DNA of 64,000 nt from Chloroflexota bacterium (GTDB lineage: Bacteria; Chloroflexota; Anaerolineae; Anaerolineales; Anaerolineaceae): contig CP069394.1 in assembly GCA_016887485.1 (NCBI GenBank), forward strand, positions 806,001 to 870,000, written 5' to 3'. Under the pieces are notes generated by a model. That model was not told where the DNA came from. It worked only from the letters and a program-made list of their open reading frames with translations, and did not search any database. The position numbers and the translations under genes are program-made. Of this stretch, positions 1 to 64,000 are shown piece after piece. Position 1 is the first letter of the stretch, and every line of letters begins with the position of its first letter.

Positions 1-1044
1 CCCCATATGGATCCGATCTTCCGGAATATGCCCCATACCATGATGCCTCCGAACGTTTACCGAGGCATTGGTTACATCCTCACCATCCAGCTTAATCGAC
101 CCAAGCTCAACCGGTCGTATACCTGAGATCGCCTCAACCAATTCCGTCTGACCGTTCCCACTAACCCCGGCGACGCCGAGGATTTCACCAGAGCGAACAT
201 TTAGAGACAGATCAGTCACAACAGGATAACCGTTATCAGAAGCGACGGTGATTCCATCCGCTTCCAAAACAAGGCCTCCGGGTTTTGCGGGCTCTTTCTT
301 CACTCTGAACAGAACTTCCCGCCCAACCATCATCCGAGCCATCTCGGGGATGTCAGTGTCGGCGACATTTTTAGTCCCAACGTTCTTACCATCCCGCATC
401 ACTGTCACCCGGTCAGCAACTTCAACCACCTCAATCAGTTTATGAGTGATGAAGATAATGGTGTGCCCCTGGTCTTCCGATAGCCTTTTAACCACAACCA
501 TCAGGTCACGAACTTCCTGAGGAGTCAGGACAGCAGTGGGTTCATCCAGAACCAGGATCTTTGTATCACGTTGCAGTGTTTTGAGAATTTCCACCCTTTG
601 TTGCATACCGACAGGCAATTCCGCTACTTTTGCTCGCGGATCAACTGGCAATCCAAATTTCTTTGATAATGCTTCCACCTGCTCAATCTCATCACGCTGT
701 TTGAGCCAACCAAACTTGTTCGGTTCCATACCCAGCATAATATTCTGAGCAACTGTAAAAGATGGCACCAGCTTAAAGTGTTGGTGAACCATACCAATGC
801 CCAGCCGGATGGCATCATCCGGATGATTGATATGGGCCAGTTCCTCTTGAATGAAAATTTCTCCGGCATCAGGCTTGATCAAACCATAGAGGATGTTCAT
901 CAATGTGGTTTTTCCGGCGCCATTCTCTCCCACCAGCGCGTGAATTTCGCCTTCTTTCACAGAAAAATGAACATCATTATTTGCCTGGACTTCAGTTGAG
1001 GGAAAATATTTGGAAATACCGATTAACTCTACTGCGTTAGCCAT
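1..1044 (-). CDS. ABC transporter ATP-binding protein, nucleoside/sugar type (partial, C-terminus off the window)
   Basis: This frame is open from an ATG at 1042-1044 to the left edge of the window (348 codons visible), so its C-terminus lies outside. It is the energising ATPase of a simple-sugar/nucleoside importer with two ABC domains in one chain. Domain 1 shows Walker A GENGAGKTT at residues 39-47, signature LPVGMQQRV at 143-151 and Walker B ILVLDEPT at 163-170. MVGRE at 239-243 is the usual hinge of this family. Domain 2 begins near 260 and has the degenerate P-loop VSGNGQTEL at 294-302, as known for RbsA/YufO-type proteins. It starts 68 bp downstream of the BMP lipoprotein gene, so the two are probably co-transcribed, with permease genes expected beyond the edge. 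The adjacent BMP protein and nucleoside hydrolase favour nucleosides as substrate. Confidence 0.93.
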   Translation of the reverse strand, partial: MANAVELIGISKYFPSTEVQANNDVHFSVKEGEIHALVGENGAGKTTLMNILYGLIKPDAGEIFIQEELAHINHPDDAIRLGIGMVHQHFKLVPSFTVAQNIMLGMEPNKFGWLKQRDEIEQVEALSKKFGLPVDPRAKVAELPVGMQQRVEILKTLQRDTKILVLDEPTAVLTPQEVRDLMVVVKRLSEDQGHTIIFITHKLIEVVEVADRVTVMRDGKNVGTKNVADTDIPEMARMMVGREVLFRVKKEPAKPGGLVLEADGITVASDNGYPVVTDLSLNVRSGEILGVAGVSGNGQTELVEAISGIRPVELGSIKLDGEDVTNASVNVRRHHGMGHIPEDRIHMG

Positions 1045-1112
1045 ATTCCATCCTTATAACAGCCCTGAAGTTGCCTCCAGGGCTGTACTCTACCTAAACA
1101 ACTAGTAAATAC

Positions 1113-2189
1113 TTATTTCAGGGGTGCACAAGCATCCGAGGTCATTTCAGCATCAATCAAAGCGTTGCAGACAACATAATCGCCAGCGAGGATCTGATCA
1201 CGATAATCCGCAACTAAAGTCTGGACATCGTCCAACATGGCAACCATATCAGCTGGGCCTTCTTCGGCGAAGGTTGTTGAACCCTCATCCCATGAGAGGC
1301 CGGCAGCGCCATCAGCCATACCAAGTTCCATGAAGCCACCAGCGAAGGTACCATCTACAACCATTTCGATCGGCAGGAAGGTGGTGATATCCACACGCTT
1401 GATCATAGAAACGATAACGTTACCGGGAGCAACAAAGTCCTGGTTGGAGTCAACACCAATGGAGAACAGACCGTATTCAGCGGAAGCAGCAATAACACCC
1501 TCACCGGAGCGGCCAGCAACCTGGAAGACAATGTCAGCGCCAGCATCATACTGAGCAGCGGCTGTTTCTTTACCCAAAGTTGGGTTGGAGAAGTCAAAAC
1601 CAAGGTAGCTCACCAAAACTTCACAGTCGGGGCAAACTTCTAAAACGCCTTGTTTGTAACCATAGAAGAACTGGTTCAAACCAGGAGCATCCCCACCAAC
1701 CACAGCACCAACAACCTTGGTCTGGGTCATGGAACCGGCGATCAAACCAACCAGGAAGCTGGATTCGTGAACGTTAATCTGGAATGCAATCAAATTGTCA
1801 GGCAGTTCAGCTGCAAAAACCTCAGAGGGGGAAGCGAACTTCTGCTCCGGGAATTCTGCAGCGATATTCAACAAGAGTTCGGCATCAAAAGCCAGGGGGA
1901 GGATAACGTCATAACCCTGAGCGATAGCAGCACGGAGAGCAGATTCATGTTCTGCAACACCTTGTGTCTCAATCACATCAGCCTGGACGGGGAGTTCTTC
2001 ATTGGCTCGGTCAATACCGCGGGCGGATGAATCGATGAATGAGCGGTCGCCCAAGGGATTCGGGGTAATCAATGCTGCGGTAAATTCCGCTTCTTCCACA
2101 ACTTCTTTAGTTGGTTGTGCACCACATGCGGTCAAAACCATGGTCAAAACAACAAGTAATGACACAGCATACAAAAAACGGCTTTTCAT
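1113..2189 (-). CDS. BMP-family ABC transporter substrate-binding lipoprotein (nucleoside-type)
   Basis: Predicted 358-residue extracytoplasmic binding lipoprotein of the basic membrane protein/PnrA family, which captures purine nucleosides for ABC import. The signal peptide ends in lipobox LTAC with Cys22 as the lipid anchor. NPLGDRSFIDSSARGI soon after it is the typical BMP N-terminus, and two Rossmann-like lobes follow. I chose the ATG at 2189 because AAGGAGA lies just upstream and the signal peptide begins there. An earlier in-frame ATG at 2234 would add 15 residues without a ribosome site. The ABC ATPase gene follows on the same strand. The substrate is inferred from the adjacent nucleoside hydrolase and ATPase; other small solutes cannot be excluded. 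Confidence 0.92.
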   Translation of the reverse strand: MKSRFLYAVSLLVVLTMVLTACGAQPTKEVVEEAEFTAALITPNPLGDRSFIDSSARGIDRANEELPVQADVIETQGVAEHESALRAAIAQGYDVILPLAFDAELLLNIAAEFPEQKFASPSEVFAAELPDNLIAFQINVHESSFLVGLIAGSMTQTKVVGAVVGGDAPGLNQFFYGYKQGVLEVCPDCEVLVSYLGFDFSNPTLGKETAAAQYDAGADIVFQVAGRSGEGVIAASAEYGLFSIGVDSNQDFVAPGNVIVSMIKRVDITTFLPIEMVVDGTFAGGFMELGMADGAAGLSWDEGSTTFAEEGPADMVAMLDDVQTLVADYRDQILAGDYVVCNALIDAEMTSDACAPLK

Positions 2190-2348
2190 TCTTTTCTCCT
2201 TATTCAAATGCAATACTATCAAGTAAGTAAACACAAACAGAACACCTAATTTATCCGGGTACCACCTCCTTCGTCTATTAATTTGCCATTAACGTGAGTT
2301 AACAATATTTTATCATATTGTATGACAATTGTTTAAAACTCAATCAAC

Positions 2349-2906
2349 CTAGTCTTCGTCCAATAATCCCAGCAGTCTTTCACGATAGACCCTATTCCGG
2401 TCTACCTTTTCCGGATGGACTTTTGATCCTTCTTCAAAGAAATATTTCAGGTCACGGCCCATTTCGGCGCCGCGTTTAGTGTGCATATCAAGTGCATAAT
2501 CAGGAATTTCAGGGGCCTGATTGGTTTGTCTGAGCCAGTTCAGCAGTTCATCACTTGAGCGATCTTTTTCCTGTTCACAAAGGAATCTGACCGCATGGAT
2601 CGCAAATAACGGCCTGTCGGTATGACCAACACTTAGCCGTTCATGCATTTCATGGAGTGCATTGATGAGTATGGGTGCATTTGGATTGCCCATCCCCACA
2701 TCCTCTGCTGAGATCACGGCCAGGCGTGACCAAAGCTTTGCTTCTAGCTCAGGGCTGGTTTGAATCAGTTCATAAGCCAGACGGGCGGCATTTTCAGTAT
2801 GCCCGCGCCGGATTTCTTTTTGCAGTGCTGAAATAACCTCATCTGCCGGAAGGTCATGGTACGTTTTTACTTTTTGCCATGGATCTGGTGCGAGAACAAC
2901 CTTCAT
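2349..2906 (-). CDS. Standalone MgsA_C domain protein (RarA/MgsA C-terminal region without its ATPase)
   Basis: This 185-residue protein matches by eye only the C-terminal helical domain of the AAA+ recombination factor RarA/MgsA. The hallmarks are YHDLPADEVISALQKEIRRG near residue 17 and a segment around residue 64 with the pattern SAEDVGMGNP, which corresponds to the 'A.EDVG..DP' motif of that family. No Walker A or B motif is present, and full RarA proteins are about 400-450 residues. The start ATG follows AAAGGAAT. It lies 12 bp downstream of the nucleoside hydrolase gene in the same operon-like run. In RarA this domain mediates oligomerisation; what it does alone is unknown. No upstream AAA+ reading frame is attached, so this does not look like a recent frameshift. 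Confidence 0.7.
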   Translation of the reverse strand: MKVVLAPDPWQKVKTYHDLPADEVISALQKEIRRGHTENAARLAYELIQTSPELEAKLWSRLAVISAEDVGMGNPNAPILINALHEMHERLSVGHTDRPLFAIHAVRFLCEQEKDRSSDELLNWLRQTNQAPEIPDYALDMHTKRGAEMGRDLKYFFEEGSKVHPEKVDRNRVYRERLLGLLDED

Positions 2907-2918
2907 TGCGATTCCTTT

Positions 2919-3848
2919 CTATTCGAACGCATTCTTCATAAGTTGATAGAACCGGTCTTGGTTCACTTTCAAAATTATTTCCACATTTGCCGGCTTTTTG
3001 GACATGCCCCACCAATCGATGACGGTCATACCACGGCTCAATTCTCCTGTCCGCTCAACCTGGACATACCGCTCAGCAACTTCTTCCACAATTTCAGGTT
3101 CCATCAAAACAGCCATCGCCAACGGATCGGCTGCAAAACTCATTTCACGGTTGAGGACCTCTCGCAGGAATTTTATTGTATGTTGAGTGATATCTCGCAG
3201 GAACTTACTTCGTTTATTGTCAAATTCAAAGAGCGCTGTGAAATCCTCAATAGGCATCCCATGAGAAATGGTCGCTTCCCAGGATATCATTGTGAATTTT
3301 GGCCAGTTGGCAAATACCACAGCCGCCGCATCAGGGTCCGCATACAGATTGAATTCTGCGGAATAGTTTGGCGTGTTGCCCTGAGCGAAATGGGCGCCGC
3401 CCATAATGACCAGCTTCTTATAGCGGGAAGGCAGTTTCGGATCCAGCCGGAGTGCTAATGCCAGGTTGGTCAGTGGGCCAATCGCGATCAATTCCAGCTC
3501 GCCTGGATTTTCCTTGGCCAAGTCGATCAACGCTAACGCCGCAGGCTTATCTTCCAGTTTTCTTTTCGATTCTGGGATATCCACGCCGCCGAGGCCGTCC
3601 TCACCATGCACATAACTGGCATTTTGTCCCTCAGTAACCAGTCCTGAAGCTGCGCCGGCGTAGACCGGGATAGGTTCAGCGTCCAAAATATCCAATATTT
3701 TGAGGGCGTTTGCGGCGGTGTGCTCCACACCGACATTCCCAGAAACGGTTGTGATCGCTTCAATATTGATATCCGGATGAGAGTGCGCCATCATAATGGC
3801 CTGGGCATCATCAATGCCGGGATCACAATCAATGACAATTCGTCGCAT
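2919..3848 (-). CDS. Inosine-uridine preferring nucleoside hydrolase family protein
   Basis: Predicted N-ribohydrolase that splits nucleosides into base and ribose in the cytoplasm. The N-terminus carries the calcium- and ribose-binding aspartate cluster DCDPGIDDA at residues 7-15, and the later block NLYADPDAAAVVF is typical of the family. The length of 309 residues is normal. The gene lies 8 bp after the upstream amidohydrolase and 12 bp before the MgsA_C gene, indicating one transcript. Together with the BMP lipoprotein and ABC ATPase this suggests import and breakdown of nucleosides. Base preference (purine, pyrimidine or both) cannot be read from the sequence. Confidence 0.93.
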   Translation of the reverse strand: MRRIVIDCDPGIDDAQAIMMAHSHPDINIEAITTVSGNVGVEHTAANALKILDILDAEPIPVYAGAASGLVTEGQNASYVHGEDGLGGVDIPESKRKLEDKPAALALIDLAKENPGELELIAIGPLTNLALALRLDPKLPSRYKKLVIMGGAHFAQGNTPNYSAEFNLYADPDAAAVVFANWPKFTMISWEATISHGMPIEDFTALFEFDNKRSKFLRDITQHTIKFLREVLNREMSFAADPLAMAVLMEPEIVEEVAERYVQVERTGELSRGMTVIDWWGMSKKPANVEIILKVNQDRFYQLMKNAFE

Positions 3849-3856
3849 TTTCTCTC

Positions 3857-5182
3857 CTAAAGATTTTCTAGATTGTTATTGAGCCTCAGGTAGTCTGCAT
3901 CCATCTGACTCGCAGCGCCTGAATAGTCCATAGTTGTCCATTTCTTATCCTGCAGCAGCCACTTGCCATCAGCCATGACATCCGTAACATGCATGCCGCT
4001 GATCGCATAGACAATAGCAGTGTATATATCCTGAGCTCCTTTTGGTCCCCATCCAATATCCGTCAGGTCCAGAGCAATCAGGTCTGCAAGTTTTCCAGGA
4101 GCCAGGCTGCCAATTTTATCTTCCCAGCCCAGAGCCTTTGCCCCGCCCAGCGTTGCCATCTCTAAGATTGCCTTTGCAGGGATAACCCCCGGCTCCGACT
4201 CTCGATAAACCTGCAGCTTAGCGGCAATATCCATCTCTCTGAAGAGATCGTAAGAGTTGGCATTGGCAACATTATCCGTCCCAAGCGCAAGGTTGATACC
4301 TGCGTCGCGCATTGCCTTAACTGGCGCAGCCGGGAAACCACTCCGCATGGATGAGGAAGCACAGATCACTGCCGTGAAGGGACTTTCCGCTAATGTCGAA
4401 TAGCCGCTCTCAGGCACAGTTATCGCATGGGCTGCCAGGATCGGGAATTCCAGGATTCCCAATTGTTTCATCCGTTCCACCGCTGAAATGCCAAATTTTG
4501 CTTGGCAGTAATCTTCTTCTTCGCTGCTAGTTGCAAAATGGATGTGCAAGCCTGTATCAAATCTTCGGGCAAGTTCTAATTCGAGAGCGATCACTTCTTC
4601 ACTGTTATCCACAAAAAAGGCATGCGGTCCAACCCAGCCCTTGATCCTCGGATGATTCGAGAAACTCTCAAGGAATTCCGTAACCGATCGGATTTCACGT
4701 TTTCGTGAGTCTTCGTTCCCCAATTCCACAATCCCATAGGCCAGGGCTGCTCTTAGGCCGCTCCGGTCCACTACGGGATAAATATCTCTCATATAAAAAT
4801 ATTGATCCGCAAAACAGGTTGTCCCTGTGCGGATCATTTCTGCGCAACTCACTTCTACTGCAGCTGGAACCATCGATGAATCTGCCGCAGCCTCTAACCG
4901 CCGTAAGCAGTTAATAAAGCCGTCCATCGTAAATAACGAAATGCCTTCAGCTAGTCCCCTGAATAACGACATAGGCGTATGGGCATGGGCGTTTACAAGC
5001 CCAGGCATCACCAGACGATCGCTGAAATCAATCACCTGATCGACATCATCCTGTGGAACGTCTTCAGGTGTACCAACCGCGATAATCTCTGCCCCATCAA
5101 ATAATAAATGACCAGGTGACAAAATTCCCCTCTGGTCATCCATTGTCAGAACCGTTCCTGCTTTAATCAGTGTTCCTGGCAT
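3857..5182 (-). CDS. Amidohydrolase of the MTA/SAH deaminase-like (ATZ/TRZ) family
   Basis: A 441-residue metal-dependent hydrolase related to methylthioadenosine/S-adenosylhomocysteine deaminases and chlorohydrolases. Metal ligands are visible as HAH at 66-68, HIH at 213-215, H252 and the aspartate of LGTDN at D303. An N-terminal beta-sandwich precedes the barrel. The canonical HNPSSN segment of MtaD, present in the paralogue at 60-62 kb, is replaced here by CASSSM near 274-279, so the substrate probably differs. It is first in the run leading to nucleoside hydrolase, MgsA_C, BMP lipoprotein and ABC ATPase. A deaminated purine or nucleoside is a reasonable substrate guess. The ATG at 5182 has only a weak purine-rich upstream sequence. 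Confidence 0.85.
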   Translation of the reverse strand: MPGTLIKAGTVLTMDDQRGILSPGHLLFDGAEIIAVGTPEDVPQDDVDQVIDFSDRLVMPGLVNAHAHTPMSLFRGLAEGISLFTMDGFINCLRRLEAAADSSMVPAAVEVSCAEMIRTGTTCFADQYFYMRDIYPVVDRSGLRAALAYGIVELGNEDSRKREIRSVTEFLESFSNHPRIKGWVGPHAFFVDNSEEVIALELELARRFDTGLHIHFATSSEEEDYCQAKFGISAVERMKQLGILEFPILAAHAITVPESGYSTLAESPFTAVICASSSMRSGFPAAPVKAMRDAGINLALGTDNVANANSYDLFREMDIAAKLQVYRESEPGVIPAKAILEMATLGGAKALGWEDKIGSLAPGKLADLIALDLTDIGWGPKGAQDIYTAIVYAISGMHVTDVMADGKWLLQDKKWTTMDYSGAASQMDADYLRLNNNLENL

Positions 5183-5695
5183 ATTTATTCTCTTTTATTG
5201 GCTTAGTGTTCACTTGATGGCTTGCTCTATTTTAGCAGAACTATTGAAATCTCCGCAATACTAAATAATATTTCCATGAACCAAATGCTGATTCGCCAAT
5301 AATTTAATACTGCGGCCCACCAACAAACAAACCTTAGTCAAAAAAAGTGAATCTTAATTGATTTTGAATAATTCTATGTTTGGCGTTCTTTTGATTGGCA
5401 GAACATCATAATGGAAGGTCCAGTCTTCATTCTTACCTCATAATACGCTCAAATAACGTAATTAATTATGTGTTTAAAAAATTCAACCTATCCATTTTGA
5501 GCAGGCTGAACTATTATTATGCTTGGAATTTTTTTGCGATAACCGCAATTAGGAAGCTCATCATAAGGTGAATTTCCCCATTCGCTATCACATCAAGTAT
5601 TTTGTAGTATATTTATGACTTTGACAACAAGTATATTTTATTCACCTGATTCTTACAGGTTTTTAATTACTGAATTTCTAAGTTAAAGGAGTGAA
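5183..5695. other. AT-rich intergenic region between the salvage operon and ptsH
   Basis: About 510 bp separate the divergent amidohydrolase and HPr genes. No convincing coding frame, RNA gene or terminator was found. The region is clearly more AT-rich than the flanking genes. Apart from the candidate minus-strand promoter, a TTGACA hexamer occurs at 5621-5626 but has no good -10 partner at the usual spacing. Confidence 0.6.
5229..5258 (-). promoter_or_regulatory. Candidate promoter of the nucleoside salvage operon
   Basis: On the minus strand TTGCGG (5253-5258) and TAAAAT (5229-5234) are separated by 18 bp. They lie about 47 bp upstream of the amidohydrolase start. The match to the sigma-70 consensus is moderate and rests on inspection only. 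Confidence 0.35.
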
Positions 5696-5971
5696 ATGAA
5701 ACTTACGCTTAAAACCACAATCCAACATCCTTCCGGGCTTCATGCGAGACCTGCCTCCCTTTTCGTGCAGACAGCGAACAAATTTCAATCTGATATTTCA
5801 GTTCAGAATCTCACAGATAGCAGCCCAATTGTGAATGCCAAAAGTATTTTGAATATCTTAACCCTTGGTGTAATGCAAGATCATGAAATTGAAATTATTG
5901 CTGAAGGCGATGATGCAACAGAGGCCATTGAAGGCTTTAAAGCCTTGATAAACGATAATTTTGGCGAATAG
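5696..5971 (+). CDS. ptsH: HPr family phosphocarrier protein
   Basis: A 91-residue HPr. In the phosphotransferase system it takes phosphate from enzyme I on a histidine and passes it to EIIA. The active-site motif GLHARPA spans residues 14-20 with phospho-acceptor His16. The regulatory-site region NAKSILNILTLG has Ser50 at the place of the HPr-kinase serine (Ser46 in Bacillus subtilis numbering). AAAGGAG sits 7 bp before the ATG. No enzyme I, EII or HprK gene is adjacent, so this is an orphan copy in this window. It could serve a sugar or dihydroxyacetone PTS encoded elsewhere, or act as a regulator. Family identity is secure. Confidence 0.95.
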   Translation: MKLTLKTTIQHPSGLHARPASLFVQTANKFQSDISVQNLTDSSPIVNAKSILNILTLGVMQDHEIEIIAEGDDATEAIEGFKALINDNFGE

Positions 5972-6173
5972 TTAGCAGTGTTCTTGAATTAAGACTTCTA
6001 CTTTGGGCATGATGAACTTTCCATTTACTTATCTAAAGGAATTTCATTCAACCATTCGCAAGATAAATTAATGGCGAATAGTAGTTTGGGATTATTATTT
6101 TGAAAATTTAAATTCAAAGTGAATAATTAACCAAATCAGAATATTTACCATTACCAAAACATCAAGAATAATT

Positions 6174-6229
6174 GAGTATTGAAAATCTCACTGAATTACC
6201 ACAGGCAATTCTCCAGATTTTCAATACTC
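6174..6229. terminator. Perfect 15-bp inverted repeat downstream of ptsH
   Basis: GAGTATTGAAAATCT at 6174-6188 is exactly complemented by 6215-6229 with a 26-nt loop, and is followed by TTCTTCTTATA. It lies between convergent ptsH and rpsU, so it may act as a bidirectional terminator. The long loop and low GC make this uncertain. Confidence 0.45.
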
Positions 6230-6254
6230 TTCTTCTTATAATCAGAATACTCAG

Positions 6255-6285
6255 AAATTGGTTAAATCCAAGATTTAACCAATTT
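6255..6285. terminator. 14-bp perfect hairpin with 3-nt loop between convergent ptsH and rpsU
   Basis: AAATTGGTTAAATC (6255-6268), loop CAA, then the exact complement at 6272-6285. It lies 61 bp past the rpsU stop on the minus strand. It is AT-rich with only short T tracts, so its terminator strength is unclear, but the symmetry is exact. Confidence 0.5.
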
Positions 6286-6345
6286 GTACGTATTCAAGTG
6301 AAATTTGTGTGTAAAAGGAAATTCAATCCTGACCGATTAATTTCT

Positions 6346-6531
6346 CTACTTGTCGTTCCGACGCATCCGCCGAATAGCTTTTTTCTTGGCAATTCGTCGT
6401 TCTTCACTCTTAGAAGTAAAGAATCTTCGCCTTCGATGCTCGGAAAGTACCTTGGAACCGGTCACTTTTTTGCGAAATCGTCGCATTAATTGCGGAAAAG
6501 ATTCATTATCTCGCTTTTCAACTTTAATCAA
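6346..6531 (-). CDS. rpsU: 30S ribosomal protein S21 (bS21), TTG start
   Basis: A 61-residue, very basic protein of the 30S subunit that helps mRNA base-pair with 16S rRNA. It has the bS21 layout: a short beta start (IKVEKRDNESF), a helical RRFRKKV block near residue 17, then HRRRRFF and an Arg/Lys-rich tail. The start codon is TTG at 6529-6531. It follows the strong site AAGGAGGTG with 8 nt spacing, which decides the start. No other ribosomal protein gene is adjacent. Downstream on the minus strand are the two inverted repeats listed separately. Confidence 0.93.
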   Translation of the reverse strand: MIKVEKRDNESFPQLMRRFRKKVTGSKVLSEHRRRRFFTSKSEERRIAKKKAIRRMRRNDK

Positions 6532-6747
6532 GACCGTTTCACCTCCTTGGTTTACCCGGAATTCCCTGCAATGATATTTCAGCCATCGGTCAGGATTGAT
6601 TGATATTATGATTTTTGCAAGCTAAAAAGTACCATCACCGAATTATTATCGGGCATAAATCGTCCAGATGCAAAAGATAGGAATGACATCTGAACCCAAA
6701 GATTATACCCGCAGATTCCCCCTTCATCAAATCAAAAGAATGACCAA

Positions 6748-7515
6748 CTAATTTTGCCAATAGGCATGGACATTGAACCCTTGCCGCTCATTTAGCTCTG
6801 TGGCTATTTGCTGCAATTTTTCGGGTGAAACACATTTCACTTCATTTTGTGCAGTCGGTCTCTCGGTGGAATAAATTTGCACAATCCGTGGATGAAGTGC
6901 TGCGAGCCTTTCCACCCATTGCTCGAACGCTTCTCCCTGATTGTTTGTAATTACTCCATTCACCAATACACTTTGTACTATTAACATCGGCAGCCGTTGC
7001 AGGCCATTCACAATCTCATCAATTTTCAAACCGCCTACAGGTCGGTTGATCGCTTCAAAAGTCTGTTGATCACCAGCATCCAGCTTCATAATTGGCGCAT
7101 CAAAAAGGCGAAGCGCTGCTGCCACTTCCGGGTCGTTCACTCGTGACGAATTGGATAAAATGGCCAGTTTCGCTTCCGGGCGTAACTTATCCTTGATGGC
7201 TTTTACCCCACGAACAATTTCCGGGAAATCCGGATGAATGGTTGGCTCACCATTGCCAGAGAAAGTCAGGTAGTCAATGGACCGCGGCTTCTTTAAAGCA
7301 GCTTCAACAGCAGCATAGACTTCTGGTGGTTTGGGGAGAGTTGAACGGATCGGATGAAGCACTAAATCCTTCGTCCTGCCATATTGGCAATAGATACAAT
7401 CAAATGAACAGACTTTTCGCTTTGATGGTAACAGATTAATCCCTAAAGACCTTCCTAATCTACGTGATAGGATCGGTCCATAAATAATCCCTGACTGCAA
7501 CGCGATTCCTGACAT
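6748..7515 (-). CDS. Radical SAM protein, COG0731/Tyw1-like
   Basis: A 255-residue radical S-adenosylmethionine enzyme. The [4Fe-4S] motif appears as CSFDCIYCQYG at about residues 36-46. The N-terminal SRRLGRSLGINLLPSKRK block and the following GNGEPTIHP strand are characteristic of the COG0731 group. That group is related to wyosine-forming Tyw1, but in bacteria its substrate is generally not known. AGGAT lies 5 bp before the ATG. It stands alone between rpsU and the divergent two-component genes. Fold and cofactor are confident; the reaction is not. Confidence 0.85.
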   Translation of the reverse strand: MSGIALQSGIIYGPILSRRLGRSLGINLLPSKRKVCSFDCIYCQYGRTKDLVLHPIRSTLPKPPEVYAAVEAALKKPRSIDYLTFSGNGEPTIHPDFPEIVRGVKAIKDKLRPEAKLAILSNSSRVNDPEVAAALRLFDAPIMKLDAGDQQTFEAINRPVGGLKIDEIVNGLQRLPMLIVQSVLVNGVITNNQGEAFEQWVERLAALHPRIVQIYSTERPTAQNEVKCVSPEKLQQIATELNERQGFNVHAYWQN

Positions 7516-7685
7516 TCACGATCCTGTTCTACTGGTGAATTTGACCGTAATGGTTTTATTTTATCGCATTTTCTTTATCAAATCTTAATGAAATCAAGCT
7601 AATCTTAGGTAGTCTACATTATTTATCGTTTAGGTTATGTATAATTAATAAAGAAGAAATTAAGATGCCTTCAAGAGAAAACGCC

Positions 7686-8375
7686 ATGAATGAAAAACTA
7701 GTCCTTATCGTTGACGATAAATTTTCAATCACCCGCTTGGTCTCAGACTACCTGAACTCCAAGGGATATAAAACAATCACTGCCTGGGATGGCAATCAGG
7801 CCCTAACTGAAGCCCGGATCAATCAACCGGATATTATCCTGCTTGACATCATGATGCCGCATATGGACGGTTTCGAATTCATCAAAACCTATCGCAAAGA
7901 AAGCAATACTCCCATCATTTTGTTAACCGCTAAGATCGAGGAAACGGAGAAAGTGATTGGGCTAGGCTTAGGTGCCGATGATTATGTCACCAAACCCTTT
8001 GGGATGGCAGAATTGGCAGCCCGGGTCAAAGCCGTCCTCCGTCGCTCTGACCCCTCCCAGGCCCAAAATACCACCCTTCACTTTGGGTATCTCAGCATTG
8101 ATCCTAACAAATTAAAAGTTCTGGTAAATACTAAAGAAATCACCCTGACGCCAACTGAATTCCATTTGTTAAACACCCTTGCTCAAAATCCGGGTCGTGT
8201 TTTCACACGAGAACAACTGCTCTGTGAAATCCAGGGAGAAGCACATGGCTCCCTTGAGAAGACTATAAATGTCCACATTCGGAATTTGAGGGTCAAGATC
8301 GAAGAAGACCCTGGAAATCCGAAATTTATTCAAACCGTATTTGGTGTTGGGTACCGTTTTACAGATAACCCTTAA
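7686..8375 (+). CDS. OmpR/PhoB-family response regulator
   Basis: DNA-binding response regulator of about 229 residues. The receiver domain has the acidic pair near the start (VDDK), phospho-acceptor Asp54 in LLDIMMP and the conserved lysine in DDYVTKPFG. A winged-helix domain fills the C-terminal third and ends in the FGVGYRF strand typical of the family. An alternative ATG at 7665 would add seven residues; I prefer 7686 because the receiver usually starts a few residues before LIVDD. Ribosome sites are weak for both. The partner histidine kinase begins 4 bp after the stop. A 7-bp direct repeat upstream may be its own binding site. Confidence 0.93.
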   Translation: MNEKLVLIVDDKFSITRLVSDYLNSKGYKTITAWDGNQALTEARINQPDIILLDIMMPHMDGFEFIKTYRKESNTPIILLTAKIEETEKVIGLGLGADDYVTKPFGMAELAARVKAVLRRSDPSQAQNTTLHFGYLSIDPNKLKVLVNTKEITLTPTEFHLLNTLAQNPGRVFTREQLLCEIQGEAHGSLEKTINVHIRNLRVKIEEDPGNPKFIQTVFGVGYRFTDNP

Positions 8376-8379
8376 AACT

Positions 8380-9741
8380 ATGAAAAATCCATCAATTCAA
8401 ACGAAATTTATAGTTGCCTTTATGGCTGTTGGCCTACTCGCAATTGCGCTTGTGGGTATTTTTACATCCACTGTCTCGAACCAGGAGTTTCAGGACCTGG
8501 TGATTGAAAGGTTAACAAGTGAATACTCCGCTGAGTTGATTGACAATTATGAAACCTATGGCACATTATTTGGTAATGACCATGGATTTATAACTAGCTC
8601 ATCCATTGATTTCCCGTCTTTTAATGAAGCTAATCAAACCGGAATTGTTCTGGCCCTTCCCAATGGCGGAATACTCTTGGGCGATCCCGCTCACCCTTCG
8701 GGGTCATTTCTAACTGGATCCGATATCCAAAATGCAAAAGTAGTCGAGTACGATGATCATGAGATCGCTCTGCTATTTCCCTCCAATCCTGCATTTCTAC
8801 CCAATCCACAGGAGCAGCGCTTCATTGAAACAACCAATAAGGCAATGCTATATGCCAGCCTGGGAGCAATCTCTTTAGCAGTGATTTTGGGCCTGGTCTT
8901 CACACGCACCCTCTTGCGCCCACTTTCGAAACTATCAACAGCTATCTCCAATGTGGAACAAGGGAAATTAAGTCAAATTGTTGAATCAACTTCAAACGAT
9001 GAACTCGGGCAAGTCATCCAGGGATTCAACAAAATGAGTGCTGCACTCACTGATGCCAACGCCCGTCGTGACCAAATGACAGCCGACATCGCTCACGAAC
9101 TTCGCAGCCCATTGACCGTCATCAATGGATACCTGGAGGCCATGCAGGACGGTTCTCTGGACATGACCAAAGAACGCCTGGCTTTTGTTCAGGATGAAGT
9201 GAACCAGTTGAACCGCTTGGTAGATGACCTGCGAACTCTAGCGCTTGCGGATTCTGGGGAACTAATAATCCGGAAATCGGAAATCAATATCAATAACGTT
9301 TTTGCCCATCTATTACAGGCCTATCAACTTCTGGCGGATTCAAAGAATATAGAATTATCCTTTGCGAATTACGGTTTCAACACCCTCTTTGCGGATAAAG
9401 GCCGGCTGATGCAGGTGCTCTCTAACCTACTCAATAATGCTTTCCGGCATACAGAACCGGATGGTCAAATCTCGGTTAAAGCCTATAATCTGTCAGATGG
9501 CAGCACAACCTTTGAAATTGAAGATACTGGTGAAGGCATCCCTGAAGAAGACCTTCCCTGTGTCTTCAACCGATTTTATCGTGTGGACCCTTCCCGCCAA
9601 ACCAAAGAAGGCGAATCCGGTCTGGGACTCAGCATTGTCAAAGCAATCGTTGAAGCACATCACGGACAGGCTGACGTGCAAAGCGAAATGGGCAAAGGCA
9701 CAACCTTTACGATCACCTTCCCAATGAACCCTCTCTCCTAA
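8380..9741 (+). CDS. Sensor histidine kinase (HAMP-HisKA-HATPase_c)
   Basis: A 453-residue membrane sensor kinase. Transmembrane segment 1 spans about residues 10-30 and segment 2 about 157-180, enclosing roughly 125 extracytoplasmic residues. HAMP follows, then the H-box ADIAHELRSP with phospho-acceptor His239. The ATPase domain shows the N-box NLLNNAFRH, DTGEGIPEED and GLGLSIVKAIVE. The ATG at 8380 is 4 bp after the response-regulator stop, so translation is probably coupled. The stop lies only 10 bp from the convergent MscS gene, with no terminator hairpin between them. The signal sensed is unknown. Confidence 0.94.
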   Translation: MKNPSIQTKFIVAFMAVGLLAIALVGIFTSTVSNQEFQDLVIERLTSEYSAELIDNYETYGTLFGNDHGFITSSSIDFPSFNEANQTGIVLALPNGGILLGDPAHPSGSFLTGSDIQNAKVVEYDDHEIALLFPSNPAFLPNPQEQRFIETTNKAMLYASLGAISLAVILGLVFTRTLLRPLSKLSTAISNVEQGKLSQIVESTSNDELGQVIQGFNKMSAALTDANARRDQMTADIAHELRSPLTVINGYLEAMQDGSLDMTKERLAFVQDEVNQLNRLVDDLRTLALADSGELIIRKSEININNVFAHLLQAYQLLADSKNIELSFANYGFNTLFADKGRLMQVLSNLLNNAFRHTEPDGQISVKAYNLSDGSTTFEIEDTGEGIPEEDLPCVFNRFYRVDPSRQTKEGESGLGLSIVKAIVEAHHGQADVQSEMGKGTTFTITFPMNPLS

Positions 9742-9751
9742 ATCGCCTATC

Positions 9752-10573
9752 TTATTCTTGTCCTACCAAACGTATGATTTGAATTGGATGAGGTAAGTTA
9801 ATGCTGTTCGTTTCAGCAGCTTTCTTAATGGCTGTAATTACTTTTGATTGAACATCAAGAATGTTCTCATCTTTCTGATCACACCAATAGTAAGTCTTCA
9901 GGATTAAAGCAGACTCCCCCAAATCACTCACATATATAGACGGCCCAGGTGTCGATTCAACTCCCTCAACACCCTTAACAGCCCCGAGAAATATATCGAC
10001 AGCCCGATCACTATCTTCCTCATAACCCAAACCGATTTTGACCGATTGGCGCCGCAATTTTGTATGAGTGTAATTGACAATTGGATTCTGAAAGACTTCT
10101 TGGTTCGGGATGATTACCAATTCGCCATCGTAAGTTTTCAGAACAGTATCCCGGATATTGATCTGCGTAATGATCCCTACGAAAGTTGAAATCTTCACCG
10201 CATCGCCAATCACAAATGGTTGGCGATAAAGCAATAACAAACCGCTGATGAAATTCTTGGCGATATCCTGCAGGGCAAACCCAATCGTGAAACCAGCCAC
10301 TCCCAAGCCGGCAATAAAACCTGTCACATTGAAATTAACCTGATCCAATGCAACGATCGTTCCCACAATCAATAAGGTCCAGCGCGTGATTCTAAAAATG
10401 AGGTGCAGCAGTTCCGGGCTTGTGATTTTTCTTGCGCTGAATTTCTTGACAGATTTCGCTACAAATCCCGCCCCAACAATTGTGACCAGAAAAATCACCA
10501 GCGCTGCGACGATTTTCGGGAAGAAATCAATCAATGAAGTGAACCAATCCTGCAGAATCGTTTGGAAATCCAT
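9752..10573 (-). CDS. mscS: Mechanosensitive ion channel, MscS family
   Basis: Small-conductance mechanosensitive channel of 273 residues, which opens under membrane tension to release osmolytes. Three hydrophobic segments occupy the first 125 residues. The third carries the Gly/Ala-rich pore helix pattern (VAGFTIGFALQDIAKNF). The beta domain (GDAVKI, VGIITQINIRDT, IIPNQEVF) and the C-terminal alpha/beta domain follow. I chose the ATG at 10573, 7 bp after AAAGGG, over an in-frame TTG two codons upstream. The gene converges on the histidine kinase. Confidence 0.93.
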   Translation of the reverse strand: MDFQTILQDWFTSLIDFFPKIVAALVIFLVTIVGAGFVAKSVKKFSARKITSPELLHLIFRITRWTLLIVGTIVALDQVNFNVTGFIAGLGVAGFTIGFALQDIAKNFISGLLLLYRQPFVIGDAVKISTFVGIITQINIRDTVLKTYDGELVIIPNQEVFQNPIVNYTHTKLRRQSVKIGLGYEEDSDRAVDIFLGAVKGVEGVESTPGPSIYVSDLGESALILKTYYWCDQKDENILDVQSKVITAIKKAAETNSINLPHPIQIIRLVGQE

Positions 10574-10876
10574 TTTCAAGCCCTTTCTGTGTGCTTTTTA
10601 ATATTCCTGGCTTGCACTTATTTATTCTATCGTCTTTCTATGACATTTCTACTCTGCTAATCCTGATGTACAGATCTAATTTTGGCATTCATTTTTACGT
10701 TTTCAGCACAGAACAGCTGAGTTTATGCGAAAAAATTCACATTCTTAAGCTAAATTTATATTATTTTCACTTATATAACTAATTTATCATGTATAATAAA
10801 AATGTTTAATAAACTTTTTACTATTTCAGTTTTTTCCAGCTGACAACGCCTTTTTGCTCTTTCAGGAGAGGAATAA
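10574..10876. other. AT-rich divergent intergenic region upstream of the FnIII-sortase gene
   Basis: About 300 bp without a credible gene between mscS and the large surface-protein gene. TATAAT occurs at 10792-10797, 80 bp before the start codon, as a possible -10 element, but no good -35 box is seen at 16-18 bp. Short open frames here have no ribosome site or recognisable product. Confidence 0.55.
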
Positions 10877-13800
10877 ATGCACACAAACGCCAACCATACA
10901 AGGAATGTGTTCATTTCTGTGAAGAAGTTCATCTATACCTCAACCATCATCGTGATGATCTTCTTTACGATGGGTATGGACACATTCAGTCCAAACGCTG
11001 AATACGACCTTCCCACACCTTTTAATGTCACCGCTTCAACGGATCTATCTAATCGAATAAAGATTACTTGGGAGTCCGTCTGTGGAAATGGCTCAGCAGA
11101 TAATTATAGCGTCTATGCAAAAAAGCAAGGAGCTACGTCATTTTCGATTATTGGGAAAGTCCCCTATTATAACTGCTCAAGCGGTGTCCCCACTGAATAC
11201 GATTTTGTGCTAGATGGCATTCTAGATTTCGCTTATCGAGATTATGATTTTAAGGTCAAAACCTGTCCTATTGATCAATATTATTGCGCTAATGATTTCA
11301 GTCCTGTGGCCACTGGTTCAGCTGTGATTGATCCACCTTATATTTCTGCAACCGATGGCACCTATGAAAATAAAATAGAAATCTCCTTCTTTGAGTATTC
11401 TTTCAACTCACAATCTTATAAAGTCTATAGAAGTGCTGATCCTGCAGGCCCCTACACCTTTGTTGGTACTACCACCGGTGACGCCACCTTGGATGGCACA
11501 TATACCGACTACGTTCCGGCTGGAACAACGTATTACTACAAAGGCCAAATCTGTACTTTATTTGATGATTGCAGTCCACTAAGTACCGATTATGCGGTTG
11601 GATACTCATCTTCGGTAGGTCCTTCGGAAATACGTGCGACTGATGGCACCGTAGCCCAATCAATTAATATCACCTGGGACGAAATTCCCGAAGCATGGGG
11701 CTATCGCGTTTACCGTTCTGAAACTTCGACACCACCTGCCGATGTGAACGCCTATCTCCCTCCGGAGGTCTACACTACTAATTTCCAAGATTCTGGTGCA
11801 GATCCATATACCACGTATCATTATTGGATCCGTGCTTATGACATAAATTTCGGTGACTGGACGGATCTCTCCGCATCAGATACAGGGTGGCGAACATACA
11901 AAGCGGCCTACAATGTTACCGCCAGCGATGACACTTCTTATGATCAGATTGATCTGACCTGGGGTAATTATGATGATGCATTTATAAATCAATACATTAT
12001 TTATCGATCCATCGCCCCCTATGGTGAAATAATCAATCTTGGGCATTCTTCAACAACCAGTTACACAGATAATTTGGCCCTTCCTGGGCATACTTATTAT
12101 TATTGGATCAAGTCTTGTGATGAGTTAAATCGTTGCAGCAGTTTGGCGGGCCCGGACGAAGGTATTGCGACTCTGGCATCTGTAGGCAGTGCTGGCACAC
12201 TGACAGCCAGTGACGGTACTAGTACCGACCATGTGCTGCTTGAATGGGATCCCGTATATGGCGCGGATTTCTACAAGCTCTATCGCGGTCAAACCGCGGG
12301 GTCCAGGCCGGCAAACAACTTCACCACATCAACATCACTCACCTATACAGACACCGCGGCAACCCCTGGCATTCAATATTACTATTGGGTTCAAGCCTGC
12401 ACAACTGAAACATGCAGCGCAGCAGATGCCACTGATGGTGGCTATCGCGCCCTTGCGGGGCCTGCAAACGTACAAGCCAGTGATGGCACCGATACTGCCC
12501 AAATTCAGGTCACCTGGGATTCCGTGACCGGTGCGGATTTCTATGAACTCTATTCAGCGCCCACCCTCGGTGGCGTAAAAAGCTTGGTGAGTTCTTCCGT
12601 AGCTGGCACTAACTTCTCCGATTCAAGTATGGGCGAAGGCCAGGCCCTTTATTACTGGGTGAAGGCCTGCACAAGCCTGACCTACAGCGATTTCAGCTCC
12701 CCAGATCTCGGTTGGCGCGGCATCATGCCCCCAGCCAACTTAACCGCATCCGACGGTGAATATGATCAGGTTTCCCTCTCCTGGGATGACAACCCATCGG
12801 CAACCCATTACGCTGTTTATCGGGCTACATCCAACGAAGGCACGAAATCAGTCCTGGCCGCCAACAATGCGACCAATTCCTTCATTGATTCAACCGCAAC
12901 CCCAGGCACAACGTATTACTACTGGGTCAAAACCTTTGTCAATACCTACAGCTCAGATTTTGGTCCATTAGAAACTGGCTGGGCGCGGGGCGGCACGCTT
13001 CCAGTAGTTACAAGCATCACTCGGGTTGACCAGAACCCCACCAATGCCGGGTCTGTTCAATTCCTGATGACCTTCAACAAAGATGTCACTGGCGTCACAA
13101 CCGGTGATTTCGTTATTGATTCTTCCGGCCTGACAGGCGCTGCTATCACAGCTCTTACCGGAGCTGGCAGCACCAGAACTGTCACAGTTTCAACTGGGAC
13201 TGGTTCCGGCACATTGAGCATTGATGTGCAAGATGATAATTCCATTGTCGACGGTATTTCGAATGAGCTTGGTGGCCCAACCATAGGTGACGGTGATTTC
13301 ACCTCCGGTGAAACCTATACCATTGATAAGGAAGCCCCCACACTTTTGTCATTCACCCGCTACTATCCTGTGGAAGAAAACACTAATGCAGACACCCTCG
13401 TTTTCCAGGCTGATTTCAGTCAAGCTGTGATTAATGTAACATCTGATGACTTTGTTGTGAATAGCAACAGCACAGCAATCATCATAAATGTTCAACAAGT
13501 GATTGGTGATATCTACCAGATAACCGTTTCCGGTGGTGACCTGGCCGATTTCAACGGTTCGGTCAGTCTGGACCTTTCGAGCACCCAAAATATCATCGAT
13601 CTCGCTGGTAATGCACTCTCCCAAACAGAGCCTGCCACAGATGAAAGTTATATTGTTGATAATCAAGGCCCAAAAGTAGATTCAATAGTCCGCTCATTAC
13701 CTGTTGAAGAACATACCAACTCTTCGGATTTACAATTCATAATCAACTTCAATTCACCAGTGGAAAATGTTGGAATAGATGATTTCTTAGTGATCGGCGG

Positions 13801-14965
13801 TTCAACTGCTGAAATCCATCATCTATTTCTACATGGTTCAAATATGTTCGTAATTGCCTATGTCGGGTTAGGTGATATTGACACCTTCAACGGAAAAATC
13901 GGTATTGCCCTAAGCGCCAGCACAGATATTACCGATGAATCAGGCAATCCCATCTTATTAGATAATCCAGATATTCACGAATCATACATCCTAGACCACA
14001 TTGGCCCTACATCTATAACAATTGCCGGAGTTGCGCCTGAAGGTACAAAGGTATTTATCACTAAACCAAGCAAGTTGGAAGTCAAATTTGGTGAAGACGT
14101 CAAACATGATGGCAGCTTGGTCGCGGCGGACAATGTAGGCAATTACAGATTATTTTCCGCTGGAGAAAACGGCGTATATGACACAACCAGCTGTCAAACT
14201 GCCAATTCAGCAGAATTAACAATCGGAAACGATGATGTCGCTTATCCAATCGGTCCAATCGCCTATTCCAATGGCGGCGGTTCAGGACCCTTTATAGCCA
14301 CGCTGACAATCAATAATGGCACACCCTTGCCAGTCGGTGAATATCGTCTGATGGTGTGCGGTACAACTTCCATTGAAGATTTGGCAGGCAACGAACTTAA
14401 CGACGGAGAAACCGACTCTTACGCAAACCTCAAAATCGTCATTCCTGAGATACTGCCGGAAACAGGTTTCACCCCAGACGCTCTAACAGAAGTGCCATTT
14501 GCATTCACAGAAAGTGAATACGATCTTTCGACCGGCATTCAACTAGGTATTCCAGCGTTAGGGATCTCCCGAGCTGTCCTCGGCATTCCCGCATCAGGCA
14601 ACGGTTGGAACCTCTCGTGGCTTGGCAATGACCTTGGTTACCTGGCGGGGACAGCCTACCCCACCTTGCCCGGTAACACAGTAATCACCGGACATGCTTA
14701 TAACAATTTTGGCCAGCCGGGACCGCTCTATGACCTGGAGTCTCTCCGCTGGGGCGATCAGATTGTGATCACAGCCAACGGTCAGGAATATGTCTATGAA
14801 GTGCGCAGCGTTTCAGAATACACCAGCCCTAAGGATATCTCCGTGCTTCAACGGCATGAGGCCTACGACTGGGTGACACTGATCACCTGCAACAGTTACG
14901 ACCAAAACGCTGACTCTTTCCTCTTCAGGACCGTTGTCAGAGCAGTACTGGTTGATATCCACTAA
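10877..14965 (+). CDS. Multi-domain secreted surface protein: 7 FnIII-like repeats, Ig-like domains, LPETGF linker and C-terminal sortase domain
   Basis: A 1362-residue protein with an N-terminal hydrophobic export signal at about 13-34. Seven FnIII-like repeats of about 90 residues follow (pattern ASDGT..., W, YR, YYYWV) up to about residue 710. Next come three Ig-like modules (about 712-1050) and an SbsA-like Ig module to about 1190. LPETGF is at 1193-1198. The last 150 residues read as a sortase domain: ITGHAY with His1273, LITCNS with Cys1338 and FLFRTVVRA with Arg1351, the His/Cys/Arg triad of sortases. Sortases are transpeptidases that attach surface proteins, so this chain may anchor itself or act on neighbours such as the cassettes at 20-25 kb. 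It has no C-terminal membrane segment after the domain. The ATG follows AGGAGAGGAATAA. FnIII repeats suggest adhesion or polysaccharide binding. Confidence 0.85.
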   Translation: MHTNANHTRNVFISVKKFIYTSTIIVMIFFTMGMDTFSPNAEYDLPTPFNVTASTDLSNRIKITWESVCGNGSADNYSVYAKKQGATSFSIIGKVPYYNCSSGVPTEYDFVLDGILDFAYRDYDFKVKTCPIDQYYCANDFSPVATGSAVIDPPYISATDGTYENKIEISFFEYSFNSQSYKVYRSADPAGPYTFVGTTTGDATLDGTYTDYVPAGTTYYYKGQICTLFDDCSPLSTDYAVGYSSSVGPSEIRATDGTVAQSINITWDEIPEAWGYRVYRSETSTPPADVNAYLPPEVYTTNFQDSGADPYTTYHYWIRAYDINFGDWTDLSASDTGWRTYKAAYNVTASDDTSYDQIDLTWGNYDDAFINQYIIYRSIAPYGEIINLGHSSTTSYTDNLALPGHTYYYWIKSCDELNRCSSLAGPDEGIATLASVGSAGTLTASDGTSTDHVLLEWDPVYGADFYKLYRGQTAGSRPANNFTTSTSLTYTDTAATPGIQYYYWVQACTTETCSAADATDGGYRALAGPANVQASDGTDTAQIQVTWDSVTGADFYELYSAPTLGGVKSLVSSSVAGTNFSDSSMGEGQALYYWVKACTSLTYSDFSSPDLGWRGIMPPANLTASDGEYDQVSLSWDDNPSATHYAVYRATSNEGTKSVLAANNATNSFIDSTATPGTTYYYWVKTFVNTYSSDFGPLETGWARGGTLPVVTSITRVDQNPTNAGSVQFLMTFNKDVTGVTTGDFVIDSSGLTGAAITALTGAGSTRTVTVSTGTGSGTLSIDVQDDNSIVDGISNELGGPTIGDGDFTSGETYTIDKEAPTLLSFTRYYPVEENTNADTLVFQADFSQAVINVTSDDFVVNSNSTAIIINVQQVIGDIYQITVSGGDLADFNGSVSLDLSSTQNIIDLAGNALSQTEPATDESYIVDNQGPKVDSIVRSLPVEEHTNSSDLQFIINFNSPVENVGIDDFLVIGGSTAEIHHLFLHGSNMFVIAYVGLGDIDTFNGKIGIALSASTDITDESGNPILLDNPDIHESYILDHIGPTSITIAGVAPEGTKVFITKPSKLEVKFGEDVKHDGSLVAADNVGNYRLFSAGENGVYDTTSCQTANSAELTIGNDDVAYPIGPIAYSNGGGSGPFIATLTINNGTPLPVGEYRLMVCGTTSIEDLAGNELNDGETDSYANLKIVIPEILPETGFTPDALTEVPFAFTESEYDLSTGIQLGIPALGISRAVLGIPASGNGWNLSWLGNDLGYLAGTAYPTLPGNTVITGHAYNNFGQPGPLYDLESLRWGDQIVITANGQEYVYEVRSVSEYTSPKDISVLQRHEAYDWVTLITCNSYDQNADSFLFRTVVRAVLVDIH

Positions 14966-14992
14966 TCATTTCCTCTACCCACCGAATCAAAA

Positions 14993-15028
14993 ACACCCCT
15001 CAGAAAAAACTGAGGGGTGTTGCTTTTT
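14993..15028. terminator. Bidirectional rho-independent terminator (surface protein / sigma factor)
   Basis: A perfect 11-bp stem ACACCCCTCAG (14993-15003) / 15010-15020 with loop AAAAAA. TGCTTTTT follows on plus, and a T run follows on minus. It separates the convergent FnIII-sortase and sigma factor genes. Confidence 0.93.
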
Positions 15029-15040
15029 AAATCTGCTCGT

Positions 15041-16075
15041 TTAGAGGTAGTTGCGTAAGCGTACCTGATTTTGAGGGCTGCGAAGTTTCCGCAGAGCCTT
15101 CTGCTGAATTTGGCGGATCCGCTCACGGGTCACACCAAAGATCTCGCCCAATTCTTTCAGGGTGTGGCTTCGATTGCCCTCCAAACCAAAGCGCAGTTTA
15201 ATAATGCTGGCTTCACGCTCAGAGAGTTCGCCCAAAGCGTTTTCGATATCTGATTCAAGCATGCGCTGCTGGACCGAGTTGAAAGGCGTGGGTTCACTTT
15301 CGTTTTCAACAAAGTTAAGCAATTCAGTTTCGCCATCCTCACCAACTGGCTTATCCAGTGAAATTGGCAACCGGGCATAATCAATTAACTGGCGAAGCTC
15401 TTCAGAAGACTGCTCAACATGTTCTGAAATCTCTTCCAAAGTGGGTTGACGGCCCAATTGCTGCGAGAGGTCACGGGTCACGTGACGGACCTTGCGCAAG
15501 CGGTTGCTCAAATAGTTAGGCAGCCGAATGGTGCGTTCCTTCTGGTTCAAGAAACGCAGCACGGAGCGGCGAATCCACCAGGTGGCGTAGGTGCTGAACC
15601 GGTTACCGCGGGAATAATCAAATTTATCCACGGCACGAATCAAGCCCACATTACCAGCCTGAATTAGGTCCAGGAAAGAAGAGCCATATTGGCGATACTT
15701 CTTAGCGATGCTGACCACCAAGCGAATATTCGCTTTGATGAGATATTCGCGGGCTTCCTTACCCTCTCGAATGAGTTCCTTGATCTCATCAAGGTTCTCA
15801 ACCTCGCCATCGCTTTCAATCATCAGTGAGCGGGCCTTCCGGCCCTTTTCCATCTTCTTGGCCAGAGAGATTTCCTCTTCCTTGGTCAGAAGTGGCACAC
15901 GACTCATTTCATTGAGGTAAAGGCTGACTGAATCATCAGAGGTAATACCGGTGTGGTCGGAAATGATCTCTTCGTAATTTACTTGTTCATTCTCATCAAC
16001 CGCATCCTCAACGAGGTATTGTTCCATGTTCTCATCTTCAAGCGTGTCTTCAGAATACGCGTCCATAGATGTCAT
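15041..16075 (-). CDS. rpoD: RNA polymerase sigma factor, RpoD/SigA type
   Basis: A 344-residue sigma-70 factor directing RNA polymerase to -10/-35 promoters. After an acidic N-terminus without a full region 1.1, region 1.2 begins at about residue 45 (DSVSLYLNEMSRVPLLT). Region 2 contains NIRLVVSIAKKY, DLIQAGNVGLIRAVDKFD and FSTYATWWIRR. Region 3 and region 4 follow; region 4.2 ends with TLKELGEIFGVTRERIRQIQ. The sequence is the primary (SigA) kind or a close group-2 relative; the short N-terminus does not decide between them. AGGAGT lies upstream of the ATG at 16075. It has its own transcription unit, bounded by the terminators at 14993-15028 and 16131-16166. Confidence 0.92.
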   Translation of the reverse strand: MTSMDAYSEDTLEDENMEQYLVEDAVDENEQVNYEEIISDHTGITSDDSVSLYLNEMSRVPLLTKEEEISLAKKMEKGRKARSLMIESDGEVENLDEIKELIREGKEAREYLIKANIRLVVSIAKKYRQYGSSFLDLIQAGNVGLIRAVDKFDYSRGNRFSTYATWWIRRSVLRFLNQKERTIRLPNYLSNRLRKVRHVTRDLSQQLGRQPTLEEISEHVEQSSEELRQLIDYARLPISLDKPVGEDGETELLNFVENESEPTPFNSVQQRMLESDIENALGELSEREASIIKLRFGLEGNRSHTLKELGEIFGVTRERIRQIQQKALRKLRSPQNQVRLRNYL

Positions 16076-16130
16076 TTAATTTACTCCTATCTTTGTTTGT
16101 CGTACTATCGCGTTATTCCAACGCGATAAA

Positions 16131-16166
16131 AAAGCCATTGACCAGGTTTTTTCGTCAATGGGCTTT
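16131..16166 (-). terminator. Terminator of the AmrS-like gene, upstream of the sigma factor gene
   Basis: AAAGCC(C)ATTGAC / GTCAATGGCTTT arms at 16154-16166 and 16131-16142 enclose an 11-nt loop. On the minus strand the stem is followed by a T run, so it should stop transcripts from the radical SAM gene before the sigma gene. Confidence 0.8.
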
Positions 16167-16388
16167 GATTTAGCCTTCAATATTCAAGAAAGTAACCTTA
16201 CTATTTCTTTCTTTCATATTATATCCTGGTTCTTGAATAATTTAGCAGATAATTGTTAATATCTGATAAACAATTCTAATAAATCTGATGAGATTGATGA
16301 GGTTTTGGTTACATCCATTACTCTAATAATACACAATTTACTGGGAGGATTACGAGCTTTGTATAATGTTGTAGACTATTTTAAATAA
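16167..16388. other. Non-coding region between sigma factor and AmrS-like gene
   Basis: AT-rich sequence with no gene recognised. Together with 16076-16166 it forms a gap of about 310 bp. The sigma gene promoter should lie in the part nearest 16076-16130, but I could not pick a convincing pair of boxes. Confidence 0.5.
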
Positions 16389-17420
16389 TTATCCAGCAAT
16401 TCCCACCCCATCCACCGGCGTTCCACAGGCTGTGCAGGAGCCATTATCGTCCAAACCGACAATTTGGGTCTGGTAACCGCTGCGGACGATCAATTCCTGC
16501 CCGCACTTCTTACAGTGGGTCGCATAAATCCCCGCCACATTCCCAATATAGATATACTCCAGACCAATTTCTTCCCCCATGGCTTTGGTCTTGTGCAATA
16601 TCTTCTCCCCAGTCGGCGCCTGAGAGGTCATTTTATATTGTGGGTAGAACCGGCTGAGGTGCCAGGGTGTCTCCGGACCTAGGTCATCATAGATGAATTG
16701 CGCCAGACCGCGCAGTTCATCCGGGTTATCATTCACACCCGGGACGATCAACGTAGTGACCTCCAGCCAGACCCCAGCAGCTTTCAATCGGCGGCAGCTT
16801 TCCAACACAGGTTCCAGCCGGCCACCCATCAGCTTGCGATAGGTCTCATCCCTAAATGCCTTAATATCCACATTCGCGGCGTCCAGCCAGGGATGGTAAA
16901 GGTCAATCATTTCCGGTGTCATAAAGCCATTGGTGACATAGACGTTCTTTATACCTGCATCATGCGCCAATTTGGAGACATCTAAGCTATATTCAAAGAA
17001 AATAGTAGGCTCAGTATAGGTGTAGGCAATCGACTGCGAGCCGGTGGCGATGGCGGCCTCCACAATCGCTTCGGGTTGAACCCGCTTGCGGTCCGGCAGG
17101 TTCATCAAGCGCGGCATCTGGGAGATCTGCCAATTTTGACACCACTTACAGTGGAAATTGCAGCCCGGTGTGGCAACCGAGTAAGCCGTTGAGCCGGGAT
17201 AGAAGTGATAGAGCGGTTTCTTCTCAATTGGATCAACGTTTTGGGCGATCAAATTGCCGTAAACACGGGTATATAGCCTCCCGCCGTGATTCTCCCGTAC
17301 CCTACAGATCCCCTTGCCACCCTCACTGATCGTGCAGCGATGGGCGCAAAGATTACATTTAACTCGCTCATAATCAAGTTGATCGTATAATAAAGCATCA
17401 TGAAGATTGAAGTTTGCCAT
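16389..17420 (-). CDS. amrS: AmmeMemoRadiSam-system radical SAM enzyme (AmrS/PflA-like)
   Basis: A 343-residue radical SAM protein of the pyruvate-formate-lyase-activating-enzyme-like group. The N-terminal cysteine cluster is C22, C25, C29 and C39 (CNLCAHRC...GIC). The [4Fe-4S]-SAM motif is CNFHCKWC with C87, C91 and C94. The C-terminus carries two CxxC pairs (CKKCG and CTACG), probably a zinc ribbon. This layout matches the radical SAM member of the conserved AMMECR1-Memo-RadicalSAM trio. The other two members, AmmA and Memo, are absent nearby. The ATG follows AAGGAAGG. It is divergent from the amidase gene with 71 bp between them. The reaction is not established to my knowledge. Confidence 0.85.
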   Translation of the reverse strand: MANFNLHDALLYDQLDYERVKCNLCAHRCTISEGGKGICRVRENHGGRLYTRVYGNLIAQNVDPIEKKPLYHFYPGSTAYSVATPGCNFHCKWCQNWQISQMPRLMNLPDRKRVQPEAIVEAAIATGSQSIAYTYTEPTIFFEYSLDVSKLAHDAGIKNVYVTNGFMTPEMIDLYHPWLDAANVDIKAFRDETYRKLMGGRLEPVLESCRRLKAAGVWLEVTTLIVPGVNDNPDELRGLAQFIYDDLGPETPWHLSRFYPQYKMTSQAPTGEKILHKTKAMGEEIGLEYIYIGNVAGIYATHCKKCGQELIVRSGYQTQIVGLDDNGSCTACGTPVDGVGIAG

Positions 17421-17491
17421 ATTGAATCCTTCCTTTAATAAATCTTAATCGATTCATTAGTGGGTTTCAAGAAACAGTAATAGGAACTCTT

Positions 17492-18292
17492 ATGAAATTA
17501 TCAATTGCTGTCGTCCAATTCAATCCAGTCCGAGATAACATCAAGAAGAACATCCGTAAACTCCGCCGGCTCTTGACTGGAATAAAATCGGACCTGGTGG
17601 TCCTGCCAGAGCTGGCCAATACAGGTTATCTCTATGCCACACCGGAGGATCTCCTTCCGCTCGCAGAGCCGCAGGATGGCTCTGGGGCGTTTCTGACAAC
17701 CTTAAGAGAACTAGCCGCACAAACCGGTGGTCTGATTGTTAGCGGCTACGCAGAGGTTGCTGAGGGCAAGCTGCTCAACGCTGCTGCCGCCGTCACGCAG
17801 GATGGCGTGATTGCCAACTACCGCAAAACCCATCTTTTTGACCATGAGAAGGCCCTCTATTCATCCGGCGACACCGGCTTTCAAATTGTCGAATGGCAAG
17901 GCGTCAAGATCGGCATGATGATCTGTTTCGATTGGATTTTCCCCGAAGCTGCCCGAACCCTGGCACTCAAAGGCGCTCAAATCATCGCTCACCCCGCCAA
18001 CCTGGTCCTGCCCTACTGCCAAAATGCGATGATCACCCGCTCGATCGAAAATCAGGTCTTCACCGTCACAGCCAACCGAGTCGGCAAAGAACATCTGGAT
18101 AATCTCCACCTGACCTTCACTGGCCAATCTCAGGTTACAACCCCCGGCGGAAAAATCCTCTATAGGGGACCAACCAGGAAAGAGAGTGTCCATGTGGTCG
18201 AGATAGATCCTGAGCGTGCGGTGAATAAGAGGCTCAACACCAATAATGATCTTTTTGAGGATCGCCGATCATCACTATACGAAATAGATTAA
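17492..18292 (+). CDS. Carbon-nitrogen hydrolase (nitrilase superfamily amidase)
   Basis: A 266-residue cytoplasmic amidase-type hydrolase. The Glu-Lys-Cys triad is readable: Glu40 in LPELANTGY, Lys112 in YRKTHLF and Cys145 in MICFDWIFPE. A second glutamate position is less clear. Length and motifs fit the group with omega-amidases and N-carbamoyl-amino-acid or polyamine amidohydrolases; the specific substrate is not evident. AGGAACTCTT precedes the ATG. The gene is alone on its strand, ending in the bidirectional terminator at 18311-18340. Confidence 0.9.
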   Translation: MKLSIAVVQFNPVRDNIKKNIRKLRRLLTGIKSDLVVLPELANTGYLYATPEDLLPLAEPQDGSGAFLTTLRELAAQTGGLIVSGYAEVAEGKLLNAAAAVTQDGVIANYRKTHLFDHEKALYSSGDTGFQIVEWQGVKIGMMICFDWIFPEAARTLALKGAQIIAHPANLVLPYCQNAMITRSIENQVFTVTANRVGKEHLDNLHLTFTGQSQVTTPGGKILYRGPTRKESVHVVEIDPERAVNKRLNTNNDLFEDRRSSLYEID

Positions 18293-18310
18293 TCCCCCCC
18301 TGCACAACGA

Positions 18311-18340
18311 AAAACCGGCGCCATTACTGGTGCCGGTTTT
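18311..18340. terminator. Bidirectional terminator between amidase and apgM
   Basis: AAAACCGGCGCC and GGTGCCGGTTTT pair around loop ATTACT, with one G-T pair and A/T tracts on both sides. It lies between convergent genes. Confidence 0.88.
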
Positions 18341-18360
18341 GATGTTAAGTTAATATTGCC

Positions 18361-19578
18361 TTAGGCGCCGAACTTCTCCAGCCGCCCGGCATACGCCATC
18401 GCCAGAGGCATCAACTCGAATGCGGGGAATCGGACACCAAGAGAACCCTGTGTGCAGGCCCGTTCACCAAAGCTGATTACGTTGTCAGGCCGGCTGTTGT
18501 TCTTGGAATAGAACAGCACCGGTACCGGGTGCCAGCTGTGGGATTTCATCACGGCAGGTGTGCTGTGGTCACCGGTAATGATCAAGACATCAGGATCAAG
18601 GGCCATGATCCGCGGCAGGAGCTTGTCCACCTTCTCAATCTCACCGACCTTGGCAGCGAAATTTCCATCTTCGCCGTAGCTGTCGGTCTTCTTGATATGG
18701 ACGAAGAAGAAATCGTATTTATCCCAATTTTCCTCGAGCATATCAATCTCTTCCTCATAATCATGGGCAGCAGGTGGACTATACATTCCTACAAGCTTGG
18801 AAACGCCACGATACATGGGGTACATCGCAATCGCGATCGACTTGAGATCATAGAGTTCGGGGAATTTCGGCCACTCGGGGACCTGTGCAAAGCCACGGAG
18901 CAGCAGCATATTGGCAGGATGCTCGTCTTTGAGGATCTCTGCTGCCTGCCGGATAAATTCATTGGTCAGTTCAGCAGCCTTGGCAGAAGCATCATCCATA
19001 GCTGTGGCGGGCAGAGGTTTCTTCCCAACAAACAGCGGATCAGTTTCTTCAATATTAGCTTTTAGGCCTTCTCCGCGCAACACCAACAAGAAACGATATT
19101 CCTTCACCGGCCGCAGGAAGACTTCCACGCTGGGGATGTTTACCTTTTCATTCAACAGGTCACAGAGATGCTCGCAAATTTCAGTGGGTATGCGACCAGC
19201 CCGACGATCCGTCACCAGACCCTGCTCATCAACCGTGCAGAAGTTACCACGAGCAGCAACATCCGAATCCTGCAAGTCGAAATCAATCCCAAGGGCCGAG
19301 AGAGCACCCCGCCCTACTTCATATTTGAGGGGATCATAGCCAAAGAGGCCCAGGTGAGCCGGACCGGAGCCAGGGGTAATGCCAGTGCGGATGCCCTGGT
19401 GCAGCCCCAACATGCTCGAGGCAGCCAGCTTATCCATATTAGGTGTATTAGCGGTTTCCAGCTCTGTTTTGCCACCGGGTTCCATCGGTAAACCGCCGAG
19501 GCCATCCATAACCAAAAGGACGATCTTACCTTGATTTTCGCCCTTGATAACTAGTGATTTTAGTACGTCAAAATCCAT
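18361..19578 (-). CDS. apgM: 2,3-bisphosphoglycerate-independent phosphoglycerate mutase, archaeal type
   Basis: A 405-residue glycolytic/gluconeogenic enzyme interconverting 3- and 2-phosphoglycerate, of the alkaline phosphatase-like superfamily. LLVMDGLGG provides metal ligand Asp25. TANTPNMDKLA and TPGSGPAHLGLFGYDP are hallmarks of the ApgM class rather than of the roughly 510-residue bacterial GpmI. ITGDHSTP near the C-terminus gives further metal ligands. I prefer the ATG at 19578 because GGAGA lies 9 nt upstream; an ATG at 19593 would add five residues. The gene diverges from the first surface-protein cassette across 361 bp. Confidence 0.93.
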   Translation of the reverse strand: MDFDVLKSLVIKGENQGKIVLLVMDGLGGLPMEPGGKTELETANTPNMDKLAASSMLGLHQGIRTGITPGSGPAHLGLFGYDPLKYEVGRGALSALGIDFDLQDSDVAARGNFCTVDEQGLVTDRRAGRIPTEICEHLCDLLNEKVNIPSVEVFLRPVKEYRFLLVLRGEGLKANIEETDPLFVGKKPLPATAMDDASAKAAELTNEFIRQAAEILKDEHPANMLLLRGFAQVPEWPKFPELYDLKSIAIAMYPMYRGVSKLVGMYSPPAAHDYEEEIDMLEENWDKYDFFFVHIKKTDSYGEDGNFAAKVGEIEKVDKLLPRIMALDPDVLIITGDHSTPAVMKSHSWHPVPVLFYSKNNSRPDNVISFGERACTQGSLGVRFPAFELMPLAMAYAGRLEKFGA

Positions 19579-19939
19579 AATTGAAGTCTCCATTCATGAC
19601 ATCCGAACATTAAATAAACTAACTTTAAGCGGGTTAATTATAAGCCGTCTTTAGAGAAATTGACAGCACCTGCAAAATAAACATTACAGATTGATAACGA
19701 CAGCTGCAATTTTTAGCCATTATTAAAATATATTATACCCAATTAGTACGATTTTCTGCCAGATTCTTAATCACTATTGATTTCTATATTAGACTTATAC
19801 TATAATTTTGATAATATTTATCGTATTACTTATCGTTACTAAATGTTAACTGATCTAAACGAAATAGTAATTCTCATAAAAAAAAACAGAACGTCAACTC
19901 TAATTAATTTAAGGCCCCCATTCGGGGAAGGAGAATTTA
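19579..19939. other. AT-rich divergent regulatory region before cassette 1
   Basis: About 360 bp of very AT-rich sequence with no coding frame of note. It contains the candidate cassette 1 promoter at 19777-19806. This leaves a leader of roughly 130 nt that ends in AAGGAG just before the start codon. Confidence 0.6.
19777..19806 (+). promoter_or_regulatory. Candidate promoter of surface cassette 1
   Basis: TTGATT (19777-19782) and TATAAT (19801-19806) with an 18-bp spacer lie 134 bp upstream of the repeat-protein start. Cassette 2 has the same layout at 22837-22866. Confidence 0.6.
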
Positions 19940-21694
19940 ATGAAAATCTCGAAGTTTCGTTTCGTAATAATCCTGGCTCTATTGGCAGTGATTAGCATAT
20001 TCGCAGTCCAATCCGCAAAGGCACAAGATATCCAAAATAACAGCGGTGCAATTTGGACGACCGATGGCTCCTGTGGCGACGCATCACAGGATGTTAATCA
20101 TTTCCAAAAAGGTCATTCCGTTTATATCAACGGAGACGGCTTTGATGCCGGTTCTTATGATTGGAAAATAACCGGTAATCCTGGTGGCGCTTCAGCAGAC
20201 CCTGGCATCGTTGTTGCCTCAGGCACCGTTATCGTATACGATTCAGGCTCTTTCTGCTTCAATGCCTATACCATCAAGAACGATGATGGCGGCGAATACA
20301 GCGTCAAGGTTGGTAACAAAGGCGACAACTATCGTGTTGAATATGGCTCCCCCAGCGTTCAGGTAAATGTGAGCGGTGCTTGTTCATGGTCCGAACAGGG
20401 CGGCTCAGTTCGTTCCGTCTCTCTGACCATTGATGGCGCTAGCGTCACAATCCTCAAAGATGGCGGCGGAAGTTATGGTCCGTTCACATCCTCTACAAGC
20501 ATCAATCTGCCAGCCGGCTCTTACACCTATACCTACACAGCTACCATAGGCTTTACTGGCAGCGGAAGAGGCGGTTTTACCGTCACTGAATGTCCCGATG
20601 CCTCCGCATCTGTCACACCCGACGTCTGCCGTTGGGATGACCAAAATCAAGTCTCAATAAATAGCGTTGTACTCACTATCTCCAATGCAGTTGTAACCAT
20701 CTCCGATACCAATGGTGTGGTCGGTGTCTATTCCTCCTCTCAGACAGTAACCCTTCCTGAAGGTTCCTACACTTACACCTGGGTAGCCGCACAAGGCTAT
20801 AAGGGCAGCGGTTCCGGCTCCTTCTCTCTGATTAGTTGTGAACCCGGTAAGGGCGATGTCTCAGTGGATGTGGGCGAATGTAGCTTTGATCAGCAAGAAG
20901 GCTCACTTATCAATGTTGCGTTAACTATTCAGAACGCCACTCTGACCATTGATGGCAAGGATTACACCACCTCCCAGACAATCAAGCTCGCTCCTGGCAC
21001 CTATAACTACTCCTGGACAGCAACAGAAGGCAACACAGGTTCCGGCAGCGGTTCCATCACAGTCTATGGTTGTGAACCCGCATTCGCAGGCGTCGATCTG
21101 GGTGCATGCAGTTGGGATGGTCAGGCTTCATCCACTTCTGCCACCCTCACAGTGACTGGCGCCACCCTGGTTATCAAATCCGGCGAAACCGTATTTGGCA
21201 CCTATGGCCCCGGCACCCACAATGTTTCCTTCCCCGAAGGATCCTACACCTATACCTGGACAGCTAATGAGAACTTCACCGGTTCTGGCTCTGGCTCTTT
21301 CTCCGCTGTAAGTTGTGAACCCGGCAAGGCCGATGCCTCTGTTGATGTTGGTACCTGTGCCTATAATGACGGCCAGTCCCTGACCACCGTCTCCATCTCC
21401 ATCAGCAATGCTGTGTTGAGCATCGATGGCAAAGAATACACTGAAGCCGCTGTTCTCAAGCTCGCTCCCGGTGATTATGCTTATGCTTGGAAGGCCGTAG
21501 ATGATGGCTTCGAGGGCTCAGGTGAAGGCGTTATCACCATTGGGGCTTGCACCCCGAAAACCACCACAGACCCGGATGTCCCCGCTGGTGGCTTAGGCCC
21601 CTCCGTGGTCAACAGCCTGGCCCCCATTCTGGCCGGTGTCGTAGGATTAGGCGTCGCCTCAATCTTCGTCATCAAAGGTAAAAAAGAGAACTAA
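19940..21694 (+). CDS. Secreted five-repeat surface protein with GGLGPS-type C-terminal anchor (cassette 1 putative sortase substrate)
   Basis: A 584-residue exported protein; I do not recognise a named family. A signal peptide covers about residues 1-29 (ends QSAKAQD). An N-terminal domain of about 120 residues (GAIWTTDGSCGD, DVNHF, ITGNPGG, FCFNAYT) is shared with the protein at 22950. Five tandem repeats of about 80 residues follow, each opening with C-x-W or similar and closing with a Cys, with PGSYTYTW and GSGSGSF cores. The end resembles a sorting signal: GGLGPS at 550-555, a hydrophobic stretch at 556-578 and the basic tail KGKKEN. The next gene encodes a sortase-like lipoprotein. AAGGAG precedes the ATG. 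Localisation at the cell surface is inferred, and a simple membrane anchor is the alternative reading. Confidence 0.75.
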   Translation: MKISKFRFVIILALLAVISIFAVQSAKAQDIQNNSGAIWTTDGSCGDASQDVNHFQKGHSVYINGDGFDAGSYDWKITGNPGGASADPGIVVASGTVIVYDSGSFCFNAYTIKNDDGGEYSVKVGNKGDNYRVEYGSPSVQVNVSGACSWSEQGGSVRSVSLTIDGASVTILKDGGGSYGPFTSSTSINLPAGSYTYTYTATIGFTGSGRGGFTVTECPDASASVTPDVCRWDDQNQVSINSVVLTISNAVVTISDTNGVVGVYSSSQTVTLPEGSYTYTWVAAQGYKGSGSGSFSLISCEPGKGDVSVDVGECSFDQQEGSLINVALTIQNATLTIDGKDYTTSQTIKLAPGTYNYSWTATEGNTGSGSGSITVYGCEPAFAGVDLGACSWDGQASSTSATLTVTGATLVIKSGETVFGTYGPGTHNVSFPEGSYTYTWTANENFTGSGSGSFSAVSCEPGKADASVDVGTCAYNDGQSLTTVSISISNAVLSIDGKEYTEAAVLKLAPGDYAYAWKAVDDGFEGSGEGVITIGACTPKTTTDPDVPAGGLGPSVVNSLAPILAGVVGLGVASIFVIKGKKEN

Positions 21695-21728
21695 GCAAGT
21701 CAAACAAATAAACTAAAGCAACCTATAT

Positions 21729-21770
21729 GTACCCGGCTTTCCTATAGTAGACTTTGGGACGGCCGGGTAC
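21729..21770 (+). terminator. Intercistronic hairpin of cassette 1
   Basis: GTACCCGGC (21729-21737) pairs exactly with 21762-21770 around a 24-nt loop. It lies between the surface-protein stop and the sortase-like gene, with TAAAATATAA after the stem and no T run. It may act as a partial terminator, an mRNA 3'-end stabiliser or a translation block. Cassette 2 has a hairpin at the equivalent place. Confidence 0.55.
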
Positions 21771-21784
21771 TAAAATATAACAAG

Positions 21785-22594
21785 ATGAAACGATCAATCC
21801 TTTACCTTTTCTTATTATTAACTTTTCTTCTCGCCGCATGCAGACCGGCAGCGTCTCAAAACGCGCCTATGTATAGCCGAGAAGATCTTGTGGGCTCAAG
21901 CGCAGCAACTGCCACAAGCTCACCACCGGAGAATCAAGCTCCGGCCACAACAGAAGAGGCCACCGCCGCTCCCACCGAGAACGTCATCACCCCTACCCCA
22001 ACCGAGAATCCCTTTGCCACACTCTATGACTGTGACATGAAACTCGAATTTGTTTCAGGGCCACTGGAGTCAAAAACCACAGAATTCAAAGTGTTAGGTC
22101 AGGATTACTTTGTTGAAAAAGAGGATAAATTTGACCCAGGCAAAGGCACGAGTATTTATTACCAATTCCAGCATTATTTCATTTTGCACTCTTCCTATGT
22201 CAATGGAAATGTCTTGCGCCCCATGGAAGCAGAATTCATCCGGAAATATCTCGAATATTGGGGAGAATCGGGGTCGCAATACATTCAGGGGCAAATCGAA
22301 TCTCTGATTGGAACTGAGGTCAATTGGGTTTGTGATGGTCAGGTAATCTTCAACACAAAAATCGATGGCATCACCCGGCTCTCGCACGAAGCCAGCCAGG
22401 ACCTCTGGGTAAACCCTGATAGCCTGGTACAAATTCTGATGAACAAAGAGGGAATTGAATCAGAATGGATTGGTGGAATGCTCCCCACAACAGAGCCACA
22501 TCTCTATGTCGCCTTTTGTGGTTGGGGGCCTGCCTCACTGGATGCAGGCAGATACACATATTTCCGCTATGTACTTAGGTTTATCATCCAATAA
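21785..22594 (+). CDS. Sortase-like lipoprotein of cassette 1
   Basis: A 269-residue lipoprotein: signal peptide with lipobox LLAAC (Cys19), then a Thr/Pro/Glu-rich linker to about residue 78, then a globular domain. I read that domain as a divergent sortase. His135 in FILHSS, Cys245 in AFCGWGP and Arg261 in TYFRYVLRF match the His/Cys/Arg order. SLIGTEVNWVCDGQVIF lines up with SLRWGDQIVITANGQEYVY of the sortase domain at 14.7 kb. Compared with ordinary sortases there is extra sequence: His to Cys is 110 residues here against 65 there. The partner at 24759 keeps all three residues at identical spacing. No ribosome site is seen before the ATG; a hairpin ends 14 bp upstream. Its likely role is processing the surface protein encoded just before it. 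Confidence 0.6.
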   Translation: MKRSILYLFLLLTFLLAACRPAASQNAPMYSREDLVGSSAATATSSPPENQAPATTEEATAAPTENVITPTPTENPFATLYDCDMKLEFVSGPLESKTTEFKVLGQDYFVEKEDKFDPGKGTSIYYQFQHYFILHSSYVNGNVLRPMEAEFIRKYLEYWGESGSQYIQGQIESLIGTEVNWVCDGQVIFNTKIDGITRLSHEASQDLWVNPDSLVQILMNKEGIESEWIGGMLPTTEPHLYVAFCGWGPASLDAGRYTYFRYVLRFIIQ

Positions 22595-22949
22595 TTGCCC
22601 ATATTAATATCCAGATTAATTATCACCAATTCAATTTAATTGTATTTTTATTCGCACTCCCCTATATAATAACAATAATAACCGTCCGATCCCACCAGGG
22701 CACCTCATTTTTAATATTATTTAATTCTTTCGCTAACTATTGCGCATTTTGTTGAATTTTCGCTAATATTTTCACGCGGTTCCATAATTCATATATCCGA
22801 ATCATTACACTGAGATTAATATAGCATTAATCTCTATTGACTATACACTGTCGAAATGTTTATAATATTGTTAAGATTTAGATGAGTCCGTCTAATGTAC
22901 ACCGTTAGATTTCACTAAGTATTGGGATTACTATGCGAGGAGACGCAAA
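22595..22949. other. AT-rich region between the two cassettes
   Basis: About 355 bp with no gene recognised. It contains the cassette 2 promoter candidate and no clear rho-independent terminator for cassette 1. Ribosome site GAGGAG lies just before 22950. Confidence 0.6.
22837..22866 (+). promoter_or_regulatory. Candidate promoter of surface cassette 2
   Basis: TTGACT (22837-22842) and TATAAT (22861-22866), spacer 18 bp, lie 84 bp upstream of the repeat-protein start. It is close to the sigma-70 consensus. Confidence 0.68.
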
Positions 22950-24686
22950 ATGAAATCTGGGAAAATCAAGTTATTGTTTTTAATCAGCACTCTTGTGCTG
23001 GTGATGATCGTCGGAACGACTGCTGTGTTCGCACAGGACGAAGATCGCACACCAGGCAGTGGCGCCATCTGGACCACAGATGGTTCTTGTGGAGATTTAT
23101 CACAAGATGTCAACCATTTCGCTCGCGGTCATCATGTTCATATCAATGGCAGCAACTTTGACCCTGGAGAGTACGAATGGGCCATTACAGGAAATCCCGG
23201 TGGTTCTTCTGCGGACCCGGGTATAGCCGTGGCATCTGGCACCTATACCGTCGGCTCAAGTGGTGCGTTCTGCTTTGACGCATACACTGTTGCAAATGAC
23301 GATGGCGGCGAATACACCGTCGACTTTGGCAGGAAAAACGACAACTATCGCGTTGAGCCTGGCGAAGCTACCGTAAGTATTGGCGTCGCTGGCTGTGCCT
23401 GGACCCCCACTGGTGGTTCAATCCGTGCAGTGAACCTCACGATCAATAATGCCATTCTAACGATTAATGGTGTCGGTGTATTCAGTTCTTCTCAAACAAT
23501 CAACCTCCCGGCGGGTGTTTACACCTATGAATGGGAAGCAGTTAATAAATTCTTTGAAGAAGTAGGTGAAACATCTGGCTCCTTCATCGTGGAAGAGTGT
23601 CCCCCAGCATCAGTTACAGTTGTACCCCAAACCTGTTCTTGGGATGAGCTCGAAGGTTCCTCCACAGACGTGGTTTTGACAATCAGCAACGCAATTCTGA
23701 CGATTGACGGGGTCGGTACATTCACATCGTCTCTTACAATCAACCTGACACCAGGAACTTATAACTACTCCTGGATTGCCAATCCTGGCTACTCAGGCAG
23801 TGGTTCCGGCTCCTTCACGCTTCTTGAGTGTGAGCCCGGCAAAGCCGATGCTGCAGTTGATGTGGGTGGTTGTACTTGGGATGCCCAAAACGGCTCACAA
23901 ATCAACGTCACTCTCACACTCGAAAATGCGATTCTGACCATTGATGGTCAGGACTATAGTACAAGCCAAACCATCAAACTTTCCCCCGGCACCTACCCAT
24001 ATACCTGGGTCGCTGCACCATCCTACACAGGAAGCGGCAGTGGGTCCATCACTATATACGGTTGTGAACCTGCCTCAGTTTCGGTTGAAGTTGGTGCCTG
24101 TGAGTGGAATGGCGAACTATCCATGACACCGGTGTACATCACTGTCAATGGCGCAACTCTCAAGATCTATGAAGGCGCTACACTAGTTCATACATACGGC
24201 CCCGGTTCATATACAATTGATCTGTCAGAAGGATCATACACCTACACCTGGACAGCCAATGAAAACTACACTGGCTCAGGTTCCGGCTCCTTCTCAACAG
24301 TCAACTGTGAGCCCGGCAAATCTGATGCCGCTGTTGAAATTGGCGCATGTGTCTATGCTGATGGACAATCCTGGACAACCGTTGTGATCACCGTCAGCAA
24401 CGCAAGACTGACCATTGACGGCAAAGAATACATCGAAAACGCCGAATTGAAGTTCCTCCCCGGTGACTATCCATATAGCTGGGTAGCCATCAACGATGAC
24501 TTCCAAGGCTCAGGCGAGGGTGTGCTCACAGTTGGGGCCTGCAAACCCAAAGAAGAGCAACCCGATGTTGCAGCTGGTGGTCTTGGGCCATCATTCATCG
24601 CTACTGCTGCCCCAGCCATACTCACCATTTCCGGTCTTGGTTTAGCCTGGGTGCTGATCAAGAACCGCACCAAGAAAACAAACTAA
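22950..24686 (+). CDS. Secreted five-repeat surface protein with GGLGPS-type C-terminal anchor (cassette 2 putative sortase substrate)
   Basis: A 578-residue paralogue of the protein at 19940, alike along its whole length. It has a signal peptide (about residues 1-28, ending AVFAQD), the shared N-terminal domain (GAIWTTDGSCGD, VNHFARGH, ITGNPGGSSADPG), then five Cys-bounded repeats in the same order as the first protein. Repeat 3 of both has the TSQTIKL...SGSITIYGCEP variant. The C-terminus again shows GGLGPS (543-548), a hydrophobic stretch and the basic tail NRTKKTN. It follows GAGGAGACGCAAA. The matching repeat order indicates duplication of the whole gene rather than separate repeat growth. 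The function is unknown; a structural or sheath-like surface role is plausible. Confidence 0.75.
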   Translation: MKSGKIKLLFLISTLVLVMIVGTTAVFAQDEDRTPGSGAIWTTDGSCGDLSQDVNHFARGHHVHINGSNFDPGEYEWAITGNPGGSSADPGIAVASGTYTVGSSGAFCFDAYTVANDDGGEYTVDFGRKNDNYRVEPGEATVSIGVAGCAWTPTGGSIRAVNLTINNAILTINGVGVFSSSQTINLPAGVYTYEWEAVNKFFEEVGETSGSFIVEECPPASVTVVPQTCSWDELEGSSTDVVLTISNAILTIDGVGTFTSSLTINLTPGTYNYSWIANPGYSGSGSGSFTLLECEPGKADAAVDVGGCTWDAQNGSQINVTLTLENAILTIDGQDYSTSQTIKLSPGTYPYTWVAAPSYTGSGSGSITIYGCEPASVSVEVGACEWNGELSMTPVYITVNGATLKIYEGATLVHTYGPGSYTIDLSEGSYTYTWTANENYTGSGSGSFSTVNCEPGKSDAAVEIGACVYADGQSWTTVVITVSNARLTIDGKEYIENAELKFLPGDYPYSWVAINDDFQGSGEGVLTVGACKPKEEQPDVAAGGLGPSFIATAAPAILTISGLGLAWVLIKNRTKKTN

Positions 24687-24704
24687 GCCCGTTGTAGAAT
24701 AACC

Positions 24705-24752
24705 AGACCCGGTGTCACTCCAATCACCAGATTGCCTGACACCGGGTCTTTT
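24705..24752 (+). terminator. Intercistronic terminator-like hairpin of cassette 2
   Basis: AGACCCGGTGTCA (24705-24717) pairs exactly with 24737-24749 (13 bp, 19-nt loop), followed by TTT. It ends about 10 bp before the start codon of the sortase-like gene, so it could lower both read-through and ribosome access. Confidence 0.7.
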
Positions 24753-24758
24753 ACTGTT

Positions 24759-25571
24759 ATGAAACGACTTCGTTCACTCCCATCAATGCTCTCCATCGGC
24801 ATGCTGATATTCAGCCTGCTGACTGGCTGTTCAAAGGAACCGCCGATTTCTTCAGGGTCGAACAGCCAAATTCAAACACCCACGACGATCTCCATCAATG
24901 AAAATGAAGCCCGAGTTACCGTTTCTGATAATGACGAAGTACTCTCAACAACCGCCGAACCCACACCCACAACTCGCCCATTTCCCTATATATATAATTG
25001 CGAAATGCAAATGGATTTTATTTCCGGCCCATTGGAGGGAAAAGGAAACAAATTCACTATCCTGGGTCAAGAATATTTCGATGATAAAGGGGACTTGTTC
25101 TTTCCAGGCGAAAAAACTGCTGTCTTTTATGATGGCCCAAAATACCTGATCCTTCATTCCGCATTTCAAAATGGCAACGTACTCAGGCCCCTTGAAGCCG
25201 AATTCATCCGCCATTACCTCGAATATTGGGGCGAATCAGGCACTGACTATATCCAGGCGAAAATTGACAGCCTGATCGGCTCAGAGATGACATGGACTTG
25301 CAATGGTCAGGTATTATTTAGGACTAAAGTGAAAGAAATCATCCGCCTGTCAGCGGTTGCATCAGAAGAATTATGGCAGGATCCAATTTATCTGCGTCAA
25401 ATCCTGATCCGCCAGGAGGGTCTCGTGTCCGAGTGGGTAGGCGAAATGGATCCCTATTTCATGGATACCTTCTATTTGGGATTTTGCGGTTGGGGGCCGG
25501 AGAGTTCCGGTGATGAGCGCTACACCTATTACCGCTATCTGATCAACTTTGACATGATCTATGATTATTAA
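24759..25571 (+). CDS. Sortase-like lipoprotein of cassette 2
   Basis: A 270-residue lipoprotein paralogous to the one at 21785. The signal peptide ends in LLTGC with a Ser after the Cys, and a Ser/Thr/Pro-rich linker follows. The conserved core shows His133 in LILHSA, NGNVLRP, EAEFIRHYLEYWGESG, SLIGSE, Cys243 in GFCGWGP and Arg259 in YTYYRY. His-Cys (110) and Cys-Arg (16) spacings equal those of the first copy. I chose the ATG at 24759; an in-frame TTG at 24732 lies inside the hairpin stem-loop and has no ribosome site. No clear ribosome site precedes the ATG either. The sortase assignment rests on motif order and local alignment with the recognisable sortase domain at 14.7 kb. Confidence 0.6.
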   Translation: MKRLRSLPSMLSIGMLIFSLLTGCSKEPPISSGSNSQIQTPTTISINENEARVTVSDNDEVLSTTAEPTPTTRPFPYIYNCEMQMDFISGPLEGKGNKFTILGQEYFDDKGDLFFPGEKTAVFYDGPKYLILHSAFQNGNVLRPLEAEFIRHYLEYWGESGTDYIQAKIDSLIGSEMTWTCNGQVLFRTKVKEIIRLSAVASEELWQDPIYLRQILIRQEGLVSEWVGEMDPYFMDTFYLGFCGWGPESSGDERYTYYRYLINFDMIYDY

Positions 25572-25573
25572 AA

Positions 25574-25604
25574 AGGTGCTGCATCAACGATACAGCACCT
25601 CGTT
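25574..25604. terminator. Bidirectional terminator after cassette 2
   Basis: AGGTGCTG (25574-25581) / CAGCACCT (25593-25600) with an 11-nt loop, then CGTTTT on plus and a T run on minus. It closes both the plus cassette and the minus dehydrogenase gene. Confidence 0.85.
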
Positions 25605-25626
25605 TTCCCTCAAAACAAACTAATTT

Positions 25627-26517
25627 CTAAATTTGCAGTTCGGTTCCCGCTAGCTTTTCAATCACACCCAAAACAGCTGAATTATCCAAATCGCGCATTC
25701 CCATTTCCATCATCGCGTTAAATAATTGGGTATGAATGGCTGCCGAAGGCAGTGGGATCCCATATTCACGGGCGGTATCCATCACAATGCCCAGGTCTTT
25801 GGCTTGCATATAGGCTTTAAAACCAGGCTGACGGTTGCCGGCGAACAATCGCTGTGGTTTATTATCCAGTGTCCAGCAGCCCGCCGCTCCACCACGGATG
25901 GCTTCAACGACTTTCTCCGGATCAGCACCGGCCTTCTGCGCAAGGATCAACAATTCACCCATTGCCACCATTTGAGCGGCTACCATGATCTGATTGGCAG
26001 CCTTCGCAATCTGCCCATCCCCCAGTCCGCCGACATGCGTGATCGTTTTGCCCATTGCTTTCAATACAGGCATTGTCTTCGCCAGGGCTTCTTCTGGCCC
26101 ACCGACCATAATCGTCAATGTGCCATTAAGCGCACCAACATCGCCCCCGCTCACCGGTGCATCCAACATTAAAATACCTTTTTCAGCCAGCTTGTTACCA
26201 ACGTACCGGGCAGTGGCGGGTTTGATGGTTGAATTATCAACATAAATTAATCCCACGCGTCCCCCCTCAATAATTCCATGCTCGCCAAGAGCGACCAGGT
26301 CCACATCGGGTGAATCCGGAAGGTTTGTAAACACAATATCGACCTGAGCGGCGACTTCCGCAGGTGAGTGAGCTTCAATTGCCCCTTCTGCGACCAGTTC
26401 ATGCACGCTTTCCCTACTGCGGTTATGAACCACCACCGGATATCCCGCCTTGAGGACATTCCTCGCCATCGACTTTCCCATAATCCCTAAACCAATATAT
26501 CCAATCTTCAGCGACAT
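25627..26517 (-). CDS. 3-hydroxyisobutyrate dehydrogenase-family NAD(P)-dependent oxidoreductase (GarR-like)
   Basis: A 296-residue beta-hydroxyacid dehydrogenase. The nucleotide-binding motif is YIGLGIMGKSMA at the N-terminus. DAPVSGG is the substrate-binding signature, and the catalytic lysine is in GQIAKAANQ. Tartronate semialdehyde reductase (GarR/GlxR) and 3-hydroxyisobutyrate dehydrogenase are the closest reactions; the sequence alone does not choose. I chose the ATG at 26517, with GAGAGGAA 8 nt upstream, over an ATG at 26538. It is a single-gene unit ending at the terminator at 25574-25604. Confidence 0.9.
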   Translation of the reverse strand: MSLKIGYIGLGIMGKSMARNVLKAGYPVVVHNRSRESVHELVAEGAIEAHSPAEVAAQVDIVFTNLPDSPDVDLVALGEHGIIEGGRVGLIYVDNSTIKPATARYVGNKLAEKGILMLDAPVSGGDVGALNGTLTIMVGGPEEALAKTMPVLKAMGKTITHVGGLGDGQIAKAANQIMVAAQMVAMGELLILAQKAGADPEKVVEAIRGGAAGCWTLDNKPQRLFAGNRQPGFKAYMQAKDLGIVMDTAREYGIPLPSAAIHTQLFNAMMEMGMRDLDNSAVLGVIEKLAGTELQI

Positions 26518-26956
26518 TGTACATTCCTCTCTACTCATATGGTCGTTTATAACCTGTCAATACAGGAATCCGTATTATCCTAAAATGATTGATACAGCCT
26601 AACGTTTTCCAAATCATTATACTGGACAAAGCTCGAGGGTTCCCGATCCAAGTCAAGGATTCAAGCTTCTGGAAAGGCCATCAGAATGGGAGAATGGGTG
26701 GCGATGATGAGCTAACTATCTCTTTGAGACATCTTTTTGAGTTACCTCTTTTGTCAAGCCTACCTTTTTCAAGAAAATCAACTTAGGTAACAAATTCACA
26801 TCAGGATACTCGTTGGAGATCTCAGTACTCCCGTGTCGCGGAGAAAAATTGTTATTTCCTTCTAGGTTAATTACCATAATGCAATAACCCTCTCGCTCGA
26901 GAAAATGATAATTGACCGCCCATATTTTTTCCGCGCCAACCTTAAAATTAAAGTCA
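26518..26956. other. Intergenic region upstream of the GarR-like gene
   Basis: About 440 bp with nothing convincingly coding. A 65-codon plus-strand frame at 26589-26786 has no ribosome site and no recognisable product. No repeat or RNA gene was found. Confidence 0.55.
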
Positions 26957-26981
26957 AAGGCCCTCAGCGGTAGAGGGCCTT
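26957..26981 (-). terminator. Terminator of the osmC gene
   Basis: AAGGCCCTC (26957-26965) / GAGGGCCTT (26973-26981) with a 7-nt loop. On the minus strand it is followed by TTTGACTTT. It sits 31 bp past the OsmC stop. Confidence 0.75.
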
Positions 26982-27011
26982 ATCCTAAGAGAGATATCAA
27001 AAATATTGAAA

Positions 27012-27455
27012 TTATTCGATGACTGCCTCTGCAGGAATAACGACTGTACCATTAACCATCACGTCACTCACGGGGCACCGAGACTTGACGAAGACCATGA
27101 ATTCAGCAATTTCCTCAGGAGAAGATGTGGATTTGATGTGAGGGGTCAAGCGAACCTCCTGGAAGCCATTCCGAACGCCGGGTTTGCCTTTGAGGAAACC
27201 ATCAGGATCAAGATCGCCCTCCAGCTCTAACCAGAAGTCCTGCAGATCAATTTTCTTAGCTTTGGCAAAAGCCGATGCGACAATCGTCATACAACCGCCC
27301 AGTGCGGCCAAAAGAGCCTCAACGGGGTTCATGCCGGTGTCGGAGCCGCCCAACTCTTTCGGTTCATCCATACGTACGGTGAAATCACGGACCTGGTTAT
27401 CAACCTGTAAACCACTAACCAATTTGCTTGTTGCTTTGAATGTCACTACTGCCAT
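27012..27455 (-). CDS. OsmC family protein (peroxiredoxin-like)
   Basis: A 147-residue OsmC/Ohr-family protein, a group of thiol-dependent hydroperoxide reductases. The two conserved cysteines are in GGCMTIVASAFA and in SRCPVSDVMVNG; in this fold they form the peroxidatic pair. The length is typical of the shorter YhfA-like OsmC members. TTAGGAG precedes the ATG. It is alone in its transcription unit. Confidence 0.9.
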   Translation of the reverse strand: MAVVTFKATSKLVSGLQVDNQVRDFTVRMDEPKELGGSDTGMNPVEALLAALGGCMTIVASAFAKAKKIDLQDFWLELEGDLDPDGFLKGKPGVRNGFQEVRLTPHIKSTSSPEEIAEFMVFVKSRCPVSDVMVNGTVVIPAEAVIE

Positions 27456-27625
27456 TTTTTCAACTCCTAAATAACACTAATAGTAAGTAATAATTTGTGA
27501 TTTTATTCACAACCGAAATTTTACCAACCTGAACCAGACAAGTCAATTCGATATTTGCAAATAAGGATAAAGTTCACTAACCCAGTAGTATCATTAAAGT
27601 CCGGATTACTGCCATATGTCACTAA

Positions 27626-27650
27626 AAACGGAGAGATTGCCCCTCCGTTT
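27626..27650 (-). terminator. Terminator of the NarL-type two-component operon
   Basis: AAACGGAG (27626-27633) / CTCCGTTT (27643-27650) with a short loop. On the minus strand the stem is followed by TTTTAGT. It lies 22 bp after the response-regulator stop. Confidence 0.8.
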
Positions 27651-27671
27651 ATTATCAAAATTGAATGACAG

Positions 27672-28331
27672 TTAATTGACCCGAAAGACTAAACCCTGCT
27701 CCCAGGCGTATACCGCAGCCTGGGTGCGGTCAGCCAGTTGAAGTTTGCTAAGAATATTGCTGACATGCCCTTTGACGGTATTTTCAGAGATGAACAAATC
27801 CGCTGCAATATCGCTATTGGACATCCCCCGCGCAATCAATCGCAGCACTTCCATCTCACGATTAGTCAACTCGGTAAATGGATTAAAAGGTGCGCCTCTG
27901 GCTCCATTAATCTCCTGAATTACCCGCTCTGCGACCCTTGGATGGAGAACAGCTTCACCACGTGATGCCTTTCGGATCGCGTCTGCCAGATCATCCATCA
28001 TCACATCCTTTAACACATAGGAGATAGCACCGGCTTGAAGAGCGGGGAAAATAAACTCATCCTGATGATAGGAGGTCAGCACCACAATCTGAGTCCTTGG
28101 AGTAATATCCTTGACCTTACGGGTAGCTTCCACCCCACCCATGCCGCTCATCACCAGGTCCATCAGCATGACATCCGGCAGGTATTCCATGGCAGCCTCA
28201 ACAGCCTCCTCTCCTGAAGAGGCTTCCCCGATCACCCGAAAATCCGGCTGTGAATCAAGGTACGCGCGCAATCCCTGTCTGACTACTTCATGGTCATCGA
28301 CAAGAAGAATTGATATTTTCCTGGATATCAT
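27672..28331 (-). CDS. NarL/LuxR-family response regulator
   Basis: A 219-residue two-component regulator. The receiver has VDDH near the start and phospho-acceptor Asp58 in MLMDLVMSG. The C-terminal LuxR-type helix-turn-helix spans about 150-205 with LTNREMEVLRLIARGMSN and ENTVKGHVSNIL. The ATG lies 1 bp beyond the stop of the upstream kinase gene, with GGAGATATGAC as ribosome site, so the two are co-translated. Target genes are not evident. Confidence 0.95.
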   Translation of the reverse strand: MISRKISILLVDDHEVVRQGLRAYLDSQPDFRVIGEASSGEEAVEAAMEYLPDVMLMDLVMSGMGGVEATRKVKDITPRTQIVVLTSYHQDEFIFPALQAGAISYVLKDVMMDDLADAIRKASRGEAVLHPRVAERVIQEINGARGAPFNPFTELTNREMEVLRLIARGMSNSDIAADLFISENTVKGHVSNILSKLQLADRTQAAVYAWEQGLVFRVN

Positions 28332-28332
28332 G

Positions 28333-29946
28333 TCATATCTCCAACTGTGTATAGGGATATTTTAATATAATCTTGGTGCCAACGCCAATCCGACTGTCAA
28401 TGCTGAGTTCACCGCCGATAAGTTCAGCTCGTTCTCTCATGGATTTCAGACCCATCCCAGATTTCGTCGATTGATCTACAGTGAACCCGATCCCATCATC
28501 ACGGATGGTCAACAACAAAAAATCTGTGCGGAAATTAAAGACCAGATCAACTTTTGTCGCATGGCTATGCCAGGCCACATTAGCTAACCCCTCCTGGATA
28601 ATCCGAAATACGGATTTTTCAGCTTCAAGAGGGATATTGCGCTCCCCACGGACATGGGTACTGATCTCAATGTCATACCGGTTGCACCAATCTTCGGCAT
28701 AGTCCTTTACGGCAACGATCAGACCTTTCCCTTTCATCGCCACAGGACGCAATTCCTGAATAAGATCGGTCAGTTCCTGACGGACCTTCCCAATCAGGAT
28801 TTCAGCCTGGTCCAAATGGCCAGCAGCCCGATCCGGATCGGAACTAAAGCGTACTTTTGCAGCCGCAAGCTGAGCGGAGGCAGCAAAAGCCTGTTGCTTG
28901 ACACTGTCATGAAGGTCTCTGGCCAGCCGATTCCGCTCCTCCAGGATTGATATCTCCTGGCGGCGATCCAGAAGGTTTTCCAATTGTTCTGCCATGGTAT
29001 TAAGGTCATTTCCTAATTTGCCGATTTCGTCATCATGTTTATCACGAATTATTGCTGAAAAATCACCACGTGACCAAGAATGCGCTGCCTGAGAGACATT
29101 AGAAAATCGTTTTGTGAGTCCATTAGCTGTCAGCATGCCAAACAGCGAGCCAATGATCCCGGCAAATAAGGTGAATATCAATAAAGATCGGGCAATATAG
29201 AGTGATATTTCCTTTAGCGGCAGAAATTCCCAAGGGAAAGTTTTGGTTGTAAAAACGATCACACCCACCAGGTTATATTCCAGATCCAAAATTGGCTTAT
29301 CGGCAATTGGCGGTGTTTCCGATAAAGGTGCTTCATAGCGAAACACCGGGATTGCGCCAACAATCCTATGGCCCGGTTCAATCTTGGCATATAACAGATT
29401 CCAATCCTCCTCACCTCGGAGAGCGGCCCTGAGTGGGTCAGCCAATCCCGGCAAGTAATCATAGGGAATCTCAGTGCCGACATCTTCATCAGGCACAATA
29501 TCATTCGGAATGGCTGTCACCAGGGTGCGATCTGACAGCAAATAATAAAAACTCAGAAAATCCTTTGCCTTCATCTGTAGTTCTAGATTGCCAAAGATCA
29601 GTAAAGGCTTGGTTTCAATCACCGAACCCTGAAAATCTTCAAGATATGCCCTGGCCCCATCCACGTCAGGTGGATCCTCTGAGAAAAACTCCCTCACCTG
29701 GGGAATCCATTCAGCGCTCAGGTTTGTGATCAATGTTTCAGGCGTCAAGTCCAAATTTTTCACAAAATAGGACATCAACATAACGCTAATAACGATCTCG
29801 GCCACCAACAACGCGGCGATCGTTACGACGGCATAACTCATGGTGAGGCTCCAGCGTAAGCTGCGAAACGATAGACTGAAATGCTGGAGAATCGCCTTAA
29901 GTTTAGGCTTGCTCTGATTGAGTTGTAGTGGTTCTTCAATTTTCAT
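28333..29946 (-). CDS. Sensor histidine kinase, NarX/LiaS type (HisKA_3)
   Basis: A 537-residue membrane kinase. Transmembrane segments lie at about 33-56 and 243-266, enclosing an extracytoplasmic sensor region of about 190 residues. HAMP follows. The HisKA_3 domain contains ERNRLARDLHDSVKQQ with phospho-acceptor His346, and the ATPase domain contains DDGIGF and GMGLKSMRERAELIGG. I chose the ATG at 29946 over an in-frame TTG at 29952; neither has a good ribosome site. It pairs with the NarL-type regulator immediately downstream. The signal is unknown. Confidence 0.93.
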   Translation of the reverse strand: MKIEEPLQLNQSKPKLKAILQHFSLSFRSLRWSLTMSYAVVTIAALLVAEIVISVMLMSYFVKNLDLTPETLITNLSAEWIPQVREFFSEDPPDVDGARAYLEDFQGSVIETKPLLIFGNLELQMKAKDFLSFYYLLSDRTLVTAIPNDIVPDEDVGTEIPYDYLPGLADPLRAALRGEEDWNLLYAKIEPGHRIVGAIPVFRYEAPLSETPPIADKPILDLEYNLVGVIVFTTKTFPWEFLPLKEISLYIARSLLIFTLFAGIIGSLFGMLTANGLTKRFSNVSQAAHSWSRGDFSAIIRDKHDDEIGKLGNDLNTMAEQLENLLDRRQEISILEERNRLARDLHDSVKQQAFAASAQLAAAKVRFSSDPDRAAGHLDQAEILIGKVRQELTDLIQELRPVAMKGKGLIVAVKDYAEDWCNRYDIEISTHVRGERNIPLEAEKSVFRIIQEGLANVAWHSHATKVDLVFNFRTDFLLLTIRDDGIGFTVDQSTKSGMGLKSMRERAELIGGELSIDSRIGVGTKIILKYPYTQLEI

Positions 29947-30089
29947 GAACAAATAACCCGAGGATATTACTCATTTAAATGAGCGCAATGAATGTGATTT
30001 CCTTAATATAGTCCTATTTTACATGTAATTTCAATATTTTAAACCATCCTGCGGTAGGGTATGAAATCATCCGAGCGTGTAATGTTATA

Positions 30090-30144
30090 AAAAATGGATT
30101 GATATAAGATAGTTCCAGAGAGCACTCTATCAACCATTTTTATT
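30090..30144 (+). terminator. Terminator-like stem-loop in the leader region of the peptide ABC operon
   Basis: AAAAATGGATTGATA and TATCAACCATTTTT (to 30141) pair with one bulge around a loop of about 23 nt, followed by ATTTG. A + strand transcript must start further upstream for this to matter, which would imply a short RNA or an attenuated leader. Confidence 0.45.
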
Positions 30145-30182
30145 TGAATTGATATGGAGAAGCTTTTACGAAAATTTAGGCA

Positions 30183-30212
30183 AAACACCTCGGAGTGCAG
30201 TCCAAGGTGTTT
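30183..30212 (+). terminator. Second stem-loop upstream of the peptide ABC operon
   Basis: AAACACCT (30183-30190) pairs exactly with 30205-30212, followed by CTAAAAAG. It is shorter than the preceding hairpin and has only a three-T tract. It may be part of the same leader. Confidence 0.4.
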
Positions 30213-30400
30213 CTAAAAAGCATTGGCGCAAAAAACAAAAATCATGCTCTCTGCAGTTAAGTATAGAACAGCATCTTCTCCTAATCAATAGCCATGACAT
30301 CTGAACTGAGTTTGGAAGATTGGAGGTGAAAAACCAAAATAGAAGGATAACGATCGGATACCTTTCAATTCGTTTTTTACGTTTTTAGGAGAAGATACAA

Positions 30401-32383
30401 ATGAAAAAAAAGAGACTCTTTATTTTCCTGAGCATACTCCTCGTCGCGAGCTTCATTCTGACGGCTTGCCAGAGTGCCACCCAGGAACCCCAGCAGGTCG
30501 AGACGGAAGTCGTCGAGACAGAGCCCGCTGAGGTTGAAACCAGTGAGCCTGAAGTAGTTGAGGAACAGGAATTGGATGTCTATCGAATTGCCATGCTGGC
30601 TGATATGACCAGTTCCAATGTCTGGAACCTGTTTGGCCCTGGCGCTTCGACCTATAACTACGTCGTTCAGGCGCAATACTGGCCAACCCTTTATGGTACC
30701 GGCGACCAAAGACTTGACCTGGTACCCTTCTTGGCTGCCGATTTCGCCAGCCCCATCGAGGAAGAAGGCGACTTCTTCGTTTCAACCGTTGTCCTCAAGG
30801 ATAATTTCCTCTGGTCAGATGGTTCCGAGGTCACAGCCGAAGACATTGCTTTCACCGCTCAGGTCATCAAAGATTTCGAACTCGCAGGTAACTGGACCTA
30901 TTATGTGAATAGCGTGGATCATATCGAAGCTATCGATTCAAAGACAGCGAAGATCTACTACGCCATCCGCCCCGGCCTGGCAAACCATGAATATGGCACC
31001 CTTCAGGACCCCATCGTTCAAAAAGCCTATTGGGAACCCGTTTTGGCCGATGCTTATGCCGCAGTCGAAGCAGCTCGAGAGTTTGAAGTTGACAGCGATG
31101 AATATACAGCCGCTATGGCTGAAGCACAACAGATCATCTACAGCGTTCCCGCTGATGGCGAACCTGTGGCTGGCCCCTTCATCTTTGACCAATGGGAAGT
31201 TGGCGCATTTGCTGAGAACTCAGAGAATAGCGACTATTTCTTCAAGGGTACTATGATCGAACTCTACGATGACGGTACCTATCATGAGTATAAAGGTGAC
31301 GAATGGGATTTCACAGCTTATGGTGAAGGTACCGGCAACGTAATTCTCTCCTTTGAAAGTGGTCCCCATGCAAAAGCCGTCGTTTACAGCATCTATAACC
31401 AGGATGCAGCCGTATTAGCCCTCTTGAACGGCGAAGTAGATTATATCTATAACCCCAATGGCTATGGCCCCGGCCTGCGCGCTCAACTGGATGGACATGC
31501 TGATGTTGATGTTGTTGAAAATGCTCGAAATGGCTTCCGTTTCATGGCCTTCAACTTCGAACATGCTCCCATGGATGATATCGCTGTTCGTCAGTCTATC
31601 GCCTGTATGGTTGACCTGGAATTCCTAACCACAAACGTTCTGCAGGGCGCTGCACTCCCCGTCTACACTCCTGTTCCCGTTGGACAGGCCTATTGGTTCA
31701 ACCCGGACGTTCCGATCCTCTGCGAAGGCTACACTGAGCAGGAACGGATGGAATGGGCTGTCAATCGCCTTAGCGAAGCTGGCTATACCTGGGATACCGA
31801 ACCTACTTGGAACACAGATCGTGGCGGCTCCATTGACTGGGGCGTTGGGTTAAAGATGCCTGATGGCGAATATGTTCCCGAATTGACCCTTCTGGCTCCC
31901 TCCGCTGGTTACGACCCCTTGCGGGCAACCGCTGGCGTGCTCATTGAACAGTGGGCTTCCAGTATCGGTTTCCCCGTCCGGGCGCAGTTGACCAACTTCA
32001 ACAACATTCTTAATGAAACCTTAGGTGGCGGTGGCAATTGGGATATGTCCGTAGCTGGCTGGAACTTAAGTCTGTTCCCAGACCATATGTGTGACTTCTT
32101 CCTCTATGAATGGGGTGGTGTTTTTGCCTTCACCGGCTTCACCAGTGACCGCTTATCTGAGCTTTGTGTCGATTTCAAATCAACAAATGATTTGGAACAT
32201 GCCAAGGAAATTGGTTATGAAATGCAGACCATCCTGGCAACTGAGATTCCCTATATGTACCTCTTTGCGAATCCGGTTCAGGATGCCTACAACGTTTCCA
32301 ATGTTGCCTTCCCCTATCTTGAGGTTTTAGGTGGCTTGGAAACCCTGTACGGTTTACAGCTCAACGTTTACTCTGCTGAGTAA
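30401..32383 (+). CDS. Peptide/nickel-type ABC transporter substrate-binding lipoprotein (family 5)
   Basis: A 660-residue extracytoplasmic binding protein of the DppA/OppA family. The signal peptide ends in lipobox LTAC (Cys23), followed by a long Glu/Val/Thr-rich acidic linker to about residue 55. The mature part has the family landmarks WSDGSEVTAEDIAFT near 142, FNFEHAPMDD, and VRQSIACMVD. It is the first gene of a five-gene operon encoding a complete importer. A strong GC hairpin after the stop probably raises its mRNA level over the permease genes. It is somewhat longer than usual for the family. The ligand, a peptide or other oligomer, cannot be told from sequence. Confidence 0.92.
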   Translation: MKKKRLFIFLSILLVASFILTACQSATQEPQQVETEVVETEPAEVETSEPEVVEEQELDVYRIAMLADMTSSNVWNLFGPGASTYNYVVQAQYWPTLYGTGDQRLDLVPFLAADFASPIEEEGDFFVSTVVLKDNFLWSDGSEVTAEDIAFTAQVIKDFELAGNWTYYVNSVDHIEAIDSKTAKIYYAIRPGLANHEYGTLQDPIVQKAYWEPVLADAYAAVEAAREFEVDSDEYTAAMAEAQQIIYSVPADGEPVAGPFIFDQWEVGAFAENSENSDYFFKGTMIELYDDGTYHEYKGDEWDFTAYGEGTGNVILSFESGPHAKAVVYSIYNQDAAVLALLNGEVDYIYNPNGYGPGLRAQLDGHADVDVVENARNGFRFMAFNFEHAPMDDIAVRQSIACMVDLEFLTTNVLQGAALPVYTPVPVGQAYWFNPDVPILCEGYTEQERMEWAVNRLSEAGYTWDTEPTWNTDRGGSIDWGVGLKMPDGEYVPELTLLAPSAGYDPLRATAGVLIEQWASSIGFPVRAQLTNFNNILNETLGGGGNWDMSVAGWNLSLFPDHMCDFFLYEWGGVFAFTGFTSDRLSELCVDFKSTNDLEHAKEIGYEMQTILATEIPYMYLFANPVQDAYNVSNVAFPYLEVLGGLETLYGLQLNVYSAE

Positions 32384-32410
32384 TCGCATCGTCGAATAAT
32401 CAACAACCTT

Positions 32411-32437
32411 CGGGGAGGGGAGCTCTTCCCCTCCCCG
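32411..32437 (+). promoter_or_regulatory. GC-rich intercistronic hairpin between binding protein and permease genes
   Basis: CGGGGAGGGG (32411-32420) pairs exactly with 32428-32437 around a 7-nt loop. No T run follows, so it is more likely an mRNA stabiliser or weak attenuator than a full terminator. Confidence 0.65.
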
Positions 32438-32472
32438 GATTGGTTAATTTCACTTGAAACTGGCAGGCAATC

Positions 32473-33624
32473 ATGAAAAAGTACATTTTCCGCCGTGTTA
32501 TTCAGATCTTATTTACGCTGATCATTTTTCAAACACTGCTTTTTGTGATCCTGGATGCTCAACCAGGAGATATCACAAACCTTTACCTCACAAACCCAAA
32601 AGTCACGCCTGAAATCCGCGATCAAATGCGTGTCATTCTGGGATTGGATAAGCCACCGGTCATCCGGTATTTCCAATGGCTGGGCAATTTCGTCAGAGGC
32701 AATTTAGGCGTGTCCTTCAGTAATTATCCCCGCCCTGTCATGGATATCATCCTGGAACGAGCACCCCGGACATTGGCCCTATTCCTTACCAATCAGATCA
32801 TCTCGTTCCTATTAGGCTATTTCTTGGGCAAACAAATGGCCTGGCACCGGGACACCTTCTTCGAATATGGCATGACAATTGTCGGTGTGATCCTCTTCAC
32901 AATATTCACTCCCTGGTTCGGACTGATGATGATCTATCTATTCGGGATCAAGCTCCAGTTATTGCCCATCGGGAAATTCCTCGATCCAAGTCTGTGGCGC
33001 AATGTTGAAGTGCCCGCCAATACGATCTTTTATTACATGATCCTCACGGCCGTCATCGCTGGTTTGGTCTATGTCGCCATCATCTTGCTCACCCGTAAAA
33101 CCAGCCGGACCCTCCGTCAAGTTATCCAATTCGGTGGTTTCCTCGGTTTGATCGGCCTGGTTGTTCTGGCCTGGAGCCTTACTCCTTATGGCTACCTTGC
33201 TGTGGACATTCTCAAGCACATGATCTTGCCGGTTACGGTTTCCACTTTGGTTTCTTTTGCTGGGACAATGCTCCTGATGCGCAATACAATGCTCGAAACC
33301 TTACGGGAAGACTTCGTCATGGCAGCCAGAGCTAAAGGCCTCTCGGAACACGTCGTGCGGGATAAGCACGCTGCCCGGAATGCTTTCCTGCCGGTCTTCA
33401 CCAACCTCATTATCGGCATCCCCTTTGCCCTGAGCGGTGGGATCATCACCGAGACGATCTTCTCCTGGCCTGGCATGGGGCTGACCCTCTTGCAAGCGGT
33501 CAATCTCGAAGACATCCCTTTGGCGATGGGCACCTTAAGCTTTGTCGGTGTTTTAGCACTCTCAGCTCACCTGATAGCCGATGTCGCCTATGCCTTCCTC
33601 GATCCACGCATTCGATATCAATAG
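32473..33624 (+). CDS. Peptide ABC transporter permease, DppB type
   Basis: A 383-residue inner-membrane permease subunit. The N-terminus FRRVIQILFTLIIFQTLLF and PGDIT are standard for DppB, and the cytoplasmic EAA-type loop includes AARAKGLSEHVVRDKHAARNA. With 383 residues it is longer than most DppB proteins (about 310-340). The extra length lies around residues 165-250 and reads as added membrane segments plus a basic loop (RKTSRTLRQ). It is second in the operon and pairs with the DppC subunit 9 bp downstream. Confidence 0.93.
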   Translation: MKKYIFRRVIQILFTLIIFQTLLFVILDAQPGDITNLYLTNPKVTPEIRDQMRVILGLDKPPVIRYFQWLGNFVRGNLGVSFSNYPRPVMDIILERAPRTLALFLTNQIISFLLGYFLGKQMAWHRDTFFEYGMTIVGVILFTIFTPWFGLMMIYLFGIKLQLLPIGKFLDPSLWRNVEVPANTIFYYMILTAVIAGLVYVAIILLTRKTSRTLRQVIQFGGFLGLIGLVVLAWSLTPYGYLAVDILKHMILPVTVSTLVSFAGTMLLMRNTMLETLREDFVMAARAKGLSEHVVRDKHAARNAFLPVFTNLIIGIPFALSGGIITETIFSWPGMGLTLLQAVNLEDIPLAMGTLSFVGVLALSAHLIADVAYAFLDPRIRYQ

Positions 33625-33633
33625 GAGGCCGAA

Positions 33634-34584
33634 ATGCAAGCAACTTCAATTCAACCCAATATAAAAGTTCCACTCTGGCGGGTACGCCTCCGCTTGGCCT
33701 GGAAATCATTCAAATCCAATTGGAAACTCTTTGTCCATAACCCAATTGGCGTCATTGGCCTGGTCATTATCCTGATCTTCGCTCTGATGGCTTTCTCCCA
33801 TCCCATTTTGATGAAATATGTTTGGGAACCCAAGGTTTATGACCCAGTCATCGGCTATGACATGGAGATTTTTGTCCATCCCTCCCCACCCTCTGCCCGT
33901 CATATTTTAGGAACAGATCCTCTGGGTCGGGACATCCTTAGCCAGCTGCTTTACGGCACCCGATTTAGTTTTATCCTGGGGATTTCTTCAGCGCTGATCT
34001 CAGTGATCATCGCCACAACGATTGGAGCGGTATCTGCCTATTATGGCGGGGTCGTGGACATGATATTCATGCGACTGGCGGATGTCATCACGATGCTGCC
34101 TTTCATAGCCATTCTGGTGGTGCTATCCGCCCTATGGGAGTTCACTGGTTTCACGCTAGCCCTGGTCTATGGTCTCCTGGTTGGCTTTGGCGGCCAAACC
34201 ATTGTCATCAAATCCCAGGCGCTCAGTATCAAGGTAAAACCTTATATCGAATCGGCAAGGGCCTCCGGTGGTGGTGATTGGCACATCATCCTGACCCATA
34301 TGTTACCGAACTTACTGCCGATCTCCTTCCTCTTCATGATGTTCACGGTCACCAACGCCGTTTTCGCCGAGGCTGCCCTTTCTTTCTTCGGTCTGCTGAA
34401 CATCAGAATGAGCTGGGGCATCATGATCAACACGGCCCAAGCTGCAGGCTATTTGCTGGCAGGTCCCGATTATCTCTACTTGCTCCTGCCGGCCGGCTTA
34501 GCCATCACATTACTCTGTTCAGCTTTCTATATGGTCGGTCGGGCAATGGATGAAATCGTCAACCCTCGCCTGCGGGAACGCTAG
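33634..34584 (+). CDS. Peptide ABC transporter permease, DppC type
   Basis: A 316-residue partner permease. It has the N-terminal cytoplasmic helix and first membrane segment (HNPIGVIGLVIILIFAL), then HILGTDPLGRDILSQLLYGTR, the hallmark of DppC/OppC. The EAA-type loop ESARASGGGDWHIILTHMLPN follows. AGGAGG precedes the ATG. It lies between the DppB gene (9 bp) and the first ATPase gene (13 bp). Confidence 0.94.
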   Translation: MQATSIQPNIKVPLWRVRLRLAWKSFKSNWKLFVHNPIGVIGLVIILIFALMAFSHPILMKYVWEPKVYDPVIGYDMEIFVHPSPPSARHILGTDPLGRDILSQLLYGTRFSFILGISSALISVIIATTIGAVSAYYGGVVDMIFMRLADVITMLPFIAILVVLSALWEFTGFTLALVYGLLVGFGGQTIVIKSQALSIKVKPYIESARASGGGDWHIILTHMLPNLLPISFLFMMFTVTNAVFAEAALSFFGLLNIRMSWGIMINTAQAAGYLLAGPDYLYLLLPAGLAITLLCSAFYMVGRAMDEIVNPRLRER

Positions 34585-34597
34585 ATTGGAGAAGAAC

Positions 34598-35575
34598 ATG
34601 ACAGACCAAATGCTTCAGGTAAACGACCTGACAATGCACTATAAGACCTCCAAAGGAGAAGTATCAGCCGTCAACAACGTCAGCTTTGTGGTTGGAAAAG
34701 GCCAATCTTTAGGATTGGTCGGCGAATCGGGGTGCGGGAAGACCTCCATCGCCTTCTCCCTGCTTCGGCTCCTGCCGGATAACGCTGTGATCAAAAGCGG
34801 CGATATCATCCTTGATGGTGACAATATCACCGGTATGGATAAGAAGGAACTGCTCAAAATCCGCTGGAAGGGCATCTCGATGGTTTTCCAGGCGGCAATG
34901 AACGCCCTCAATCCCATCTTTACGGTTGGCGATCAAATCATCGAAGCGATCCAGGTTCATAACCCGGAAGTAAACGTCAATGACGCCAAGCTCAGAGTAG
35001 CTGATCTATTCACCCTTGTGGGCCTCGACCCCAAATTGATGGACCGCTACCCCCACGAGTTTTCCGGCGGCATGCGCCAACGGGCTGTGATTGCCATGGC
35101 CCTGGCTTGCCACCCCAAATTGATCATCGCTGATGAACCCACAACCGCTCTTGACGTCATCGTTCAGGATCGGATCCTATCGCAGCTCAAAGAGATCCAG
35201 GAACGTCTGGATATGAGCATGATCTACATCTCTCATGATATCGCTGTGATCGCTGAAGTGAGTGACCGGATTGGCGTGATGTATGCCGGACGGATGGCAG
35301 AACTGGCTGATGCGGATGAAATCTTCAAACGCCCCATCCACCCCTATACCTATGCCTTGATGGGTGCCTTCCCCAGCATCAAAGGGGCCAAGAAAACCCT
35401 GACAACCCTGCCTGGTGAACCGCCAGACTTGCTCAACCCACCCAGCGGCTGCCGGTTCCACCCACGCTGCCCTCGGGCCACCGTCCAATGCCGGCAGGAG
35501 ACACCTCCCTTCATTGAACACAGTCCCGGTCATTTTGCCGCATGCTGGCACCCCATGGAGGTCGAAAATGAGTGA
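34598..35575 (+). CDS. Peptide ABC transporter ATP-binding protein, DppD type
   Basis: A 325-residue ATPase. Walker A is GESGCGKTS at about 42-50, signature [15 protein letters not shown] near 159, and Walker [13 protein letters not shown]. The C-terminal oligopeptide domain carries a cysteine cluster ([10 protein letters not shown] and following Cys), as in members that bind a [4Fe-4S] cluster. I chose the ATG at 34598 preceded by GGAGAAGAAC; an upstream in-frame start overlaps the DppC gene. Its stop overlaps the start of the second ATPase gene by 8 bp. Confidence 0.94.
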
Positions 35576-36563
35576 AATGCAAAGCCTCGTACAAGTAAAA
35601 CATCTGGTGAAGAAGTTCCCGGTTAGCGCTGGTCTCTTCCAATCCTCGAAATCCTTCATCCACGCTGTGGACGATATCAATTTTGAGATCGGTTTTGGCT
35701 CGTCCTTAGGCCTGGTCGGTGAATCGGGATGTGGAAAGACCACCACCGGTAAGCTGCTCACCCGCCTCTATGACCCCACTAGCGGTCAGATTGAAATCAA
35801 CGATCCCAAGGCCGGGCAAGTTGACCTGGCGACCCTTAAGGGTAAGGACCTCAAGGACTTCCGCGGTCGGGTACAGATCATCTTCCAGGACCCCTATGAA
35901 TCGCTGAACCCCCGCCGGACGATCTTTGATACGGTCTCCGAGCCATTGGTTGTGCAGGGACTGGGAAATATCACCCAACGCGAAGAACAGGTCGCCACAT
36001 TATTAGAAACGGTTGGCCTTACACCCGCCTCCAGCTTCCTCTTCCGCTATCCCCACGAGCTCTCAGGTGGCCAGCGGCAAAGAGTCGCCATCGCCCGGGC
36101 TTTGGTCGTGAACCCATCCTTCGTGGTCGCAGATGAACCGACATCAATGCTTGATGTCTCGATCCGGATCGGTGTGATGCAGTTGATGATGGAACTGGCC
36201 AATGATATGGGCGTCAGCTATCTCTACATCACGCATGACCTCGCCGTCGCTCGCTATATGTGCCAGCGGATCGCTGTAATGTATATCGGGAAGATCATCG
36301 AAAAAGCGCCCACCGAAGAGCTCCTGTCTCATCCATTGCACCCTTACACGAGGGCCTTGATCTCTGCGGTACCGGTGCCCGACCCGGCGTTCCAGCGGCA
36401 AGCCATTCCGATTAAAGGCGGCGTTTCAGCGCCCATTGATCCGCCGAACCAATGCCGCTTCTACAGCCGCTGTCCCTTTGCAGATAACTTCTGCCGTGAT
36501 AACCCCCACCCCCCTCTAGAAGATAAAGGCGGCGGACACTTTGTTGCCTGCTATAAAGTCTAA
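35568..36563 (+). CDS. Peptide ABC transporter ATP-binding protein, DppF type
   Basis: A 331-residue second ATPase of the importer. Walker A is [10 protein letters not shown] at about 51-60, signature LSGGQRQRVAIARAL, Walker B FVVADEPTSMLD, and a C-terminal CRFYSRCPFA cluster. The start ATG at 35568 follows GGAGGTCGAAA and overlaps the stop of the DppD gene, so the ATPases are translationally coupled. The operon ends at the terminator at 36590-36613. Confidence 0.95.
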   Translation: MSEMQSLVQVKHLVKKFPVSAGLFQSSKSFIHAVDDINFEIGFGSSLGLVGESGCGKTTTGKLLTRLYDPTSGQIEINDPKAGQVDLATLKGKDLKDFRGRVQIIFQDPYESLNPRRTIFDTVSEPLVVQGLGNITQREEQVATLLETVGLTPASSFLFRYPHELSGGQRQRVAIARALVVNPSFVVADEPTSMLDVSIRIGVMQLMMELANDMGVSYLYITHDLAVARYMCQRIAVMYIGKIIEKAPTEELLSHPLHPYTRALISAVPVPDPAFQRQAIPIKGGVSAPIDPPNQCRFYSRCPFADNFCRDNPHPPLEDKGGGHFVACYKV

Positions 36564-36589
36564 CCCCCCTACCTCCAAGTAGGCAAAAA

Positions 36590-36622
36590 ATCCCCACTCA
36601 AATGAGTGGGGATTAACTTTTT
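36590..36622. terminator. Bidirectional terminator between peptide ABC operon and pyrK
   Basis: ATCCCCACTCA (36590-36600) pairs with TGAGTGGGGAT (36603-36613), followed by TAACTTTTT on plus and T-rich sequence on minus. Confidence 0.92.
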
Positions 36623-37370
36623 AATCTTTATCTTTGTTGAAGACAGGGCCATCAAAACAGGCCAGCCACCCGGGTGGCAAGGCCGGGTCCAGAGACTGTG
36701 GTACTTCACAACTGCCGCATAATCCCATCCCACAGCGCATCTGCGCCTCCCAGGAGAGCTGACTGGGCACATGATATTGCCTGGCCAACCCGGCAAGTGC
36801 AGAGAGCATCCCTGTCGGCCCGCAAGCAGCCAGTAAGTCCACCTCACCGGTCGCCAGGATTTCTTCCACCGCCAGCGTGATAAGTCCCTGCCTTCCGGCG
36901 CTGCCATCTTCAGTCATAAACTCAACCTGGCAGCCCAGGTCAGCGAAATCCTTGCCCAAAAGGAGCCCCTCTGCGGTCCTTGCGCCCAGGCAGGCCGTGA
37001 CCTTTGCACTCTTTGTTCTCGCATCGTGCGCCAGCGCCAGCAAAGGTGCTGAACCATAACCGCCTCCAACCAGAAGCAAGTTATCGCCTTCAACCTGAAA
37101 ACCGTGCCCTAACGGTCCTTTGATCCAAACCTTATCCCCTGGCTGCAATTGATGCAGGGCATGGCTGAAAGGACCGACATCCACCACCATCAGACTGAAC
37201 GGCGCCATCCCGGCAATGCTGAACGGTTTTTCACCCACACCGGGCAGCCACGCCATCACAAACTGACCAGGTTCAGCCTCAATATCGCTATCAAATGTCA
37301 GCCACAAAGTTGAGTCGTTCAACCAGCGGGCAGAAGCCAGCCGAAAATTCCTAAAACCCTCTCGTATCAT
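36621..37370 (-). CDS. pyrK: Dihydroorotate dehydrogenase electron-transfer subunit
   Basis: A 249-residue FAD/[2Fe-2S] subunit that carries electrons from class 1B dihydroorotate dehydrogenase to NAD+. It has a ferredoxin-reductase-like fold with GEKPFSIAG for FAD and [16 protein letters not shown] for NAD. Near the C-terminus a cysteine set, [11 protein letters not shown] plus LACFDGP, binds the iron-sulphur cluster. The ATG overlaps the pyrD stop by 4 bp (ATGA). Confidence 0.93.
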
Positions 37371-38302
37371 CGCAGCGCCTTGCCCTTTATCTCACTCAAT
37401 GTGGCATAGCCATTATCCATCATGAAAGCCTTCATCTCCTCAGCAATCAGCTCAAATGCGTTCTCTCCCCGATACCAGAAAGCGGAGCCAACACCAACTG
37501 CTATCGCACCCGCCATCACCATCTCAATCGCATCCCGCCCGGTTAGCACGCCACCTGTCCCAATGATAGGCACGTCCACGGTTTTTGCAATCTCCGCCAC
37601 GCATCGCAGGGCGATTGGTTTGAGCGCTGGTCCGGAAATGCCCCCGGTCTTGTTTGAAAGCACAGGCTGGGCTGCTTCCGGGTCAATCACCATACCCGGC
37701 ATGGTGTTCACTGCCGTGATCGCATCCGCCCCGGCCGCAACCACCGCAGCCGCGATCCTGCCAATATCCGGCACATTCGGCGCCAGTTTGACCGCAATCG
37801 GGATCTCACCTACAGCCCTTTTCACGGCCTGGGTCACCGCTGCAGCCGTTTCAGGGATGGCAGCAAAAGGCGTTCCGAAATCATCGCGGACATTCGGGCA
37901 GGAGATATTCACCTCGATCAGGGCTGGTTTAGCGCCGGCAATCACCCCAGCCACCTGGGCAAATTCTTCCTCCGTCCCGGCAAAAATGCTGGCGAACAAA
38001 GGCACACCCATTTGCGCTAGTTCCTCGCGGGTAGCCGCCAGAAGATCCACTTCTTCCTCAGCTCCCGGATTGGTCAGCCCAATGGCGTTTAACAATCCAT
38101 GCCCCCAGTCCACCATCACAGGGTTTGGATGTCCCGCGCGTGCTACCGGGCCACAGCTCTTGGCCGTGACAGCGCCCGCGCCGCCCAACGCCACACGCCT
38201 TAACAAAGTTGCACTGGTCCCCATCACGCCGGATGCCAGTACCAGAGGGTTTTTAAGCGTCAGTCCACAAAGTTCTATGGATAAATCAGGTTGGAAGGAC
38301 AA
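37367..38302 (-). CDS. pyrD: Dihydroorotate dehydrogenase catalytic subunit, class 1B (TTG start)
   Basis: A 311-residue FMN enzyme of pyrimidine synthesis oxidising dihydroorotate to orotate. [16 protein letters not shown] at the N-terminus is typical. EVNISCPNV carries the active-site cysteine that marks class 1, and the C-terminal glycine block [16 protein letters not shown] binds FMN. The start is TTG at 38300-38302 with AAGGAG 6 nt upstream. The ATGA overlap with pyrK supports a heterotetrameric class 1B enzyme. No other pyrimidine gene is next to it. It diverges from the tRNA-Gly gene. Confidence 0.94.
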
Positions 38303-38411
38303 ACCTCACTCCTTACGAATCTCAATATTGACTATACGAATATATTTTCGGTTATTCACTCAAATTTCTTGCAAAATACATCAATCGCGGTAAAATTATA
38401 TCCTAACTCCA

Positions 38412-38483
38412 GCGGGCGTCGCCAAGTGGTAAGGCAGTAGCTTCCCAAGCTACTATTCGCGAGTTCGAATCTCGTCGCCCGCT
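38412..38483 (+). tRNA. tRNA-Gly (anticodon CCC)
   Basis: A full cloverleaf: acceptor stem GCGGGCG (38412-38418) with CGCCCGC (38476-38482), anticodon stem GTAGC/GCTAC with loop TTCCCAA, and T loop TTCGAAT. The anticodon CCC reads GGG glycine codons. CCA is not encoded. Confidence 0.97.
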
Positions 38484-38515
38484 CAAAATAATCATAAACA
38501 GGACAAATTAACCTG

Positions 38516-38551
38516 AAAAACCACCTACACTACTGCAAATAGGTGGTTTTT
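38516..38551 (+). terminator. Terminator of the tRNA-Gly transcript
   Basis: AAAAACCACCTA (38516-38527) pairs with TAGGTGGTTTTT (38540-38551) around a 12-nt loop and ends in a T run, 33 bp past the tRNA. Confidence 0.92.
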
Positions 38552-38680
38552 TCATGCCTATCACCCCTAATTTTCAACATGATTGGGCAGTAACGGATTT
38601 TTATGTAAAAGCCCATAACTTGAGCTGATACTTAATCCTTACTTTTGCAGGATTTCTAAATTTGTTGCAAAGAAATCAGA

Positions 38681-39439
38681 CTAATGACAAATGAGCGGCA
38701 AAAAGGTATTGTTGAAACTTTGGATCTCAATGGTCATTAATTCATTATCCTCCTGCCCAGGCATTCTCGACCCATCCGGTGCTGGTGTTGGTACGGCAGT
38801 AAGGGTATCGTAGTCATTATATTGGAGCTGCAATCCCAATACATCTCCACCTGTCAAGCAGAAATCATCAGAATCGCCGCTGCACAACGGAAACGCGAGT
38901 TCAACATGGTTATATCCGCCCTGCCTGGTCAGGTATCCCTGACCGTCTTGCTGGGTGTCCATTGAAGACCCACCGCTTGTATTGACATAATAAGCGTCAC
39001 GTAATGGCGCGACAGAGTCTACCGTGATTTTATTCTCGCCTACCTCATAGAGCGCACCACTGTTATCATCGTCAAAATTTATTTCCAGGGTATCTCCGAG
39101 GATTCCATACCAGTCCCCTACGGTCAACTCATCATCATTGATGATGAAACCCAGGTATAGATTTTCCCAGTCCTGCATCACATACAGGGTTCCGGTCAAG
39201 CCCGTAGCGGAACCAACCATAACTTGAGCGTAAGAATCAGCCTCAGCCCACTCACTGGCATCAACGTTGCCATCAATGGTTGGCGTGCCATAACCGGGGA
39301 TGAAATCGTAGAAGGATGCTGCTGAGACCGGGCTTTGCTGAGAGAGTGTGAACAGTAGAGACGTCGCAATAGCCATTAAACCTATTATTTTTACAATTGG
39401 CCCAAGAATTCTTGTAATAGTTCGTTTGGGATTAATCAT
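38681..39439 (-). CDS. Secreted protein with CBM9/DOMON-like carbohydrate-binding domain
   Basis: A 252-residue exported protein. The signal sequence covers about residues 8-38 (ends in SAASF). The single domain begins TPTIDGNVDASEWAEAD, the usual opening of CBM9-like sugar-binding domains. It continues with LYVMQDWENLYLGFIINDD and GDTLEINFDDD, acidic stretches that may bind calcium. Four cysteines lie in the last quarter. The start is either the ATG at 39442 or the next one at 39439; GGAG is at better distance from the second. No catalytic module is attached, so it may bind polysaccharide at the cell surface. It is alone on its strand for 540 bp upstream. Confidence 0.7.
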   Translation of the reverse strand: MINPKRTITRILGPIVKIIGLMAIATSLLFTLSQQSPVSAASFYDFIPGYGTPTIDGNVDASEWAEADSYAQVMVGSATGLTGTLYVMQDWENLYLGFIINDDELTVGDWYGILGDTLEINFDDDNSGALYEVGENKITVDSVAPLRDAYYVNTSGGSSMDTQQDGQGYLTRQGGYNHVELAFPLCSGDSDDFCLTGGDVLGLQLQYNDYDTLTAVPTPAPDGSRMPGQEDNELMTIEIQSFNNTFLPLICH

Positions 39440-39991
39440 CATTTGCTCCAATCAACTAGAGGCAAGAAGGATTGATTAAATCACGCAGTATTCGTAAACT
39501 GCTCACGAAAAGGCTATAAAATTGGTTTCTGCGATGAGGAATTATTCACTGCGGTTGAAGCACCTATAGCTATCAACTCGGGTGCCGACAGAGGAAATAC
39601 TGATAAATACCAATAATCAACCTGCACACTTACTATTTCATTATAGTGTTTTTCCATTGTAGATTCAAAATAGTGAAAGGCATTACATTATTCATCACTA
39701 CTGAAGAGCCCTCTCAAGGAACGAATCTCGATCTTAGATATCATCGTTGTCTGTTTGAATTGGATTAGATGTGATGAGGAAAGCTTCATAAAGATTGGTC
39801 CATTATTCAACCTTTATCAATTCTATCGTTCAAAATGCGCGAAGCGAAACGGAATAAGATTGCCAAATTATTCTGAGCAATTATGGGCTCCCCTCCCACT
39901 TCACAAATTATTTAATTGATTTTTGCTAGCTACAAAAAAAATTTCACAGGATTTTATAAGCCCTCTCTCCATACCCACTTCTTCAAACAGC
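39440..39991. other. Intergenic region between secreted-protein genes
   Basis: About 550 bp, AT-rich, without a convincing coding frame, RNA gene or terminator stem. It should contain the promoter for the CBM9-like gene. Confidence 0.5.
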
Positions 39992-41284
39992 TTACGGCAC
40001 CCAGACAATTTGATATACGGTAATTATTTCATCACTGTCATTGTAGATATAAAAAATGTCGTCTGAGAGGAATAGTGGATCAACTAATCTTTTTTCTAAT
40101 ATTGAAGGATCTAGTTGACCTATCAATTCTTTGATATCCACTTGGCAATGATTTTTTAAAGTCTGATCAACCAGCTCAAATCGTAGAATCGTGTCAGTGT
40201 GAGGTGAAACAAGAGTCATTTCATGAACATTGGGATCGTACTCTAAATACGATACGCTAGAATAGCCTAAGGTACTACTAAATTGAACGGTATAATCCGC
40301 CAACTGTTGAGCATCTTCGAATATTCCTAATTTATTAATCCAATAATCCTCTCCCCCGAAAGAGTTCTTTTCTAAATAACTCGCAGCATATTTATCCCCA
40401 TCAAGCCAGGCAACATGGATATTAAAATTATAATCTCTTGTATTTAGACCGTTCACAGCCTCAATATCATCGCCCTCGTATAGATACACCCCAGTTAAAG
40501 TTCTAAATAAAAACTTCTCTTCTTCACCCAAGGCAGGGCTTATCCAAAATCCATACTCTATCCATAGAGGATCATCAGGCCAATTCACAGTTTTTTTATG
40601 TTCCAATGATGGAATTTCATATATCTCTGCTATGCCTGCTGCCGGATCTGGATCTATTGAATCCCATTTAAGTGGAACGATCAATTTACTCTCATCAGCT
40701 GACCAACCAAGTCCAGAGATCAACCTAACTTCGTTGCTCGTGCTAATAATTTCTAATTGGTCAACGTCAAATAAAGCTGTCTGTTGAGAATTAGTATCTG
40801 TTTGAAATAACAGAAGTAGATATTTTCCTGATGGAGAAACCGAAACCACATATAATGGGTATGGTTTTTCAATTGTAGTAACTGCTGTCCAATTTCCATC
40901 GTTGTCCTTTTCCAGAATTAATATTCTCCCCATTTGATCCGTCACATCATTAAGAACCAAATGATCAATCTCTGTGCTAAGGAAATCTATATCTATATCT
41001 TCTGACTGGATAGTAAACTGTGTCAGATCAATTGTTGATAACGTATTTATCGATACATTGCACTCCGGCAATTCATCCGCCACAATATCAGCATAACTAA
41101 TAAACCGGTCTTCAGGGCTTTCTACAAACATGGTTGGAGTCAGAGTCGAAGTGGCAGAGGGCACCTGTTCAGGTGCTCCTGGCGAGGTTGTTTTCTCCTC
41201 TGAACCGATTACCTGATCACATGAAACGCACAGTAAGACGAAGATTATTGGTAATAATTTTTTCATCAATGTTTGGATTCTCAT
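39992..41284 (-). CDS. Lipoprotein with predicted beta-propeller-like repeats, function unknown
   Basis: A 430-residue lipoprotein: MRIQTLMKKLLPIIFVLLCVSC supplies the signal peptide and lipobox (Cys22), and a Ser/Thr/Pro linker follows. The body has repeated strands of the type SPSGKYLLLLF, GWSADESKLIVPLKW, FWISPALGEEEKFLFRT and AWLDGDKYAASYL. These resemble WD40/TolB-like blades, so a beta-propeller is likely. I chose the ATG at 41284 because GGGGAG lies 7 nt upstream; an earlier in-frame ATG at 41335 has none. It is the last of three minus-strand genes from 42.7 kb. I do not recognise a specific family. Confidence 0.7.
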   Translation of the reverse strand: MRIQTLMKKLLPIIFVLLCVSCDQVIGSEEKTTSPGAPEQVPSATSTLTPTMFVESPEDRFISYADIVADELPECNVSINTLSTIDLTQFTIQSEDIDIDFLSTEIDHLVLNDVTDQMGRILILEKDNDGNWTAVTTIEKPYPLYVVSVSPSGKYLLLLFQTDTNSQQTALFDVDQLEIISTSNEVRLISGLGWSADESKLIVPLKWDSIDPDPAAGIAEIYEIPSLEHKKTVNWPDDPLWIEYGFWISPALGEEEKFLFRTLTGVYLYEGDDIEAVNGLNTRDYNFNIHVAWLDGDKYAASYLEKNSFGGEDYWINKLGIFEDAQQLADYTVQFSSTLGYSSVSYLEYDPNVHEMTLVSPHTDTILRFELVDQTLKNHCQVDIKELIGQLDPSILEKRLVDPLFLSDDIFYIYNDSDEIITVYQIVWVP

Positions 41285-41407
41285 TTTGTGACTCCCCGGC
41301 GTTATCAGCTCATTTATCTTTATGATTGACATCATTTCGGTTCATAGTATTAGACCGAATTCCAATGAATGACCCTCAATCTGTCCTATGCCACCTTAGT
41401 TTGAGGA

Positions 41408-42019
41408 TCATAAATGTTTGTTTATTTCTTCCAGCATTTCTCGCAATTCAAACTTTGGATAATTCAATGTTGGTGATGAATAAATAACCACTTCCTCTAG
41501 CAAACTTTTTGCAGACGAGTATTCACCAAGCAGGATCTCAATTTTCGCTAAATGATAAGTGTAATCAGCGATATCTTCAACTCGGTTGTTGATTAATGTT
41601 AACAAACATTGTTTAATAAATTCCGGATCAAAGTAGTCACCAAAAGGAAAATAAAGCCCAATAACCATTTTTAGAGCAGAACTGTTATTAGGATTTTCTT
41701 GTAATACTTTTCGCAGAATGGAAATCTCATTTTCAAAGTCATATTCCATTTCATAGATGATCGCTAACGTGACATAATAATTTTCTCTATCATCCAGATC
41801 AATTGCTTTTTCTATCCATTTCTTAGCCTGACCAAAATCTGATAAATAGATGTAACACAGAGAAATTTCGGCCGCGATGGGAGCATAGGTAAATCCATTT
41901 GTAAATATGGAAAGATAAATTTTAAGTGCTCCAGAATAGTCATGGTTTAATTTATACTCTTTAACCATATCCAATTGATTTTTGGCTGATTCTGACAACA
42001 ATAATTCTTTATGATCCAT
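41408..42019 (-). CDS. TPR-repeat protein
   Basis: A 203-residue cytoplasmic helical protein. Tetratricopeptide-like pairs are readable: YSGALKIYLSIFTNGF, YIYLSDFGQAKKWIEKAIDL, IYEMEYDFENEISILRKVLQENP and IEILLGEYSSAKSLLEEVV. TPR domains are scaffolds for protein contacts. AAGGG lies 7 nt before the ATG at 42019; an in-frame ATG at 42049 is less likely. It sits between two lipoprotein genes on the same strand. No enzyme domain is present. Confidence 0.75.
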   Translation of the reverse strand: MDHKELLLSESAKNQLDMVKEYKLNHDYSGALKIYLSIFTNGFTYAPIAAEISLCYIYLSDFGQAKKWIEKAIDLDDRENYYVTLAIIYEMEYDFENEISILRKVLQENPNNSSALKMVIGLYFPFGDYFDPEFIKQCLLTLINNRVEDIADYTYHLAKIEILLGEYSSAKSLLEEVVIYSSPTLNYPKFELREMLEEINKHL

Positions 42020-42085
42020 AGTAATGCCCTTCCCCTCCAAAACAATCAATCCTAATCAAATGCAACTTACTCTTGGAAAGCACAA

Positions 42086-42655
42086 TTAATCAAGATAAGA
42101 TTCAGGCGTTACACATTCTTGAAACCCTTGATATTCACAAGTGAATTCATCCCCAGAATTCACCCAGCAAACAGAACTGGCGCATCCACTTCTGTCACCT
42201 AATGGATGACTGTAAAACACAAGTACGTATCCAGCTTTATCTGTCAGTAAATGATAATAAATTTCAAGACGACCGAATATCTTTGGGCTTTCATCCAGGT
42301 ACTCTGGAATAAGATCATCTATGCTTTCTGGGTACACACCGAAATCATTATAGTATTGATCAATAACAATGGCTAAGCTATCGAACACTGATCTTCCTTC
42401 AACAAATATTATGGCCTTGAACTCATCTGTCAAGGTTTGATATTCTTGCATAATATTTTCATAAGTCTCTTGATTGGTCAGTGTTGGTGTAGGCTCCACA
42501 GTCGCCGTGAAAAAAAGTGTTGACATGACTACCTCAATAGTCTCTTGTGCTGTCTGAGATAGGCTGGGGACGATATAATCAACCCGATTGGCGCATGAGC
42601 AGCATAAAACCACCAAGAATAACAGGATAAATATCATCGTCAATGTTTTTTTCAT
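42086..42655 (-). CDS. Small lipoprotein with pseudopilin-like C-terminal segment
   Basis: A 189-residue lipoprotein. MKKTLTMIFILLFLVVLCCSC provides the signal peptide and lipobox. A later part reads YYNDFGVYPESIDDLIPEYL, the 'Y..dfG.YP.sl.dLiPeyL' pattern found after the helix of GspG-type pseudopilins, followed by cysteines near the end (GCASSVCW, CEYQGFQEC). There is no prepilin cleavage motif, so it is not itself a pilin. Its leader GGGGAGCTACAAA resembles that of the lipoprotein at 41284 (GGGGAGTCACAAA). The function is unknown. Confidence 0.68.
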   Translation of the reverse strand: MKKTLTMIFILLFLVVLCCSCANRVDYIVPSLSQTAQETIEVVMSTLFFTATVEPTPTLTNQETYENIMQEYQTLTDEFKAIIFVEGRSVFDSLAIVIDQYYNDFGVYPESIDDLIPEYLDESPKIFGRLEIYYHLLTDKAGYVLVFYSHPLGDRSGCASSVCWVNSGDEFTCEYQGFQECVTPESYLD

Positions 42656-42788
42656 TTTGTAGCTCCCCACGAAACAAATTAGCAAATATCCCAGTGATCA
42701 CTATCTTATCACAATAGGCAAAAACCAGACTTTGATCCGGTTATAATGGACAACAAGCGATTTATATTTCCTGAATGGTGACCACTCT

Positions 42789-43985
42789 ATGCCGAATATC
42801 TCCCCCCATTGGCAGCCCCCAGCGTTCCAGGTAATGGTCAAACCGGTTGGTCCGGTTTGCAACCTTGCCTGCGACTACTGCTATTACCTTTCCAAGGACC
42901 ATCTCTTCCCCAACAGCGACATCATCATGCCGGATGCCCTGTTGGAGGATTTCACGCGCCAATACATCCAGGCCCAGCATGTCCCCCAGGTAACCTTTGT
43001 TTGGCAGGGCGGCGAACCCACTCTGGCAGGGCTGGACTTCTTCCAGAAGGCTGTGGATCTACAAAACCAATACGCCCGTCCGGGGATGGTCATTGAGAAT
43101 GCCATTCAAACCAACGGTACCCTCCTAACGGATGAATGGTGCCGCTTCTTCAAGGAGAACCACTTCCTGGTGGGGATCAGCATTGACGGACCGCCTGAGC
43201 TGCATAACGTTTACCGCAAGGACAAGGCCGGTAAAGGCAGTTCGGATCGGGTTCTGGCTGGGTTAGCGTTGCTTAAGGAACACGGGGTGGATTACAACAT
43301 ACTCTGCACTGTCAATGCCGCCAACGTCATGCATCCGATGGAGGTCTACCGGTATTTACGTGATGAGCTGGACACCACATTCATCCAATTCATCCCCATC
43401 GTGGAGCGGGATAACAAGACCGGCTATCAGGTTGGCAATAAACTTACCGATCGCTCCGTGACCGGCAGTCAGTATGGCGACTTTCTGATCACCATTTTTG
43501 ATGAGTGGGTGAAGCTGGATGTCGGCCATGTTTTCGTCCAGACCTTTGATGTTGCCCTGAGCAAATGGGTCGGTGCGCGGGATGGACTTTGTATTTTCAG
43601 CGAGACCTGCGGCCTGGCGCTGTTGTTGGAGCACAATGGGGACCTGTTCTCCTGTGATCACTTCGTTGAGCCCAAACATAAACTCGGGAATATCATCAAA
43701 ACTGACTTAGTTGGCCTCGTTCGCTCGCACAACCAAATCCGATTTGGGATGAACAAGAGGAATAAATTACCCAGGTATTGTTTGGAGTGTGAGGTGTTGT
43801 TCGCCTGTCGAGGGGGCTGTCCCAAGAACCGTGTCCTGCACACACCTGAGGGCGAATATGGGCTAAATGTCCTTTGCGAGGGCTATCGCGCCTTCTTCAA
43901 TCACATTAACCAGCCGATGCGCCAGATGGCAGCACTGCTCAGGCAGCATCGCCCCCCTGCCGATATTATGACCAATTTGAAATAA
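42789..43985 (+). CDS. Radical SAM/SPASM protein, anaerobic sulfatase-maturating enzyme-like
   Basis: A 398-residue radical SAM enzyme. PVCNLACDYCYYL gives the SAM-cluster cysteines C24, C28 and C31. WQGGEPTLAGLDFF and SIDGPPELHNVYRKD are anSME hallmarks. The C-terminal SPASM domain is rich in cysteine (CIFSETCG, CDHFVEPKHK, CLECEVLFACRGGCPKNR) and binds two more clusters. Enzymes of this type oxidise a Cys or Ser of sulfatases to formylglycine. No sulfatase gene lies in the window, so the target could be elsewhere or different. The ribosome site is weak. Confidence 0.88.
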   Translation: MPNISPHWQPPAFQVMVKPVGPVCNLACDYCYYLSKDHLFPNSDIIMPDALLEDFTRQYIQAQHVPQVTFVWQGGEPTLAGLDFFQKAVDLQNQYARPGMVIENAIQTNGTLLTDEWCRFFKENHFLVGISIDGPPELHNVYRKDKAGKGSSDRVLAGLALLKEHGVDYNILCTVNAANVMHPMEVYRYLRDELDTTFIQFIPIVERDNKTGYQVGNKLTDRSVTGSQYGDFLITIFDEWVKLDVGHVFVQTFDVALSKWVGARDGLCIFSETCGLALLLEHNGDLFSCDHFVEPKHKLGNIIKTDLVGLVRSHNQIRFGMNKRNKLPRYCLECEVLFACRGGCPKNRVLHTPEGEYGLNVLCEGYRAFFNHINQPMRQMAALLRQHRPPADIMTNLK

Positions 43986-44136
43986 ACACCCGGATTCCTC
44001 CTCCAGCCAATTCATAAAAATCAATAAATTTCCTGCTTTCGGGGCGGATTAACCCAAAGTTATTACACCCATATTATCCATATATCCTATAAAATACACA
44101 AAGAATGAAATTCACCTGACAAATATTTCATTCCTC

Positions 44137-44160
44137 CGTACAAATATAGAGGTTTGTACG
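44137..44160. promoter_or_regulatory. Palindrome upstream of the GGDEF gene
   Basis: CGTACAAA (44137-44144) and TTTGTACG (44153-44160) form an exact 8-bp inverted repeat with 8-bp centre, 50 bp before the start codon. No T run follows, so an operator is more likely than a terminator. Confidence 0.4.
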
Positions 44161-44210
44161 CATATATAACAGTAGCACCCTCATAATGGTATCTGACTAA
44201 AAAGAGAAAT

Positions 44211-47171
44211 ATGGAAATTCAGGCCTCAAGCCAGATCATAAATAGCCCCAAAGCGCACGATGATTACAGCAATATCATCAATAACCATCCGGATTTAATC
44301 TGTAAATGGCTGGCGGATGGGACCTTGATCTTCGCCAATAAATCCTATTGCAGATACTTTGGGAAATCTCCAAAGGAACTTATTGGATTCTCCTGCCTGG
44401 ACTATATCCACCCTGATGACCAACAAAAATTACAAGATCACATCGCCAAATTTCATAATAATAACCAGCAGGCGATGATTGAGCTTCGGATCATCGATTC
44501 CAAAGGAGAGATCCGCTGGCATCAATGGATTGATAAATACATCCAAAACCCTGAAACCGGCGAATGGGAATTCCTGTCAACCGGCAGAGATATCACCGAT
44601 CTCAAGCTTTCAGAGCTCGAATTACTTAGGCGAACAGAATTTGAGCGTCTCATCACAAGGCTCTCCATTGATTTCATAAATTTATCGTTGGATGATATTG
44701 ACAGCCATATCAACAAGCTGTTGGCTGAGGTTGGTCAATATGTAAAAGTTGATCGCAGTTATGTTTTTATTTTCAACCCTGAGGCCAACACCATGAGCAA
44801 TACCCATGAATGGTGTCAGGAATGCATTGAGCCGCAAATCGAGTATTTACAAAATCTCGAATGCACCTCCTACGACTATTGGGTCAGTAGGATTAAGAAA
44901 CATGAAACAATCTTGATCACCGACCTCGCCCAATTACCGCAAAAAGCACAGGAACTCAAGAGTACCTTAGAAAAAGGTCAGGTCAAATCTCTGATCGGGA
45001 TCCCTCTGGTCAATGCCGGCAAGATCCTTGGATTTATCGGATTTGATGCCGTTCAACAAGAGAGAGCCTGGACAGATGAAGAAATCAATATTCTGAAGAT
45101 CGTCAGTGGCATCATCGGAAATGCCATCGTCCAATACCGCAATCAGCAAGAATTACATCGTCAAAGACAATTCCTTGAGCAGCTCAATGAAATCACCATT
45201 GCATCTCTTAGCACGAAAAATGTTGAAGAGATGGTAGATGTTGTTGCCCGTCGAATCCTGACACTCATTAACGCAGATAACTGCTCCATCGCCCTTTGGG
45301 ATGAAAACAAACAAAAGGTCGCCGGCTCTGCCCATAACGGATTGCCCTTTGGCAATCAAATCCAATCCGTCCTGGACCAGGTAGATCCATCGGTGACCAA
45401 AATTGTGTTATCCAACCGCCAGCCGCTGATCCTGGAGGATGTCAGCGGATCTGATATTATTTCACCAAAACTCCAGGATTTGTTCCAGACCAGATCACTT
45501 ATCGCACTGCCACTCATTGTAGACAATCACAAACTAGGTGCAGTCATCTTTGGATTCAGTACCCCTCACAAATTTGTCAGCTCAGAGATTAATCTGGCCC
45601 AACAGGCATCTTATCAAATCTCCCAGGCAATTTACAAGCAGAGATTACTTGAAAATGCTCAAAAATCAGCCCAGGAAGCAGAAAAACTACACATGGCCGG
45701 CGCGATTGTCGCCAGCAATCTTGATCCCAATGTTGCCATCTCTTCAATTCTCGATCAGTTGGCAGAAGTCGTTCCCTTTAACAGTGCATCTATCCAAATC
45801 CTCAACAATGGTTTCCTTGAAATTAAAGACGGCCGAGGTTGGCCGGCCAAAATTGATCCCGTCGGAACACGCTTCCCAATTCCCGGTGACAACCCAAACA
45901 GCCAAGTCATCCTGACCGGAAAACCCTATGTTCTTAATGACGCCCCAGATATCTATGGCATTTTCGGAGACAAAGACCACTCCTATATCCGTTCTTGGCT
46001 GGGCATTCCCTTGAAGGTTCGTGACCGTGTGATTGGGATGCTCACATTGGACCACAGCCAGCCGAATTTCTATGACAACAAACAGCTGATTGACCTGGTG
46101 ACAGCCTTTGCCGATCAGGTCGCGATCTCACTGGAAAACGCCCGCCTTTACGCCAATGAGCGCCGCCGGGGGGATGAGTTGGAAGCCCTTAGGGCAACCA
46201 CAGCGGACATCACCAAGGAGCTGGGTCTCAAGAACTTGCTGCAAGCCATCCTTCAACGGGCCACCGACCTCCTCCATGCAACAGGAGGTGAACTAGGATT
46301 GGTCCATCAATCAAATAACACCATTCAAATACTGGTCAGCCATAATATGGGGTCTACAGATTATATCGGCGAAACCATCAGCATGAATGAAGGGCTGATG
46401 GGCTATGTGGCCCAGACCCAGCATATTGAGATGTTGGAAGATTACAAGAATTGGGATGGTCAGATGGACTGTTACCAGGAAAGCCCAATCCATGCGGCCA
46501 TTGCTGCGCCATTGATGATTGGCAAGAGGTTCCTGGGTGTAATCGGGATCATGAATTCTGACCGATCCAGAAAATTCACGGAAAACGAAAAGGACTTGAT
46601 GAGCATGTTCGCTCAGCAAGCCGCCATCGCGGTTGAAAATGCCCAGCTTTTTGAAGAACGTCAGCACCAGGCTCGTTTGGACATGACCACTGGCGTCTAC
46701 AATCGACGTGGGCTAAGCGAACTTGGTTACCGTGAGATTGATCGCTCCCTCCGGTTTAACCGCCCGTTAGGAGTCATTTTCCTCGATATTGACCATTTCA
46801 AAATGGTGAATGACACCTATGGCCACCATGTTGGGGATCAGGTCCTAATGGAATTGGCGCAAAGATTGAGATCCAACCTGCGTTCGATTGACATCCTGAG
46901 CCGTTATGGCGGTGAGGAATTCGTCATCCTGCTCCCTGAGACCAATAACGAGGGTGCGTTGGATGTCGCTGAAAGGATCAGAAAGACTGTGGAAGAAAGA
47001 CCTTTCTCGCCAAGCAACCTTTCCCTCTGGATCACCATCAGCCAGGGCGTTACGATTATGAATAAAGATAATTGCAGCCTAAAGGAACTCATCCAGCAGG
47101 CGGACGAGGCAGCCTATCAATCCAAAGATGCTGGTCGAAACTTAGTGACTCTTTACGACCAAATTCTTTAA
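44211..47171 (+). CDS. PAS-GAF(x4)-GGDEF diguanylate cyclase
   Basis: A 986-residue soluble signalling protein. A PAS domain covers about 20-145 (LICKWLADGTLIFANKSY, GFSCLDYIHPDD). Four GAF domains follow at roughly 150-305, 320-465, 490-645 and 665-810. The GGDEF domain (about 825-986) carries FLDIDHFKMVND and the active-site motif GGEEF at 900-904. RSID at 891-894 matches the RxxD inhibitory site five residues before it. It should make cyclic di-GMP and be subject to product inhibition. No membrane segment or EAL domain is seen. GAGAAAT precedes the ATG. It is monocistronic. Confidence 0.93.
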   Translation: MEIQASSQIINSPKAHDDYSNIINNHPDLICKWLADGTLIFANKSYCRYFGKSPKELIGFSCLDYIHPDDQQKLQDHIAKFHNNNQQAMIELRIIDSKGEIRWHQWIDKYIQNPETGEWEFLSTGRDITDLKLSELELLRRTEFERLITRLSIDFINLSLDDIDSHINKLLAEVGQYVKVDRSYVFIFNPEANTMSNTHEWCQECIEPQIEYLQNLECTSYDYWVSRIKKHETILITDLAQLPQKAQELKSTLEKGQVKSLIGIPLVNAGKILGFIGFDAVQQERAWTDEEINILKIVSGIIGNAIVQYRNQQELHRQRQFLEQLNEITIASLSTKNVEEMVDVVARRILTLINADNCSIALWDENKQKVAGSAHNGLPFGNQIQSVLDQVDPSVTKIVLSNRQPLILEDVSGSDIISPKLQDLFQTRSLIALPLIVDNHKLGAVIFGFSTPHKFVSSEINLAQQASYQISQAIYKQRLLENAQKSAQEAEKLHMAGAIVASNLDPNVAISSILDQLAEVVPFNSASIQILNNGFLEIKDGRGWPAKIDPVGTRFPIPGDNPNSQVILTGKPYVLNDAPDIYGIFGDKDHSYIRSWLGIPLKVRDRVIGMLTLDHSQPNFYDNKQLIDLVTAFADQVAISLENARLYANERRRGDELEALRATTADITKELGLKNLLQAILQRATDLLHATGGELGLVHQSNNTIQILVSHNMGSTDYIGETISMNEGLMGYVAQTQHIEMLEDYKNWDGQMDCYQESPIHAAIAAPLMIGKRFLGVIGIMNSDRSRKFTENEKDLMSMFAQQAAIAVENAQLFEERQHQARLDMTTGVYNRRGLSELGYREIDRSLRFNRPLGVIFLDIDHFKMVNDTYGHHVGDQVLMELAQRLRSNLRSIDILSRYGGEEFVILLPETNNEGALDVAERIRKTVEERPFSPSNLSLWITISQGVTIMNKDNCSLKELIQQADEAAYQSKDAGRNLVTLYDQIL

Positions 47172-47178
47172 TTTCCCC

Positions 47179-47853
47179 TCATTCAAAAACGACATAATAA
47201 TAGCCGAGGTCATTGAACAGCCTTTCCATAAAGGCTTCTGCATTGATCTGCGCCTGTTCCAGTATGCCGTCATCAATAGCAGCATTCAGAATTTCTTCCT
47301 CAGCTGCTTGCCGGGCATCTGTTTCCAAATTTGGATCGCTCTTTTTAAATATCCCTGTTGTCCGGTCATAAACATAGGAATCGTCATTATTCAGCGTGGC
47401 AACGAATACTTCTGCATCCGGCAAATGCACTCTTAGCACATCACCATCCATAGCCAGATCCTCAACCGTGAGCTTCGACAAATCCACACCGGCAATCACA
47501 TATCCATGAGCTACAAAAAGGAGCTTATCCCCAAACAGCGGTCCGAAAACGCCCTGATTGATCTCCGCGGTGATCACTTTTTCTACTGAATATTGGATCG
47601 TTTCCAATCTCGCCATGGATTGGACATCCCGGATGATAGTCACAGGGTCCGGCAACACTGTTGGCGTGGGATGAAGCAGTTGGTTGACCTGATCCGAAAT
47701 TGCCTGGTTGGCTTCCTGAAGCGGGCTGACTGTCGAAACGATTGTCTGGCGGATGCCAACTGTCAGGAAAATAATTGCCCCGATGGTAGCAACCAACAAT
47801 ACAACCAATAATATGATAATGAGTGTTTTTCCAAGATTCTTTTGCTTTTCCAT
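47179..47853 (-). CDS. DUF4230 domain membrane protein
   Basis: A 224-residue protein with one N-terminal membrane anchor (about 10-33, IIILLVVLLVATIGAIIFL). A short linker is followed by a DUF4230-like domain: ETIQYSVEKVITAEI, FGDKLLFVAHGYVIAGVDL, VLRVHLPDAEVF and a C-terminal helix pair. The domain is outside the membrane if the anchor runs N-in. I chose the ATG at 47853, preceded by GAGGATAGCC, over an ATG at 47865. It converges on the diguanylate cyclase gene with 7 bp between stops. The function of the family is not known. Confidence 0.82.
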   Translation of the reverse strand: MEKQKNLGKTLIIILLVVLLVATIGAIIFLTVGIRQTIVSTVSPLQEANQAISDQVNQLLHPTPTVLPDPVTIIRDVQSMARLETIQYSVEKVITAEINQGVFGPLFGDKLLFVAHGYVIAGVDLSKLTVEDLAMDGDVLRVHLPDAEVFVATLNNDDSYVYDRTTGIFKKSDPNLETDARQAAEEEILNAAIDDGILEQAQINAEAFMERLFNDLGYYYVVFE

Positions 47854-47943
47854 GGCTATCCTCAATCATCTTCTCTTGAAAAGGGATTTCTAGTGTACCC
47901 TGCAAAACATACCTTGTAAAACTTGCCATCTGCTAAGAAACAA

Positions 47944-47972
47944 ACAACCCCTACCGGGTTGGCAGGGGTTGT
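47944..47972 (-). terminator. Terminator of the GNAT-like gene
   Basis: ACAACCCCT (47944-47952) / AGGGGTTGT (47964-47972). On the minus strand the stem is followed by TTGTTTCTT. It lies 17 bp past the stop. Confidence 0.8.
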
Positions 47973-47988
47973 CTCATTCACTGATAAA

Positions 47989-49119
47989 TTAGATGTCCCG
48001 TTGGTAAACCCGGTGGTTCTTATAGAACCTGACGCCCAGGTTTTGCAGGTCTTTGCGCATCTGTTTCGCTGTTTCCGCCACCTGTGTCAGTTCGGCATGG
48101 ACAAATTGCGTGTTTTGATGCATAGCCTTTTCAAGTTCAGCGTACATAATCGCATTGCCGCCTAGACCCTGATATTCAGGAAGGATACCAACACCGTTGA
48201 AAGAGATCCAATCCGTCTTCTTGATCTCACTGAACAAACGAACTATTGCCAGCGGCCCCAACTTACCACCATTTTTCTGCATTGCAGCGGAGACATCCGG
48301 GAAGGGGAACACAAACCCAACAACTTCCCCACCTTTGGTGATGATCTTGATCAGATCAGGGTCCACGATGGTCATCACATTGGAGACCACAAATTCGATC
48401 TCACGTGCAGAAAGCGGATAGTATTCCCAATTCTTCACAAAGGCTTTGTTATAGGCTTCGCCAATCCGATCCGCCCACTGCTTCAGGTGACGTTTGTTCT
48501 TGAAATCGATCACCTCAAAGGTGCCGCGTTTCTTAGCAATTTCGGCTGCCTTACGGACCTTCTCAGGAAGCTGGAACTTCTGGGGGTCCATATAGCTGGA
48601 AACGAAATCCACAACCTTGGTGAAACCTAGGTTTTCCACAAGATCCCTGTAGTAGGGATAATTGTAGTTCATCATGTTCATCATTTCGCGATGTTCAAAA
48701 CCTTCAATTTGAATGCCATAACCATCCAGGGGGCCAAACCCTTTCGGGCCAACAAGCTTCGTCAGTCCCCGGTCCTTTGCCCAGTTCATTACGGTTTCAA
48801 ACAGGGCATTGGCCACTTCCTGGTCATTGACACACTCAAAAAGATAAAACTCAGCATCTTTGGCGTCATGATATTTATTGAAGGGTTTATTCTCCAAAGC
48901 CGCAATTCTGCCCACGACTTTCCCATCCTTTTCTGCGATGAAAAATTCAGCATCCGAATGCTCATAATATGGGTGTTTCTCAGGGTTCATCATTGTTTTA
49001 ACATCAACAATGAAAGGCGGCACCCACTGCGGATGACCGGCGTAGAGGTCAAACGGAAATTGAACAAATCGGTCGATTTCAGAATTGGATTTCAGATCTA
49101 CTTTATGAATATTAATCAT
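47989..49119 (-). CDS. GNAT-like acetyltransferase family protein, double-domain
   Basis: A 376-residue cytoplasmic protein that reads as two GNAT-type halves. The N-half has DAEFFIAEKDGKVVGRIAAL, the usual strand pair before the acetyl-CoA site. The C-half has GEVVGFVFPFPD and GVGILPEYQGLGGNAIMYAELEKA, close to the acetyl-CoA loop signature (Q/R-x-x-G-x-G/A). A GPKGFGPLDGYGIQIEGF segment in the middle is distinctive. AAAGG precedes the ATG. Substrates are unknown. Confidence 0.78.
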   Translation of the reverse strand: MINIHKVDLKSNSEIDRFVQFPFDLYAGHPQWVPPFIVDVKTMMNPEKHPYYEHSDAEFFIAEKDGKVVGRIAALENKPFNKYHDAKDAEFYLFECVNDQEVANALFETVMNWAKDRGLTKLVGPKGFGPLDGYGIQIEGFEHREMMNMMNYNYPYYRDLVENLGFTKVVDFVSSYMDPQKFQLPEKVRKAAEIAKKRGTFEVIDFKNKRHLKQWADRIGEAYNKAFVKNWEYYPLSAREIEFVVSNVMTIVDPDLIKIITKGGEVVGFVFPFPDVSAAMQKNGGKLGPLAIVRLFSEIKKTDWISFNGVGILPEYQGLGGNAIMYAELEKAMHQNTQFVHAELTQVAETAKQMRKDLQNLGVRFYKNHRVYQRDI

Positions 49120-49371
49120 GATAACCTTTCTCTGGCAACCTTCAAGATTTTTCTATGATGTTAAACAACACAGTAAATCCAAGGTTGCGTTTGGCGAACC
49201 CTAAAGAATCAATTTGTTTCCACAGATCAAATTATGACAATTTATTACCTTAAGAAATTATAAACCTATTTAGCTAATCGGATAAAAACCAGATTAGGCA
49301 ATTTCCCCCATAATCATGTTAAACACAATACTTATAAACTTCCCTCTCTACCGTCTCTTCTCAATCCTTTA

Positions 49372-49953
49372 TTATGAATTAAGAAGCAAACGGATCGCCT
49401 CATCCAGGAATTCTCCCCGGACTTTCTCATCCTGGAAATCCATCCAGGTCTGGCCGGAAGTCGGGTAATTGAATAAACCTGCCATCAGGATTTGTGAGAA
49501 GATCATATTCAGGTGCATCCGCACCCCTGTCATTTTTTCCACTTCAACAAATGGGATTAACGCTTCAGCCGTCAGCGAAATCCAAGAATCCAACAAATTT
49601 AGTAAACTCTCCTGCCGTTCCTTATAAAATAAAGGACCAATCATATGGGCTCGAATAATATTCGGGTATTTCTGAATGCCATCTATTAGATAGATCAAAA
49701 TCGACTTGATCCGTTCCTCTATGTGCCCTTCACTCTTCACGAATGCTTCGGTATCTTCCAACATATGTCGCGCAGTCTGATCCAACGCTGCATCCACCAA
49801 TTGTTCCTTCGTACCAAAGTAATAATGAAGGGCAGCATTGTTCACCCCTGCCTCATCGGCAATCAGACGGGTTGTCAGGTTGGATAACCCATGTTTTTCA
49901 ATTGCATCAATTGTGGAGATCAATATGTGTTGTTTTACGTTCTCTCGGCTCAT
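49372..49953 (-). CDS. TetR/AcrR family transcriptional regulator
   Basis: A 193-residue repressor-type protein. The N-terminal helix-turn-helix spans about 10-55: HGLSNLTTRLIADEAGVNNAALHYYFGTKEQLVDAAL is the TetR recognition region (given here as key residues 19-55). The C-terminal two-thirds is the ligand domain and is not conserved. GAGGAATT precedes the ATG. It lies 12 bp after the SDR gene and probably controls that gene and the divergent SDR gene at 50957. Confidence 0.92.
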   Translation of the reverse strand: MSRENVKQHILISTIDAIEKHGLSNLTTRLIADEAGVNNAALHYYFGTKEQLVDAALDQTARHMLEDTEAFVKSEGHIEERIKSILIYLIDGIQKYPNIIRAHMIGPLFYKERQESLLNLLDSWISLTAEALIPFVEVEKMTGVRMHLNMIFSQILMAGLFNYPTSGQTWMDFQDEKVRGEFLDEAIRLLLNS

Positions 49954-49965
49954 AATTCCTCTATC

Positions 49966-50829
49966 TCAAGCGGATTGGGCAACTTCAGGTTGGTTTGCCA
50001 TTTGCCCCTCACGGACATTTTCCTGGCTGCCATATTGAGCGGCTATTTCACGGGTCTTTTCCCAACGGCGGCGGATCAACCCAGCCACCCAGTCCGGTGG
50101 AACAAGAGTGCTCAGTGACCGCAGTACCTGGTTCATACCGCCCGGGATATAAAGTGAGTGGTTTGCCAGGGCCCGGTTAATCGTTCTGGCGACTACAGTG
50201 CCAGTCTGCATGGTCGTGATTCTTCCGATCCAGCCCTGAGAATCGATACTATGGATTGTGTCAGGTTTGGTTGCCATTCCAGCGGGACAAAGCGCCATCA
50301 CCCGGATATTCGCACTTCGCAATTCCTGACGCATCGCTCTGGAGAAATCCAGAAGGAAGCGCTTTGAGGCGGCGTAAACAGCTTTCAAAGGCATCGGATA
50401 AAACCCCGCCAGGCTGCTGACGTTGATGATATGCAGTCGTCGGTCCCCCAGCTGTGAATCGATCATTGAGCGGGTCATGGAAACCGTTGCCTCAATATTC
50501 AGGCGGATGATCGTATTAATTTCATCTCCACTGCGGTCCATCAACGCTCCTTCAAAATCCAGGCCAGCGACATTGATCAGCATATCAAACCGGACCCCCA
50601 GGTCAGCGTTCCGCTTCCAAAAAGCATCACGCTCCCGTGGTTCAATCAAGTTACAGGGTGCATAAAGCACCTGAACGCCATATTGTCGCTCCAGCCCACT
50701 TGCCAGAAGCGCTAATTTTTCATCGGACAAATCCGTCAGGAACAGATCCCACCCACGGGAGGCGCATTCCCGGGCAAACGCCTTACCCAGACCACCCACT
50801 GCACCTGTTATGCAAACCCGATATGACAT
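49966..50829 (-). CDS. Short-chain dehydrogenase/reductase (SDR) family protein
   Basis: A 287-residue NAD(P)-dependent oxidoreductase. The cofactor motif is GAVGGLGKAFA. The NAG-equivalent is NVAGLDFEG, and the catalytic pair is in YAASKRFLLDF after a serine strand (NVSSLAGFYPMP). The C-terminal extension with PDWVAGLIRRRWEKTREI is basic. The ATG at 50829 follows AAAGGAAAGACC; an in-frame TTG at 50844 is less likely. It forms an operon with the TetR gene. The substrate is unknown. Confidence 0.9.
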   Translation of the reverse strand: MSYRVCITGAVGGLGKAFARECASRGWDLFLTDLSDEKLALLASGLERQYGVQVLYAPCNLIEPRERDAFWKRNADLGVRFDMLINVAGLDFEGALMDRSGDEINTIIRLNIEATVSMTRSMIDSQLGDRRLHIINVSSLAGFYPMPLKAVYAASKRFLLDFSRAMRQELRSANIRVMALCPAGMATKPDTIHSIDSQGWIGRITTMQTGTVVARTINRALANHSLYIPGGMNQVLRSLSTLVPPDWVAGLIRRRWEKTREIAAQYGSQENVREGQMANQPEVAQSA

Positions 50830-50883
50830 GGTCTTTCCTTTCAATCTTCTTTTGATAAACTTAACCTAAGTCTAATCCCAAGC

Positions 50884-50928
50884 TTGCAAAAAGTAAAGCG
50901 CTTGGTTATACTAATTGGTGTAATCAAT
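50884..50928 (+). promoter_or_regulatory. Promoter and possible operator between divergent SDR genes
   Basis: TTGCAA (50884-50889), a 17-bp spacer and TATACT (50907-50912) form a good plus-strand promoter 45 bp before the GTG of the second SDR gene. ATTGGTGTAATCAAT at 50914-50928 is an imperfect palindrome over the expected start point and could bind the TetR regulator. Confidence 0.5.
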
Positions 50929-50956
50929 TGGTTAATATTATAAGAAAGTAAATAAA

Positions 50957-51844
50957 GTGGATATAAAACAGAAAAAGACTGTATTGATCACTGGTGCAAC
51001 CTCTGGCCTGGGCCTGGCAGCGATGAAAGGATTGGCTGAAGAAGGCTTTCGCTTGATCGGTGTAGCCCGTTCTCCTGAAAAGATTGAAGCTGCTGAGAAA
51101 GTCCTCAAGAAAAACTTCCCTGCAACCGAGTGCCGTTTCATCCAAACAGACCTCTCCTCCCAAACCCAAATCCGCGAATTGGCTGACCAGGTTGCTTCCC
51201 AGCTGAAGGATTGGGACACGGATTATCTTGATGTACTGGTGAACAACGCCGGCGCAGTGACCAGCTGGTATTCGCTGACCGAAGACGGCATCGAACGGCA
51301 ATTCGCGGTCAATCACCTGGCGCCCTTCCTGCTCACCCACCTGCTCCTGCCCTACCTGCAGCGTGCCCCTCAAGGACGTGTGCTGACGGTCAGCTCAGGT
51401 TCGCACCGCCATACCCGCATCCATTGGAAAGACGTGATGTTCAGCCACCATTATGGGACTCTCAAGGCCTACAAGCAATCGAAATTAGCGAATGTCCTCT
51501 TCACCCTGGCCTTCAATCGAAGATTTAGTGCCAACTCATCTATTCGAGCTTACGCTGTCGATCCAGGATTGATCAATACCCAGATCGGCGCGAAAGACAC
51601 CAACGGGTTTGTGAAATGGTTCTGGGGCAAGCGCAGCAGCCATGGCAACCCACCTGAGGTCGCTGCTGAGACCATCGTTTACCTGGCCTGCCGGTCGCAT
51701 CTACCTTATCAAAACCAGTGGTATTTCAAGGAATGCCACCCCATTGATCCCAGCCGCTATGCTCAACAAGAGGAACCCGCTGAGCGCCTCTGGCAGTTAT
51801 CCCTGCGACTATGCGGTCTAGATGAGAAGGATCCCAAGTCCTGA
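50957..51844 (+). CDS. Short-chain dehydrogenase (retinol dehydrogenase-like), GTG start
   Basis: A 295-residue SDR oxidoreductase. TGATSGLGLAA binds the cofactor, NNAGAV is the structural motif, and the catalytic set is VSSGSH (Ser) with AYKQSKLANV (Tyr and Lys). The overall pattern, with FAVNHLAPFLLTHLLLP, is that of retinol dehydrogenase/WW-domain oxidoreductase-like SDRs. The start is GTG at 50957 with a weak ribosome site. It is divergent from the SDR-TetR operon, with the promoter described at 50884-50928. The substrate is not known. Confidence 0.9.
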   Translation: MDIKQKKTVLITGATSGLGLAAMKGLAEEGFRLIGVARSPEKIEAAEKVLKKNFPATECRFIQTDLSSQTQIRELADQVASQLKDWDTDYLDVLVNNAGAVTSWYSLTEDGIERQFAVNHLAPFLLTHLLLPYLQRAPQGRVLTVSSGSHRHTRIHWKDVMFSHHYGTLKAYKQSKLANVLFTLAFNRRFSANSSIRAYAVDPGLINTQIGAKDTNGFVKWFWGKRSSHGNPPEVAAETIVYLACRSHLPYQNQWYFKECHPIDPSRYAQQEEPAERLWQLSLRLCGLDEKDPKS

Positions 51845-51966
51845 GCAGGCCAGTCATTCACTCATTATTGTGTACATCTATATAGAGGGTCAGCCTTGTA
51901 ATCATCAACATACTGGGCTATAATCCTCATGGTATTTTTTCAGAAGTTAAAGAGGATTAAACTTAT

Positions 51967-52524
51967 ATGATCGATGTAAATGAACTCCGCAAAGGCGTCA
52001 CCTTTGAGCAAGACAGCAGTCTGTATAAAGTGCTGGAATATTCCCACAATAAACCTGGCCGTGGCTCCGCAACCATCAAGATCAAAGCTCGTGACCTGCG
52101 TAAGGGCACGACACTGGAAATGACTTTCATTTCCGGCAACCGGGTGCAGGATGTCAGGCTTGATTATCACAATGCCCAATTCCTGTATAGCGATGACCAG
52201 TTCTATTATTTCATGAACAACCAGAATTACGAACAATATCCCATCAGCAAGGATATCGTTGGTAATATGGCGGAATACCTGAAACCGAACCTTGAGGTCA
52301 AGCTGATGTTCTTTGGCTCGGAAGCTCTGGATATGGAACTCCCGACCTCAGTGGACCTGTTGGTCACCCGCGCTGATCCCGCCATCCGCGGCGACACGGC
52401 CACAGGCGTGACCAAAAAGGTTATGACCGAGACCGGCCTTGAGGTGACTGTCCCCTCCTTCGTTGAGGAAGGCACCGTCATTCGTGTGGACACACGTAAC
52501 GGGAATTACGTGACACGAGTTTAA
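51967..52524 (+). CDS. efp: Translation elongation factor P
   Basis: A 185-residue EF-P, which binds stalled ribosomes between P and E sites and speeds peptide bonds at polyproline. KOW-like domain I is followed by two OB domains. The C-terminus GTVIRVDTRNGNYVTRV is standard. The loop tip reads NKPGRGSA with Arg32 at the position that is modified in many EF-Ps, where Lys is most common. AGAGGATTAAACTTAT precedes the ATG. Two more genes follow on the same strand, 72 bp downstream. Confidence 0.97.
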   Translation: MIDVNELRKGVTFEQDSSLYKVLEYSHNKPGRGSATIKIKARDLRKGTTLEMTFISGNRVQDVRLDYHNAQFLYSDDQFYYFMNNQNYEQYPISKDIVGNMAEYLKPNLEVKLMFFGSEALDMELPTSVDLLVTRADPAIRGDTATGVTKKVMTETGLEVTVPSFVEEGTVIRVDTRNGNYVTRV

Positions 52525-52596
52525 TCCAATCAAATTCCACCTTTAAGTAGAAAATCCGAATCCCCGCAAGGGGATTCATTATTAAGGCAGGAAGCT

Positions 52597-52926
52597 ATGA
52601 GAATCCCAAGCATCGGAAAAGAATGTCCCTTTTTCTATGGCGATTATTATCGCGGGCGCGAACATGAAGAATGCCGCTTATTAACTAATGCGTCCTCCGA
52701 ATGGAGCCAAAAGGACTGCCAATCTTGCCCTGTCCCGGAAATCCTGCTTGCCAACAACTGTCCGAATATGATCCTGACCGGTGAAATCAAGAAGGGCCTT
52801 CTGGGCATTGGGCGGAAAGTGGAGATCAGTGCTTACTGCAAGAAAATGCATCGGGATGTCAAGAATCCCTATATTGGCTGTGGCGAATGCCACCCCATTT
52901 TGGACCTCTTTAAGGAAGTTGAATGA
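52597..52926 (+). CDS. Small eight-cysteine protein, function unknown
   Basis: A 109-residue soluble protein that I do not recognise. It has eight cysteines: C10, C26, C41, C44, C55, C81, C95 and C98. Two CxxC pairs (CQSC and CGEC, the second followed by His99) suggest a zinc or iron-sulphur site. There is no signal peptide or membrane segment. CAGGAAGCT precedes the ATG. Its stop overlaps the start of the HAD hydrolase gene (ATGA), so the two are co-translated. It follows efp by 72 bp. Confidence 0.75.
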   Translation: MRIPSIGKECPFFYGDYYRGREHEECRLLTNASSEWSQKDCQSCPVPEILLANNCPNMILTGEIKKGLLGIGRKVEISAYCKKMHRDVKNPYIGCGECHPILDLFKEVE

Positions 52927-54059
52927 ACCTAACAATACTATCTGACCTGGACGACACACTACTTTCAACGAACACAGACCAGTTTTTTCCGAAATACTTC
53001 ACAAGCCTCGGAAACGCACTCAATGATCTCGGTTCAAACAAATCAATTCAAAAACAGGTTTCCTTTGCTGTCAAACAAATGGAAAGCAATCAAGACCCCG
53101 GCAAACTCTTGTCAGAGATCTTCGCTGAGAATTTCTATGCGCCCATGGGAACCACCGAAGCTGCACACAAGGAAACTATCCTCGATTTCTATACAGATGA
53201 ATATCCCAAGCTGAAACCTCTCACGGCCTCCCGTCCCGAGGCGCTCAAACTGGTGGAATGGTGCAAGCAGCAGCATTTTGATTTCGCAATTGCCACCAAC
53301 CCCGTTTTCCCGGAGGTTGCAACCCGTGAGCGGATCTTGTGGGCTGGGTTGGAACCAGAGTCATTCCCATACTTCACCACCTACGAACACTTCCATTTCA
53401 CCAAACCCCACATGACGTATTATGCTGAATGTTTGGGGCGGCTGGGTTGGCCTGAAGGGAAAATCGTGATGATTGGAGATGACCCGATTCGGGATATCGA
53501 GCCCATGCAGGCCCTGGGCTTCCCAACTTTCCAGATCCACCCCGAGAAAAATGGCTACAAAGGCAATGAGGGAACCATTGCAGATGTGAGAAGCTGGCTG
53601 GAGACCATAAAAGGTCAACCGTACGTCGAACCACAGTTTTCCCCCGAAGCGAATCTAGCCATCATGCGCGCCACACCGGCTGTGATGGATTACTGGCTGC
53701 GTTTCCTGCCGGAAGACACCTTCCATGCCACACCTGAACTGATAGAGATTTTCTGGTATCTAGCTGATCTGGAAGCTGAGGCCTACTTACCGCAATGGCA
53801 GCAAATTGTTGCTGGCTCCACTTCTGTAATCCCCGCCCCGGATGCAAGTTCTTGGGCCATGGAAAGATCCTATAACCAAAAAGATCCCAAGGAAGCCTAC
53901 CAAAAATTCTATCAGAACCGGATGGCCTCTCTGGAAATCCTCGATTCACTCCACGAAAAAGGATTGTTCGACCAGCCAGATTTGGCCCAACTGATCGCCG
54001 CCGTTTCACGCCATGACCGCATGATGCTGCGAAAATCACGCCAAGCCATAAATATATAA
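52923..54059 (+). CDS. HAD family hydrolase
   Basis: A 378-residue protein with a haloacid dehalogenase-type core. Motif I is SDLDDTLLS with nucleophile Asp8 and Asp10. Motif II is AIATNP, a lysine follows in FTKPH, and motif IV is MIGDDPIRDI. A helical cap lies between motifs I and II. The last 150 residues are an extra helical region not typical of simple HAD phosphatases. The ATG overlaps the upstream stop by 4 bp. A phosphatase role is likely; the substrate is unknown. Confidence 0.88.
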   Translation: MNLTILSDLDDTLLSTNTDQFFPKYFTSLGNALNDLGSNKSIQKQVSFAVKQMESNQDPGKLLSEIFAENFYAPMGTTEAAHKETILDFYTDEYPKLKPLTASRPEALKLVEWCKQQHFDFAIATNPVFPEVATRERILWAGLEPESFPYFTTYEHFHFTKPHMTYYAECLGRLGWPEGKIVMIGDDPIRDIEPMQALGFPTFQIHPEKNGYKGNEGTIADVRSWLETIKGQPYVEPQFSPEANLAIMRATPAVMDYWLRFLPEDTFHATPELIEIFWYLADLEAEAYLPQWQQIVAGSTSVIPAPDASSWAMERSYNQKDPKEAYQKFYQNRMASLEILDSLHEKGLFDQPDLAQLIAAVSRHDRMMLRKSRQAINI

Positions 54060-54166
54060 GATTCATTAACCTTTGTTAGAGTGGTTGGTTTCGCATCCTA
54101 AGATTGGTATAATACCATGGTCATTATCAATTAACGTTCGAAGATTATAAATCGCTGGAGGTTTAT

Positions 54167-56023
54167 GTGAAATCTCGTAACCAATCATATATCATCTACT
54201 TAATGCTCTTCGTGGCAATAATCGTGATGGTGTTCTTTTCCTTAAATCAGCAGGCGATGGATTCCTCGGAAATTTCCTTCAATCGACTTGCTGAGGATAT
54301 CAAGGCTGGCACGGTAGACACCATTACTGAAGATGATAGTTACCTGACCATCACTTACAAAAATAGTGATACTGTCAACACTTCAACAAAAGATCCCAAC
54401 ATGCCACTCATAGCGCAGTTGCTTGAGCTGGGTGTTACCTCCGAGCAGCTCTCGGCAGAAAATATCACCATTGATATCCTTCTGCCCAGCCCAATGCTCG
54501 AACTCTTATCTGTTGCAAGCTATATTTTGCCATTCCTGATCCTGATCGGATTGTTCTTCTTCATCTTCCGCCAGGCACAGGGCAACAACAATGCTGCAAT
54601 GTCCTTTGGGAAGTCCCGGGCAAGAATGTTCTCCGGAGACCATCCCACTGTGACCTTTGATGATGTTGCCGGTGTGGATGAAGCCAAAGAAGAGCTCCAG
54701 GAAGTGGTCGAATTCCTCCGTGAACCGCAAAAATTCATTGCCCTGGGCGCTCGGATCCCCAAAGGTGTTTTGTTGATCGGTGCCCCGGGTACCGGTAAAA
54801 CATTGATGGCCAAAGCCGTCTCCGGTGAGGCAGGCGTCCCCTTCTTCTCCATTTCCGGTTCCGAATTCGTTGAAATGTTCGTCGGCGTCGGCGCCAGCCG
54901 GGTCCGTGACCTGTTTGAACAGGCCAAACGGCACTCTCCGGCGATCGTTTTTGTCGATGAAATTGATGCTGTTGGCCGTCACCGTGGTGCTGGCCTGGGG
55001 GGCAGTCATGACGAACGTGAACAAACCTTGAACCAATTGCTGGTTGAAATGGACGGCTTTGACACTGACACCAACGTGATCATCATCGCCGCCACCAACC
55101 GGCCTGACATCCTTGACCCCGCCCTGCTGCGCCCTGGTCGTTTTGACCGCCAGGTCACCATGGATCGTCCTGACATCAAAGGCCGTGAGGAAATCCTCGA
55201 AGTCCATGTCAAAGGCAAACCAGTTTCACCGGATGTTGTCCTCAACGATATTGCCCGCTCAACCCCCGGTTTTGTCGGCGCTGACCTCGAGAATCTGGTA
55301 AATGAGGCCGCCATTCTTGCAGCCCGTCGGAACAAGAAGGTGATCGAACAACCTGAATTCATGGAAGCCATTGAACGTGTGATCGCCGGTCCTGAACGCA
55401 AGAGCCGCCTGATCAATGAAAGCGAAAAGAAGATCATCGCATATCACGAAGCCGGCCATGCTGTTGTAATCAATGCTTTGCCGGAAGCGGACACCGTCCA
55501 AAAAGTCTCCATCATCTCCCGTGGTCAAGCCGGTGGTTACACCATCGCCTTCCCGGAAGAAGATCGGGTACTGAAATCCCGCAAGCAAATCCTCAGTGAC
55601 ATGATCGGTCTGCTGGGCGGCCGGGCAGCCGAAGAAATCGTCTTCAATGACATCACTTCCGGTGCCTCCAATGACCTTGAAAGAGTGACAAAACTCGCCC
55701 GCACGATGGTCACCCGCCTGGGTATGAGCGACGAACTTGGTCCAATGGTCTATGGCAAGAAAGAAGAACTGGTCTTCCTTGGCCGTGAGATCTCCGAACA
55801 GCGGGACTACTCCGAGCAGATTGCCACTCAGATTGACACCGCCATTCAAAAGCTCATTCAGGAAGCCTATACCGAAGCGAAAGCCATTCTCACCAAGTAT
55901 CGGGATGAACTGGATCAGATTGCATCGAAACTTCTTGAGGTTGAAACCCTGGATGCCAAGGAATTCCTCGCCATCTTCCCCACCCCGGTGGATAAGAACG
56001 GTGGGATCCCCGTCCAACTCTAA
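54167..56023 (+). CDS. ftsH: ATP-dependent zinc metalloprotease FtsH (GTG start)
   Basis: A 618-residue membrane AAA+ protease for quality control and regulated turnover. Two membrane segments (about 8-26 and 113-137) flank an extracytoplasmic domain. The AAA module has Walker A GAPGTGKT, Walker B IVFVDEID and the pore motif FVGVGASR. The second region of homology includes [20 protein letters not shown]. The zinc site is [10 protein letters not shown]. The start is GTG at 54167 with GGAGG 5 nt upstream; an ATG two bases earlier is out of frame and hits a stop at once. It ends at a bidirectional terminator. Confidence 0.97.
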
Positions 56024-56040
56024 GACACAAACTGAAATTA

Positions 56041-56074
56041 AAAAAGCTGCTTCACACATGAAGCAGCTTTTTTG
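56041..56074. terminator. Bidirectional terminator between ftsH and acyl-CoA ligase
   Basis: GCTGCTTCA (56046-56054) / TGAAGCAGC (56059-56067), loop CACA, with A and T runs on the two sides. Confidence 0.95.
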
Positions 56075-56086
56075 TTATCTGGTTTT

Positions 56087-57697
56087 TTATTCCTCAGCCA
56101 CCAAAACCCGCCGGAGGACTTTCCCCACACCTGTCGTTGGCAGTGCTTCTCGAAATTCAATATATTTCGGTATCTTATATTGCGTCAACACAGCTCTGCA
56201 GAAAACCTTGATTTCCTCAGCCGACGCCTTTTGCCCCTCATTTAGCACAATCCAGGCTTTGGCAACCTCAGCGCCATCTTCATCCTTCACGCCAGCCACG
56301 GCGACTTCCCGGACCTTCGGATGCTGCCGGATCACGGTTTCAATCTCATTAGGCCAGACTTGAAATCCACCGACCTTGATAACGTCCTTTTTGCGATCCA
56401 CCAGATAAAAATAGCCACTGTAATCCATCCGAGCGACATCACCAGTGAACAGCCAGCCTTCCCGCAAGGTTTGGGAGGTCTCAGTAGGTTTCTGGTGATA
56501 GCCCAACATCACCTGCGGGCCACGGATGATCAATTCTCCGGCTTCTCCAATTTGCAAATCCTTAGTTCCGGTCTCCAAATCCACAATCCGGCAGGTCACA
56601 CCCGGCAGCGGCAGACCAATCGAGCCCTCTCGGTTCTCACCCAGGATGGGATTACAGTGCGTTGCGGTTGGCGCTTCTGAAAGACCATAGCCCTCCACCA
56701 GGTGTCCATGGGTCAGCGCTTCAAACTCACGCTTCACCTTCATTGGCAGCGTCGCAGAGCCGGAAATGCAAGCTTTGACAGAAGAGAGGTCATACTTCCC
56801 TGCCAAAACAGCCGGATAATGGTTGATCGCGGCATACAGGTTCGGCACACCCGGAAAAACGGTGGCCTTGTAAGTTTCTATCGCGCCAAGCAGCCCGTCC
56901 ATATCCCGCGGGTTGGCAATCAACACCATCCGAGCTCCCAGGCGGATCGTCAGATGCATCCCCAGAACCATGCCGTAAACGTGATAGCAGGGAATGGCAA
57001 CCAAAACGGTTTCCTGTCCCTCGTGGGTGTTCACCAGCCATTGGCGGAACTGGTGGACATTTGCCACCAGATTTCGGTGCAGCCCAACGGCACATTTAGG
57101 CGTACCGGTAGTGCCGCCCGAATATTGAAACACTGCCGGGTCATCCGGGCCAATCTGGACACCGGTAACTGCTTCAGGATTTTCGCTTTCCAGCACCTTG
57201 GCCCAGGAGATGTCCCCTGTCACCAAATTAACTGAAGCGTCATCCACTACAATAAACCGCTCGATCGGCGTTGCTTGCCTGAGGGGTTCCAGCTTTGGAT
57301 AGGACTGGGCAGGCAGCATCAAGAAGCGAATTCCCGATTCTTCCGCCAGTTTTTGCACCTCAGAAGGCGTGTAGGCGGGGTTCAATGCCATAACGACCCC
57401 ACCGGCTTTCAAAATGCCGTAATATCCGACTACAAACTCTGCTGTATTGGGCAGAAAAAGGCCCACTCGCTCCCCTTTTTGCAGGCCTTGCGCCAAGAGA
57501 ACGTGAGCGAATTGGTTTGACTCCCGATCCAATTCATCGTAAGTCCATTCTTTGCCATTATGGATAATACAGGTAGAGGAGCCAAAACGCTCAACTGACT
57601 GAGTCAGCAGATCAACCAAAGTAATTTCAGGCACATCAATGGACTCAGGCACACCCTCGTCATAATGGGCCAACCAAGGACGATCATCATAGTTCAT
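56087..57697 (-). CDS. Long-chain fatty acid-CoA ligase (AMP-dependent synthetase)
   Basis: A 536-residue ANL-superfamily enzyme that activates carboxylic acids through an acyl-AMP to acyl-CoA. The phosphate-binding motif is YSGGTTGTPKCA, and further motifs are GYGLSEAPT and LFTGDVARMD. The hinge region is DRKKDVIKVGGFQVWP, and the catalytic lysine region near the end is PTTGVGKVLRR. Length and order fit FadD-type long-chain ligases, but chain length preference is not readable. The ATG follows GGAGGG and overlaps the miaA stop by 11 bp. Confidence 0.93.
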   Translation of the reverse strand: MNYDDRPWLAHYDEGVPESIDVPEITLVDLLTQSVERFGSSTCIIHNGKEWTYDELDRESNQFAHVLLAQGLQKGERVGLFLPNTAEFVVGYYGILKAGGVVMALNPAYTPSEVQKLAEESGIRFLMLPAQSYPKLEPLRQATPIERFIVVDDASVNLVTGDISWAKVLESENPEAVTGVQIGPDDPAVFQYSGGTTGTPKCAVGLHRNLVANVHQFRQWLVNTHEGQETVLVAIPCYHVYGMVLGMHLTIRLGARMVLIANPRDMDGLLGAIETYKATVFPGVPNLYAAINHYPAVLAGKYDLSSVKACISGSATLPMKVKREFEALTHGHLVEGYGLSEAPTATHCNPILGENREGSIGLPLPGVTCRIVDLETGTKDLQIGEAGELIIRGPQVMLGYHQKPTETSQTLREGWLFTGDVARMDYSGYFYLVDRKKDVIKVGGFQVWPNEIETVIRQHPKVREVAVAGVKDEDGAEVAKAWIVLNEGQKASAEEIKVFCRAVLTQYKIPKYIEFREALPTTGVGKVLRRVLVAEE

Positions 57698-58622
57698 TCA
57701 AAGCCCTCCTTACCGTTAAGAGCATCCGTTCCAACATGTCCTCATGCGCGTCAAACCACTTGATGCGGGGGTCATCAGGTTTGAACCAGTTCGCCTGCCG
57801 GCGGACAAAAATCCGGGTGTTGCGCCTTATTAAAGCTACCGCCTCATCATAGGAAATTTCGCCTTGCAGATACTGGAGGATCTCTCCATACCCAATCGCT
57901 GACATTGTTGGGAGATCGGGTGCGTACCCAGCATCCTTCAAAGCGGTGACCTCTTCAACCAGCCCCGCTTTAAGCATCAGGTCAATTCGCTGATCAATGC
58001 GCTGGTAAAGTTCTTCTCTGGTCCGGGAAATACCAAGGATGATCGGTTTATAGGGACATTCCTGCTTGCGGCGCAGGTCCGAAAACCGTTCACCCGTTAA
58101 CAGGATCACTTCCATCGCTCTGACCACCCGCCGTACGTTTCGGTAGTCAATCTGTTCAGCGGCTTCTTTATCAAGCTTTGCCAGACGCTCATGGAAGGCT
58201 TCTGTGCCAATCTCATCCGCCCACCTGTTTAGCGCATCCCGCAAATCATAATTTGGCGGCTGAGGCGGAATCCGCCAGCCCTCAATGATCGCCCGCACAT
58301 ACTGACCGGTGCCACCCACCAGAATCGGGAGTTTCCCCCTGGCATGGATCTCATCAATCACTCGGTAGGCATTGCGTTGATAAAGCGCCAAACTCCAGGT
58401 GTCATCCGGGTCCGCCATATCGATCAGGTGATGCGGCACGTCCCGCTTTTCTTCCTGGGTGGGTTTGGCTGTACCGATATCCATCCCGCGATATAAGAGC
58501 CGCGAATCAGCCGAGACGATCTCACCATCCAGCCTTTCAGCCAGATCAATGGACACGGAAGTCTTCCCCGCAGCTGTGGGGCCAACAATAATCACCAATG
58601 GGAGTTTGTTTGTATTAGTCAT
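57687..58622 (-). CDS. miaA: tRNA dimethylallyltransferase
   Basis: A 311-residue enzyme adding a dimethylallyl group to A37 of tRNAs that read codons starting with U. The P-loop is GPTAAGKTSVS. Further hallmarks are VSADSRLLYRGMDIGTAKPT, HHLIDMADPDDTWS and LVGGTGQYVRA. The ATG overlaps the yraN stop (ATGA), and its own stop overlaps the acyl-CoA ligase start, so three genes form a tightly packed operon. Confidence 0.97.
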   Translation of the reverse strand: MTNTNKLPLVIIVGPTAAGKTSVSIDLAERLDGEIVSADSRLLYRGMDIGTAKPTQEEKRDVPHHLIDMADPDDTWSLALYQRNAYRVIDEIHARGKLPILVGGTGQYVRAIIEGWRIPPQPPNYDLRDALNRWADEIGTEAFHERLAKLDKEAAEQIDYRNVRRVVRAMEVILLTGERFSDLRRKQECPYKPIILGISRTREELYQRIDQRIDLMLKAGLVEEVTALKDAGYAPDLPTMSAIGYGEILQYLQGEISYDEAVALIRRNTRIFVRRQANWFKPDDPRIKWFDAHEDMLERMLLTVRRALNEL

Positions 58623-58993
58623 AAATCGATATTGATAAAGTGTTGAATATCTTGAGGATGATGGGCCTTATTCATCTGAATGGCGATCACATCCACCCGC
58701 CAGTCATCCGGCACCTCAGTGTGTTCCTGAAGCCAAAAAAGAGCCGTGTCATAAATCTTTTCCAGCTTTTCCGGTGTCACGCTTTCCTCTGGCAACCCAA
58801 AGCGGTTATTGGTCCTGGCTTTGACCTCCACAAAGACAATGACTCCGTCAATTTCAGCCACCAGGTCCACCTCGCCAAACCGGGAATGATAATTCCGATC
58901 CAGGATATGATACCCTCGCTCTTGCAGGTAATCTACGGCGATATCTTCGCCCTGTCGGCCCACTTGCTGCTGGTAAGTCTGTTTCTCTGCCAT
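58619..58993 (-). CDS. yraN: UPF0102 family endonuclease-like protein YraN
   Basis: A 124-residue protein of the restriction-endonuclease-like fold. QVGRQGEDIAVDYLQERGY is the typical start. The core has FGEVDLVAEIDGVIVFVEVKAR, matching the acidic E-D-E-x-K nuclease pattern (key residues about 41-60). The C-terminal RVDVIAI strand is also usual. The cellular role is not firmly known; a DNA-processing function is assumed from the fold. It is first gene of the yraN-miaA-ligase operon. Confidence 0.93.
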   Translation of the reverse strand: MAEKQTYQQQVGRQGEDIAVDYLQERGYHILDRNYHSRFGEVDLVAEIDGVIVFVEVKARTNNRFGLPEESVTPEKLEKIYDTALFWLQEHTEVPDDWRVDVIAIQMNKAHHPQDIQHFINIDL

Positions 58994-59093
58994 AATAAAT
59001 TAATCCTACGCTAAAGCGAAAGGTGCGTCAAGAAATTTGAGCCAGGACTGGAAATTCAGGGGGATTATCGGTTAAAATTCAGTAGGAGGAACA

Positions 59094-60257
59094 ATGCCTA
59101 CATTAGAGATCATTACAATTGGTACAGAATTATTATTAGGTGAAATTCAGGACACAAACTCAACATATATCGCCCGGACCCTTCGGGATCATGGAATTGA
59201 TATCTACAGGATCACCACTATCGGTGACAATGCCGGAAGGATCTCCTTAGCGATTAAAGAGGCCCTCACCAGGGCGGAGATCATCATCACCACCGGCGGC
59301 CTGGGACCCACAGTTGACGACCCCACTCGCGAGGCTGTCGCAATGGCAACCGATCGGGAACTGGAATATCGCGAAGATTTGTGGGAAGTGATTCAGGAAC
59401 GTTTCAAGCTTTATGGCCGGAAACCAACTGAAAATAACCGCCGACAGGCCTACATTCCCAAAGGGTCACTCCCCATCGAGAATCCGGTCGGCACCGCGCC
59501 GTGCTATGTCGTGGATATGGGCGAAGCCTGTGTGATTTCCCTGCCGGGTGTACCCAGTGAGATGAAAACCATCCTGCACGAATCAATTATTCCATTCCTG
59601 CATCAGAAATTTGAATTGAAGACCCGGATCATCAAAGCAACTGTTCTGCATGCTGCCTCATTAGGTGAATCAGCAATTGATGAACTGATCGGTGACCTGG
59701 AAGAATATGCCAACCCCACAGTAGGGCTGTTAGCCCACCCCGGGCAGGTTGATGTCCGCGTGACTGCTAAAGCCTCCTCGGAAGAAGAAGCAGCTGCCCT
59801 CTCCCAGCCTGTGGTTCAGGAACTCCTCGATCGCTTGGGTAATAACATTTACGGCCGTGATCAGGAAACCCTGCAAGGCGTGATCAATGCCCTCTTGAAC
59901 GAAAAAGACCTCAGCCTGGGCGTTGTCGAATATGGGCTGGACGGCACTCTGATTGAGCAGCTCCAATCCGAACATCCCAAGAAGTTTAAGAGCTTCATCC
60001 TCGATGACCAACCCGAGGATATTGACCTCTTTGAGAACCAGGTTGCAGAATATGCCAAGCAGCTTGATGTGAATGCCTGCCTGGGTGCAGCGCTGATTGT
60101 GGATACCCATGTCACGCTCTATATCGTTTACATCCAAGGCGAAGACCATGACAACACGACTCGCCATTATGGAGGCCCGAAGGATCATGCGCCACTTTGG
60201 TCCAGAAATACCAGCCTGGATTACCTCAGGCGCAAAATCCAACTTGCTCAAAAATAA
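59094..60257 (+). CDS. cinA: CinA family protein with degenerate C-terminal amidohydrolase domain
   Basis: A 387-residue protein. The N-terminal half is the molybdopterin-binding-like COG1058 domain: ITIGTELLLGEIQDTNS, TTGGLGPTVDDPTREAVA and SLPGVPSEMK. In this family it acts as ADP-ribose/NAD-related pyrophosphatase. The C-terminal part aligns with the PncC nicotinamide-nucleotide amidase domain, but the usual ESCTGG is replaced by EYGLDG at 279-284, so the catalytic serine is missing. GGAGGAACA precedes the ATG. The next gene starts 18 bp after the stop. Confidence 0.9.
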   Translation: MPTLEIITIGTELLLGEIQDTNSTYIARTLRDHGIDIYRITTIGDNAGRISLAIKEALTRAEIIITTGGLGPTVDDPTREAVAMATDRELEYREDLWEVIQERFKLYGRKPTENNRRQAYIPKGSLPIENPVGTAPCYVVDMGEACVISLPGVPSEMKTILHESIIPFLHQKFELKTRIIKATVLHAASLGESAIDELIGDLEEYANPTVGLLAHPGQVDVRVTAKASSEEEAAALSQPVVQELLDRLGNNIYGRDQETLQGVINALLNEKDLSLGVVEYGLDGTLIEQLQSEHPKKFKSFILDDQPEDIDLFENQVAEYAKQLDVNACLGAALIVDTHVTLYIVYIQGEDHDNTTRHYGGPKDHAPLWSRNTSLDYLRRKIQLAQK

Positions 60258-60275
60258 TTATTGTTAAGGAGAAAA

Positions 60276-62258
60276 ATGAAAAAAGCAGACCTCATCTTTA
60301 CAAATGCTACTGTCCTGACCATGGACGACCAATACCATATCTACAAACCAGGTGCACTCGCTGTTGAAGGCGACAGCATCCTGGCTGTGGGACCGGAAGC
60401 GGAAATCCTGGAACAATACCAGTCCGATAACGTGATGGACTGCGAAGCTAAGATCCTGATGCCAGGGTTAATCAACGCCCACACGCATGTCCCCATGACA
60501 TTGCTGCGCGGCCTGGCGGATGATCTGCGGCTGGATGTGTGGCTGATGGGGTACATGATGCCCGTAGAACGCGAATTCGTCTCACCTGAATTTGTCCGCC
60601 TGGGCACCCAACTGGCCTGCGCCGAATCGATCCGCAGTGGTGTGACAACCTTTGTGGATATGTACTATTTCGAAGCGGATGTTGCCGAGGCCACAGCTGA
60701 GGCAGGGTTACGGGCCATCTGCAGTGAATCTATTCTGAAGTTCCCCACCCCTGATGCGGCTTCTTATGAAGATGCACTCAAATACGCTGAAGAATTCATT
60801 GCCTCCTGGAAAGGCCATCCCTTAATCATCCCTGCCATCGCACCACACGCCCCCTATACCTGTACGGATGAGATTCTGAAAGCCTGCACGGATCTGGCAC
60901 TGAAATATGATGTGCCACTCCATATTCACATTGCTGAGACGGCTGGCGAGGTAGAGAACATCCGCAAGGAATTCGGGATGCCGGTTGTGCCTTATGTCAA
61001 AAAACGCGGCATTTTCGAAGCTAAAGTGATCGCCGCACACTGCGTACATATTGATGAAGGAGAAATGCGCACAATCCAGCACGCCCATGCCGGCATTGCC
61101 CATAACCCCTCCTCCAACCTCAAACTGGCCTCCGGCTTTGCCAAGGTCAAGAAGATGATGGATCACAAAGTCAATGTAGGGATCGGCACGGATGGTCCCG
61201 CATCCAACAACGACCTGGATATGATCGAGGAAATCCGCCTGGCCTCCATGGTTGCCAAATGCGAATCCGGTGACCCCACGGCACTCCCCGCCAGGCAAAC
61301 CCTGGCTATGGCCACCTCAATAGGTGCCAAAGCCATCCATATTGACCACCTGACCGGCTCACTGGTCCCCGACAAACGAGCTGACCTGATCCTGCTGGAT
61401 CTGAATGAACTTCACAACTCCCCCAATTTCCAACGTGACCCCAATGGCGTTTATGCCCAGGTGATCTATGCTGCCAAAGCCACTGATATCAGCGATGTGA
61501 TGGTCAACGGCCAATGGCTGATGCGGGATCGGGAATTGTTGACACTCAATGAGAATCAATTGATCGCGGATGCGCAGGAATATGCCAAGAGGATTGACAC
61601 TTTCCTGATCGAACGGGAACAATCCGTTCTCTCCAAGCTGATTGCCATCGGCGGTGCGATGCAACAGGAGAGCTTCGAAGTCCAGGCCAAAGTGCATGTC
61701 AAGGACCCAGATATCATCATCGAAGCCCTGAAAAAGGATTCGGTTGAGGTCATCTACTCCCGTCATTACCATGAATTTGATACTTATTTCTACTTCGAAG
61801 ATGAAAACCAGGGCCGCCTGCGCTACCGTGAGGATGAATTCATCGATGAATCAGGCGAGATCACCAATGTCCGCGGCCGCCTAACCCTGGTTGGCGTGAC
61901 CCGTGAGGATGCTTTCGATCATGATGTGATGCTTTCCCGCAGCCGCTACTATGCCCCCGCTACCCACTCCCTGCGGTTTTACCGGGAATACTTTGATCCG
62001 AGGAGTGAAGTGGATATCGAAAAGGACCGCATCCGTTTCAAGATCCAATACAAAGGCGTGGACTTCTATATTAACATTGACACACTCATCAAACCCGATC
62101 TTGGTCACTTCCTGGAGGTCAAGAGCCGCACCTGGAGCCGCGATGATGCCGAGAAGAAATCCAAGATAATTGCGGAGTTGATCGAAAACCTTGGCGCTTC
62201 ACCGGAAGCAGCAGAAACCGAGGATTATATCGAGATCGTTGAATCCCATCTCAAATAG
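60276..62258 (+). CDS. MTA/SAH deaminase-like amidohydrolase fused to a CYTH-like domain
   Basis: A 660-residue two-part protein. Residues 1-460 are an MtaD-type deaminase, which converts methylthioadenosine or S-adenosylhomocysteine to the inosine form. Metal ligands H69 and H71 (NAHTH), IAPHAPYT, HIHIAETAGE, AAHCVH, HNPSSNLKLASG and GIGTDG are all intact. From about 465 a second domain starts with FEVQAKVHV (E468). It continues with RHYHEFDTYFYFED, LRYRED, RGRLTLVGVTRE, FYINIDT and FLEVKSR (E614). This strand pattern is that of CYTH/triphosphate tunnel proteins, though the usual ExExK is ExQxK here. The ATG at 60276 has AAGGAG upstream. The chain is uninterrupted, so this is a true fusion. 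Substrate and role of the second domain are unknown. Confidence 0.85.
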   Translation: MKKADLIFTNATVLTMDDQYHIYKPGALAVEGDSILAVGPEAEILEQYQSDNVMDCEAKILMPGLINAHTHVPMTLLRGLADDLRLDVWLMGYMMPVEREFVSPEFVRLGTQLACAESIRSGVTTFVDMYYFEADVAEATAEAGLRAICSESILKFPTPDAASYEDALKYAEEFIASWKGHPLIIPAIAPHAPYTCTDEILKACTDLALKYDVPLHIHIAETAGEVENIRKEFGMPVVPYVKKRGIFEAKVIAAHCVHIDEGEMRTIQHAHAGIAHNPSSNLKLASGFAKVKKMMDHKVNVGIGTDGPASNNDLDMIEEIRLASMVAKCESGDPTALPARQTLAMATSIGAKAIHIDHLTGSLVPDKRADLILLDLNELHNSPNFQRDPNGVYAQVIYAAKATDISDVMVNGQWLMRDRELLTLNENQLIADAQEYAKRIDTFLIEREQSVLSKLIAIGGAMQQESFEVQAKVHVKDPDIIIEALKKDSVEVIYSRHYHEFDTYFYFEDENQGRLRYREDEFIDESGEITNVRGRLTLVGVTREDAFDHDVMLSRSRYYAPATHSLRFYREYFDPRSEVDIEKDRIRFKIQYKGVDFYINIDTLIKPDLGHFLEVKSRTWSRDDAEKKSKIIAELIENLGASPEAAETEDYIEIVESHLK

Positions 62259-62281
62259 CACAGATCGGAAAAAGAAATAAT

Positions 62282-63745
62282 ATGACCCTCAACGTTCTTT
62301 TCCTCGCCGCAGAAGCCGAACCCTTCATCAAGGTTGGCGGGCTTGGCGATGTTGCCGGCGCGCTCCCGGAAGCCATCCATCATGCAACCCGATCAGGTTC
62401 GGACCTGCCAGAGGTGGATATTCGGCTGGTGATCCCCTACCACTATGCCATCAAAGAGCGAGATTTCGATACACACTTGATCGGTGAATTCGATGTACCA
62501 AAAGTCGATGGCAGCGAAAAATGCCAGGTCTATCGTTATGACAAAGGCGTTATTCCTATTTATCTTTTGGATGGCGACCCCATTGACGATAAATCCCCGG
62601 TTTATTCCATTGATCCGATTTTAGATGGATATAAATTCGTCTTCTTCTCATTGGCTGCGCTGGAGCTTCCCCATTTCCTCAACTGGCGGGTGGATATCCT
62701 CCAAGCCAATGACTGGCACACCGCTACATCCGTTTATGCCCTGACCAAAAAACGCTTTCGCAAGGGGCCTTTGAAGGACACCCGAACAATTCACACGCTT
62801 CACAACATGCCCTTCATGGGTTTTGGTGTCCAGCAGGCACTCACGGATTACGGCCTGCCGCCGATTGACGATCCCATTCTGCCCGAATGGGCCAGGCACG
62901 CCCCGCTTCCGATGGGATTGTATTCCGCCGACCGGATCATCGCTGTTTCCCCCCATTATGCCGAAGAGATTTTGACACCGGAATTTGGCTGCGGACTGGA
63001 CGATTTCCTCAAGACACGCAAGGACGTGATCAGTGGGATCCTTAATGGTCTGGATGCTGAACGGTGGGACCCACAAACCGATCCCAACTTGAGCCAGAAT
63101 TACGATCAGGAGAGCCTAGGCCTCCGTAAGAAGAACAAAGAAACGCTGCAAAAGCAATTTAATCTGGAAATCAACCCCGAAACACCCCTGTTGACCATCG
63201 TCAGCCGAATGGACCCACAAAAAGGCATCGATATCGCCCTGCGAGGACTCCAACATTGTAAGAATGAGGATTGGCAGGCAATCATTTTAGGCACGGGCAT
63301 CCCCTATGTCGAGGAGATGGCCCTCCAATTGGAAGTTGATTACCCCGATCGGGTTCGCAGCATCATTAAATTTGATGGAAAATTAGCCCACCAGCTTTAT
63401 GCCGGGGCAGATATCTTCATGATGCCCTCACGCTACGAGCCTTGCGGCCTCTCACAACTCATATCCATGCGCTATGGCTGTGTTCCAATCGCCCGGGCCA
63501 CCGGCGGTTTGGCTGACACCATCCATTATTCACCACGAAAACCTCAGGAATCCACCGGTATTCTCTTCACCAAGCCCTATCCCTCTGCCTTCGCAACTGC
63601 CCTCAAGCGGACCTTCCGGCTCTACCAAAAACCGGATATCTGGTCACAAATTCAGGCCAATGGCATGCGGGCTGATTTTTCCTGGGAATACTCTGCTCGC
63701 AAATATGTCGCCGCTTATGAAGAATTATTAGGTGCTTCAAAGTAA
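62282..63745 (+). CDS. glgA: Glycogen synthase (ADP-glucose type)
   Basis: A 487-residue GT5 glycosyltransferase that extends alpha-1,4-glucan from ADP-glucose. The N-terminal substrate motif is FIKVGGLGDVAGALP. ILNGLDAERWDP and the C-terminal EPCGLSQLISMRYG are family landmarks. TGGLADTI follows. The ribosome site is weak (GGAAAAAGAAATAAT). It is followed 21 bp later by malQ, so the pair handles glucan synthesis and breakdown. Confidence 0.96.
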   Translation: MTLNVLFLAAEAEPFIKVGGLGDVAGALPEAIHHATRSGSDLPEVDIRLVIPYHYAIKERDFDTHLIGEFDVPKVDGSEKCQVYRYDKGVIPIYLLDGDPIDDKSPVYSIDPILDGYKFVFFSLAALELPHFLNWRVDILQANDWHTATSVYALTKKRFRKGPLKDTRTIHTLHNMPFMGFGVQQALTDYGLPPIDDPILPEWARHAPLPMGLYSADRIIAVSPHYAEEILTPEFGCGLDDFLKTRKDVISGILNGLDAERWDPQTDPNLSQNYDQESLGLRKKNKETLQKQFNLEINPETPLLTIVSRMDPQKGIDIALRGLQHCKNEDWQAIILGTGIPYVEEMALQLEVDYPDRVRSIIKFDGKLAHQLYAGADIFMMPSRYEPCGLSQLISMRYGCVPIARATGGLADTIHYSPRKPQESTGILFTKPYPSAFATALKRTFRLYQKPDIWSQIQANGMRADFSWEYSARKYVAAYEELLGASK

Positions 63746-63766
63746 ATAAGTGCCAAGGAGTTTTGG

Positions 63767-64000
63767 ATGAAACAAAACCGTGCCGCAGGCATTCTCCTGC
63801 ACCCAACCAGCTTACCCGGCCCGGATGGGATCGGTGATCTGGGACCAGAGGCCTTTCGCTGGATAGATTTTCTTCACCAATCCGGTTGCCAATTTTGGCA
63901 GGTTCTTCCCCTGGGCCCCACCGGTTATGCCGATTCACCCTACCAATGCTTTTCTGCCTTCGCCGGCAATCCCTATCTGATCAGCGCAACGATCCTCCTG
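63767..64000 (+). CDS. malQ: 4-alpha-glucanotransferase (partial, C-terminus off the window)
   Basis: 78 codons are visible to the right edge. The protein begins RAAGILLHPTSLPGP, followed by GIGDLGPEAFRWIDFL and WQVLPLGPTGYADSPYQ, all classic for the amylomaltase/DPE1 family that transfers glucan segments. AAGGAG lies 6 nt before the ATG. It is directly downstream of glgA. Confidence 0.95.
   Translation, partial: MKQNRAAGILLHPTSLPGPDGIGDLGPEAFRWIDFLHQSGCQFWQVLPLGPTGYADSPYQCFSAFAGNPYLISATILL

Follow-up and report, generated by a model that had tools for sequence, protein, structure and literature searches.

Two tandem Brevefilum cassettes pair an exported repeat protein with a lipoprotein of predicted sortase fold

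The window, by which we mean the whole 64 000-nucleotide stretch of Brevefilum DNA that was analysed, carries two tandem cassettes. In the open reading frame listing, each consists of a gene for an exported five-repeat protein followed by a gene for a lipoprotein. We suggest that each cassette is probably a dedicated sorting system, in which a lipid-tethered and, as judged from its modeled fold, highly divergent sortase recognizes a signal other than LPXTG. The first-pass annotation had interpreted the lipoproteins as lipid-anchored sortases acting on the neighboring proteins, and the present analysis supports this interpretation. Computation gave the gene pair and its recurrence as a pair across genomes, the tail of the partner, the residues conserved in the lipoprotein, its predicted fold, and the hairpin. 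The features of the cassettes are as follows.

19940-21694, + strand: partner (putative substrate) 1, exported, with an N-terminal domain, five repeats, and a C-terminal sorting-type tail
20357-21553, + strand: five repeats of partner 1, ~74-83 amino acids each, with a conserved Cys pair per repeat
21566-21691, + strand: C-terminal signal of partner 1, PDVPAGGLGPS, hydrophobic stretch, KGKKEN (AGGLGP at 21584-21601)
21729-21770, + strand: terminator-like hairpin in the partner 1/enzyme 1 gap, 10-bp stem, z -4.8
21785-22594, + strand: enzyme 1, predicted sortase-fold lipoprotein
21839-21841, lipobox Cys19; 22187-22189, H135; 22517-22519, C245; 22565-22567, R261: residues of enzyme 1
22001-22591, + strand: predicted sortase-fold domain of enzyme 1 (model me6e12edbba54, pLDDT 80.2, pTM 0.81)
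22950-24686, + strand: partner (putative substrate) 2, architecture as in partner 1
23370-24545, + strand: five repeats of partner 2
24555-24683, + strand: C-terminal signal of partner 2, PDVAAGGLGPS, hydrophobic stretch, basic tail (AGGLGP at 24573-24590)
24705-24749, + strand: terminator-like hairpin in the partner 2/enzyme 2 gap, 13-bp stem, z -6.4, then TTT
24759-25571, + strand: enzyme 2, predicted sortase-fold lipoprotein, nested in a TTG-started ORF at 24732-25571
25155-25157, H133; 25485-25487, C243; 25533-25535, R259: residues of enzyme 2
24969-25568, + strand: predicted sortase-fold domain of enzyme 2 (model ma8ec68b0a152, pLDDT 72.5, pTM 0.76)

Both partner proteins have a hydrophobic N-terminus and a C-terminal hydrophobic stretch, and each contains five repeats (i-E ≤ 4.5e-31, with an HMM trained on these ten repeats themselves). 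The reading frames, the repeats, and the lipoboxes confirm the description of the two cassettes in the first-pass annotation. The tail, composed of D-x-x-AGGxGP, a hydrophobic stretch, and a basic end, is present in all eight partners encoded upstream of enzyme genes, with AGGSGPG as the variant in the L026 partner. The ectodomains vary among the partners, although the AGGxGP tail is common to all, and the single partner of each relative gives short, weak matches only with the repeat HMM. The AGGxGP pattern occurs at 14 sites in the genome of the window, and only the two sites in the window are part of a C-terminal tail with a hydrophobic stretch and basic end. One of the other sites (L072), 34 residues before the stop of a long frame, has an acidic end without a long hydrophobic stretch and was not counted. 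The layout of motif, hydrophobic stretch, and basic tail is like that of the LPXTG anchor (TIGR01167), with AGGxGP here in the place of LPXTG. None of the eight tails has an LPXTG motif, and AGGxGP contains no Thr-Gly bond. TIGR01167 matches two of the eight tails weakly (best E 0.053); the match shown has 14.2 bits vs a cut-off of 15.9 and covers profile positions 10-33 of 34, starting past the motif. MYXO-CTERM gives a chance-level match for one tail of the eight (E 0.8).

The lipobox is LAAC in one window enzyme and LTGC in the other. By sequence inspection, a lipobox is present in seven of the eight enzymes and a hydrophobic N-terminus in all of them. The proposed lipoprotein nature thus stands for these seven but not for the L026 enzyme, in which the lipobox is missing. 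The enzymes are predicted to be extracytoplasmic and membrane-tethered. A C-terminal membrane helix was not found, as none of the eight has a hydrophobic stretch beyond the N-terminus (best 19-residue mean 0.52-0.89). H135/C245/R261 and H133/C243/R259 are located as had been claimed and occupy the same alignment columns. These columns are kept in all eight distinct homologues, and none lacking His, Cys, or Arg was found among them. Since 65 of the 197 alignment columns are invariant across the eight, this invariance by itself carries little weight; however, the conserved His is the sole invariant one among the four in alignment row 1. Enzyme 2, which is 54% identical to enzyme 1 and sits on the longest terminal branch of the tree, with 1.53 changes per column, still has all three residues. 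In all eight enzymes, [YF][LV][AGS]FC stands in place of the TLxTC signature, so there is no Thr or Ser before the Cys. The signature before the sortase Cys can vary, as in ILLSC in F. alocis (PMC13257024, in part).

The putative relation of the enzymes to sortases is visible at the level of the predicted fold only. None of the eight enzyme domains matches any Pfam or NCBIfam model at E ≤ 10, PF04203 and the sortase classes included, and there is no sortase among the PDB sequence matches of the enzyme domain. The same genome also encodes three LPxTGF-sortase fusions within very long open frames (PF04203, 68.9-77.8 bits). These have the LPxTGF motif and no detectable sequence relation to the lipoproteins: hhalign gave nothing for the enzymes against these three, nor against the three together with 16 Chloroflexota sortases (from 17 ORFs at 30 loci among the best-scoring hits, after removal of L139, a frame unrelated to sortases). 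Nor is there statistical support for the alignment that the first-pass annotation drew with the 14.7 kb sortase. Because the profile-profile comparisons gave nothing, we dropped the sequence argument and used the fold instead.

AlphaFold2 models of both enzyme domains were prepared without templates from the same eight alignment rows, which are close sequences with a Neff of 1.9. In a Foldseek search of the PDB with copy 1, sortases take every one of ranks 1-9 (best E 1.1e-4, probability 0.63-1.00), and the best non-sortase among the matches listed has a probability of 0.07. With copy 2, they fill ranks 1-12 without exception (best E 7.2e-4, probability 0.14-1.00), and the best non-sortase among the matches listed has 0.05. 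The second aligner, VIA, gave sortases for 50 of the 50 matches listed with each copy, with best Z 7.9 for copy 1 (140 residues, rmsd 4.0) and 7.3 for copy 2 (144 residues, rmsd 4.3). The top Foldseek sortase matches have TM-scores of 0.29-0.52 and rmsd of 6.3-12.2, VIA Z is below 8 throughout, and the listed structural rows have 3-10% identity to sortases. L,D-transpeptidase and other cysteine-enzyme folds are not among the matches listed in the fold searches. Both copies are thus predicted to have the sortase β-barrel fold, in agreement with the proposal that the lipoproteins would fold like sortases.

The two models have nearly the same order of secondary structure elements. In the model numbering, H63 is the final residue of strand 59-63, strand 167-174 has C173 at its end, and the last strand (187-196) contains R189 (R261/R259). 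When positions are counted back from where the alignments end, 38 of the 39 PDB entries common to both lists give R189 an identical counterpart in the two models; the best Foldseek entry, 3psq, is the one in which the register differs (229 vs 231). This register corresponds to residue 216 of S. pyogenes SrtA and 197 of S. aureus SrtA. Residue 216 is the catalytic Arg of the former (PMC9520033, in part), and Arg197 of the latter is named in a reference title within the same paper. The pLDDT is below 50 in both models just after the His (66-74) and after the Cys (about 175-186), so the modeled active-site loops are low-confidence regions.

The top structural matches of both models are class B sortases, from S. 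pyogenes (Spy0129, 3psq), S. pneumoniae (4y4q), C. perfringens (5yfk), and S. aureus (1ng5/4lfd). The VIA Z values of the class A, B, C, and E rows are within about 1-2 of each other, so that the lead of the class B rows does not set the class. Both models have helices at 129-137 and 139-148, inserted before the Cys strand, and a helical insertion at this position is a feature of class B sortases. With these two helices, the enlarged His-Cys region resembles class B and is not without precedent. Class B sortases also often have a dedicated substrate nearby. Unlike class B, the enzymes have no PF04203 or NCBIfam match and no TLxTC, a lipobox replaces the membrane helix in seven of the eight, and the partners carry AGGxGP, whereas the class B signal is (N/S/P)PXTG (PMC13257024, in part). 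Since neither TLxTC nor PF04203 was found, we describe the enzymes as sortase-fold relatives outside the named classes rather than as members of one.

The cassette of the Gram-negative sortase TIGR03784 likewise has one enzyme and one adjacent target, which there carries LPXTG (PMC3237569, in part), but the present enzymes match neither TIGR03784 nor any other NCBIfam model, and their targets have no LPXTG. GlyGly-CTERM/rhombosortase and MYXO-CTERM/myxosortase are alike in having a short motif, a hydrophobic stretch, a basic tail, and a cognate enzyme. However, rhombosortase and myxosortase are intramembrane proteases (PMC3237569 and PMC11980579, both in part), while the Brevefilum enzymes have a predicted soluble sortase-fold domain. 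Among the papers listed on sortases in Chloroflexi/Anaerolineae, on sortases with a lipoprotein or lipobox, or on lipid-anchored sortases, none describes such a system in its title or abstract opening, a scope outside which most subscription journals fall. The phrase 'lipoprotein sortase' in the available part of PMC1586193 refers to Gram-positive sortases in general, and 'lipidated sortase' turns up in that of PMC9928477. The chances seem evenly balanced that the enzymes form a further sortase class beyond A-F and the Gram-negative one. This class would be lipid- rather than helix-tethered, with Phe before the Cys, a D-x-x-A-G-G-x-G-P signal without a Thr-Gly bond, and strictly one enzyme per substrate, cassette duplication giving two separate pairs.

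Eight distinct enzyme genes are known from this analysis, two of them in the window and six outside it. They come from Brevefilum or from a single near Anaerolineaceae genome, and every one is located after a partner gene with the AGGxGP tail. In a set of eight related genomes, a single tail accompanies a single enzyme in five, and the other three carry neither. Among 396 genomes of the class, the tail (E ≤ 1e-10) and the enzyme (E ≤ 1e-100) are each found in the same four. The five positive genomes themselves supplied rows of the search profiles, and as all homologues are from one narrow lineage, the co-occurrence represents few independent events. The adjacency in all eight cases, the common tail on differing ectodomains, and the joint presence or absence support the proposal that the enzyme serves its neighbor.

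A first family-level search gave matches in 18 of 101 genomes at E ≤ 0.001, with a full-length protein in six. In the other 12, the match is mostly in the signal and linker, and three loci inspected (L012, L021, L023) are other proteins. With alignment A1, which includes the signal and linker, 34 of the 396 genomes matched, 30 of them at N-terminal profile positions only; the domain-only alignment A3 was therefore used. Its six extra genomes (E 0.015-0.037) have partial matches, and the five of six loci inspected (L080-L084) are other proteins. The tail search also matched 52 more genomes of the class (E 0.0017-0.093), and none of the six loci inspected there has a C-terminal AGGxGP tail. A scan of IMG/VR gave no relatives of the enzyme, and a scan of a contig collection gave six loci, five identical to genes already found and one new (L026). 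In the samples searched, the gene pairs are limited to Brevefilum and one near genome and do not recur across Chloroflexota.

We propose the following mechanism. The partner would be exported and retained in the membrane through its C-terminal hydrophobic stretch and basic tail, with the lipoprotein tethered on the outer face of the same membrane; B. fermentans CAMBI-1 is inferred to be monoderm (PMC5481317, in part). The enzyme would recognize the membrane-adjacent AGGxGP region, and the Cys may then attack, assisted by the His and Arg, with cleavage within or beside AGGxGP in the tail stretch PDVPAGGLGPSVV. The partner could then be passed to an acceptor in the wall or close to the membrane, giving covalent anchoring and surface display. 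A terminator-like hairpin is located between the partner and enzyme genes in both window cassettes, and its role may be to hold expression of the enzyme below that of its substrate.

Could the enzyme instead release its partner? A sortase-fold cysteine protease that cuts the tail and sheds the protein would be expected to come with an identical fold, pairing, and tail. Hydrolysis can occur as a side reaction of sortases, and because the Thr or Ser before the Cys is missing, the transfer chemistry may differ. We nevertheless consider shedding unlikely, since partnership with a conserved membrane tail is the usual mark of a sorting system (PMC3237569, in part), and we saw no sequence feature that points to release. 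The missing TLxTC signature would also suit a protein of sortase fold without catalytic activity, whose only task would be to hold the partner at the membrane or act as its chaperone there. This is quite improbable, given that His, Cys, and Arg are retained in all eight enzymes, the long-branched copy 2 included, with that single invariant His.

The tandem repeats and the adjoining cassettes recall a class C-like, pilin-type polymerase linking repeat proteins into fibers. There is very little chance of this, as the relatives have a single partner with short and weak repeat HMM matches, each positive related genome (n = 5) has one tail only, and the enzyme does not have the C-terminal membrane segment of class C (PMC13257024, in part). 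A mispredicted fold, with the lipoprotein an unrelated β-rich partner protein, is similarly remote. The thin alignment of eight close sequences, Z values under 8, TM-scores of at most 0.52, and lack of sequence-level support for a sortase would allow it, but the models were template-free, lead sequences of 54% identity gave nearly the same element order, other folds are far lower in Foldseek probability, and the Arg register agrees in all but one of the common entries.

If anchoring by a lipid-tethered sortase is correct, sortases reach past detection by the sequence models used here, and a sortase can be attached by lipid, read a non-LPXTG signal, and do without Thr before the Cys. Most current ligation tools use LPXTG-like tags, and a one-enzyme, one-substrate pair with a glycine-rich tag would then be a candidate orthogonal tool for protein ligation. 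The cassettes also give a concrete handle on the surface proteins of Brevefilum, a genus of digester Anaerolineaceae.

An ABC exporter pair and a dTDP-sugar epimerase gene are located downstream of the cassette in six of six relatives (L025-L030; families tested for L028 only). They are absent beside the window cassettes, where the nearest exporter homologue lies at a distance of about 1 Mb and shares 32% identity. This possible polysaccharide link was regarded as neighborhood rather than as a component of the system. A divergent upstream phosphoglycerate-mutase gene is common to the five of five genomes whose contig extends that far. It has no match at E ≤ 1e-50 in G082 and G090; in G072, which has neither tail nor enzyme, the phosphoglycerate-mutase gene is beside ATP synthase genes.

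Two tandem cassettes occur in the window, which comes from a genome of 2.9 Mb; each has an exported-protein gene first and a lipoprotein gene second:

19940-21694, plus strand, partner 1, exported repeat protein
21785-22594, plus strand, enzyme 1, lipoprotein
22950-24686, plus strand, partner 2, exported repeat protein
24759-25571, plus strand, enzyme 2, lipoprotein

The partners (584 and 578 aa, 58% identical) share one layout: an N-terminal domain comes first, then five repeats (about 74-83 aa) that carry a conserved cysteine pair, and finally a C-terminal tail in which PDVxAGGLGPS precedes a hydrophobic stretch and basic residues. In the lipoproteins (269 and 270 aa), a lipobox and a linker precede a domain of about 197 residues that is 54% identical between the copies. 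The first-pass annotation had proposed that they are sortases serving the neighboring proteins, and the triad positions that it gave, H135/C245/R261 in enzyme 1 and H133/C243/R259 in enzyme 2, are right in both. Its alignment of short motifs with a sortase is no evidence by itself, because sequence searches fail to identify the domain. None of the eight homologous domains matches Pfam or NCBIfam (E ≤ 10), no sortase was among the matches to PDB sequences, and profile-profile comparison of the enzymes with the genome's own sortases and with others from the class gave nothing. Two weak NCBIfam matches fall in the signal and linker of full-length enzyme 1, the better scoring 18.9 bits where the cut-off is 190. 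The enzyme falls under the sequence definition of no named sortase class.

By predicted fold, the enzyme appears to belong with the sortases. The AlphaFold2 models are template-free and rest on an eight-sequence alignment; because the same eight rows were used for both copies, the models are not fully independent. The mean pLDDT and pTM are 80.2 and 0.81 for copy 1 and 72.5 and 0.76 for copy 2, with pLDDT < 50 just after the His and after the Cys in both. The order of elements is nearly identical, copy 2 having two extra short strands and one strand missing. In Foldseek searches of the PDB, ranks 1-9 for copy 1 are all sortases (E = 1.1e-4 to 0.091, probability 0.63-1.00), and the best non-sortase fold among the best 50 of 358 matches has a probability of 0.07. 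For copy 2, ranks 1-12 are all sortases (E = 7.2e-4 to 0.21, probability 0.14-1.00), with 0.05 for the best non-sortase fold among the best 50 of 293. With sortases heading both lists, comparison of the predicted fold with known structures supports the first-pass reading. The leading sortase matches of both models have TM-scores of 0.29-0.52 and rmsd of 6.3-12.2. A second structure aligner, run on Foldseek's own match list, gave sortases in 50 of 50 rows among the matches listed for each model. Its best Z is 7.9 for copy 1 (140 aligned, rmsd 4.0) and 7.3 for copy 2 (144 aligned, rmsd 4.3), both to 4y4q; by the tool's warning, Z < 8 may reflect only a common arrangement, and the weight rests on the purity of the list in both models. 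Rows of class B sortases lead the structural lists, with those of other classes within about 1-2 Z. Between strand 114-126 and the Cys strand, each model has two helices, an arrangement also seen in class B sortases.

In the models, the enzyme residues appear to be at the expected positions of a sortase active site, the Arg by register and the His and Cys by strand position. In copy 1 (model numbering), strand 59-63 closes with H63, strand 167-174 has C173 at its end, and the last strand (187-196) contains R189. The Arg register was read from the last aligned pairs, assuming a gap-free last strand. Of the 39 PDB entries common to both lists, 38 place R189 on one and the same residue whichever model is used; the sole exception is 3psq (229 vs 231). 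In S. coelicolor SrtE1 (5cuw), R189 maps to residue 329 (337 minus 8, 340 minus 11), which is the catalytic Arg. In S. aureus SrtA, it maps to residue 197 in all three crystal entries with both models; Arg197 is named in the title of a reference of PMC9520033. In S. pyogenes SrtA, whose triad is His142, Cys208, and Arg216 (PMC9520033), R189 falls on residue 216 in 10/10 rows with model 1 and 5/6 with model 2, the sixth row being a loop chimera that gives 217.

The distinct enzyme genes found number eight: the window's two, plus one from each of six loci in relatives, L025-L030, after duplicate loci were merged (L025 = L007, L027 = L009, L028 = L010, L029 = L008, L030 = L011). The L028 and L030 enzymes are 90% identical. 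Homologues lacking the His, Cys, or Arg, which the first-pass annotation had named as counter-evidence, did not turn up; all eight keep the triad. Invariant columns number 65 of 197, the triad His is the only invariant one among the four His in the alignment row of enzyme 1, and the Cys is preceded in every enzyme by [YF][LV][AGS]F, in contrast to the textbook TLxT. Seven of the eight have a lipobox, whereas the L026 enzyme (1091-1921) has a hydrophobic N-terminus without the lipobox Cys, which suggests that the membrane tether, rather than lipid as such, matters. The L026 partner tail is AGGSGPG instead of AGGxGPS. The only non-active-site cysteines in the enzyme 1 domain, C83 (22031-22033) and C183 (22331-22333), are invariant in all eight and form a possible disulfide.

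The gene just upstream of the enzyme encodes a D-x-x-AGG[LSA]GP protein in all eight cases, with the motif 36-40 residues before the end; after the motif come a hydrophobic stretch and, within the last ten residues, 3-4 basic ones. The six relatives' partners have PT-rich linkers and an N-terminal region unlike that of the window proteins (the L030 N-terminus is lost at the contig end). A repeat HMM, trained on the same window repeats that it was used to find, gives short matches only in these six (best i-E 0.017, best whole-sequence E 0.0076), so their membrane-proximal module may be remotely related to the window repeats. In this confinement of likeness to the C-terminal region, the partners resemble the GlyGly-CTERM proteins, described as usually alike only there (PMC3237569). 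In 6/6 relatives, the genes that follow the cassette encode an ABC exporter pair as well as a dTDP-sugar epimerase (Pfam was run on these in L028 alone), and the four loci that extend far enough also contain additional dTDP-rhamnose genes; the window cassettes do not adjoin such genes.

Among eight related genomes searched (seven others of the genus and G056), five, which also supplied rows of the search profiles, carry a single tail and a single enzyme each, and G072, G082, and G090 (92-98% complete) have neither. Across 396 genomes of the class, clear tail matches and clear enzyme matches occur in the same four; this co-occurrence represents few events in one lineage. In the window's own genome, the AGGxGP DNA pattern has 14 sites against 15 for the reversed control. 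A C-terminal tail that has both a hydrophobic stretch and a basic end is found at only two of the 14, both in the window. Judged by this co-occurrence and the two own-genome tails, the enzyme seems dedicated to one partner, in the sense of the 'dedicated system' concept (PMC3237569). A third C-terminal site in the genome, L072, was discounted as a tail, its end being acidic.

In all eight cassettes, a hairpin with a stem of 10-17 bp and z of -3.8 to -7.1 against shuffles lies between the partner's stop codon and the enzyme's start. These gaps measure 72-93 bases; for L027 and L029, the ATG nearest the aligned start comes 9 and 15 bases later. The hairpin sequences differ between cassettes, except L028 vs L030. 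A stem score of at least 10 is found in 7/8 cassette gaps and, among control gaps of the same loci, in 9/11 convergent, 0/14 divergent, and 6/30 other co-directional ones; the control gene calls were simple ORF-based ones that, owing to alternative start codons, missed two cassette gaps and shortened a third. The hairpins resemble the ordinary terminators of this group, and their likely effect would be to make the substrate more abundant than the enzyme. A strong GC-rich hairpin with a 14-bp stem is similarly placed at 32384-32472, between the gene 30401-32383, by eye encoding a solute-binding protein, and the gene starting at 32473, by eye its permease.

Enzyme 1 is 63% identical to the L025 enzyme vs 54% to neighboring enzyme 2, which has the longest end branch (1.53) and an unsure tree placement; the five-repeat layout is common to both partners. 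The whole cassette was probably duplicated, with subsequent fast change in copy 2, which retains the triad and a partner with AGGxGP. For Brevefilum fermentans CAMBI-1, a monoderm envelope lacking fimbriae and pili has been inferred (PMC5481317). If monoderm organization also applies to the window's species, the lipoprotein would be attached to the outside of the cell's single membrane, the place where a sortase must work. We consider it most likely that each enzyme works as a dedicated sortase; our confidence is slightly lowered because the active-site loops are of low confidence and the register of 3psq does not match.

Pfam sortases are present in 53 of 60 genomes in a class-wide sample. 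The 16 usable sortase ORFs from the 30 best-scoring loci of that sample have a hydrophobic stretch before the domain, and none has a lipobox. Elsewhere in the window, a 447-aa ORF (39992-41335, minus strand) has no Pfam match at E ≤ 0.001. The window's own genome has three Pfam sortase matches, each of them C-terminal in a very long open frame (1362, 2587, and 1609 aa):

10877-14965 of the window, long frame with Pfam sortase
L061, long frame with Pfam sortase
L062, long frame with Pfam sortase

In each, an LPxTGF motif lies just upstream of the frame's own sortase domain, making self-processing or a fused substrate possible.
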